A stretch of DNA of 41,327 nucleotides from Candidatus Saccharimonadota bacterium. GTDB lineage: Bacteria > Patescibacteriota > Saccharimonadia > Saccharimonadales > JACOTW01. This document shows, piece after piece, positions 1 through 41,327 of this stretch (position 1 is its first letter; every line of letters begins with the position of its first letter). The stretch covers positions 1-41,327 of the forward strand of contig JACOTW010000011.1 of NCBI GenBank assembly GCA_016178135.1, read 5' to 3'. The notes beneath the pieces are model-generated. The model saw only the letters and a list, made by a program, of their open reading frames with translations. It did no database searches and had not been told where the DNA came from. The translations under genes were made by a program, and so were the position numbers.

Positions 1-110
1 GCCCCAAGGGACTATCTATATTTGATGAGCGTTTTTCACGGTATCTATAGTCTAGATAGTCGTCCCAGAGTAAGTCACGTCAACGACGTACTTCATCGAC
101 AATGAGGAAT

Positions 111-232
111 TAAAGGGTCTCACCCTTAACAGGGAAGAATTTTGGTGATTCTTTTTACAAAGGGAACCTTTGGAGTAAATTGACGAATTAAAAATCTGTA
201 ATACGCTCATCTGCTAAGGGTCAGACCCTAAG
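111..232. repeat. REP-like repeat copy R1
   Basis: TAAAGGGTCTCACCCTTAACAGGGAAGAATTTTG...TGACGAATTAAAAATCTGTAATACGCTCATCTGCTAAGGGTCAGACCCT; arms recur at 2151-2240 and inverted at 4395-4502. Confidence 0.8.
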
Positions 233-385
233 ATTACTAAGATTAGATTCAGACTGTTTACAAAAATTTGACAACAATATGATATAGTGGTAAGGTAATT
301 TACAATTATGTTATTTTACGAAATTCGTTAATACTGTCATACATTTCTGCGACTTTTAGCGTGTTTTAGTAACTAACAAACTTCA

Positions 386-438
386 AAAAAACCGAGCAGG
401 TGTATGACTAGTAAAGTAAGTCATGACTGTTCGGTTTT
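386..438 (+). promoter_or_regulatory. terminator/attenuator-like hairpin in leader of the 454 ORF
   Basis: AAAAAACCGAGCAG...CTGTTCGGTTTTTT inverted repeat followed by T-run, just upstream of the ATG. Confidence 0.5.
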
Positions 439-453
439 TTGTAGGAGATTGAT

Positions 454-1191
454 ATGGGAAAGATTGGTTTAGAAACAATGTACGAATCAGAAGTTCATAT
501 TCCTATCCCCAACAGTGAGCTAGAAATACACGGAGTATTACGTGGTGATTACAATTCCCCACTAGCCGTACTAGCTCCTGGCTTGGGGGGCTGGATGCAT
601 GACCTGCTGCTCTTTAACGCATCCCGTTTTTTTGAGAAGCAGGGGTTTGCGACTTTAAGAGTGAGTTTCTATGGTGACGATAATAAACAACGTAACATTA
701 GTGACTTTGGCGTGAAAACCAGTGCGGCAGATATTGATACGGTTGTTGATTACGTCAAGGAGCAGGGCTTAGAACGGGTTTGTGTAATAGGTCATAGCTA
801 TAGTGGTATGGCGATTGTTTACTCTACAAAACAAGCGTTCGATGCTGCAGTTTTGTGGGATGCAAGTCATACGGGTGGCTATTATGAGCTTCAAGCAAAG
901 AAGAATTTAGAGAACGATTTCATGTACATTAAAGAGCTTGATTCATACGTTTCGGCAAATGGTTCGGGCTATGTGTTGTCGCGTAAGGTTTTTGAAGAAT
1001 ACGCACCAGGTAGCACGATAATGGCAAAGAACTTCAACGTTGATACGCTTGTGATAAACGCTTCTAATAGTGGTAAAGCTATGGAGCGCTTTGGTAAAGA
1101 CTATGCCAACAATATTAGCGCAGAAACAGAATATATCGTTATCCCAGACGCTTCCCACGAAAGGAAATTGACTATGACGCTCAAGAGCTGA
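454..1191 (+). CDS. alpha/beta hydrolase family protein (C-terminus possibly altered)
   Basis: GHSYSG nucleophile elbow, LAPGLGG oxyanion-type motif, GGAG SD-like upstream. Confidence 0.7.
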   Translation: MGKIGLETMYESEVHIPIPNSELEIHGVLRGDYNSPLAVLAPGLGGWMHDLLLFNASRFFEKQGFATLRVSFYGDDNKQRNISDFGVKTSAADIDTVVDYVKEQGLERVCVIGHSYSGMAIVYSTKQAFDAAVLWDASHTGGYYELQAKKNLENDFMYIKELDSYVSANGSGYVLSRKVFEEYAPGSTIMAKNFNVDTLVINASNSGKAMERFGKDYANNISAETEYIVIPDASHERKLTMTLKS

Positions 1192-1293
1192 AATCAATAA
1201 AAAATGGAGAGTGCCTAGTAACTCTCCATTTTTGCTATAGTTGCTAAATTTGCCAACGTCTAGCATAATTTCAAACAAGTAAGGAGATTAAGA

Positions 1294-2136
1294 GTGGCTG
1301 GTGACATACAACCAATGCGAGGTGCGCAAAGTGAAGTTAGTGAAGATCAAAGAATTTGGACTATTCAGTCAACCATAGGTGTGTATGGGGTTTACGACCC
1401 TGAAAAACAGCCTACACCTGAAGAAATCATAGCGATGAAAGCTGAGTTTAACAGGAAAGACACACTAGATAATGCTGCTCCGAAAGTATGTACTCGAATA
1501 GTTCTTGATATGCTTACTACGACTGATAAAAGTGGCTCGCTCCCTAACGACGAAACTGCAATAAGAGCTGGTATAACAGACGCAGATGGAGCAACGGTTT
1601 ATTTTAAAAATAGATATAAAAACGTATTCGATTTAGCAGAAGACGTCGGTTATCTATCTGGGAGCTGGATGCAAGACTTAACCCAGGCTTCTGCATTGCC
1701 AGGCAGTGAATGGCCCGAAGATTTTTCACCTCCAGCAATATTTGCGGAAGAGCTAAAAGAAGTTAAGGCTGAAGAAATAATAGAAAAGACACGTAAGCTT
1801 GTTAATAAACTGAGGTTTGCGGGAGACCACAGCAGCACATTTACTGTTGATGCAGTCACTCAGCTAGAGGTTGAGAGTAAAGATCCTGAGGCTGAACCAT
1901 TATATTTATGCAAAGTGGGTCTGGTACGAGCAATAGCAGAAGGTAAACGGTATGAGTTAGAACAGTTTACTGTTGACCCAGATACTTCAGTTCTGAGAAT
2001 GACACAAACGGGTCACTTATTGGGCGATGAGCGTCTACCCGATGAGGGTTCTCAGTCTGAACGCCGCGCTAATCTGGTTGAGCTACTCGACATTGCCAAC
2101 AGACTTAGTCATATATACACAAACAGAATAAATTAA
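1294..2136 (+). CDS. hypothetical protein, 280 aa
   Basis: long ORF, SD-like AAGGAG upstream (GTG start). Confidence 0.6.
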   Translation: MAGDIQPMRGAQSEVSEDQRIWTIQSTIGVYGVYDPEKQPTPEEIIAMKAEFNRKDTLDNAAPKVCTRIVLDMLTTTDKSGSLPNDETAIRAGITDADGATVYFKNRYKNVFDLAEDVGYLSGSWMQDLTQASALPGSEWPEDFSPPAIFAEELKEVKAEEIIEKTRKLVNKLRFAGDHSSTFTVDAVTQLEVESKDPEAEPLYLCKVGLVRAIAEGKRYELEQFTVDPDTSVLRMTQTGHLLGDERLPDEGSQSERRANLVELLDIANRLSHIYTNRIN

Positions 2137-2150
2137 TGGGCATTAAGAGT

Positions 2151-2240
2151 TAAAGGGTCTCACCCTTAACAGGGAAGAATTTTGAATCTCAAGGTCTGAC
2201 CCTTAACAGGTGAGCGTATTACAGATTTTTAATTTGTCAG
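2151..2240. repeat. REP-like repeat copy R2
   Basis: left arm identical to R1, then CCCTTAACAGGTGAGCGTATTACAGATTTTTAATTTGTCA. Confidence 0.8.
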
Positions 2241-2316
2241 TGTTGTACTGGGCGTGGAATAAGAAGGGGTTCATCTGTAGGTGTTATTTTCTGCTAGTTT
2301 TGTGGGGCTTACTAAC

Positions 2317-2474
2317 CACGAGTTTCGCACTTTTCTGCAGTACCAGATCACAGCCCAGCGGCCGTAACTTTCCACTCCTCCCTCACCATAACTACGGTTA
2401 TGCTTCTCTCGGATTGAAAACTTACGACTCACCGGGCTGCAAACTGGTATCAACGGCTAAGTGCGAAACTCGTG
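2317..2474. mobile_element. MITE-like foldback element
   Basis: 16-bp terminal inverted repeats CACGAGTTTCGCACTT / AAGTGCGAAACTCGTG; internal TACCAG and CAGCCC also inverted; flanking CTAAC direct repeat. Confidence 0.6.
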
Positions 2475-2673
2475 CTAACCAACGGAATCTAAGGGAACCT
2501 AGGGACAGTCCCTTAGCTTCCCGGTATCAGCAGATAAAATATTCGCTGATGATTGCTTAAGCTTACTATTGCGTTATGGATTTATTTATTTGTCATTTAA
2601 AAATAGGTGGAGTACTATCAGATTAATAGTTATGGTTAAAGTAGCAAAAAACATTTCGAAAGGATCAAAAATA

Positions 2674-4377
2674 ATGAAATCCAATTCGAAAAAACCTATT
2701 AGTGCGAGAAAAAATAAAAAAGCTAAGTGGTATCAACAAATATCTCGCTTTCGTATTTATGGTTTTGTCATCGCTTTTGCGCTTGTCGGAAGTTATCTAC
2801 TCTACCAGGGCCGAGCGGCTACCCCCAATGCCACTGCCAAGATGGGAGTCTTCCGGGGAGCTCAAACGCCAGGCGCGGTATCGGATTTTGAATCCTGGCT
2901 CGGACGTCCGGTTAATTACACCGTAGGATTTTATGGCAGAACAGGTAGTGATTTTTCGGCTATTGAAAATTCCGGAGCCGTATGCCAAAAGTGGGCACCA
3001 ACCAAATACTCACTTGCTTTATCAACCGCTATGCTTCCATCTTCTTCGAGTTATACCTTGGCGGCCGGTGCCAGGGGAGATTACAATAAGCACTGGAAGA
3101 TTACTGGTCAACAATTAGTAGATAAGGGTTGTGCCGACATCATACTTCGCATTGGCTGGGAATTTAACGGCAAATTCTTTTCCTGGGCAGCTTCGGGCAA
3201 GGAAGCTGACTACGCTGCTTACTGGCGACAAATAGTAACCACACTGCGTTCGGTACCAGGACAATCGTTCAAATTTGATTGGTGTCCATTGGGTAGCGTA
3301 GTTAACGCCGACGTAGAAGCCGCTTACCCCGGGAGTGAGTACGTAGATATCATTGGGCTTGATCATTACGACGTGTTAGGCACCACAGCTTCTTCACCTG
3401 AGGATCGGTGGAATAAACAACAGAATGTTCGTTACGGACGAATATGGCAATTGCAATGGGCTAAGGATCACGGTAAACAAGTATCTTTTCCGGAATGGGG
3501 TATATCAGTCCGTCCTAATGACAATCTAGGTGGCGGCGACAACCCGTACTTCATCCAGAAGATGTATGAATGGATGAATGCATTGCCAGCTAGTGGACCT
3601 GGCTCACTGGCTTACCAGGCCTATTTCGAAGATGATGCCGTTGATGCCAAGCATTCCATCATGAGCGGCGAATTCCCTAACAGCACTGCCATGTACAAAA
3701 AACTATTCGGAGTATTACCTTCCTCAACTCCAGGTGACACCACACCACCATCAACACCAGCCAGTCTGACTGCTAATGTGTCAAGTGACGATCAGATCAA
3801 TCTGTCTTGGTCAGCATCAACAGATAACAAAAAGGTTGAGGGATATGACGTGTACCGTAACGATACCAAGATAAGTAGCCCGATAACTACTAGCTTTAGT
3901 GACAGCGGTTTAACTGCCAGCACAAAGTATAGCTACTACGTTATGGCTCGTGATGCAGCTGGTAACAACAGTGCTCCGTCCAGTAAGGTTTCAGCTACCA
4001 CAACATCCGCTACACCTGCTCCTACCCCCACACCAACACCGACTCCTACTCCTGCCCCAACGCCTCCACCAGCCAGTACCGTAAAGACTTCGACCTTTGA
4101 CGGAACTGCTAGCAAGTACGGTAGTAAAACCTATAGCCTGTCACTACCTAAGGCTGGTAGCATCAAGTACTCTGTTGCTTCACCAACGGATGGCGGTGGC
4201 CGTTATGATGTTCAAGTCTTTAACTCAGCAGGCACCAAGATTCATGAACAACTCAATGCTTACGTAACCATTAGAGGTAGCTTCACTATTACAAAACCAG
4301 GAACATACCAGGTTAAGGTTAAGACACGTTGGTGGAGTTCTAATAGCTTTAGGTTGAATGTTAATTATCCGTATTAG
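2674..4377 (+). CDS. secreted/anchored GH26-like glycoside hydrolase with fibronectin type III domain, PT-rich linker and C-terminal beta domain
   Basis: ILRIGWEFNGKFFSW, VDIIGLDHYD, VSFPEWGI motifs; N-terminal TM; FN3 PPSTPASLTA...WSAST. Confidence 0.75.
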   Translation: MKSNSKKPISARKNKKAKWYQQISRFRIYGFVIAFALVGSYLLYQGRAATPNATAKMGVFRGAQTPGAVSDFESWLGRPVNYTVGFYGRTGSDFSAIENSGAVCQKWAPTKYSLALSTAMLPSSSSYTLAAGARGDYNKHWKITGQQLVDKGCADIILRIGWEFNGKFFSWAASGKEADYAAYWRQIVTTLRSVPGQSFKFDWCPLGSVVNADVEAAYPGSEYVDIIGLDHYDVLGTTASSPEDRWNKQQNVRYGRIWQLQWAKDHGKQVSFPEWGISVRPNDNLGGGDNPYFIQKMYEWMNALPASGPGSLAYQAYFEDDAVDAKHSIMSGEFPNSTAMYKKLFGVLPSSTPGDTTPPSTPASLTANVSSDDQINLSWSASTDNKKVEGYDVYRNDTKISSPITTSFSDSGLTASTKYSYYVMARDAAGNNSAPSSKVSATTTSATPAPTPTPTPTPTPAPTPPPASTVKTSTFDGTASKYGSKTYSLSLPKAGSIKYSVASPTDGGGRYDVQVFNSAGTKIHEQLNAYVTIRGSFTITKPGTYQVKVKTRWWSSNSFRLNVNYPY

Positions 4378-4394
4378 GCTCAACTGATCTTTAA

Positions 4395-4502
4395 TCCTAG
4401 GGCCTGACCCTTGGCAGATGAGCGTATTGCGGATTTTTAATTCGTCAGTTTGTTCCAAAGAGTTCCCCTTGGAACACGAATCACAAAATTCTTCCCTGTT
4501 AA
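4395..4502. repeat. REP-like repeat copy R3 (inverted relative to R1)
   Basis: reverse-complement match to R1: GCAGATGAGCGTATTGCGGATTTTTAATTCGTCA...CAAAATTCTTCCCTGTTAA. Confidence 0.75.
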
Positions 4503-4660
4503 CTGGACTTACCCAAAATCGCCCGTTCCCAGGGCGAATCAGCTCGAGCAGATAGTGGCTTGACTGAAGGAGAGGTAGCCTTAGCTACATCGAAAGAAGG
4601 CAGACTGCTATCAGCCGAGATTAGTTGGTCTGGGGATGGGGGAGCTTTGCGTAAGTCCAG
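4503..4660 (+). mobile_element. 158-bp palindromic-end element, copy 1
   Basis: CTGGACTTACCCAAAATCGCCCGTTCCC...GCTTTGCGTAAGTCCAG; same length as copies 2 and 3. Confidence 0.85.
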
Positions 4661-4829
4661 TAAATAGCCATACTTGTTTCTGGAGGAAACGGAGTATGGC
4701 TATGACTAATATTAACAGTCGCTACGAATATTTACTGGAGGCTCAAGTACTTTACTGGCGAGCCAAAAAGAGACGCAACCGCCGGAAGCTAACAGCTATT
4801 CTGGATGACGCGGTAGAGATAACTGGGAC

Positions 4830-5375
4830 CTAATGGACAGCCCCGTAGAAACTTGGGTTCGAATTCACTAACATAACCAGAAAACAAACAGCCACCTTTT
4901 CAGATGGCGATTTATTTTCTGGTGATCCCGAGGGGAATCGAACCCCTGTTGTCCCGCATATGCGGGATGTCCTAACCGTGTCACTTGTATTATAGTCCCC
5001 GCAAAACAAATTCGTGGGTTTTTGAAGCAATGATCTTTGAGTCAAAAACTGACTTTTCCGAGAGAGACATATCCTTAGATACGTTGAACGAGGAAAGGCG
5101 GTTTTGGGCCAAAGAGGGTGATTCGAAAAGCCCCCAGAAACACTGATAAGTCGCTTCAAAGCCTCATGACTTTTCCAGGATTTGAGCTCTTTCTCTCTTT
5201 TAACCGACTCAGATCTTGTTTGGAAAGACTCACTGTGCATAAGCCGAACAGGTAGAAAACCTTTGGTTGAACGCACCTGGCCTGCGTTATGTCTATACAA
5301 CCGCTGATCTAAATTGTTAGTCTGACCTACATAATACGCATCGTTGCCTAGAAGTAGTATGTATACGTAGAACAT
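4830..5375 (-). CDS. GIY-YIG family endonuclease; C-terminal part of the ORF overlaps a tRNA-like sequence
   Basis: MFYVYILLLGNDAYYVGQTNNLDQRLYRHNAG, GIY-YIG N-terminal motif. Confidence 0.75.
   Translation of the reverse strand: MFYVYILLLGNDAYYVGQTNNLDQRLYRHNAGQVRSTKGFLPVRLMHSESFQTRSESVKREKELKSWKSHEALKRLISVSGGFSNHPLWPKTAFPRSTYLRICLSRKSQFLTQRSLLQKPTNLFCGDYNTSDTVRTSRICGTTGVRFPSGSPENKSPSEKVAVCFLVMLVNSNPSFYGAVH
4920..4994 (-). pseudogene. tRNA-like 3' remnant (no matching 5' acceptor strand)
   Basis: ACGGTTAGGACATCCCGCATATGCGGGACAACAGGGGTTCGAATCCCCTCGGGATCACCA: good T-arm and CCA, palindromic anticodon arm, expected GATCCCG 5' strand absent. Confidence 0.5.
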
Positions 5376-5415
5376 AGTATAAGACCGGTGAAGTGTAGCA
5401 TAACAGAGGCCAAAA

Positions 5416-5446
5416 AGAAATCCCCCGTTTTTACACGGGGGATTTC
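5416..5446 (-). terminator. intrinsic terminator
   Basis: AGAAATCCCCCGT...ACGGGGGATTTCT hairpin; on minus strand followed by TTTTT. Confidence 0.75.
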
Positions 5447-5546
5447 TAGAAGTACTTATGCGAGCGGTCAGTCATTGCTCGTTTCATGTTTAACCCTAGC
5501 ATATTTTTGACGGAAATGCTACTGGTTATCCACAGAGAGTTTTGAC

Positions 5547-6992
5547 TTACAGATCGCGGGCAAAACGTCTTGCCGCAAACAAGCGGTGAGCAAAAGCTCC
5601 GACCACTGAAGTAGCTAAGAACAATCCAACGACATCACCGGCACCAGTGTTAGGTAACACAGTAGGGGTAGTTGAGGTAGTTGAACCAAAGCCTACGCTT
5701 TTAGCACACGCACCACTGGTAACAACTTGTTCCTTGCCGTTAACCGTAAATCGTGCCTTGGCACTTACATTGAATGGACCATCGCTAGAGTACTGGTGGC
5801 TTTTGCCAACTGGTGTGTTGGTAGTCAACATTGCAGTACTATCGCCCCAGTCAACTACAGCGTCCTTGAAAGTCGCACCGTTTGTGGCGGCAACTTTGAA
5901 CTGGCTGATATTAACTGTTTTGTTATCACCCTTGGTAATGTCTAGAAGATCGCAGCTTACTACTGAGGTATTCTGACAAGCCTTGTTGGCGGTAACGGTT
6001 GCAGTGTTGTTGTACTCACCGGTTTGGTCAGTATCTACAACGGCGGTGTTCTTTAGGGTGTTGACACCACAAGCTAGCTTATCTGTTGAAGCAATGTTAG
6101 CTTCAAAGGTAATGAAAGCTGAAGCGCCTGGCCCAAGGCTACCAATATTCTTCTTACCAGTGAAGAAAGCAGTTTCTTCATCGGCAGTCATAACAGTGCC
6201 CTTAAATGTACCGTAGTACTTCTTGACTGTTCCGGAAACATAGCTCAGACCGTTAGGTAGTGGATCGCGAAGATACACATTACTAAGAGTTTCGTTACCT
6301 AGGTTAGAAGCGGTAACAACATACTCCAAACGATCACCAGCGTTAGCTGATAAGTTGGTGGTTGTCGCACCGGTAGAACCAGCTAAACGTACTTTCTTAA
6401 CAATTCCTACAGATGGAACCTTAACTCTCGCGAGTACGGTTACAGTTGCAGAAAAGTTGTAGCAAGGCTTTTCGTTCTCAAGAACTAGACCTTGGCCACT
6501 TGTTACGATATCGTCAGAAATTTTTACTTCTTGGTAGTTAGGAGCCGCATTGGTCCCAACGTTGTGCTTCCATACGGCAGAACCGGGGATATACTCTAGA
6601 GTAGCATCGGCTCGGTTTAGATGTACGGTTGCAGATTTTTGAATAGTGTTTGAATTGTCAGCACTAGTGGTTTCACGAATTACTTGCGTGGTACCAGCAG
6701 CAGTTGGCATATCAATCTTTACTTTTAGGTTTTCGGCAATTTTGCCAGAATTTTCGTCTTCCATGTTGTGGTAGTAAACTTCAACCTTAACGACTTCGTC
6801 GTACTTAGCATTTACATCACTTACATATTTTGTGTCCCCAGCAGTAACGTTGGCTACACCTATTGCACCTTCTATCTGTACAGTTTCAGCAGCTATAGAG
6901 CTAACTGGCAACATTACAGCAAGGCCAATCAAGGCGGCGGCAGCGACACGCTTAGGGAGTTTACTGAATAAACGTGAAAATAGTTTCTTCAT
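5547..6992 (-). CDS. LPXTG-type cell-surface protein with DUF11-like repeat
   Basis: signal peptide; DUF11-like region ANAGDRLEYVVTASNLGNETLSNVYLRDPLPNGLSYVSGT; C-terminal LPNTG, hydrophobic stretch and Arg-rich tail; SD AGGAGGTG. Confidence 0.8.
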   Translation of the reverse strand: MKKLFSRLFSKLPKRVAAAALIGLAVMLPVSSIAAETVQIEGAIGVANVTAGDTKYVSDVNAKYDEVVKVEVYYHNMEDENSGKIAENLKVKIDMPTAAGTTQVIRETTSADNSNTIQKSATVHLNRADATLEYIPGSAVWKHNVGTNAAPNYQEVKISDDIVTSGQGLVLENEKPCYNFSATVTVLARVKVPSVGIVKKVRLAGSTGATTTNLSANAGDRLEYVVTASNLGNETLSNVYLRDPLPNGLSYVSGTVKKYYGTFKGTVMTADEETAFFTGKKNIGSLGPGASAFITFEANIASTDKLACGVNTLKNTAVVDTDQTGEYNNTATVTANKACQNTSVVSCDLLDITKGDNKTVNISQFKVAATNGATFKDAVVDWGDSTAMLTTNTPVGKSHQYSSDGPFNVSAKARFTVNGKEQVVTSGACAKSVGFGSTTSTTPTVLPNTGAGDVVGLFLATSVVGAFAHRLFAARRFARDL

Positions 6993-7225
6993 AACACCTC
7001 CTATAAAAATGTGTTTGAACTTAGTTAAATTAAATAATGAACTGAAAAATTCTTGGTCGGTTTATAAATTGTTAAATTACATAGGACGAACAGCACTCCA
7101 CCTCTGTCTCCCTAAATGTTCTAGCACATATTAGCATAACCATTCGTATTTGTCAATATTATGGTTATGTTAACTTTGTTGTTGTCAAATCAGATCATTA
7201 CAGAAAATTATGTGGGGGGGTATTG

Positions 7226-7287
7226 CTTGTGGAGAAAAGGGAGCTTGAAGGCTCAAATGATCAAAGATCAACCTTTTTCTCCACAAG
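7226..7287. repeat. long inverted repeat/hairpin
   Basis: CTTGTGGAGAAAAGG ... CCTTTTTCTCCACAAG. Confidence 0.7.
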
Positions 7288-7325
7288 CGTGACGCTTTAT
7301 ACCCCAATTTCGTACTACTTTTGCA

Positions 7326-8333
7326 CTAACAATTCCCCGGACCCAACGGACACGGCTGCTGATTATCGACGGTTGTCGATTGATCAGAGTCGCTGTTGTC
7401 CGTAGGACCTGTGGGGGGTGGTGCATCGCCAGAACCGGAATCGCCGGATGGATCACCTTGGGGGCGATCTGTCGGAGAGGCTTCGGACGTTGGAACACCA
7501 ACATTGACTCCCGACGTGCCATTGTCTTGCAGGGGCTGGTTGCCTCCGTTGGGCGGGCAGTTCGAACCACCGTTCAACATGCAGTCGTCGCTCTGGGGCG
7601 GCTTCCGCGTAGTTGGTGTGGTGGTGGTCGTTGTGGTCGGCGGCACCGTTGTCGGCATTGTTGTTGTCGTCGGAGACGGCATTGTCGTCGTTGAAGACGG
7701 CATTGTTGTAGGTGGTGTCGTAGTCGACGTAGTCGGCGGCGTCTCCTTCCACGGGTTACTGCACATTCCAAGCACACCTCGGTCGTCATGAACGCCCTTG
7801 GTTATGTCATTCGGATCGACGGGCACGGCGAGGGAAATCCTCACCTGATGACGCCCGTCGCCGAAAGCTTGACAACGATCCTGCGCAAGCCCTCGGGTGT
7901 TTTCGAACCCGTTGACACGCCTGATCGGCAAGTTATCGACGTTCCTAATGCCTTGATCACGCAACATCTGCCGCGAATATTCGTCGGAAACCGACGAGTT
8001 CGACACTAGGATGAAACGCAGGTCGTGACCTTGGTTGACGAACTGCGCAAACTTCTGCGCTTGTTCCCAGGTCACGCCGATACGGCTTTCCAGGCACTGC
8101 TTGTACCACGTTGCATCCTGCTTCTCTACGGTGGTGACCAGGTCTGGCCACGACTGCACCGTTGAGAACACCGGATCGGTGTTGTCTTGGTTCCCTACTG
8201 CGGGGTTCTCCGATGTGAAATCCATCGGTGTTCCCTTTGTGGCGCGCGCGCCGACCAGGAGGCCGACGAGCACAAGTGCACCGATGACTACGAGCCAAAA
8301 GCTCGAGCCTCGTCTCCATGTTTGCTCGCTCAT
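7326..8333 (-). CDS. GC-rich single-TM protein with Thr/Pro-rich stalk
   Basis: SD AGGAGGTGATTC, N-terminal TM, TTTPPTT repeats; GC-rich codon use. Confidence 0.7.
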   Translation of the reverse strand: MSEQTWRRGSSFWLVVIGALVLVGLLVGARATKGTPMDFTSENPAVGNQDNTDPVFSTVQSWPDLVTTVEKQDATWYKQCLESRIGVTWEQAQKFAQFVNQGHDLRFILVSNSSVSDEYSRQMLRDQGIRNVDNLPIRRVNGFENTRGLAQDRCQAFGDGRHQVRISLAVPVDPNDITKGVHDDRGVLGMCSNPWKETPPTTSTTTPPTTMPSSTTTMPSPTTTTMPTTVPPTTTTTTTPTTRKPPQSDDCMLNGGSNCPPNGGNQPLQDNGTSGVNVGVPTSEASPTDRPQGDPSGDSGSGDAPPPTGPTDNSDSDQSTTVDNQQPCPLGPGNC

Positions 8334-8472
8334 GAATCACCTCCTGAGTGTAGGCGAGCTGAATGTACTTCTGACTTGTTTAGGGTATGCCCCTACAGGT
8401 GTCAGACAAACCTGCTGCGTTTCACTGCCGTAAAGGCCAGTAAGGTAGTAGCTAGTACCTTTCACCTGCATC

Positions 8473-9225
8473 CTACGGATGGGAACGGCGCTGGTCGATG
8501 ACCCAGCCGATCCATCCGCCGATGAAGAATCCAGCGCCTACGTGGGCGATGAACCACACGAAGTTGACGAAGATCTGGAGACCTCCCTCATTCATGTTCC
8601 GTGTGGGCCACTCCGGCCACTGAGTCCAAAGGATGATCGCGATGATCACCCCAAGGGCCACGCCCACCCACTGAACACCGCTGTACCCGCGGGGGTCGAA
8701 GTTCGACCTGGGCTGGGGCTGGGCGTCTAGGATGATGAGGATGATCGACAGCCGGTTGGCGTCGGTCACCACCACGTGCACGTTGCAGCGCCGGGCCACT
8801 AGGACCTGGAGCTGTTCGTTACTCATGTTCTGCAGTTCGCGACGCGTGTAGACACGGTCGGGCTGCAGGTCCACGACCGGGATGGCCGTGGTCGGGGAGT
8901 CTACGGTGGGACGGGCTGGCGACGCAGACGCGGGAGGCGTCTGGTCGTGGTCGTGATCATCGTAGTCGGGCACCTCATCGCTGGAGGCGAGGTGCACGAG
9001 GTTCAGAGCACCAGCAAGCCGGCTCTCCTCTTCTATGAGCACCCCGTCCTTGTCCTTCAGTCGCTGCATGGCAAGGTTTGCACCTTGCGCTACATGCATT
9101 CTTTGTTTATCGACTCCGTCGCGGTCCCTGCGGACGTTCTTGAGCCGATCTTCAGCTGCGTGTGCCAACTGACCGAGAGCTTTGAGAGTTTCCTCTGCCG
9201 GCTCGGCAATGTTTTCTGTGGACAT
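8473..9225 (-). CDS. GC-rich membrane protein with two C-terminal TM segments
   Basis: start MSTENIAEP preceded by GGAGGA SD; hydrophobic helices VGVALGVIIAIILW and FIAHVGAGFFIGGWIGWV. Confidence 0.65.
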   Translation of the reverse strand: MSTENIAEPAEETLKALGQLAHAAEDRLKNVRRDRDGVDKQRMHVAQGANLAMQRLKDKDGVLIEEESRLAGALNLVHLASSDEVPDYDDHDHDQTPPASASPARPTVDSPTTAIPVVDLQPDRVYTRRELQNMSNEQLQVLVARRCNVHVVVTDANRLSIILIILDAQPQPRSNFDPRGYSGVQWVGVALGVIIAIILWTQWPEWPTRNMNEGGLQIFVNFVWFIAHVGAGFFIGGWIGWVIDQRRSHP

Positions 9226-9330
9226 AACTTTTCCTCCTACCCGTTCAAGGGCGGTTGGACGGCTTTTGGCCGTGCTGACGGACAGGATTGTCCAATCGGT
9301 TTCACCCGACTCCAAGTCCCCTAAATGGGA

Positions 9331-9383
9331 TTCAGAACAGCACCCTAGCCACCTAGGGGGTGGACAAAGTGCTGTTCTGACAA
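9331..9383. promoter_or_regulatory. hairpin in 5' region of the GC-rich operon
   Basis: CAGAACAGCAC ... GTGCTGTTCTG inverted repeat. Confidence 0.5.
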
Positions 9384-9855
9384 AGAAAAAGTTAGTCTTA
9401 TTGTTCTTTTGAAAGTGTACAAAATTGGTTTAAAGCGTCTTTTCTGCTTTGGGAGTATTACAACCTTACAGGGAGTCTTGCGACTCAACCAACAGGCGTG
9501 ACACTGCAACCAATGCAGACCATGAAGTACTAGTAGTGGCTGTTGCTTACACGCCTTCTAATACTAGCTGGTCTGCACTGGACCCTAACAGAGATACTCT
9601 GGGATTTACGCCAGAGATGCCTTGTTGTTCATGCTTGAGTGCCAGGTGTGATTTCTCTCCGAGAAACGTCCTTGGGTTGTACAGATAGTACTACTCAAGG
9701 AGTATCGCAGGAGAAAATCGTGCCTGGTGCCAATAAGCTAGCAGTGCTTCCTGCAAAGCGGGAAGGCAGGCTAGCTGGCATGAATACAAGGGTAATTCGC
9801 TATAATGATCTGACTTGTTAACGTACCCCTGAACTCGGGGTCACAAAGAGAGTTA

Positions 9856-9876
9856 AAAAACCCGCTCCGGCGGTTA
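9856..9876 (-). terminator. intrinsic terminator downstream of histidine kinase
   Basis: minus strand AACCGCCGGAGCGGGTTTTTT. Confidence 0.7.
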
Positions 9877-10051
9877 ATGCTCTGCTTTCGCAAAAGTTCA
9901 CCGTTCCCACCCCTATTCGAGGATGCCACCATACTACCATAATCTTCAAATATTGTCAATATTTAACACAACCTTTTTAGACATACCACAACTCACCAGC
10001 CTCCATCATCAGGCCACGGAAATAGAGTGGGTCATGATTACTACTTCTATT

Positions 10052-12229
10052 TTACCTTTCGACTGGGAGATTTTGTCGCTTGGCAAAACTAAAACCAAAA
10101 GTACTACCCTTGCCCTCCTGACTTCTGAAAATAATACTGCCACCTTGGGCAACGATAGCTTTTTTGGCCATAAATAATCCTAGACCCGTGCCGTCTGGGC
10201 GAGTTTTTTTGGCGTTCGTAGCCCGAAAAAATTTTCCGAACAAATGGTGTTGTTCATGTTTTGGCACTCCTATACCATTATCTGTAACTATATATTCGAT
10301 AGTTTTGTCGGTATCGCTTAAGCTGACTTTTATCTCACCTCCCGCTGGCGTGTAATAAATAGCGTTATCTATAAAATTCATAATTACTTGTCGAATTTTG
10401 GTTTCATCAAACATCAGTATCGGAAAGTTTTTGGGCTTTTCATAGGTAAGAGTTAGTTGGCGAGATTTGGCGGTAGCCTTAAGCTGGTTAACTTCGCCCT
10501 CCACGACCTCGGCTAAATTAGTTGGCGCTACTTCAATAATAAACTTACCCGTACGTAATCGCGACACATTAAGCAAGTCGGCAATCAGATACACCATACG
10601 CTGCGAACTAATAAAAGCCTGATCCAGTAATTTGCGTTGCATAACATTCAGCGGACCAACATCGCCCTCCAATACCATGCTTAAATAACCCTTAACACTA
10701 GTCAACGGCGTACGCAACTGATGCGATGCCATGCTAATGAATTCATCTTTCGTTTCATCCATCATCTTAAGTTTATTGTTGGTATTACGTAACTGCTGGG
10801 TGGCGTTTTCCATTTTCTGTTGCAAAGTTAGATTGAAATTCTCAATCTCTTCGAATCTAAGTGCATTCTGAATAGCAATGACAAGTTCATTAGCAATAAT
10901 CTCCAATATATGAATATCTTGCTTACTGTAAGGATTGCCACTCTTTTTTTGTCCTAACATAAGGTAGCCAATACCCTCTTTTTTACTATTCATAGCGGCA
11001 ACTATACGAACTAAAATCCTGATATTGTTACTCTCTAGGATTGCCCGCAGTTTGCTGTCCGCGCCTTCAAGCTCATCAGCAACTATTACCTTTTTCCGCG
11101 AATACGATAATAAATTACTTAGCATGCGTTCTTGTTCGTCCGATATTCGCTTTGTAACACTACCGATAGTTCTGCGCTCAATGTAGGTCGTTTTATGAAG
11201 ACTAAAAACAGCAAAATCAGATTTTAGATTCGTCTCTATAACTTCAACACAATTTTTAAGCAAAACATTAGTGTCGATAGTTGATACTAAAATATTACTA
11301 AACTCATCCAGGAATTGTCGCTCATCATACGCATCCCTGTAAAAAAACCTATTAGTTGTTTTATCAAAAAAGCGTTTTAGGGGTGGAAACATTATGCCCA
11401 AAAGTAGAGACGAGGCAATTAAAAATACCTGCTGCAACGTATTGAAGCTCGTAGATCCCAGCAGATTAATAGCCACACCCACGATCAATGTGCCGGAAAC
11501 AAGAGCTATGGTGCTTATCAACAACAAATAAGCCAACGACCGCGCAACCACAAGCCTTATATCAAACAATTTGTGCCGCACTATGGCTACAAAGATCATA
11601 ATCGCGAAAAAAACTGTTGAAAGGGGACCTGCCCAAACAAAACTTGATATTCCGAAATTTGGCAATAATAAATTAGTCACACCAGAAACTAAACTCGCAC
11701 TGAAAACAGCAATAAAAATATAATTAATTTGGGTTTTTTTATAACCCATCGTAGATCGATAATGTTGCCATAACAAGAAAGAAACATAAGAAAGATATAG
11801 GCTAAAATATAATGTATATAAATAATACCCGGGTTGTGCAAAAACAATACTATTTTGTATCGATGAGATATCGATGCGCAATACAAATAAATTATTCCGG
11901 AAGATCGAGACGCCAGTGATCAATAAAGCCAAATATATCGCCGAAACATGCAAAAATTTACGATTCACTTTACCAACAAATTCTGAGGTAAAAAATACTA
12001 AGAATAAGGTCGTGTAGACTGGTGCGATAACAAATAGCTTAGCGCCAATGTCTGTCAAATAACTTTGTTTTGCAAAAAGCATTAATGCATCGCCAGTCGA
12101 CCACAACGATCCCGCAACAACAAAATATGCAAAAAAAATGTTCTGCATATTTTTTATATTGTTTTTCAATACCAATAAGGCAAGGCAAAAATCGATAAAA
12201 GCAATTGTGTACAGTAAAATAGCGATCAT
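10052..12229 (-). CDS. sensor histidine kinase (N-terminal multi-TM, GAF-like, HisKA, HATPase)
   Basis: MASHQLRTPLTSVKGYLSM (H box), NFIDNAIYYTP (N box), DNGIGVP, DGTGLGLF. Confidence 0.9.
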   Translation of the reverse strand: MIAILLYTIAFIDFCLALLVLKNNIKNMQNIFFAYFVVAGSLWSTGDALMLFAKQSYLTDIGAKLFVIAPVYTTLFLVFFTSEFVGKVNRKFLHVSAIYLALLITGVSIFRNNLFVLRIDISSIQNSIVFAQPGYYLYTLYFSLYLSYVSFLLWQHYRSTMGYKKTQINYIFIAVFSASLVSGVTNLLLPNFGISSFVWAGPLSTVFFAIMIFVAIVRHKLFDIRLVVARSLAYLLLISTIALVSGTLIVGVAINLLGSTSFNTLQQVFLIASSLLLGIMFPPLKRFFDKTTNRFFYRDAYDERQFLDEFSNILVSTIDTNVLLKNCVEVIETNLKSDFAVFSLHKTTYIERRTIGSVTKRISDEQERMLSNLLSYSRKKVIVADELEGADSKLRAILESNNIRILVRIVAAMNSKKEGIGYLMLGQKKSGNPYSKQDIHILEIIANELVIAIQNALRFEEIENFNLTLQQKMENATQQLRNTNNKLKMMDETKDEFISMASHQLRTPLTSVKGYLSMVLEGDVGPLNVMQRKLLDQAFISSQRMVYLIADLLNVSRLRTGKFIIEVAPTNLAEVVEGEVNQLKATAKSRQLTLTYEKPKNFPILMFDETKIRQVIMNFIDNAIYYTPAGGEIKVSLSDTDKTIEYIVTDNGIGVPKHEQHHLFGKFFRATNAKKTRPDGTGLGLFMAKKAIVAQGGSIIFRSQEGKGSTFGFSFAKRQNLPVER

Positions 12230-12299
12230 AGCGTAGGCAACATAAGCTTAAGAACAATTATACACCAAGAACCGAATAGCTAAATCTGACCGGGGAAAA

Positions 12300-13682
12300 T
12301 TATAAATATTGACCAAAGCTCTGCAATTTCGCAACTCTTACACCAGATTGTTCACATATTCTGCCAATTTTTCTAGCTATATCAGATGAAATTGGAGTAG
12401 TCGTTGCCAGGTCATAGGCCTCCCTGTGACTTATGCTACCAGCTTCAGCCTCGCAACCCCATATTTCACTCTTATCGTTCACTGGACCCCATCCACCATA
12501 AGAAAATCCATTTTCTTTTGTCAATATATTACTAGGATTCATATCCTCACCTATTACCCATGCCAACGAACCACCACGCGCTTCGACCTCTTCCCTGTTA
12601 AAACACCCTGGCTGTGAATCATCGATAATAATTTTGCAAGTTAAATCAATATCGGCAAGTTGTGGGTCTAAGTCCATACCGATAGGGGTAGTTATAGCCG
12701 CTATAGTAACATCTGACTTATCTATTAGCTCCCTTATATCACTCGCCATTAATACCCTGTTTGAACCATACTTTTCAATAAGTTTCATGTATGCTTTTTG
12801 AGCAGTGCTTGTGGATGTGTCGAATAAAATTACACGCCGATTCGGATCATCAAGTATATATTCGGCACTTGAAGCACCTATTGCCCCCAAACCTATCATG
12901 CCGATACACTCCGAGCCTCCGCCCTTAACACTTTCCTGTGCTTTATTAACTGTCTCTCCGATCAACCATACCGTACCACCGTGACCAGTGGTAATATTTG
13001 CACCCGGCACATTAATTGTCCTTCCTAGTTTAGTATATTTTGGTAATGTAGCGCCTAGGCCTATAATGTTGGCGCCCAGCTTATTATGCGCAAAGTCTAC
13101 TGTATCGTTAACAATCTTACGCGTTATGTGTAGTGTAGTAGTAAGATTATTAATATCATTTGGCATATCTTCAAACACCGGTGTAAAAACCATTACACCT
13201 TTTCTGCCCTGTTCATCTTGGATATAAGTATCCAGGATAGCGGGACACATACCCTGAAAAGTACGTTGACGCGTCAAGGGATCTACACGTTGCAGTATTG
13301 GTAAATAGGGATATATTTCGGCGCTATATTTTGTATCTTTGCTATTGAGTCTTGTTGGAACCAGAAATGCGAAAGAAGCATCATACCCAGTATCTTTCTT
13401 TTCTTCAAATAAATCGTAAGAATGATTAATATAATCCAAGCTTTGTTCTAATTCCTGCTCAATATTCGCGTCTTCAGCACACAGCTCCATTAATATTGTG
13501 GCAAGTTTGCGATATTTGACCATAAGAACATCCCTATCATAAACACCATAGTTTGGGCGCCACAGTGGATCATTATCCATATCAAATTGGCCGCTCAAAT
13601 CAATTACCTCTGGTCGTTCGGCTTCATTTAGTTCGGGACGCTGATCGGGCGACATGATTTCGTGTTGCAGTATATGTGTCAT
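12300..13682 (-). CDS. NAD(P)-binding oxidoreductase, distantly acyl-ACP-reductase-like
   Basis: NIIGLGATLPKYTKLG, ITTGHGGTVWLI, GMIGLGAIGASSAEYIL Rossmann motif. Confidence 0.45.
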   Translation of the reverse strand: MTHILQHEIMSPDQRPELNEAERPEVIDLSGQFDMDNDPLWRPNYGVYDRDVLMVKYRKLATILMELCAEDANIEQELEQSLDYINHSYDLFEEKKDTGYDASFAFLVPTRLNSKDTKYSAEIYPYLPILQRVDPLTRQRTFQGMCPAILDTYIQDEQGRKGVMVFTPVFEDMPNDINNLTTTLHITRKIVNDTVDFAHNKLGANIIGLGATLPKYTKLGRTINVPGANITTGHGGTVWLIGETVNKAQESVKGGGSECIGMIGLGAIGASSAEYILDDPNRRVILFDTSTSTAQKAYMKLIEKYGSNRVLMASDIRELIDKSDVTIAAITTPIGMDLDPQLADIDLTCKIIIDDSQPGCFNREEVEARGGSLAWVIGEDMNPSNILTKENGFSYGGWGPVNDKSEIWGCEAEAGSISHREAYDLATTTPISSDIARKIGRICEQSGVRVAKLQSFGQYL

Positions 13683-13861
13683 ATCCTTAGGTCTATCTCG
13701 ACTCCTTTTTTATAAGACTTGTGTACCTATTTAGTAAAAATAAAAACGACACCAAGTATCCCACCCCATAACACTCGCTGTCGTTGTTTAGATAATAATT
13801 TGCAAAGATCCTTTAGTAACCTAATAAAATATACCATACAGCCGTCCTGAAACACAAAGCC

Positions 13862-14611
13862 CTAATTTAGAGTTATAGATGATGGAAAACTGTGAAGGTT
13901 CTTGTCTGATTCGATAATACCGTTACGCAAACGAATTGTCCTAGTAGCCGTAGTTTCTTTGTGTGAAATAATTATAACCGTTTTACCTATTTCTTGAGCT
14001 AAATGGGCTAGCATGTTATTGGTCTCGGTGGCCGTTTCGTCATCAAGTGCAGAAGTTGGCTCATCAAGAACCAGAGTTGACGGATTGTGAGCCAAAGATC
14101 GGACAATAGCAACTCGCTGCGCTTCACCACCCGACAATTCTTCTGCTTTTCTTTTCAGCTTGTGACCAATGCCCAATATCTCAATGCACTGCTCGACCAT
14201 TGATTTATTAACCTGAACCATTTTGTCGGTATTTAAGTTGGCTGGCAATTCAATATTGTCGGCAACTGTTAGCCCGCCGATTAAAATAACCCCTTGGGGG
14301 ACATAACCGAAATATCGACCACGCAAGGCAGTTCTAACATGTTCATCGTAGTCATAAATATTCGTATCACCGTAATAAACCTTGCCGTGTTGTGGTAGCT
14401 TATTTTTAAAACTCATACCCAAAATATAGTTAGCTAATGTAGTTTTACCATGACCCGATGGACCAGCGATCACGACATATTCACCAGAATCTATATTCAG
14501 ACTAACGCCACGCAGTGCTTGCTCTTGATTAATCTGAACAGTCAGATCTTCAGTTCTGATTATAAAGTTGGGGTCAATTTCGGGTATTTCCACCGTTCTG
14601 CGTAGAGTCAT
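13862..14611 (-). CDS. ABC transporter ATP-binding protein
   Basis: Walker A GPSGHGKTT, signature LSGGEAQRVAIVRSLAHNP, Walker B LVLDEPTSALDD. Confidence 0.95.
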   Translation of the reverse strand: MTLRRTVEIPEIDPNFIIRTEDLTVQINQEQALRGVSLNIDSGEYVVIAGPSGHGKTTLANYILGMSFKNKLPQHGKVYYGDTNIYDYDEHVRTALRGRYFGYVPQGVILIGGLTVADNIELPANLNTDKMVQVNKSMVEQCIEILGIGHKLKRKAEELSGGEAQRVAIVRSLAHNPSTLVLDEPTSALDDETATETNNMLAHLAQEIGKTVIIISHKETTATRTIRLRNGIIESDKNLHSFPSSITLN

Positions 14612-16116
14612 TATATGGATTGCCTTATCTCTGTAGGCGTATCCAGCCGATTGATTGTTCGCCAAGTGCCTATATAGCCTACCAGATTAGGAATTAACAT
14701 TGCGGTCAAACCAGCCCCCATTAAACGACTGTCCATAATTTCTCTAAATCCATATTGTGAGCCATTAGTAGCATACGTCAGCCCGAGAGTTAAGGCTCCA
14801 GCAAAAGGTATAGCCAAGACATTACGCCTAACCGTTCTTAGTAACTCGATCTTTCGGAAAGTATCTTTTTGATTACCCTGACTATTAAGCATGGCATATA
14901 TCTTCTTGTGTCGCTCAACTTCTGTTGCGCCAATAAACATCTCGCCTATACTGCTGGCCAACAACAAGTACATAACAAAATTCATTTGGGGCGGTTTAAC
15001 GCTTCGGTTCCAAAAAGACTCGTAAGCCTTTTCAAGTTCCGCAAAAGTCCTGGTTGCCAAATGAACATCAAGGCTCTTAAGATAAGCTGTAGCTTCTTTT
15101 TGATCATCAAAGCCTAAAGCCACAGCACCTGAATATTGCTCGTCTTTAAAAATACATTCTTGTAGTTGTTCAAGCGAACCAAAAACCGCCACTCTATCCA
15201 GCCCTGGTGCTATATCAATAGTTTTGGCCACCTCGACACTAACACCCTCAACTTCAACCTTACTGCCCGGCTTGACGCCCAGCTGCTCCCCAACTATAAC
15301 CGATAAACTATCGCAAGAGTCAGTGGCTGGCAGCGAGACATCGTAGGCTTTTTTGATGGCATCGTTTGGCAAGGCAACAATTGGCGCACTTGAAGGATTG
15401 GCCTTGCCTGTGGGATTGTTAATATCTCCTAGTGCCAATATATAAGGAACTATCTGCGCACTCTCTGGTTTGGCTTTAATCAATTTGTCAATATCGCCAA
15501 TCGTAACGTCTGAATGATTAAACGGAATAACGCGCTCGTGTTGAGTTAAGACAAATGCTGGACTACCATGCGTTACACCTATCGCCTTCTGCAATTCCTT
15601 GATCGGTTGATTGGCACTTGTCCCGGCCGTACTGCCTAGGCCAGCACTAGCAGCAACTGAACCTATCAAAATAATCGGCGAAAGCTTGCCTATAATTCCA
15701 CTATTACGGCTTTCAATAAGTTTAAAAGCGTCTTTGAGATATTGATTTCTACGCCTTTTATACAACAAGCTACCAAAAATTAACACCTCGCCAGCAAGCA
15801 CATATGGACCAACGTCAAGTAAAACATCATTAGCATTCATCAATATCTCGGTTGTCGTAGAACTAACCGGTGGTTTTGGCGTAAAGCCTTTGTCAGCCAA
15901 GTGCTCAATACCGTCAATAGCCCTAGCCGGAACATCATGGGCTAAAGCCGTGCCTACACCAGTGCCCAGTGTTGCTGCAATTATTACACGACTAGCTATT
16001 TTCCGAAGCATGGATGGTTCGTTCGGTTCTACTGTATGCAAAACATCAGTAGTAGCAACTTGCTCCAGATCAGGACTCACACCCCCAGGACCTGCACTTA
16101 TATTATGATTGGTCAT
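14611..16116 (-). CDS. ABC transporter permease-like multi-TM protein (FtsX/MacB-like topology)
   Basis: TM segments flanking a large soluble domain; TAATG stop/start overlap with the ATPase gene. Confidence 0.6.
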   Translation of the reverse strand: MTNHNISAGPGGVSPDLEQVATTDVLHTVEPNEPSMLRKIASRVIIAATLGTGVGTALAHDVPARAIDGIEHLADKGFTPKPPVSSTTTEILMNANDVLLDVGPYVLAGEVLIFGSLLYKRRRNQYLKDAFKLIESRNSGIIGKLSPIILIGSVAASAGLGSTAGTSANQPIKELQKAIGVTHGSPAFVLTQHERVIPFNHSDVTIGDIDKLIKAKPESAQIVPYILALGDINNPTGKANPSSAPIVALPNDAIKKAYDVSLPATDSCDSLSVIVGEQLGVKPGSKVEVEGVSVEVAKTIDIAPGLDRVAVFGSLEQLQECIFKDEQYSGAVALGFDDQKEATAYLKSLDVHLATRTFAELEKAYESFWNRSVKPPQMNFVMYLLLASSIGEMFIGATEVERHKKIYAMLNSQGNQKDTFRKIELLRTVRRNVLAIPFAGALTLGLTYATNGSQYGFREIMDSRLMGAGLTAMLIPNLVGYIGTWRTINRLDTPTEIRQSI

Positions 16117-16255
16117 TATTGTCCCTAATTATACTGGACTTTTGCACCTTTTCGTAGCAACAGACCGTAGCTGACTGGCTACAAACTTCCATATTTCTTC
16201 TATGTATAAGAGTCGGGAGTAATAAAAAGTGCTAAATTCGTGCTAGGATAAGGGT

Positions 16256-16633
16256 ATGACAAAGATCGTTATAGTCGAAGACGATGTTATGCTGGCCGAA
16301 ATTTACCAAACTTGGCTGACATTGGCCGGATATGAGTGTTACTTGGCAAATGATGGTCAAATCGGCTTTGATTTAATAGCTAAGGTATTGCCAGACTTGG
16401 TCATACTTGACCTTATGTTGCCCTCAAAATCCGGTGATGATATTTTGCGAGAAATGCGCAAAACTGACTGGGGTAAAACGATAAAAGCTATCTTTCTAAC
16501 CAATATCAGTGAGTCCGAGGCACCCGATGGCATAGAAGAATTAGTGTTTGAAAGATATATAGTTAAAGCTAACTTAGCTACCAATCAATTATCTGAAATT
16601 ATAGCCGAAGTATTAAAGCCTCTGCCTCAATAA
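16256..16633 (+). CDS. single-domain response regulator
   Basis: VEDDVMLAEIY, DLVILDLMLPSKSGDDIL receiver motifs. Confidence 0.9.
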   Translation: MTKIVIVEDDVMLAEIYQTWLTLAGYECYLANDGQIGFDLIAKVLPDLVILDLMLPSKSGDDILREMRKTDWGKTIKAIFLTNISESEAPDGIEELVFERYIVKANLATNQLSEIIAEVLKPLPQ

Positions 16634-16653
16634 CACGAATTTCATATTAACCC

Positions 16654-16682
16654 TTGTAAGCACGCCATGCTTGCCGTAGTAT
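16654..16682 (+). promoter_or_regulatory. promoter for leaderless second response regulator
   Basis: TTGTAA-N17-TAGTAT, 6 nt before ATG at 16689. Confidence 0.55.
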
Positions 16683-16688
16683 AAAAAT

Positions 16689-17063
16689 ATGCTTGCCAGA
16701 ATCGCGATCATTGAAGATGATCAGGCTATATCACAAATGTACCGCATCAAGTTTGAGGCGGAAGGATTTGAAGTTGAAACCGCGGAAAATGGCAAATTAG
16801 GGCTTGAGCTGGCAAAACAATTCAAGCCACACATAATTTTGCTTGATTTAATGATGCCGGAAATGTCTGGTGACGAAATGTTGGCCAAAATGCGCAAAAC
16901 TGACTGGGGCAAAGATATCAAAGTCATCGTACTCACAAACATGGGTGAACAGGAAATCCCTAAAAGTATGAAAGATTTGGGTGCAAGCGCTGTCATTCTA
17001 AAAACCGACATGACCCCTCGACAAGTCGCCGATTTAGTCAAAAAACAATTTTCCTCAAATTAA
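16689..17063 (+). CDS. single-domain response regulator (paralogue of the preceding gene)
   Basis: IEDDQAISQMY, HIILLDLMMPEMSGDEML; shared MRKTDWGK with the first RR. Confidence 0.9.
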   Translation: MLARIAIIEDDQAISQMYRIKFEAEGFEVETAENGKLGLELAKQFKPHIILLDLMMPEMSGDEMLAKMRKTDWGKDIKVIVLTNMGEQEIPKSMKDLGASAVILKTDMTPRQVADLVKKQFSSN

Positions 17064-17111
17064 GCACATTTCCAAGCAAATAGTATGATGTTGCCAGTAA
17101 TCGTTGCTGTA

Positions 17112-17269
17112 CTGGACTTACACAAAATCGTCCGTTCCCAGAGTGAATTATCTCGAGCGAAAACTGTTTTGTCTGAAGGAAAGGTAGCCGTAGCTACATT
17201 GAGAGAAGAAAAACTGTTTGTAGCCGATAGAATTCGATCTGGGGATGTAGGAGTTTTGCGTAAGTCCAG
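17112..17269 (+). mobile_element. 158-bp palindromic-end element, copy 2
   Basis: CTGGACTTACACAAAATCG...GTTTTGCGTAAGTCCAG with TGTA flanking both ends. Confidence 0.9.
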
Positions 17270-17286
17270 TGTATGTCGCCACATGG

Positions 17287-17904
17287 TTACTGCTTCTGTT
17301 TTACCCCATAACCATATAATTCATCGTATTCATTAAGATTACTGGGTATAAACTCTGTTACTAAAGCCTCGTAAGGCACAGGCACCCCAGGCCTAGAAGG
17401 GTGATTACCGCGATCCCAAATAGCGACTAACGCACGTGTCCGCTCCAGCACTTCCGGCACCTCTAATACGCCCCTAGAGGAAGTAAAATTATTAAAAACG
17501 TCTTCTACTATAACAATATTGCTTGAGCCAACAATTAAGTACCCATCTTCTTCCGTCTTATAATCATAGGATTTGCTGCCCAGATCGCTATCTATTTTTT
17601 GCAAATATGCCGTGGATGTGCCTCGTAGTTCCGGTTGCTTGACCAGTTCTTCTGCTAATTTTTCTCCTCCTCTAGGTATACCAATCAACACATCAGGCTC
17701 AAATCTCATGGTAATTCTAGCCAAATGATGCATAATAATTTTTAATCGCAGTGAATTCTCTGGGGTAAATAAATGATCAATCTCTAGTTTATTGTTGCCC
17801 TTTTTACCGCTAGCAAATTCAAAAAAACCTAACTCTAAAACGCCAGCCTCTAAAACCGCTTCTCTACACGGACCTCTCTTGCTCATACATTGATATTCTA
17901 TCAC
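17287..17904 (-). CDS. phosphoribosyltransferase-like protein (orotate PRTase-like)
   Basis: VLIGIPRGGEKLAEEL and PRPP-loop-like IVIVEDVFNNFTSSRGVLE. Confidence 0.6.
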   Translation of the reverse strand: MIEYQCMSKRGPCREAVLEAGVLELGFFEFASGKKGNNKLEIDHLFTPENSLRLKIIMHHLARITMRFEPDVLIGIPRGGEKLAEELVKQPELRGTSTAYLQKIDSDLGSKSYDYKTEEDGYLIVGSSNIVIVEDVFNNFTSSRGVLEVPEVLERTRALVAIWDRGNHPSRPGVPVPYEALVTEFIPSNLNEYDELYGYGVKQKQ

Positions 17905-17940
17905 TACACGCGCTTCGGATTAAAACTACTAATAATCCTA

Positions 17941-18747
17941 CTATAGGATGTGTTGTTGAGTGGCACGAATAACATTTTCAAAAAGGGCACAGACTGTTAG
18001 TGGGCCAACTCCACCTTTTTGAGGGGTTATTGTTAAGTCATCACGATCATATACATCATCGGCCAAATCACCTACTGTCCTACCCTCTTCACTAGCCACA
18101 CCAGCATCAACCACCACCGCACCCTGCTTGATCATTTTGGAATATAGAATTGCCGGACTGCCGGTGGCAGTAATAATAACGTCAGCCTCTTTGGTGTGGG
18201 TAGCCAAATCAGCTATACCACGCTCTACTACTTCTACGTCTATTCCGGATTTTTTGAGTATTTTTTCCAGTGGCGCACCAACTAGTTTGCCACGACCAAC
18301 CAAAAGTACGTGCTTGCCGTTTAAATCAACGTTGTAACCAGACAAAAGCCACATTATGGCCATTGGCGTAGCAGGATCATATTTTGCTTTTTCTCCGAGA
18401 GCATCAACATCTTTTTCGGGTGCCACCATATTTACAATCTCGTCGGTCTGGCCTGTGTCAGCAAGAGGTAACTGGACTATTATGCCGTGAACTAATTCGT
18501 CTGCGTTAAGTTTTTTTAGAAGGTCTGGGACTTCTTTTTGGTTTACAAAATGGATGTCTGCTTCCGCGCCAAGATCTGCACCGTATTGTTTTTTGAGTTT
18601 GACATAAGTGTTGATGACCGGATCGTCTTTGCACTGGACAATGGCAAGTTTGGGAACGGTGTCATGGGCTTGAATCAACCCTCGGACCTGTCGGGCTTGG
18701 CGCTCTTTGATAAACTCAGCCAATTCTTTTCCGTTTAAAAGTTTCAT
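17941..18747 (-). CDS. folD: methylenetetrahydrofolate dehydrogenase/cyclohydrolase
   Basis: GIIVQLPLADTGQTDEI, PATPMAIMWLL, VLLVGRGKLVGAPLEKIL, GGVGPLT. Confidence 0.93.
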   Translation of the reverse strand: MKLLNGKELAEFIKERQARQVRGLIQAHDTVPKLAIVQCKDDPVINTYVKLKKQYGADLGAEADIHFVNQKEVPDLLKKLNADELVHGIIVQLPLADTGQTDEIVNMVAPEKDVDALGEKAKYDPATPMAIMWLLSGYNVDLNGKHVLLVGRGKLVGAPLEKILKKSGIDVEVVERGIADLATHTKEADVIITATGSPAILYSKMIKQGAVVVDAGVASEEGRTVGDLADDVYDRDDLTITPQKGGVGPLTVCALFENVIRATQQHIL

Positions 18748-18814
18748 GCTCTGCTATTGTACCGTAATATTGCAAAAACAGGGGTAATCTGCTAAAGTTT
18801 CCCTGTTAAGAAAC

Positions 18815-18891
18815 GGGCCAGTAGCTCAGCTGGTTAGAGCACCTGCCTCTTAAGCAGGGTGTCCGGGGTTCAAGTCCCCGCTGGCCCTCCA
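18815..18891 (+). tRNA. tRNA-Lys(CUU), CCA encoded
   Basis: GGGCCAG/CTGGCCC acceptor, loop CTCTTAA, T-arm CGGGGTTCAAGTCCCCG. Confidence 0.95.
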
Positions 18892-18897
18892 ATTTAT

Positions 18898-18921
18898 GAA
18901 GTCCCCTTGAGGGACTTTTTA
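18898..18921 (+). terminator. terminator after tRNA-Lys
   Basis: AAGTCCC-CTTGA-GGGACTTTTT. Confidence 0.75.
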
Positions 18922-18944
18922 AATTGGAATATCTTGCGAGTGCT

Positions 18945-19087
18945 TGAACTCTGGACACGCCAAAAGGGTGTCCGGGTGAGAACTGCCTGGGTGGCAGTTC
19001 GCAAGGAAACCTACTCTTCAAAACTTGTTTTTGAAAGATGTAGTTTCGGGCCTGCCAAAGGTAGGTCAAGTCCCCGCTGGCCCTCCA
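18945..19087 (+). ncRNA. tRNA-mimic structured repeat, copy A
   Basis: GGACAC...GGTGTCCGGG + GAACTGCC/GGCAGTTC + long hairpin + CCTGCCAAAGGTAGG + TCAAGTCCCCGCTGGCCCTCCA (tRNA-Lys 3' end). Confidence 0.7.
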
Positions 19088-19493
19088 AGTTCCCCTCACC
19101 ATATTGATTCATTGTAAATATTTTGTTTAACCTCGGTCGGAGCGACGGATTTTGAGTTCCCGATTCTATTTGTGCGAAATTCGGCGCTTGGTCGAAAAAT
19201 ACACTAAAATAACTAGCCTTTTTGGCCTGATCCATCTGTTCTAGCGCCAGTTCATCCAGGTGTTCCAGGAAATATCGGATGGTTTGCATAACTTTGCGCA
19301 TATCAATTGGCTTCTTGGATGAGGCTTTGGCTTTTCCGGCTCTTAGTTTTTCTATCTGCTCTTCACACTGTTTCACTTTGTCCTCCAGTGTTTTAATTAC
19401 GCTTTCACTACTAACGAGCAGGATCTTTTCACTAGCTTTTCGTAAATCTTTTATGAACGCATTGTAGAAAGACTGCTCATCTTTCGACTCCAT
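19011..19493 (-). CDS. hypothetical coiled-coil protein, weakly like a serine recombinase C-terminus; C-terminus encoded by repeat copy A
   Basis: ORF with coiled-coil KTLEDKVKQCEEQIEKLRAGK; KKASYFSVFFDQAPNFAQIESGTQNP. Confidence 0.45.
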   Translation of the reverse strand: MESKDEQSFYNAFIKDLRKASEKILLVSSESVIKTLEDKVKQCEEQIEKLRAGKAKASSKKPIDMRKVMQTIRYFLEHLDELALEQMDQAKKASYFSVFFDQAPNFAQIESGTQNPSLRPRLNKIFTMNQYGEGNLEGQRGLDLPLAGPKLHLSKTSFEE

Positions 19494-19869
19494 ACCACCA
19501 GTAATCTACTGTTATGCCCCAACCATTTGTGGTTGCCTGGGCAACAGCTAAATCACTTTTAAAAGGTAGGCCAACATGTAAAACACCACCCAGTCGGGTG
19601 GCGGCTTGGCGGAACGTTAGAAGTTGGCTCTTGGTATGGTCTGTCCCTATGCTGTCAGCGGTTTCAACCTCACAGATGATTGGGATATTTTGGGTTGGAT
19701 GAACGGAAGTTACGTCTGGTATATGATCACCGATTTGTGCTGGCCTAAGGCTAAGGTGCTGTGGGTGATCGGCTCGGATACTACGATGCCCTTGGCGGGC
19801 ATATTCTTGAGCCACCTGCAGAACCATCCAATCATGGTTGGTCTGGGCTTGAGTGGCGCGAGCAATCAC
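19477..19869 (-). CDS. PD-(D/E)XK nuclease-like protein
   Basis: PDVTSVHPTQNIPIICEVETADSIGTD (D...ExE pattern); GTGA overlap with upstream small ORF. Confidence 0.5.
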   Translation of the reverse strand: MIARATQAQTNHDWMVLQVAQEYARQGHRSIRADHPQHLSLRPAQIGDHIPDVTSVHPTQNIPIICEVETADSIGTDHTKSQLLTFRQAATRLGGVLHVGLPFKSDLAVAQATTNGWGITVDYWWYGVER

Positions 19870-20000
19870 TTCTTCCCCTTAGGGCGATGAGGCCCTGACT
19901 CTTTAACTGTTGTTTTTGGGTGGGTCTTTGCATACTTAGGTGTAACAAATTTCCCGTCAATTGCGCTGTGATAGCGTGGTGTTGGCTTCTTGTCTGCCAT
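19866..20000 (-). CDS. small basic protein, 44 aa (MADKKPTPRYHSAIDGKFVTPKYAKTHPKTTVKESGPHRPKGKK)
   Basis: not in ORF track (short); resembles the recurrent GKFV...HPKTTV small-protein family; stop overlaps the next start. Confidence 0.7.
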   Translation of the reverse strand: MADKKPTPRYHSAIDGKFVTPKYAKTHPKTTVKESGPHRPKGKK

Positions 20001-20166
20001 GATATTTACCCTCTCTTATAGTTAATTACTATGGTTTTTATTGAACCACCTCTGTAATCTTGCTCTCGGCTGACTACATATGGTGTAGTGTTCACGTTCA
20101 ATGGTACTAGGCATTAAAAAGCTAGTCAAGACATAAAATCAATTTATCAAACAGTACAACAACCTC

Positions 20167-20195
20167 TTGACCTACTGGCTCGGCTATCCTATACT
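20167..20195 (+). promoter_or_regulatory. sigma70-type promoter of lexA-like gene
   Basis: TTGACC-N17-TATACT, 10 nt before ATG 20206. Confidence 0.65.
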
Positions 20196-20205
20196 TTGGG
20201 TAACT

Positions 20206-20865
20206 ATGCATGTGATCCAAGAGAGACTGCTAGAGTTATCAAAGGAATATGATTTGGTTAATATGAAGCTTTCCGTTATTGGGAAGCTGATTGGCGTTGC
20301 CCATCTTCAGACGGTTAAACACCACAGAGACCAGCTTATTAAGCATGGGTATATTGAAGCCAACGATAAAAAGACCGGCTTGTTTGAAGATAGCTTTAAC
20401 ACAGAAACCCAGGCTGAGTTAATCCGAATCCCAGTACGAGGGACGATTAATGCTGGTCCAGCTGCTGCAGTGGCAGATGACAGGGTACAAGGTTTTCTGC
20501 GTATTTCTTCATCACTACTAAAGACATCTGCCCCAGTTGATGAGCTCTATGCCTTAAAAGTAGAGGGTCGGTCAATGAATCAGGCTGCAGTCGGTGGGTA
20601 TCAAACTATTGATGATGGTGATTATTTAATAGTAGATGGCAGAGATTTTGAGCCAAAAAGCGGCGACTATGTTATATCACTCATTGATAATATGGCCAAT
20701 GTAAAGCGTTTTGTGCTCGACAGACTCAATAAGCAAATTGTCTTAATGTCAGAATCAACGGATGATTTCCCACCTATAGTTATCCATCCTGATGATCCTG
20801 CTGACTTTGACTACCTAGCTAAAGCTAAGGTGGTTCAGGTTGTCAAAAAACCAAAGGTTGCTTAG
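20206..20865 (+). CDS. LexA-like S24 family repressor/autopeptidase
   Basis: INAGPAAA cleavage-like site, VEGRSMN (Ser), DYVISLIDNMANVKRF (Lys region). Confidence 0.85.
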   Translation: MHVIQERLLELSKEYDLVNMKLSVIGKLIGVAHLQTVKHHRDQLIKHGYIEANDKKTGLFEDSFNTETQAELIRIPVRGTINAGPAAAVADDRVQGFLRISSSLLKTSAPVDELYALKVEGRSMNQAAVGGYQTIDDGDYLIVDGRDFEPKSGDYVISLIDNMANVKRFVLDRLNKQIVLMSESTDDFPPIVIHPDDPADFDYLAKAKVVQVVKKPKVA

Positions 20866-20897
20866 ATAACTAACGTTATCGCTGTTTTCTCTTCGGC

Positions 20898-21368
20898 CTA
20901 GTGTGATGATGGACCAAATGGAGTTGTTCTTAGCAAATCTGGATCTATTGAATGGGCCGTTGCAAGCGTTAAATAGGTTCTGCCAAGTAATTGCTGTAAG
21001 CCTGGATCTCCAATACGTTGGGGTAACTTACGATCAGCATACATCTCCTGCATACTCACAGCGATTAGACCAACTTCGGGATCTTTCCATAAATCAATGC
21101 TAAAAATACGTCCGTATGCAACTTGGTTATTTTGGAAGGAAAGTGGTTCTTTCATAAGGCCAGCTGCTATTAACATAGAATCAACGTATCCTTCTACCGT
21201 ACCATCAGCTTTATATCTGAGGTCACTCTTAAAGTATGGGTTGGCCACTTGTTCAATGCCATGAATTGGGACGAGGCGGCCAGCTTGTTCTGTTAGCCGC
21301 GGTAATAAATCATTATTAAGTACTCCAAGAGCGACTTCTGGGGATAGTATAGATTCAACAGCAGGCAT
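20898..21368 (-). CDS. hypothetical protein, 156 aa
   Basis: uninterrupted ORF, no recognised family. Confidence 0.5.
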   Translation of the reverse strand: MPAVESILSPEVALGVLNNDLLPRLTEQAGRLVPIHGIEQVANPYFKSDLRYKADGTVEGYVDSMLIAAGLMKEPLSFQNNQVAYGRIFSIDLWKDPEVGLIAVSMQEMYADRKLPQRIGDPGLQQLLGRTYLTLATAHSIDPDLLRTTPFGPSSH

Positions 21369-21652
21369 ATTTTGTATTAAACTCCCTATATGACCTTAAT
21401 GCAAGCAGCAGCGTTTTGAAATTCAGTTGGTATAGTTGTCATTGTGATTAGCCATAGGTCGGGTTAAACGATTTACTATCTAGCAAATCCGATGTTCGGT
21501 ACCTTATCTTGTGTCGTTCGTAGGGTTCATGCAATACTGTTCTCCAGCGCAAGCATTCATCAAGTAATGGTTTAACTTTTTTAATGCCTGCACCTCCATC
21601 CTCCGTCGCAGAACCTTGTGGTTCAGCTATGGAGGATTTGTGCTTTGTGGGA

Positions 21653-21794
21653 CTTGAACTCTGGACACGCCAAAAGGGTGTCCGGGTGAGAAATGCCGGT
21701 GGCATTTCGCAAGGAAACCTACTGTTGAAAACTTGTTTTCAAAGATGTAGTTTCGGGCCTGCCAAAGGTAGGTCAAGTCCCCGCTGGCCCTCCA
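21653..21794 (+). ncRNA. tRNA-mimic structured repeat, copy B (no adjacent tRNA)
   Basis: same architecture as copy A with changed stems GAAATGCC/GGCATTTC and TTGAAAAC/TTTTCAA; tRNA-Lys 3' end. Confidence 0.7.
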
Positions 21795-21840
21795 ATCTAG
21801 AATCTAGTAGGAACACGGTAACTGAAATGTCGCGGTGTTT

Positions 21841-22251
21841 TTATTTTGCCCAAGCAGGTTTTGTTTGCTGGGTAATTTTATCAAAGTCGTGATAGTTATT
21901 TGTAAGCTCATCACCAGACCTTATGTCTTTATTCGCAACAAAGTAAGGCTCGGTTGAAACTTTACTATCATAAACAACTGATAGATTATTTTTTGGGCTG
22001 TGGTTTGTAAACTGCGCAGGGTCATTATCGGGTGGAAATACCCATAACCCTGACCAGGGTGATAAGTAGGCAGTCTTCTCAAGGACATCCTTCTTTTCGG
22101 TAGAAAGTAAATTATACTCATTAGGAGTTAAAGCTATATCGTGACCATCTTTATATATCCACACAATAGTATTTTTTGCTATGTTTGCTTCGGCAAAAAC
22201 GCCACTACCGTCAATATTTGATTTTGCTACTTTAACTGGTACTACATACAT
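21841..22251 (-). CDS. SET domain protein (putative lysine methyltransferase)
   Basis: SNIDGSGVFAEANIAKNTIVWIY, TNHSPKNNLSV, DIRSGDELTNNYHDFD. Confidence 0.85.
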   Translation of the reverse strand: MYVVPVKVAKSNIDGSGVFAEANIAKNTIVWIYKDGHDIALTPNEYNLLSTEKKDVLEKTAYLSPWSGLWVFPPDNDPAQFTNHSPKNNLSVVYDSKVSTEPYFVANKDIRSGDELTNNYHDFDKITQQTKPAWAK

Positions 22252-22393
22252 AAACCTTATTATGGTTACGTTGCAAAATAGTTGCAATAGTTAGCACCTT
22301 GCTCCTACAATCATAAGCACTATGAAAGACTCCGTCACGGGAGTCTATTTGTTTTGTGTTTGTTTATATAATTATAAATTCTACACTTACTGC

Positions 22394-22804
22394 ATGAGAG
22401 AAAGTGTTACCCAAGAATTTGATTACGGTTGTGGTATTGCTTGTTTTGCATTTGCATTAGATGTCACATATAAACAAGTCGCCAACCAATTGGGAGAATT
22501 GCAAGCTAACAGTACACGTTTTTGGATTAAGGATTTCACGGCTGCTCTAAATAACTCTGGTAAGCATTATATCGCTAAACACGTGAAGCCACCCATGATG
22601 AGAAAAATCTACAAAGAAGGAACAATTGTTCTAGTCAGGCGGTCAAAACAATACCCGACTGGTTACTATTTAATTCGTCATAAAGGTCACTGGATGGATC
22701 CTTGGATAAATCTGCCATCAAATAAAGACATTAAGCATGCTGAGTCGGGTTTCAGAAAACGGCTACCTGGAAAGCCGATGTATGCCCTGTTGCCACAATC
22801 TTAG
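22394..22804 (+). CDS. C39-like cysteine peptidase domain protein
   Basis: QEFDYGCGIACFAFAL, HKGHWMDPW. Confidence 0.6.
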   Translation: MRESVTQEFDYGCGIACFAFALDVTYKQVANQLGELQANSTRFWIKDFTAALNNSGKHYIAKHVKPPMMRKIYKEGTIVLVRRSKQYPTGYYLIRHKGHWMDPWINLPSNKDIKHAESGFRKRLPGKPMYALLPQS

Positions 22805-22880
22805 TCCTGATAAGTTCCACTGTGGCCCTCCAAAATGTTTATGTTTAGAATCCTCTTCTTGGGGGGCTTGTTTCGAGCCA

Positions 22881-22909
22881 TTGACACTAAAACCTACAAA
22901 GAATATACT
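22881..22909 (+). promoter_or_regulatory. near-consensus promoter of toxin-antitoxin operon
   Basis: TTGACA-N17-TATACT, 7 nt before ATG 22917. Confidence 0.7.
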
Positions 22910-22916
22910 CTGTAGT

Positions 22917-23186
22917 ATGAATACTGTTATAAGCGTGAGGATTGATAAAGATGTCAAGGCTTCTGCTCAAGAGGTTGCTAATAGTGCCGGACTTACACTA
23001 AGCACTCTGGTTAATGCCTACCTCCGCCAGGTAGCTGCAACCCGTCGCATTGAGTTGTACGCCCCAGAACAAATGACTCCTAAGTTAGAGAAGCTTATCG
23101 CAGAAGTGGAAGCTGAACTGAAAAGTGGTAAAGCAAGCAAAGAGTTTACTAACGTAGAGGAGTTTCTTGCTGACCTTAAGAAATAA
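22917..23186 (+). CDS. RelB/DinJ-type antitoxin
   Basis: MNTVISVRIDKDVKASAQEVANSAGLTLSTLVNAYLRQ ribbon-helix-helix; followed by RelE-like gene. Confidence 0.85.
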   Translation: MNTVISVRIDKDVKASAQEVANSAGLTLSTLVNAYLRQVAATRRIELYAPEQMTPKLEKLIAEVEAELKSGKASKEFTNVEEFLADLKK

Positions 23187-23191
23187 ACATC

Positions 23192-23452
23192 ATGATCATT
23201 CGCTACTTGCCAAAGTTCAAGAAACAATATAAGAAACTACCCCTTAAACTACAGCTTCAATTCGATGAGAGAGTACAATTATTTGTCGTCGACCCCACAT
23301 TACCAATGCTCAAAGTTCATCCGCTTAAAGGTAGGTATAATGGCTACTGGAGCCTGAGCGTCAGTGGTGATATCCGTGCACTCTATATTATGGATGGTGA
23401 CACAATTGTCATATTCGCACTGATCGGCTCGCATAGTCAGCTATTTGGCTAG
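23192..23452 (+). CDS. RelE/YafQ-type toxin
   Basis: YLPKFKKQYKKLP, HPLKGRYNGYWSLSVSGDIRALY. Confidence 0.88.
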   Translation: MIIRYLPKFKKQYKKLPLKLQLQFDERVQLFVVDPTLPMLKVHPLKGRYNGYWSLSVSGDIRALYIMDGDTIVIFALIGSHSQLFG

Positions 23453-23541
23453 CCGCTGAGAATTCCTGAATTTAGTTGCAATAACGTATACGATGGACTA
23501 AATCCTAGGGCCAAACGCACCCGGGGAAAGCACTCGGATGT

Positions 23542-24183
23542 TTATTTTTTGCGCTTCCAGACTTCAAAGTGAAAGGTAATGTCGTTTTCTGTGATCGGCT
23601 CGCCACTACTGGTTCGTTCGAATTTGTCCTCGAACTCGGGGAAAAATTTAGTACACCCGAAATCGCCCTGCAACCGTGTTAGGTACAGTTCATCTGCCAT
23701 ATCAAATGTGCTAGCAAACAACACGGCACCGCCGATGTTCCAAACATCTCCTTGGGTATTCTCTAAACTGGACTTACGCAAAATCGCCCGTTCCCAGGGC
23801 AAATCAGCTCGAGCTGAGAGTGGTTTGACTGAAGGAGAGGTAGCTTTAGCTACATCGAGAGAAGACAGACCGCTATCAGCCGAGATTAGTTGGTCTGGGG
23901 TTGGGGGAGCTTTGGGTAAGTCCAGTAAAAACCGACGGGCATCATAGACTGGTTCAAACCCAGATTTAAGCACTTCGTTTTGCTCATAAGTCGCAACATA
24001 GTTACTAACGCCTGGATATGGCTTAGTTAGTTCTTGGTAGAGACCGTAGCCCATCAGGATTGTTGCTGTCCTCAGTTTGTCGCGGTAATACCTGACGTCA
24101 GAAGGGATTTTGCCCTGCCACGGTATGCCATGGTCGTTGGCTATACCTCTTTTATCGTCTATGGCTGCTATGAATCTGATCAC
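23542..24183 (-). CDS. folA: dihydrofolate reductase with 54-codon in-frame insertion
   Basis: MIRFIAAIDDKRGIANDHGIPWQGKIPSD..., DVWNIGGAVLF; interrupted by 158-bp repeat copy 3. Confidence 0.9.
   Translation of the reverse strand: MIRFIAAIDDKRGIANDHGIPWQGKIPSDVRYYRDKLRTATILMGYGLYQELTKPYPGVSNYVATYEQNEVLKSGFEPVYDARRFLLDLPKAPPTPDQLISADSGLSSLDVAKATSPSVKPLSARADLPWERAILRKSSLENTQGDVWNIGGAVLFASTFDMADELYLTRLQGDFGCTKFFPEFEDKFERTSSGEPITENDITFHFEVWKRKK
23768..23925 (+). mobile_element. 158-bp palindromic-end element, copy 3 (inside folA)
   Basis: CTGGACTTACGCAAAATCGCCC...GCTTTGGGTAAGTCCAG with TAAA on both flanks. Confidence 0.93.
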
Positions 24184-25454
24184 ACATTTACAGTATCATG
24201 TTTTACCAACGGCCTAATATGGTTGAGTAAATAGAATGAGCCGGTGACAAGCATATGTTTTTCCGGGCGGTCTAGTAATGAACGCAAGGCAGTTGGCGCA
24301 TCTGTGATAACTTCTACGCTATCAAATCCCATATCTTTAGCTGCTTTAGCAATGGTTTCAGGATTGAGTGGCTTCTTTGGAATATCCTGGTCTGCAAAAA
24401 ATGAGGTAACCACTAAGTGCGCTGTGAGAGATTTTAGCTCCTGCAAGATTTGTTTTACATGAACATCCTTTTCTTCCAGTAAACCAATGAGTACAGACAT
24501 GTGAGTTTTTGGAAACTTTTGTTTTAAACCTCCAACCAGGGCATGGATCTTTTGGGCATTGTGCGAGCCGTCCATAATAAGTGTTTTGTCATGGTACTGA
24601 CAGGTCTCCATGCGAGCCGGAATGTATGTTTGAGCTGACTTGGCTAATTGCTCTTGGGTTAATGTATCAAGCCCGTCACGTTCAGCAATATATTGCACCG
24701 CTTCTTTGGCAAGATACCAATTACGTCTCTGGAACAACGGCAGTTCTTTTAGCAACTCCTCTGCTTTCATAGGCAAAATTTCATGTAGTTCAGCCTGCTG
24801 CTGATCGGCTACTTCGCGCAAGATCGTCATTACCTCACTGCCCTGCTCATATGCAAAAACCGTATTGTATGGCCTGATAATTCCCGCTTTTTGGGTAGCA
24901 ATAGCTTCTATAGTTTCACCAAGAACTGAAACATGGTCGTAGCCGATATCAGTTATCACACAGGTTTTATCCTGCCGGTTTACTACATTCGTGCCATCCA
25001 GCAGCCCGCCTAGCCCTACTTCTACCACTGCGTAATCTACTGCCACCTTAGCGAAGTACCAGTAGGCAAAAGCCACCAATAGCTCAAAATACGTCGGTTT
25101 GATACCTGTTTTTTCAACCAGGTTTATAAACTGCGCTAGATTACTGCAAAATATCTTTTCTGGTAATGGCTTTAACCCGATTTGTATCCGTTCGTTCACT
25201 TCATCAACATGCGGTGAGACAGTCAATCCCACTTTCAGACCGTGAGCTTTCAGTATGGATGATACATAGTAAGCTGTCGAAGTTTTGCCTGACGTCCCCG
25301 CAATATGTATGACCTTATATTTTTCCTGAGGATTGCCAAGTTTTTCCATCAGGGTAGTCATGCGCTCCAAGGTGTAGGCTTCTCTCTGGGAGGTCTGGGG
25401 AATATAAGTCTTCAGGACTTCACGTGCGCCTTCAAAATTCCTAATCTGTTCCAT
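24180..25454 (-). CDS. folC: folylpolyglutamate synthase/dihydrofolate synthase
   Basis: VIHIAGTSGKTSTAYY, SPHVDEVNERIQIG, MDGSHNAQK. Confidence 0.93.
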   Translation of the reverse strand: MEQIRNFEGAREVLKTYIPQTSQREAYTLERMTTLMEKLGNPQEKYKVIHIAGTSGKTSTAYYVSSILKAHGLKVGLTVSPHVDEVNERIQIGLKPLPEKIFCSNLAQFINLVEKTGIKPTYFELLVAFAYWYFAKVAVDYAVVEVGLGGLLDGTNVVNRQDKTCVITDIGYDHVSVLGETIEAIATQKAGIIRPYNTVFAYEQGSEVMTILREVADQQQAELHEILPMKAEELLKELPLFQRRNWYLAKEAVQYIAERDGLDTLTQEQLAKSAQTYIPARMETCQYHDKTLIMDGSHNAQKIHALVGGLKQKFPKTHMSVLIGLLEEKDVHVKQILQELKSLTAHLVVTSFFADQDIPKKPLNPETIAKAAKDMGFDSVEVITDAPTALRSLLDRPEKHMLVTGSFYLLNHIRPLVKHDTVNV

Positions 25455-25499
25455 ATCTGGTAAGATGATACACTAGTAACGCGCATTTCGTGCATATTA

Positions 25500-25576
25500 G
25501 CCCGCGTAGCTCAGTGGATTAGAGCATCTGTCTTCGGAACAGAGGGTCGGCGGTTCGAATCCGTCCGCGGGTACCA
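25500..25576 (+). tRNA. tRNA-Arg(UCG), CCA encoded
   Basis: GCCCGCG/CGCGGGT acceptor, loop CTTCGGA, T-arm GGCGGTTCGAATCCGTC. Confidence 0.93.
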
Positions 25577-25612
25577 ATTAAATAGCCTTAGCTTGTCTAG
25601 GGCTATTTAATT
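25577..25612 (+). terminator. terminator-like hairpin after tRNA-Arg
   Basis: ATTAAATAGCC...GGGCTATTTAAT. Confidence 0.55.
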
Positions 25613-25626
25613 GGTAATGTGCTGAG

Positions 25627-25767
25627 TTTGACTGCTGACCCATCAATAGAGGGTCGGTGTGAAACATGCCTGTGGCATGTTGCAAGGAAACCTACTCTTC
25701 AAAACTTGTTTTGAAAGATGTAGTTTCGGGCCTGCCAAAGGTAGGTCGAATCCGTCCGCGGGTACCA
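25627..25767 (+). ncRNA. tRNA-mimic structured repeat, copy C (tRNA-Arg version)
   Basis: GACCC...GGGTCGG + AACATGCC/GGCATGTT + long hairpin + CCTGCCAAAGGTAGG + TCGAATCCGTCCGCGGGTACCA. Confidence 0.75.
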
Positions 25768-25822
25768 ATGAGATTTAATAGTAGTCGTCATAACTGGCGT
25801 CGATTTTTGTTATACTCCCCTT

Positions 25823-26473
25823 ATGAATATAAATGCAGAAGCAAAACGAATAATGGTTTTTGGAGATTCGTTGTCATGGGGTTACCAACCAGGTACTCAG
25901 CATATACGGTATGATACACAAACTCGTTGGCCGGGCCGACTTCAGCTGCTATTGGGCGATGGCTACGAAATTATTGAGGAGAATCTTAACTCACGAGGTA
26001 TCGAGAATGGAGATTCACGACCTGGTAAAGAGGGTCGAAGAGCACTAGATTACATTGAAGCTGCCCTTGATAGTCACGATCCCCTAGACGTTGTAATCGT
26101 GCTTCTTGGCACAAATGAGCTAAAACACGAAATGGATTTGGCTGCATACCAGGTTGGTCAAAGTATGGAAAAACTCCTGAGAATTATCAAGGAAAGACCA
26201 TCACAATTTAGAGATACAAAACCCAACATATTGCTAATATCGCCACCTGTCGTGAACGAAACTACGGAGTATTGTCATGCTGGTAATAAATATCTCGGCG
26301 CAACGCAGAAGTCAGAAGAATTATCAGGCGTATATCAACGAATTGCGACAAGGCTTGGAATCGGATTTGTATCACTAAGTGAAGTCAGCACTGGAGTTGA
26401 TGGGGTACATATAGATGCAGATGGACATGCTAAAGTTGCTGAACTGGTTCAGGAAGCAATAATAAAGTTCTAA
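25823..26473 (+). CDS. SGNH/GDSL hydrolase
   Basis: IMVFGDSLSWGY, VVIVLLGTNELKH, DGVHIDADGH. Confidence 0.9.
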   Translation: MNINAEAKRIMVFGDSLSWGYQPGTQHIRYDTQTRWPGRLQLLLGDGYEIIEENLNSRGIENGDSRPGKEGRRALDYIEAALDSHDPLDVVIVLLGTNELKHEMDLAAYQVGQSMEKLLRIIKERPSQFRDTKPNILLISPPVVNETTEYCHAGNKYLGATQKSEELSGVYQRIATRLGIGFVSLSEVSTGVDGVHIDADGHAKVAELVQEAIIKF

Positions 26474-26743
26474 CTTAGTTAATAGGATGCTGTACCATTT
26501 CCCAGTTTTTAACTAGGAGATAACTAATGCCTAGACAGCACACCCAAAATAAGTTTTAATATTTGTACATATCCCTAGTTCAACTACTTGCGCGGTACAT
26601 GATTCTCAGAAGTTTAGTGTCAGATAAATGGTGCAAGTTTGAAGCAGAAAATGGCGTTAAGGGTCAAAATCTGGAAATAAAATTTCCGTAGCGTTGCGAA
26701 GTGGTTTTGAGAAGCAAAAGATGGGTCAAGTATCGTCCTCTGT

Positions 26744-27514
26744 TTACGCCAGCGACTTTGCTACGAAGTCACCAACTTTTAGTGTTTCAGCGTGGTAATT
26801 TATAGGGCTTCCGTCTGGCTTAGTAACCGCACCGCCAGCACCTTCAAGGATTGCTTGACCTGCTGCCAAGTCCCAAAGGTGTAGTGGCCCGTCAATGCGT
26901 GGGTAAGCGTCTGCTAATCCTTCTGCAATTTCAGGTAATTTAAGCTGAGAGCCAACTTGAACAATCTTTGAGCTTTCAAAATGCTCTGCAATGTATGTAG
27001 ATGTAGGCTCGTTAAGGTCGGAGCGACTGCCTAATACAACGCCGAGTTTTTGCGTAGACACTCTTATGTGCTGCGCTTCTTGATTCTGAATCTTTTTGTA
27101 ACTACCCATTTCTAGTCCACCATAATAAGTAACGCCAAGTGCAGGTGCAGAGATAATTCCAAAGCTCGGTCTATCGCTCTCAATGAGTGCTGCACAAATA
27201 GTAAAATGACCTGTTCGGGCAAGGAACTCTTTTGTGCCGTCAAGCGGGTCTACTAACCAGAACCGCTCACCCTGAACGGTTTGTACGTTAGTGTCTTTAT
27301 CTCCTTCTTCGCTAACAACGGGTATGTCTGGGAACAACCTTAGCAATCCGCCTGTAACAATGTGGTGTGAAGCAATGTCGACCTGTGTTACGGGCGTATT
27401 ATCGGCCTTTATTTCTACTATCGCAGAATGATTGTCGTAGACATCCATTACAGCCTTATCAGCTTCTTGAAATACGTCTAGCAATTCTCCTAGTTGTTCT
27501 TGAACATTAGCCAT
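26744..27514 (-). CDS. inositol monophosphatase/3'(2'),5'-bisphosphate nucleotidase family
   Basis: DNTPVTQVDIASH, VSEEGDKD, FWLVDPLDGTKEFL, LHLWDLAAGQAILEGAGG. Confidence 0.88.
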   Translation of the reverse strand: MANVQEQLGELLDVFQEADKAVMDVYDNHSAIVEIKADNTPVTQVDIASHHIVTGGLLRLFPDIPVVSEEGDKDTNVQTVQGERFWLVDPLDGTKEFLARTGHFTICAALIESDRPSFGIISAPALGVTYYGGLEMGSYKKIQNQEAQHIRVSTQKLGVVLGSRSDLNEPTSTYIAEHFESSKIVQVGSQLKLPEIAEGLADAYPRIDGPLHLWDLAAGQAILEGAGGAVTKPDGSPINYHAETLKVGDFVAKSLA

Positions 27515-27525
27515 AGATTTTAACC

Positions 27526-28242
27526 CTATGCAGCAAGGTTGGTTTCAGCTCTTTTGATTTCCGCTAGAAACGTTTTAAGTGCTTGGACTGGTTCTGGTGA
27601 GCCATAGATAGGGCTACCAACAACTAATATGTCTGAGCCAGCCATAATAGCGTCGTAAGGGTTACTTACTTGTTCTTGTTTACTTTTAGTTTCTTGTCCA
27701 GGCATACGAACGGCAGGGTTGAGTTTTACAGTGTCCAAATCACTAACGGCTGCTAGTTGTGTGCCCGGCAAAATAATACCGTCAGCACCGTTATCAACCG
27801 CAACATGCGACCAGTGGCTAATCAGCTCACTTAGTGACATATTGTGGTGATTTCTTGCATAGTCTTCATTCCAGCGTGTGTAGAATGTAACACCTAGGAT
27901 CGCAGGTCTATCGGTAACGTCAGCTAATTCTTTTACTGTCTTTGCTAGGTTACTTTCAGCGTGTGCCCAGACGTTTGTATGAGCAACACCCATGTCTCCA
28001 AGCCAGTTCACAATATTACTCATGGTACGAGAGCCATTATTCATCTTGAGGTCTACAAAGACTGGTTTCTCGCTTGCAACCACTTCTTCAATATAGCCCT
28101 TGCCCCACATAAGCGTGTGGTCAAGATTTACCTTAAAGCCAAAGCTGCCTTCAGCGTCAGAGCCTACAAGCGTATCAACAAGCTCTAGGTTCTTCTGCCT
28201 ATCATCTTCATCTAGTCCAACATATAGTAGCTTTTCAGCCAT
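27526..28242 (-). CDS. pyrF: orotidine 5'-phosphate decarboxylase
   Basis: FVDLKMNNGSRTMSN..., GSDILVVGSPIYGSPEPVQA; next to pyrE-like gene. Confidence 0.8.
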   Translation of the reverse strand: MAEKLLYVGLDEDDRQKNLELVDTLVGSDAEGSFGFKVNLDHTLMWGKGYIEEVVASEKPVFVDLKMNNGSRTMSNIVNWLGDMGVAHTNVWAHAESNLAKTVKELADVTDRPAILGVTFYTRWNEDYARNHHNMSLSELISHWSHVAVDNGADGIILPGTQLAAVSDLDTVKLNPAVRMPGQETKSKQEQVSNPYDAIMAGSDILVVGSPIYGSPEPVQALKTFLAEIKRAETNLAA

Positions 28243-28244
28243 AA

Positions 28245-28982
28245 TTACCTCTGTACTGGCTCAATTCCACGAACACGTTGCCATTCTGCTGGACTTGCTA
28301 AGAAGTCACGGTAGGAAGCTACTGCGTCTTGACTATAAAAGCCTTCATTAACGGCTACATCTAACAAGTTTGGAAGCGTAGTAAGGCGGGTTAGGTCAAT
28401 ATTGTTCTCAGCTAATTTAGCGTTTACTTCGGCGTGGTCGTAGTGCAGGATTGTCGCACCTTTATTAGCCACGAAGCCAAGTCCTCTAAGAAGATTTAGA
28501 GAGTTAGTAGTTGTTTCGCCAAAGTTTACTAATTCTTCAACGACTAGCCAGTGTGCAGGAGAACCGTCTTCACGAGTTTCAGGAATATGGTCAAGTCCAG
28601 TAATAAGTTCCTTGTGCCCGCCTTCTTTGCGAGTACCACGAACGTATACATAGCCAATGTCTTTACCAGTCATTCGCTGGTAGTCTTCACGACACTGGTA
28701 TGCAGGAATCATACCACCTGTAGCATTTCCAGCAATGTTATCAAATTCAACGCCTTCATCAACCAATCGTAGTGCAAGTTGTTCTACAAGTGGCTTGAAG
28801 ACATCTTGTCTTCCAACAGTACCTTTGACCATGACATAGCCGGGACCAAAGTTACCAGAACTATAAAGAAATGGTTCTTCGCCACCGTCTACATCACGGA
28901 TTGCAACTGCTCCAACTTCTAGTAGTTTTGCACACGCTGCTTCTTCTGACATTCTTGCTGGTAACTCTCCGACTCCCGCCAT
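28245..28982 (-). CDS. pyrE: orotate phosphoribosyltransferase-like protein
   Basis: start MAGVGELP with AAGGAGGAAAAT SD; LVVEELVNFGETTTNSL PRPP loop; pyr gene context. Confidence 0.8.
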   Translation of the reverse strand: MAGVGELPARMSEEAACAKLLEVGAVAIRDVDGGEEPFLYSSGNFGPGYVMVKGTVGRQDVFKPLVEQLALRLVDEGVEFDNIAGNATGGMIPAYQCREDYQRMTGKDIGYVYVRGTRKEGGHKELITGLDHIPETREDGSPAHWLVVEELVNFGETTTNSLNLLRGLGFVANKGATILHYDHAEVNAKLAENNIDLTRLTTLPNLLDVAVNEGFYSQDAVASYRDFLASPAEWQRVRGIEPVQR

Positions 28983-29114
28983 ATTTTCCTCCTTAAATGG
29001 TTTGCACTCATTTTGCAGCTTATTACTGTTATTTGCAATCATTAGCACTTTATTTTGATGCTTGTGCTTCGGTATTCATACTGTTTGCAGTAAAATTACC
29101 TCAAGGAGAAATTT

Positions 29115-30287
29115 ATGGCTTTCAGTGTAGGAGAAACGATTACAATACCTAGTCCGATAGACGTACATGCTCATTTGCGTGAACCAGGCGGAGAAACCAA
29201 AGAGACAATCGAAAGCGGGACGTATGCTGCTTTAATGGGTGGTTATCAAGCAGTGTTTGATATGCCAAACAATCCTAATGGTATGCAGACTTGGAGTGAG
29301 GAGCGAATTGACCAGAAAGTTGACATTGCTGAAAGTGACGCACATACGCACATTGGTTTTTATGCAGGAGTTAATCTTGAGGAACCTGCACTGGAAGAAT
29401 TTTCTGGAATGGTTACAAAAGCCGCAGGTCTTAAAATATACATGGGTCACACTACAGGTAATGTGAAAGAGCACGACCTTGAAGTTGCACGACCCTCTAT
29501 TGACGCTTGGATTAAAGCAAGTAGAGTTTCTGGTCAGGACGCAAATCCTCCAATCCTTCTCCATGCAAGAGAGGGTGTTGGAGAAGAGACTGCTGAATAT
29601 ATTGCAAGCCAAGGTTATCCTGTACATTGGTGTCACCTATCAACCAATACGGAGGCACAAAGTGCTGGTCAATTAGCGAGTCGTTATCCAGAGTATTTCA
29701 CGGCTGGCGTTACTCCACACCACTTGACAATGACAGACAGGGACGCTGATTTTAAGTATGGTTGGAATGGTGCCAGAATGATGCCGCCACTAGGTAAAGA
29801 AGTAGATGGAGACGCTCTGCTGAGTGCTTTTAATAGTGGTCAGATTCAGATTCTAGAAACAGACCATGCACCACATACAGCAGAAGATAAGCAACGAGCT
29901 GAGGAAGAAAACCCTGAAGGACACGATGGAGTTGACTGCACGACATGCTTTGGGGTGAGTGGTATAGAGTTTGTACTGCCAGTTATGATGAGTTTAGTTC
30001 AAAGAAATAAGCTCTCAATGGATCGCCTAGTAGAAGGCTTGTATAACGAGCCAGCTCGAATGCTCGGTATGGTTGCAACAGGACGTGCCATCACAGAAAT
30101 TGTAATTAGACCATACGAAATTGGTAGTGACGATAGACAAGGAATGAGTCGCAATAATCCATATGTTGGTTGGACGGCATGGGGTAGAGTAAGTAAAGTT
30201 ACTATTGACGGAAACATCAAACAAGACAACGGCAGGTTTGTACAAAAAGGTGGCAATAGAATATTAAGGGCGGGAGCGGAGGTTTAA
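29115..30287 (+). CDS. pyrC: dihydroorotase
   Basis: PIDVHAHLREPGGETKETIESGT, LETDHAPHT. Confidence 0.93.
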   Translation: MAFSVGETITIPSPIDVHAHLREPGGETKETIESGTYAALMGGYQAVFDMPNNPNGMQTWSEERIDQKVDIAESDAHTHIGFYAGVNLEEPALEEFSGMVTKAAGLKIYMGHTTGNVKEHDLEVARPSIDAWIKASRVSGQDANPPILLHAREGVGEETAEYIASQGYPVHWCHLSTNTEAQSAGQLASRYPEYFTAGVTPHHLTMTDRDADFKYGWNGARMMPPLGKEVDGDALLSAFNSGQIQILETDHAPHTAEDKQRAEEENPEGHDGVDCTTCFGVSGIEFVLPVMMSLVQRNKLSMDRLVEGLYNEPARMLGMVATGRAITEIVIRPYEIGSDDRQGMSRNNPYVGWTAWGRVSKVTIDGNIKQDNGRFVQKGGNRILRAGAEV

Positions 30288-30289
30288 TT

Positions 30290-31270
30290 ATGGCAAATGC
30301 AGAATATGCTGTCGCAGGAGTAGAGCTAGATTCACCATTGCTCAATGCGGCAGGTTCTATTAACGGTCCTAACGCAGAGGGTCTACTTCGGGAAGTTGAT
30401 TTGCTGGCGAGTACGGGTATCGGTGCAATCACTGTGGGTTCATTCACGATTCCACGCCAAGAAGGTAACGAAGTGAAGTTTGGAAGCCCCACTTATCACT
30501 ATGATGCTGTTGAAGGTAAGACTTATAACTCAATGGGCTTACCGAATATAGGGTTAGACGAAGCGGTTGCTCTTGCTCCTGATGTGGTTAGTCGCTCTCA
30601 CGATAAAGGAAAGCCTGTTATTTATAGCGGTTCTCCCACTATGTCGCCTGAAAGTGGTGAATCGGTTGAACAAGCCCGAAGACTAGTTTATGAGTTCTTG
30701 CAGACAGGCGTTGATTTAGTAGAGCTAAATGTGTCGTGTCCTAATGTGGTTACTGAAGGCGGGGGTAGAAAACCTATTATGGGTTACGACTTGGAGAGCA
30801 TGGCAGAACTTATTGACGTTTTAGCATCAGAAGTTGGCGAAGGCCAAAGAGTTGGTGTTAAGTTGCCACCCTATGTTACAGACGAAGAAAAGTTGCTTAT
30901 ACCAGAAGTAGCTAAAATACTCCGAGCTAAGAACGTATTCAGCTTCTTGGTAACTGCCAACACAATTCCTAACCAAATTGCCCGAAACCAAGATGGCAAT
31001 CCTATATTAAGTGTTCCGAACGGTGCTGGTGGTATGAGTGGTCCTGCCACAAAAGAAGCTGGTCGTGAACAGTTGCAAATGTGGCATGAGCAAATGGGTG
31101 ATAGGCTGGACATTGTTAGTGCATTAGGTGTTGATAGCGGTCAAGAAGTTGCAGTAAGGCGTTCGCTTGGTGCGGTAGCAGCAGAAGGAGTTACATTCTT
31201 ATGGGAAAGCGACAACTGGGCTTCTAAAGTTTCAAAGGTATTGCACGATTTTGCTGACGCAGTAGAATAA
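30290..31270 (+). CDS. pyrD: dihydroorotate dehydrogenase family
   Basis: SPLLNAAGSINGP, YNSMGLPNIGLDE, VELNVSCPNV. Confidence 0.88.
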   Translation: MANAEYAVAGVELDSPLLNAAGSINGPNAEGLLREVDLLASTGIGAITVGSFTIPRQEGNEVKFGSPTYHYDAVEGKTYNSMGLPNIGLDEAVALAPDVVSRSHDKGKPVIYSGSPTMSPESGESVEQARRLVYEFLQTGVDLVELNVSCPNVVTEGGGRKPIMGYDLESMAELIDVLASEVGEGQRVGVKLPPYVTDEEKLLIPEVAKILRAKNVFSFLVTANTIPNQIARNQDGNPILSVPNGAGGMSGPATKEAGREQLQMWHEQMGDRLDIVSALGVDSGQEVAVRRSLGAVAAEGVTFLWESDNWASKVSKVLHDFADAVE

Positions 31271-31276
31271 TACAAA

Positions 31277-31468
31277 TTAGCTTACAGGCGTACTATCATT
31301 CATCTGACTCACGGCTTTTTGTTGCTGATCCATTTGTATAAGAGTTTCTATGTAGCCCACTAAGTTATAGATTGCCTCTTGATATTCTGCGTCAGTATCG
31401 TACTTAATGCCAGTCTTAGCAAAAGCAACTTTCCAGCTTTCTAAATCTTTGCCAGAAATTGTACGCAT
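31277..31468 (-). CDS. hypothetical protein, 63 aa
   Basis: short ORF with own start, compact and amphipathic. Confidence 0.45.
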   Translation of the reverse strand: MRTISGKDLESWKVAFAKTGIKYDTDAEYQEAIYNLVGYIETLIQMDQQQKAVSQMNDSTPVS

Positions 31469-31597
31469 AATTTGCTCCTATATTATTGTGATAGGAGTAT
31501 AGACTATATAGGTAGGCATGGTGGGTGGGTAGTTCATAGAGCATTTGAGCTATTATAAGTAAGGAACAATGACCTAACCTGCTCTAGTATGCTGTAC

Positions 31598-31682
31598 CAA
31601 ATTACTTACGCTCAAAAATTTGTTATGGAACTTTTTTGGATGGAGCTAATTCGCCATGGGAACGGGGGATTTGTGTTCAGTA
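31598..31682 (-). mobile_element. degenerate/shortened copy 5 of the palindromic-end element
   Basis: plus strand CTTACGCTCAAAAA...TTCGCCATGGGAACGGGGGATTTGTGTTCAG versus copy 4 TTCGCCCTGGGAACGAGGGATTTTGC...CCAG. Confidence 0.5.
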
Positions 31683-33049
31683 CGGCTTTGTAGTCGGACA
31701 AATACTGCCATGGTCCAGCTAAAGTCTGGTTGAGTGGCATAACGGCCCCGTAACCCAACCCTACAATTAACTACATCATATTTTTCCCATAATGTAGCCG
31801 TGGCCGCAAACACTTTTTGATTACAATCCAGCCATTTGCGTGTTAAGCGTTCAGCATCTTTCTCAAAACCATAGCGACTTAAGCCCTCGATAACAACAAG
31901 TTGCAGTGGCGCCCAACCGTTCGGGTAATCCCATTGTTTATGACTTGGTTTCATTTTTACGGTTGTTGCCAGACCGCCAGCATGCTCAAAAGCTTTTAGC
32001 ATTTTCAAGCATTTTCCGGCCTGTTTTTGATCAGCCACACCGCACCATAATGGATAAAAACCAGCTAATGTTTTGAGTTTTTCCAATCTATTAGTTTTTA
32101 GGTTGTAATCATTATAAAATCCAGATTTTTCATCCCAAAAATAATCATTAATCAACTTTTTTCGGCGCTTCATAGCAGCACGCCAGTATAGTTGTTTTGT
32201 TTTGTCGTTCTTATAGACAGCCCATTTTAGAAAATCGCTTTCATACTTATAAATTAAACAATTGAGGTCTACCGGCAAGAGACGAGCATTGCCACTATAA
32301 CGACTGGATAAATCCCAACCCGATTCAAAAACCGCCAATAATTTACCAAAATATTTTGGGTTGTATTGGCTTAATCCGCTCTTGTGGTTATATCGTGGCT
32401 CACTCATCCAAACACGTTCGTATTCTTGCTGTGCGATATTCATCACATAATCCATCCAGGCTACATCAACCCCTCCATGTTCAAAAACCTCAAAGGCCAT
32501 GCTGGTTAGAAACGGCGGCTGGCTACGTCCAACACTAGTCCAACTATTACGGGCAGGAACAAGGCCAAATTTATCAAACAAAAAACACAAATTGTCTATC
32601 ATGTTTTTGGCCAGCTTTACGTGACCATTAGTTACTAGTCCAAGAATAGTAAAATAACTATCCCAGTAAAATTGCGTGCCTGCAAAGTAACCTGGATTGG
32701 GAGCTATAAAATTATGTGGCAACGATACACGACCGATACGCATTATAGACTTACGCAAAACTCCTCCATCCCCAGATCGAATTCTATCGGCTAAAAACGA
32801 TTTTTCTTCTGTCGCTGTAGCTGGTTCGCCCTGGGAACGAGGGATTTTGCATAAATCCAGTATAATATTGCGAATGCCGAACCCGGAATTATCTTGCACG
32901 AGATCATTACTTAACCAATGATTTTCAATATATCTTAATATTTCTTCCGAATTATCATTAATCATACTAAGATTATTTGCCTGATCTATGTCAGTTCTTG
33001 CGGTGTTTGTCTGTGTTTGGCAAAGATTCGGGCAGAGCTTTTGGTTCAC
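31646..33049 (-). CDS. trehalase-like glycoside hydrolase (GH37-type) with in-frame repeat insertion
   Basis: PGYFAGTQFYWDSYFTILGL and QWDYPNGWAPLQ trehalase signatures. Confidence 0.85.
   Translation of the reverse strand: MNQKLCPNLCQTQTNTARTDIDQANNLSMINDNSEEILRYIENHWLSNDLVQDNSGFGIRNIILDLCKIPRSQGEPATATEEKSFLADRIRSGDGGVLRKSIMRIGRVSLPHNFIAPNPGYFAGTQFYWDSYFTILGLVTNGHVKLAKNMIDNLCFLFDKFGLVPARNSWTSVGRSQPPFLTSMAFEVFEHGGVDVAWMDYVMNIAQQEYERVWMSEPRYNHKSGLSQYNPKYFGKLLAVFESGWDLSSRYSGNARLLPVDLNCLIYKYESDFLKWAVYKNDKTKQLYWRAAMKRRKKLINDYFWDEKSGFYNDYNLKTNRLEKLKTLAGFYPLWCGVADQKQAGKCLKMLKAFEHAGGLATTVKMKPSHKQWDYPNGWAPLQLVVIEGLSRYGFEKDAERLTRKWLDCNQKVFAATATLWEKYDVVNCRVGLRGRYATQPDFSWTMAVFVRLQSRTEHKSPVPMAN
32748..32860 (-). 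mobile_element. palindromic-end element, copy 4 (113 bp, internally deleted, inside trehalase-like gene)
   Basis: minus strand CTGGATTTATGCAAAATCCCTCGTTCCCAGGGCGAACC...GTTTTGCGTAAGTC with TATA at both flanks. Confidence 0.88.
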
Positions 33050-33551
33050 TCTGTTCTAGGGTTTTTTGCAATACTTCTAGCACACTCTTGGCGTGCTCTT
33101 TACTCATACCAAGTCTAGCAACTGGTACAGGCTGACCATTAGATGTGATGCTCTGCATAAAGTTCATGATTACACCATGGTTATTGACCATGACATTAAC
33201 CTGGTCAGTATAAATAACGCGAGTGTCAACCGGCATAACCAAAATTGTCTGAATTATGTTGCCAGGTTCATTACTTCTTGTGTTGAACAGTGGCAACTCG
33301 TCATGGCTATAGCCGGCAGTCTTCCAGAGTTTTATGGCATCGTCCTCATTAACATCAAAATAGCTAATCAACAGTAACAAAATATCTTTGCTGGGCCGAT
33401 TCTTGCCCTGTTCAAAGGCCAATAACGCGTCGCTATCAATTTCTACCGCGCCAGAAACTTCGGCCAAGCTTTCTTGTAGTTTTTCCCGTAATCGTTTTAA
33501 ACGAATACCGAGCGGCTTAAATGGCTGGTCGGTGTCTCTCTGCTCACTCAT
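32991..33551 (-). CDS. XRE-family helix-turn-helix regulator
   Basis: LGIRLKRLREKLQESLAEVSGAVEIDSDALLAFEQGKNRPSKDILLLLISYF. Confidence 0.85.
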   Translation of the reverse strand: MSEQRDTDQPFKPLGIRLKRLREKLQESLAEVSGAVEIDSDALLAFEQGKNRPSKDILLLLISYFDVNEDDAIKLWKTAGYSHDELPLFNTRSNEPGNIIQTILVMPVDTRVIYTDQVNVMVNNHGVIMNFMQSITSNGQPVPVARLGMSKEHAKSVLEVLQKTLEQSEPKALPESLPNTDKHRKN

Positions 33552-33662
33552 ATCTTATTTATGTTACGCCCTAACCTAACGAATCGCAAGCCTACCCACC
33601 AACAGCCTCTAAACCAAAACTTAAACTGGACCTGTCGCATAAGTGCAAAACTCATAAGAGTT

Positions 33663-33827
33663 AAGACCTCTTGCAAAATAACTCCGCAGTCCAGAAACCG
33701 CCCTTTTTGCCCCAAATTGAGTCAAAACTTTCGCACCGTAACAGGTGTTACGCGTTGTCAGCTTTAACTCAATTGGAACAAAAATCATCGGCTCCTGGCT
33801 ATACGGCTTATTCTGCAAGAGGTCTTT
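33663..33827. mobile_element. foldback/MITE-like element
   Basis: AAGACCTCTTGCAAAATAA / TTATTCTGCAAGAGGTCTT, 18 of 19 positions inverted; inner AATTGAGT/ACTCAATT and GTAAC/GTTAC. Confidence 0.65.
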
Positions 33828-33867
33828 AGAGTAGAGTTATTTGGCGGCGAGGTTTATACTGGGCTGG

Positions 33868-34917
33868 ATGCAAATACTGAAAGATGTTCCTTTGAGCGAT
33901 TATTCAACCATGCGCTTGGGCGGAGTCGCAAACTATCTCACTAAAATAAATGATCGCGACGAAATCAGCGAGGTGCTTACTTGGGCAAATAACCGCCAAT
34001 TACCGATACTGGTAATTGGCGGTGGTAGTAATATTGTCTGGCGTGATGAAGGCTTTTCGGGTTTGGTTATCGTAAACCATATTTCGGGCTACGATCTCAA
34101 GTCTTTTGATGAAACAACCGCATCGCTAACCATTGGCGGTGGCGAGAATTGGGATCAAGTCGTTGAACAAACGGTTAAGGCAGGATATTACACCTTGGCG
34201 CCACTCTCGCTTATACCAGGTACAGCTGGTGCCGCACCTGTTCAGAATATTGGTGCATACGGCTCCCAATTATCTGATGCCCTGTCCGATCTTGAGGCGT
34301 ATGATCTACACAAAAATAAGTTCGTAACATTCCTTGGCTCTGAATGTGATTTTGGTTATCGTACCAGTAGATTTAAGAGTACCGATAAAAATCGATTCTT
34401 GATTACAAAAATAACTGTTCAACTAGACAAAAATAGCCCAAAAAAGGAAGAAATGTACCATAGTTTGAACAGTTATTTAACAGAGAACGATATTCAGACA
34501 AGAACACCTCAAGTTATTCGTGATGCAGTTGTTAATATTCGTAATTCAAAACTTCCAGATCCAAAAACAGTCGCAAACTGCGGCTCATTTTTTGCTAATC
34601 CAATAATCACTACCAGCGAACTAAAACGAATCTTAGACGCATACCCAGATCTAGCCAGTTGGCATTCAAAGTTCATCTGGGAACTACCCAATGAAATGGT
34701 AAAAATTGCTGCAGGTGCACTATTAGAACACGCTGGATACAAAGATTTTCATGATCCAATAACCGGCATGGCTACATGGAGTAAACAGGCGCTCGTATTA
34801 GTAAACGAACATGCAAAAAACACTGCTGACCTCTTGATATTTAAGCAAAAAATCATAGACACTATTCAACAAAAATACCATATAACTCTGGAACAAGAAC
34901 CGGAATTACTTCCCTAA
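33868..34917 (+). CDS. murB: UDP-N-acetylenolpyruvoylglucosamine reductase
   Basis: STMRLGGVANYL, ILVIGGGSNIVWRDEGF, IPGTAGAAPVQNIGAYG. Confidence 0.95.
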   Translation: MQILKDVPLSDYSTMRLGGVANYLTKINDRDEISEVLTWANNRQLPILVIGGGSNIVWRDEGFSGLVIVNHISGYDLKSFDETTASLTIGGGENWDQVVEQTVKAGYYTLAPLSLIPGTAGAAPVQNIGAYGSQLSDALSDLEAYDLHKNKFVTFLGSECDFGYRTSRFKSTDKNRFLITKITVQLDKNSPKKEEMYHSLNSYLTENDIQTRTPQVIRDAVVNIRNSKLPDPKTVANCGSFFANPIITTSELKRILDAYPDLASWHSKFIWELPNEMVKIAAGALLEHAGYKDFHDPITGMATWSKQALVLVNEHAKNTADLLIFKQKIIDTIQQKYHITLEQEPELLP

Positions 34918-36173
34918 TTTGGCAACGGAAACGCTTTGGCAAATTCTTGTATCTGCTTACTTAACTTGTTAAGCATTTTTTCATCATCATGATGTCTTAA
35001 TGCTTGATCGATCCATTCTGTAATTTGGATCATTTCATTTTCTTTCATGCCACGCGTTGTCAGTGCCGGTGTTCCCATACGAATACCGCTAGGGTCAAAT
35101 GCCGAACGTGGATCAAACGGCACGGTATTTTTATTGACAGTAATACCAGCTTTGCCTAGGGCTTTTTCCGCATCTTTGCCACTTATAGATTTGTTCGTAA
35201 CATCTATCAACAATAGGTGTGAATCCGTTCCACCACTTACTAAAGTGTAATCTCGCTTGAGCAGTTCGGTGGCAATGGTTTGGGCGTTATCGATTATCTG
35301 CTTGGCGTATGCCTTAAACTCTGGCTGCATGGCCTCTCTCAAGGCTACGGCAATTGCTGCTGTTTGATGATTGTGAGGGCCGCCTTGCAAACCAGGTATT
35401 ATGGCCCTGTCAATCAATGATGGTATGTTTTCACGCGTACGCTCTGGTTTTTTTAATGGATTTGATGGCAGGCCATTGGCCAGTATTAATGCTCCTCTGG
35501 GGCCGCGTAAAGTTTTATGAGTAGTCGTGGTTACTACGTCAGCTATGCCTACAGGACTAGGATAAACTCCTCCTGCCACCAAGCCGGCTACATGGCTCAT
35601 ATCGGCCAACAAATATGCCCCGACGGAATCAGCCACGTCTTTGTATTTTGCCCATTCATAAACGCGCGCATAAGCACTGCCGCCGGCAACTATTAATTTT
35701 GGCTTATGCTCTTTAGCCAATTTATACATCTCGTCAATATCAATATAACCATCTTTACCTACGTGATACTGCACAGCATTATAAAAAGTACTGGAAAAAT
35801 TAAGCTTTAAGCCATGTGTCATATGTCCACCATGAACTAAACTTAATCCCATTAACATATCACCCGGATCCAGCAATGCATAGTAAGCAGCCAGATTAGC
35901 GGGACAACCAGAGTGAGCCTGAACATTTGCATGAGTACTACCAAAGAGTTTTTTGGCACGATCACGAGCCAGGTTTTCGATTTTATCGACATTTTCGCAA
36001 CCGCCGTAATAACGCATCCCCGGGTAACCCTCGGAATATTTATCGGTCAGTCGTGATCCAAGTGCTGTCAAAACATCACCGGAGGTATGATTCTCACTGG
36101 GAATCATTTCTAATCCATTCGTCTGACGACGTACTTCGGCTGCAATTAAATCTTCAATCTCTGTATCATCCAT
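34914..36173 (-). CDS. glyA: serine hydroxymethyltransferase
   Basis: MIPSENHTS, YSEGYPGMRYYGGCENVD, VTTTTHKTLRGPRGALIL. Confidence 0.97.
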   Translation of the reverse strand: MDDTEIEDLIAAEVRRQTNGLEMIPSENHTSGDVLTALGSRLTDKYSEGYPGMRYYGGCENVDKIENLARDRAKKLFGSTHANVQAHSGCPANLAAYYALLDPGDMLMGLSLVHGGHMTHGLKLNFSSTFYNAVQYHVGKDGYIDIDEMYKLAKEHKPKLIVAGGSAYARVYEWAKYKDVADSVGAYLLADMSHVAGLVAGGVYPSPVGIADVVTTTTHKTLRGPRGALILANGLPSNPLKKPERTRENIPSLIDRAIIPGLQGGPHNHQTAAIAVALREAMQPEFKAYAKQIIDNAQTIATELLKRDYTLVSGGTDSHLLLIDVTNKSISGKDAEKALGKAGITVNKNTVPFDPRSAFDPSGIRMGTPALTTRGMKENEMIQITEWIDQALRHHDDEKMLNKLSKQIQEFAKAFPLPN

Positions 36174-36294
36174 AAATCACCCCATTCGTTAGTAACGATT
36201 ATTCGCAACAAGAATATAAAGCTATTCTACATTAGAACTTGAATAAGAAAAAATAGTTGCATTTTATATCGCAAGCGGTATACTTATCTGGTCT

Positions 36295-37815
36295 ATGCAG
36301 ACTACAAACGAGAAAATAGGTCATTTAATTTACCAGATACGACAAGACAGAGGCCTTACCCAAGCAGCCTTTGCTCGCAAACTCGGCACTAGCCAGAGCG
36401 CAGTTAACCGTATTGAGCATGGCAACCAAAATCTAAGCCTAGAGACACTCGGTCGCATAAGCGACGTCTTAAATAAGCCACTTATTTCAATCAACGGTGG
36501 AGCTATCAACTTACGTATTCAGGGTGGACAAGAATTATCTGGCACTATCGAAGTCAAAACCTCAAAAAACGCAGCTGTCAGTTTACTTATGGCATCTTTA
36601 TTAAATAAAGGTACTACCAGATTACGCAAAATGCCACGCATCGAGGAAGTAAATCGTTTGATTGAAGTTTTACAGAGTATTGGAGTACAAATAAAATGGT
36701 CGAATGATAATGACCTAGAGATCAAACCCCCTCAAAAACTCAATTTGGACTCAATAAATACAGAATCCGCACGCAAAACCAGAAGTGTAATTATGATGTT
36801 TGGCCCATTAATTCATATGTTCAGCGAATTTAAAATCCCCTATGCTGGCGGTTGCAAACTTGGTACACGCAGTATCCGTGCTCATGCGACAGCCATGGAA
36901 GAATTAGGTGTAAATATCGTAGCTAAAACCGGTCATTATACAGTTGACGCCAGCCATAAGCATGCGAACGATGTCGTAATGTATGAAACAAGCGACACCG
37001 CTACAGAAAATCTGATTATGGCGGCCGCGCGTTTTAGTAAACCCATAACCATACATCTTGCCAGCGCTAACTATATGGTTCAGGATCTTTGTTATTTCTT
37101 AAAAAAATTAGGTGTAAAAATAGATGGTATTGGTACAGGCACACTAACCATAACTGGAGTAAAAGACATTAGAAAAAATGTTTCTTATGCACCAAGTGAA
37201 GACCCTATAGAAGCCATGACCTTTATTACAGCAGCAATAGTTACAAATTCTGCAATAACGGTAGCGCGTTCACCAATTGATTTTTTGCGTTTGGAACTGC
37301 TAAAACTAAAACACATGGGTCTAAAATTTAAGGTAGGTGCAACATACAAGGCCGAAAATGGCTACACCGATCTGACGGATATAATAATTAAAAAACATGA
37401 CGGCACATTGATAGCACTTGAAGACAAAATTCATGCTAATCCACATCCGGGTATTAACATTGATAATTTGCCCTTATTTGGTGCTATTGCCGCAGTTACT
37501 AAGGGTCGCACGCTCATACATGACTGGTTTTATGAAGACCGTGCTATTTATTTTACCGAACTGCGTAAACTTGGAGTAAATGTTTCTTTGGTTGACCCGC
37601 ACAGGGTCTACATAGATGGGCCAGCAAAATGGAATGCTGCCGACGTAACTTGTCCACCTGCCCTAAGGCCAGCCATAATTATCCTGCTTGGCATGCTGGC
37701 AGCACCCGGTGTATCGATACTTCGCAACGTTTATTCTATAAATCGCGGTTACGAAGATTTTGCTAAACGCCTAAACAGTGTTGGGGCCCAAATAACAGTC
37801 ATGCACGATTTGTAG
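36295..37815 (+). CDS. murA: UDP-N-acetylglucosamine 1-carboxyvinyltransferase with N-terminal XRE HTH domain
   Basis: N-terminal IRQDRGLTQAAFARKLGTSQSAVNRIEHGNQNLSLETL; MurA IQGGQELSGTIEVKTSKNAA, GGCKLGTRSIRAH. Confidence 0.92.
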   Translation: MQTTNEKIGHLIYQIRQDRGLTQAAFARKLGTSQSAVNRIEHGNQNLSLETLGRISDVLNKPLISINGGAINLRIQGGQELSGTIEVKTSKNAAVSLLMASLLNKGTTRLRKMPRIEEVNRLIEVLQSIGVQIKWSNDNDLEIKPPQKLNLDSINTESARKTRSVIMMFGPLIHMFSEFKIPYAGGCKLGTRSIRAHATAMEELGVNIVAKTGHYTVDASHKHANDVVMYETSDTATENLIMAAARFSKPITIHLASANYMVQDLCYFLKKLGVKIDGIGTGTLTITGVKDIRKNVSYAPSEDPIEAMTFITAAIVTNSAITVARSPIDFLRLELLKLKHMGLKFKVGATYKAENGYTDLTDIIIKKHDGTLIALEDKIHANPHPGINIDNLPLFGAIAAVTKGRTLIHDWFYEDRAIYFTELRKLGVNVSLVDPHRVYIDGPAKWNAADVTCPPALRPAIIILLGMLAAPGVSILRNVYSINRGYEDFAKRLNSVGAQITVMHDL

Positions 37816-37841
37816 AAACTTATGATATAATCACCCCTGTT

Positions 37842-37916
37842 GCGGGATTCGTATAACGGTTAATATGTGAGTTTTCCAAACTCAAGACGGGGTTTCGACT
37901 ACCCCATCCCGCACCA
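37842..37916 (+). tRNA. tRNA-Gly(UCC), CCA encoded
   Basis: GCGGGAT/ATCCCGC, loop TTTCCAA. Confidence 0.92.
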
Positions 37917-37993
37917 AACATTGCGTGGCAGTGCATTTACCATTTAACAGTGAATTGAAAAATGATAATTGCTTTTGCCGTAGCAAAAGATAT

Positions 37994-38070
37994 GCCCCGG
38001 TAGCTCAGCTGGATAGAGCAAGTGGGTTCTAACCATTAGGTCGGGGGTTCGAATCCCTCCCGGGGTACCA
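37994..38070 (+). tRNA. tRNA-Arg(UCU), CCA encoded
   Basis: GCCCCGG/CCGGGGT, loop GTTCTAA. Confidence 0.93.
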
Positions 38071-38178
38071 TGCGAGATTCAATTAGTAGACGTCAGAACC
38101 GTAAAAGATATTACTGGGGCCAGGAGCGGAAACTTTTTCTGTAATAAAACTTGTCAGGCAATATGGCGAAATTCTGTT

Positions 38179-38433
38179 TTGCATATAGAGAATAATCACT
38201 CAAACTGGAACGGTGGAACGGCATCATACAGAAGCATTCTGATAAGATATGGGGAACTACGAGTTTGTGACAAATGTAAAACTGTAGACAAAAGAGTTCT
38301 GGCAGTGCATCATAAGGATAGAAACCGCAAGAACAAAGTTGTTTCAAACCTGGTCTGGCTGTGTCATAATTGTCACTTCTTGGTCCATCATCACAAAGAT
38401 GAGTCAATTGGGTTTTTGGTGCCTGTAGCATAG
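38179..38433 (+). CDS. HNH endonuclease-like protein, probably 5'-truncated
   Basis: NHSNWNGGTASYR..CDKCKTVDKRVLAVHHKDRNRKNKVVSNLVWLCHNCHFLVHHH. Confidence 0.75.
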   Translation: MHIENNHSNWNGGTASYRSILIRYGELRVCDKCKTVDKRVLAVHHKDRNRKNKVVSNLVWLCHNCHFLVHHHKDESIGFLVPVA

Positions 38434-38496
38434 CTGGCCTAATGCGTCGGGTTGTGGTTCCGAAGATCGCGAGTTCGAATCTCGTCAGGCACCCCA
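38418..38496 (+). tRNA. tRNA-His(GUG), CCA encoded
   Basis: GTGCCTG/CAGGCAC with G-1:C73, loop TTGTGGT. Confidence 0.92.
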
Positions 38497-38521
38497 ATAA
38501 ATTATAATAGAAGGTTTTTAG

Positions 38522-40357
38522 GTGATTAAAAAAGTTATTAAATTTTTTAAACATTACAAGCAACTTGGTTTTGTTGTTGTTTCAATTCTGGCGGGGCTGG
38601 GGTTGGACCTAGGAGGTTATGATATCGCCGCGCACTGGATTCTGGGCATCAGTGCATCCATCAATCTCATGCCATTGCTATGGGGTATGTTACAAGACCT
38701 GCGCAGTGGCAAATACGGAGTCGACATATTAGCTGCAACGGCCATATTAACCTCCGTAGTATTGCAAGAATTTTGGGCCGCAATGGTTATCGTAGTGATG
38801 CTGACTGGCGGAGAAGCCTTGGAAGATTACGCCGAGCGACGCGCCAAAAAAGAATTGACCGCCCTGCTATCACGCAAACCCAAAAAAGCCCATGTTTTAC
38901 GCAAGGGCAAAACACTTGAACTAAAAGTAAGCGATATTGTGGTTGGAGATAAAGTCATCATTCTGCCAGGTGAAGTTGTCCCTGTTGACGGGGCAATTAT
39001 AGAAGGCACGTCTGACTTTGATGAATCCGCGCTGACTGGCGAAAGCATGTTGCTTACCAAACAGGTGGGGGATCAACTTTTGAGTGGCTCTATCAATATT
39101 GAAGGCGCGGTAACTATCAAAGCGTCTCACAGTGCCGCGGATAGTCAGTATCAACAAATCATTAAACTGGTACAATCCGCCGCGGCATCGCAAGCACCGT
39201 TTGTGCGACTGGCAGATCGCTATAGCATCCCGTTTACAATATTGGCCTTTATGATAGCTGGGACGGCATGGTTGGTGACTGGTGACGCTATAAGATTTCT
39301 AGAAGTTATAGTTGTAGCTACTCCCTGCCCTCTGCTACTTGGCGCGCCGATTGCCCTAATATCGGGTATGAGTCGAGCGGCCAAACACGGAATCATTGTC
39401 AAAACTGGATCAGCCCTAGAACGACTGGGGCAAGTAGAAACAATTGCATTCGACAAAACCGGCACACTGACCCGCGGGGCTCCCACCGTAGGGTCAATCA
39501 AGTCATACAACGGATTTAGCAAACAAGACATATTGCGCTATGCTGCTGCACTCGAACAAAGCTCTCCACATGTTCTAGCACAAGCCGTAGTAACCGCAGC
39601 CAAGGATGAAGGGATCAAAATCAACCCTGCCAAACAAGTCAAAGAAGTTGTCGGTCATGGATTGATGGGTCGTTTGCAGGGAAAGACAATTATCATTGGA
39701 CGTGCCTTCTATATACAACAATCTGGGATTAAAATCCCGCACGATCTTTCACATAAACAAACTACCAGCTATCTTGCAATTGACGGGAAACTGGCGGGGA
39801 GTATTAGTTTCGTTGACGAAGTTCGACCAGAGACAAAAAATATGCTTACCAAATTAAAAGAGTATGGGATCAAACATACTCTAATGGTCACTGGCGACAA
39901 CAACGCAACCGCACAAGCAATCGCAAAACAAGCTGGCATAGAAACCGTTGTTGCTGACTGTCTGCCTGGTGACAAAATTCACGCGATAGAAAATGTGCGC
40001 TACAAACCAGTAGCATTTGTCGGCGATGGCGTCAATGACGCGCCAGTTCTGACAGCCGCCGATGTAGGTATCGCACTTGGCGCGCGTGGCTCGACTGCAG
40101 CCAGCGAATCAGCTGATATTGTTATACTCCTTGACGACGTAGAAAAAGTTGCCGAAAGCCTAAAAATCGCTAAACGAACATTTTACATAGCAAAACAAAG
40201 TATTTTGATGGGGATTCTCATGAGCATTGGGCTTATGGGTATCTTTGCAACTGGACGATTCAAGCCCGTCCATGGTGCCCTGATTCAGGAACTTGTCGAC
40301 GTAACCGTTATATTTAATGCCCTACGCGCCCACGGATCATTCAAAAAACAGAGCTAA
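38522..40357 (+). CDS. heavy-metal P-type ATPase (P1B-like, TPCPLL motif, no N-terminal HMA)
   Basis: DESALTGES, VVATPCPLLLGAP, FDKTGTLTRG, VAFVGDGVNDAPVL. Confidence 0.93.
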   Translation: MIKKVIKFFKHYKQLGFVVVSILAGLGLDLGGYDIAAHWILGISASINLMPLLWGMLQDLRSGKYGVDILAATAILTSVVLQEFWAAMVIVVMLTGGEALEDYAERRAKKELTALLSRKPKKAHVLRKGKTLELKVSDIVVGDKVIILPGEVVPVDGAIIEGTSDFDESALTGESMLLTKQVGDQLLSGSINIEGAVTIKASHSAADSQYQQIIKLVQSAAASQAPFVRLADRYSIPFTILAFMIAGTAWLVTGDAIRFLEVIVVATPCPLLLGAPIALISGMSRAAKHGIIVKTGSALERLGQVETIAFDKTGTLTRGAPTVGSIKSYNGFSKQDILRYAAALEQSSPHVLAQAVVTAAKDEGIKINPAKQVKEVVGHGLMGRLQGKTIIIGRAFYIQQSGIKIPHDLSHKQTTSYLAIDGKLAGSISFVDEVRPETKNMLTKLKEYGIKHTLMVTGDNNATAQAIAKQAGIETVVADCLPGDKIHAIENVRYKPVAFVGDGVNDAPVLTAADVGIALGARGSTAASESADIVILLDDVEKVAESLKIAKRTFYIAKQSILMGILMSIGLMGIFATGRFKPVHGALIQELVDVTVIFNALRAHGSFKKQS

Positions 40358-41016
40358 AGCATTATCAATACGACATACGTGACTAATGGTACGGTAATAT
40401 TATCAGTGCCCCAAAGCGAAATGTTTTCTACGACGGTAGTCAAGATTGGTAAATATATTAAAACAACCCACGAAATATGCGTAGCTGTAGGCGCGCCATA
40501 CGCCATCGCCCAACAAGTAATTAAAAAAACAGTTACGAAGAACACCCCTGTACCAACCAGACTTTTGGTGTGACTAAAAACATGATAGCTATTCCCTTTG
40601 CCGTAAGTCGTCCCAATCACCGCTGCTAATCCATCGGCCAATCCAAGATTCAGGATGGCGGTAATAAAAATCCAATTCGCGGGGGCTAGGATAGCTAACG
40701 TGATAATCGAAAGTGGATATAAATACTCACCAGCAGACAGTCGCCCAACTTGGCGCATCCATGGAAACAGTTGCCAGTATCTAGCAATCAAAATAATTAC
40801 AAAAAATAATACTTCCAAAATAATTATGGTGTGGTAATTGGTAATAATGGATAGACCAACGATAACCACTGCGTGAGCTATATGAACAATTTTTCGGCTG
40901 ACCTCATGTGAGGGGTGCCAGGTATGGTGGATTATCCAGAGACCCGCACAAAAAACAACGGAGCCCAACAGCAAAGATACAAAAAACCATACAGTCATTA
41001 GATAACATTGTAGCAA
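40354..41016 (-). CDS. dolichol/phytol kinase-like (SEC59/DGK1/VTE5-type) membrane protein
   Basis: SRKIVHIAHA, NLGLADGLAAVIGTTYGK, KSLVGTGVFF, VENISLWGTDNITVPL. Confidence 0.75.
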   Translation of the reverse strand: MLQCYLMTVWFFVSLLLGSVVFCAGLWIIHHTWHPSHEVSRKIVHIAHAVVIVGLSIITNYHTIIILEVLFFVIILIARYWQLFPWMRQVGRLSAGEYLYPLSIITLAILAPANWIFITAILNLGLADGLAAVIGTTYGKGNSYHVFSHTKSLVGTGVFFVTVFLITCWAMAYGAPTATHISWVVLIYLPILTTVVENISLWGTDNITVPLVTYVVLIML

Positions 41017-41086
41017 ACAATCGTGATTGGTTTCGATGCAATTTGATTATGGATCTAGGCTAAATCTCTGCTGGCTAACCATAGGA

Positions 41087-41188
41087 ACCTAGGAACCGAG
41101 GAACCGAGGAACTGTCCCTTAACAGATGGCGAGGAACCGAGGAACTGTCCCTTCGAGGAACCGAGGAACTGTCCCTTAACAGATGAGG
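41087..41188. repeat. tandem REP-like units
   Basis: CGAGGAACCGAGGAACTGTCCCTT(AACAGATG) repeated three times. Confidence 0.85.
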
Positions 41189-41191
41189 GAA

Positions 41192-41327
41192 TTACAAATT
41201 GGCTAGTTCGTACTTTAGCTCATCTAGCATTTGTTTGTTTTCTTCATAGTCGGCAACGAACTCCAGGTAACTTTGGCGATCATAATCGAATTGGGCAAGC
41301 ACTTTTTGGGTTTGTAGCCACTCCGGC
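41192..41327 (-). CDS. C-terminus of probable REP-associated/IS200-like Y1 transposase (partial)
   Basis: PEWLQTQKVLAQFDYDRQSYLEFVADYEENKQMLDELKYELANL*; typical PEWL..VL..F tail next to REP array. Confidence 0.6.
   Translation of the reverse strand, partial: PEWLQTQKVLAQFDYDRQSYLEFVADYEENKQMLDELKYELANL

Follow-up and report, generated by a model that had tools for sequence, protein, structure and literature searches.

The stretch of DNA analysed here (the window; 41,327 bp, contig C10 of a draft assembly of 799,899 bp in 14 contigs) carries a folA gene, encoding a predicted dihydrofolate reductase (DHFR), into which a palindromic element of 158 bp (CTGGACTTACGCAAAA ... TTTGGGTAAGTCCAG) is inserted between two copies of TAAA (Table 1). 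The folA frame reads through the element without a stop, and the element together with its 4-bp target site duplication (TSD) accounts for 162 bp (158+4), i.e. 54 codons. Folded end to end as RNA, the + strand of the element gives a minimum free energy of -85.6 kcal/mol. An earlier inspection of the window, made from the letters alone (the sequence-only reading), had reported the element, its flanks, this arithmetic and the in-frame position; all of these proved correct, and the extra peptide is the one quoted there plus one residue that finishes codon 54.

The same reading had stated that removal of the element and one TAAA leaves a normal DHFR context. At the level of predicted proteins this empty site is confirmed: in 11 full-length relatives of the DHFR, all belonging to the same order, the alignment continues through the insertion point and precisely the 54 extra residues are missing. 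Both the Pfam DHFR model and the sequences of structurally solved DHFRs align to the two segments flanking the insert, and neither matches inside it. A search for a second DHFR in the genome found none, folA being the sole DHFR detected. An AlphaFold model of the protein, computed without an alignment, was uninformative (pLDDT 33).

Table 1. Element copies, TSDs and host genes in the window
Feature	Position	Strand	Remarks
MITE-like palindrome of 158 bp, inserted in frame in folA	23768..23925	-	reads LDLPKAPPTPDQLISADSGLSSLDVAKATSPSVKPLSARADLPWERAILRKSS in gene orientation
TSD TAAA, left copy	23764..23767		
TSD TAAA, right copy	23926..23929		
folA, dihydrofolate reductase	23542..24183	-	213 aa including insert; DHFR_1 (PF00186) match split around insert
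Second full copy	4503..4660	+	intergenic; flanks TTAA / TAAA
Third full copy	17112..17269	+	intergenic, between response-regulator gene and Pribosyltran-like gene; TSD TGTA on both sides
Internally deleted copy, ~116 bp	~32745..32860	-	length still 2 mod 3 after loss of 42 bp; frame kept, reading ILDLCKIPRSQGEPATATEEKSFLADRIRSGDGGVLRKSI
Trehalase gene (GH37, PF01204)	31646..33049	-	second in-frame host in the window

The four copies counted in the window by the sequence-only reading were recovered only in part as such: three are full-length, and the fourth is the shortened form in the trehalase gene, which keeps the reading frame of its host. No Rfam model matched the element, and at gathering cut-offs the window shows tRNAs only. 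A repeat of ~145 bp is present at 18943-19088, 21651-21795 and 25624-25768, downstream of tRNA-Lys (18815-18891) and tRNA-Arg (25500-25576). It terminates in a copy of the 3' end of the adjacent tRNA (of tRNA-Lys type in the repeats at 18943 and 21651, of tRNA-Arg type in the one at 25624); these repeats look like tRNA-targeted insertions with duplicated tRNA ends. Short REP-like repeats (CTGTCCCTTAACAG-type and GAGGAAC runs) were observed at 102-144, 2142-2241, 4387-4449 and 41097-41214 of the window, and at C3:27633 and C13:24899 of the genome.

Copies, ends and target sites in the source genome

An iterated profile search over 797 kb, nearly the whole genome, revealed ~110 full-length copies and ~110 partial or decayed ones, which together comprise 27 kb (3.4% of the genomic DNA). 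One contig of the draft assembly terminates within a copy (C7:65283). Both ends of the element carry either CTGGACTTACGCAA or CTGGACCTGTCGCA as terminal inverted repeats (TIRs); the second, CTGGACCTGTCGCA, contributes one additional base per arm, generating elements of 159 and 160 bp. The flanks of 97 full-length copies define a 4-bp TSD with the consensus TNNA (TAAA, TATA, TTTA, TCTA and others). Identical 4-bp flanks were found in 55 of the 97, whereas 2000 shuffles gave 12.6 on average and never more than 24. The sequence-only reading had taken the element to be mobile, which the TIRs, the TSD and the more than 100 copies bear out. With 97 full-length copies that have readable flanks and this degree of TSD identity, the pattern is not due to chance. 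As in MITEs generally, the copies have TIRs and a TSD (here TNNA), are short (~158 bp) and numerous, and contain no transposase gene.

The consensus is predicted to form a hairpin of -78 kcal/mol (approximately -86 kcal/mol for the folA copy), with 88.7% pairing versus 27-52% in slid controls. Compensatory changes are not clearly above the slid controls (80 versus up to 73 cells), and we therefore make no claim of selection for the hairpin. A composite form of ~330 bp, in which the two halves of the element are split by ~165 bp at the hairpin tip, was seen in three or more copies, whose flanks resemble TNNA (G000 C1:13263-13593, C4:8544-8874 and C9:6880-7209).

A search for TIR pairs up to 4 kb apart in the source genome, aimed at an autonomous copy, returned host genes only. 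A 777-bp candidate in the CPR2 bacterium described below was rejected, since it turned out to be host DNA, with a short, separate palindrome at its end. Four transposase families were searched, and no transposase with matching TIRs (CTSGACTTACGC ends) was found in the genomes examined. Neither the DDE_Tnp_1 nor the IS1595 domain occurs in the source genome (the latter was present only in G531), and rve is represented there by fragments only, which are not bounded by the TIRs of the element. Y1 transposases were detected in 4 of 4 element-bearing genomes tested; no element matches lie near the two Y1 genes, which are adjoined by other repeats. These two (RAYT-like) genes, located outside the window, are flanked by REP-like repeats similar to those seen within it. 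Y1 enzymes are not expected to generate TSDs.

Copies within protein-coding genes

Copies were assigned to genes by rejoining the flanks without one TSD and asking, with a coding model trained on the genome, whether one coding frame crosses the junction, a procedure which registers broken genes as well as intact ones. By this test, 25 of the 97 full-length copies lie in genes. All but one of these (24/25) are in frame and free of stops (binomial p=6e-11 versus 1/3), and 23 of the 25 are in phase 0, with the codon boundary at CTG GAC TTA CGC. Both orientations are used (14 + and 11 -), and the frame and phase counts are stable across thresholds. Only 38% of the in-gene TNNA sites fall in that phase, so the bias is not a target effect (~3e-8, calculated by hand). 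The value of (length+4) is divisible by 3 in 25/25 gene copies versus 40/72 non-gene copies (Fisher p=1e-5), and the frame-losing variants of 159 and 160 bp are confined to non-coding DNA and never found in genes.

Read in frame 0, the consensus has no stop on either strand; the remaining four frames contain 2, 4, 2 and 2 stops. The frame preservation that the sequence-only reading regarded as built into the length of the element therefore holds, and is complemented by the sharing of one open phase between the strands and by the absence of the 159- and 160-bp variants from genes. Across the genome, copies are often located in CDS and essentially never break the frame; the opposite pattern was absent. 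Stops among private mutations show a weak effect in the expected direction (2 in frame 0 versus 13 in the other frames of gene copies; 7 versus 14 in non-gene copies). Subfamily structure inflates the outcome of a permutation test of frame openness, which was used in a supporting role only.

We also compared profiles of the element peptides with 634 predicted proteins, obtained with a home-made gene finder. The frame-0 peptide was detected in the products of 54 of these genes, decayed copies included: 38 internal, 13 N-terminal, which may be start-site artefacts of the gene finder, and 3 C-terminal. The peptides of the other four frames, used as a control, were found in 5 genes altogether. The frame-competent copies number 25 in genes and 40 outside, while 28% of the sites are in genes and in phase and 27% lie outside genes; as a rough estimate, in-phase insertions in genes may be kept ~60% as often as insertions in non-coding DNA.

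The hosts include genes for DHFR, MurD, RsmA/KsgA, TruB, MnmA, DnaX (identity read from its sequence), PriA and UvrD-type helicases, as well as RluD-type and RsuA-type pseudouridine synthases, a TlyA-type methyltransferase, an M1 aminopeptidase, a ROK kinase, FemAB and others. Their domain matches are interrupted at the insert, and MurD, RsmA and TruB exceed the equivalog cut-offs despite it. Judged by their predicted products, the host genes are not debris. Some hosts carry two copies, all in frame: one full and one shortened in the dnaX gene (G000 C7:19627-21342), and two full ones in a glycosyltransferase gene (G000 C4:23366-24817).

Substitutions among the gene copies within the genome are spread flatly over the codon positions, and their synonymous fraction (0.23) is not raised above that of non-gene copies (0.24/0.30). 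Divergence between families at the three codon positions is likewise flat (0.56/0.50/0.51). These data show that, within the source genome, the inserted peptide is free of amino-acid selection. Its ends always read LDLR...LRKSS, and related families possess a loose FSxGxxPVGxxTxEK centre. No model of NCBIfam and Pfam matched the element peptides at E<=10 and E<=1.

Related families in other genomes

A scan of 85,462 species genomes for the TIR pair yielded a sole match, CPR2 bacterium GW2011_GWC2_39_10. A homologous family of 161-bp elements (161+4=165), with identical 15-bp ends and TNNA flanks, has 28 copies in this genome. Frame 0 of the CPR2 family is open on both strands; only 1-2 of 23 copies lie in genes, one of them plainly keeping the frame of a flavin amine oxidase. 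Within the order, the TIR pair is present in 6 of 247 genomes, the source genome included. G063 contains five copies, mostly of 161 bp, G012 has a 161-bp member, and G531 a single 161-bp copy (TSD TTTA), in frame in a predicted protein with a membrane-like segment. The members in G009 and G048 (157 bp) are decayed and contain stops. A further 161-bp member, open on both strands, was identified in an IMG/VR contig (L182; IMGVR_UViG_3300025582_000056). Searched for by exact match, the core motif was absent from 379 further genomes of the phylum; among plasmids there was a single 37-base match, and phages yielded no match.

The families are ~50% identical inside the ends and align almost without gaps. 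Five of them (G000, G100, G063, G531 and L182) have kept both the dual-open frame 0 and a length of 2 mod 3. Among random palindromes with these TIRs, frame 0 is open on both strands in 2-7%.

Positions 5455-8470 of L182 encode (i) a reverse transcriptase, (ii) a small accessory ORF and (iii) a formylglycine/C-lectin-like variable protein. The 161-bp element lies between these genes, which together look like a diversity-generating retroelement. At another locus (L077; G072:C4 near 14794), we observed a hairpin with different arms (CACGCCTTTC...), whose tip motif TCGATGTAGC..GCTACCTCTCC is common to the 158-bp family, which suggests that a hairpin tip is shared between otherwise different elements.

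Interpretation and comparison with known palindromic elements

Very probably, the element belongs to a newly recognised Patescibacteria/CPR family of non-autonomous DNA transposons (MITEs), is frame- and orientation-neutral in genes and leaves a tolerated linker peptide in the host protein. It inserts at TNNA with duplication of the 4 bp and would be moved by a trans-acting transposase through a 4-bp staggered cut. Element and duplication together amount to a multiple of 3 bp (158+4 or 161+4), and neither strand of the palindrome has a stop in frame 0. Insertion in one of the three phases of a gene, in either orientation, thus adds 54-55 sense codons and leaves the protein otherwise intact, as far as its sequence indicates. 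Out-of-phase insertions, which are missing from the data, are presumably purged by selection on the host gene. The constraints on frame and stops suggest that the inserted peptide is translated and carried along as a linker. In gene-dense genomes, such silence may widen the safe landing space and thereby favour frame-keeping lineages of the element.

Host genes remain unbroken because the element and its target duplication add 54 readable codons in either orientation. With a length of 2 mod 3, the third positions of frame 0 face each other across the strands, and the arms of the palindrome are similar; a sequence open one way thus tends to be open the other way in the same phase, and in-phase landing would be tolerated in both orientations. 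Since ~73% of the TNNA sites lie inside predicted genes, frame neutrality makes insertion survivable over much of the genome.

We lean slightly towards the view that this architecture (palindrome, length of 2 mod 3, 4-bp duplication, dual-open frame 0) has been kept by selection for silence in genes, as a selfish-element adaptation to gene-dense CPR genomes that is conserved across CPR lineages while the peptide drifts freely. It is likely that the element itself has been selected for its frame, although the common descent of the families keeps this short of proof. The open frame could also be an accident of one master copy, the in-frame pattern then arising from host selection alone with none on the element. 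The dual openness of 2-7% of random palindromes, the location of most copies outside genes and the stop-containing 157-bp members of G009 and G048 agree with such an accident. It is nevertheless a rather unlikely, if serious, alternative, as five families with ~50% interior identity are still dual open and 2 mod 3, where neutral drift should have yielded stops.

That the peptide is a domesticated module whose sequence is under selection for a role in binding, localisation or regulation might be supposed from its constant ends, the loose centre shared by related families and its presence in more than 50 genes. The ends, however, are the TIRs used in transposition, the different peptides of the two strands are used about equally (14:11), there is no synonymous excess (0.23 versus 0.24/0.30), and divergence is flat over codon positions both within the genome and between families, which makes this role improbable. 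Removal of the element at some point up to the finished protein (by excision from the RNA, protein splicing or bypass by the ribosome), yielding a normal host protein, would fit the very stable hairpin (consensus -78, folA copy -86 kcal/mol) and hosts that include enzymes for which a 54-aa insert seems costly. Length modulo 3, phase and stops should then be irrelevant, yet all but one of the 25 gene copies keep the frame without a stop, and genes contain none of the 159- and 160-bp variants; the peptide, moreover, matches no protein-splicing family, and we consider removal quite improbable. The assembly is a draft, with a contig end inside a copy (C7:65283), which could point to an artefact or to hosts that are decaying pseudogenes. 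Such an origin is extremely improbable given the conserved, housekeeping nature of the hosts (several of which exceed equivalog cut-offs), the status of folA as the only DHFR found in the genome, and the agreement of the TSDs and the independent CPR2 assembly.

Insertion of a MITE that remains silent in genes invites comparison with the Rickettsia palindromic elements (RPEs). These are described as 105-146 bp long, with in-frame insertions in 19 reading frames, or nearly half of 44 (Ogata 2000, 2002, as presented in PMC2229807 and PMC10969869). According to PMC2229807, the guanylate kinase of R. conorii is translated with its RPE insert and active (Abergel 2006), and the target duplication of RPEs is listed as unknown. 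The title of a further report, cited in PMC2229807 and PMC10969869, refers to protein-coding palindromes of Wolbachia similar to RPE (Ogata 2005). In a 2024 review, the occurrence of in-frame coding palindromes beyond Rickettsia and Wolbachia is conjecture only (PMC10969869), and our literature search found no report on MITEs or coding palindromes in CPR.

The parallel with RPEs drawn in the sequence-only reading is supported by the in-frame insertions in protein genes. Both are short palindromes with many copies in a reduced genome, in frame within conserved protein genes, with approximately a quarter to half of the copies in ORFs. The family described here differs in its phylum, its length (158/161 bp versus 105-146 bp), its clear 4-bp TNNA TSD and its use of both strands in a single phase. 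The suggestion that the two are unrelated in sequence also stands: no homology was seen with the peptide profiles (NCBIfam, Pfam) or in the TIR-pair scan of 85,462 species genomes, in which no Rickettsia matched. The small-genome relatives of the same order and the CPR2 record are Patescibacteria-type; genome size, these relatives and the CPR2 link point to that phylum for the source genome. Because of the lack of a profile or Rickettsia match, the clear TSD and the two strands read in one phase, the family is best interpreted as an RPE-like MITE, apparently analogous but unrelated to RPE.

Other bacterial MITEs (ERIC, Correia/NEMIS, RUP) are mainly intergenic or gene-disrupting, with occasional ORF fusions (PMC2229807, PMC10969869), and RUP has stops in all six frames (PMC2229807). 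They share with the present element TIRs, a short TSD, a hairpin, high copy number and the lack of a transposase gene; in contrast to them, the latter is frame-neutral either way and stays out of genes when its length breaks the frame. The REP/RAYT system resembles it in its palindromic repeats and in the Y1 transposases of the element-bearing genomes tested. REPs, however, are 20-40 bp long (PMC3733652) compared with 158 bp here, and the Y1 genes adjoin other repeats and not the TIRs of the element.

In-frame coding palindromes have so far been seen as a peculiarity of Rickettsia and Wolbachia; the family presented here is unrelated and belongs to a different phylum. It offers a visible insertion mechanism (the TSD), hundreds of copies, natural controls in the form of the 159- and 160-bp variants, and homologous families. 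Two questions thereby become testable: whether selfish DNA can evolve tolerance within genes, and how far essential enzymes can accommodate a random 54-aa insertion. Nearly one in ten predicted proteins of such a genome has an extra transposon-derived segment, which calls for caution, and the family supplies many natural insertion variants of conserved enzymes.
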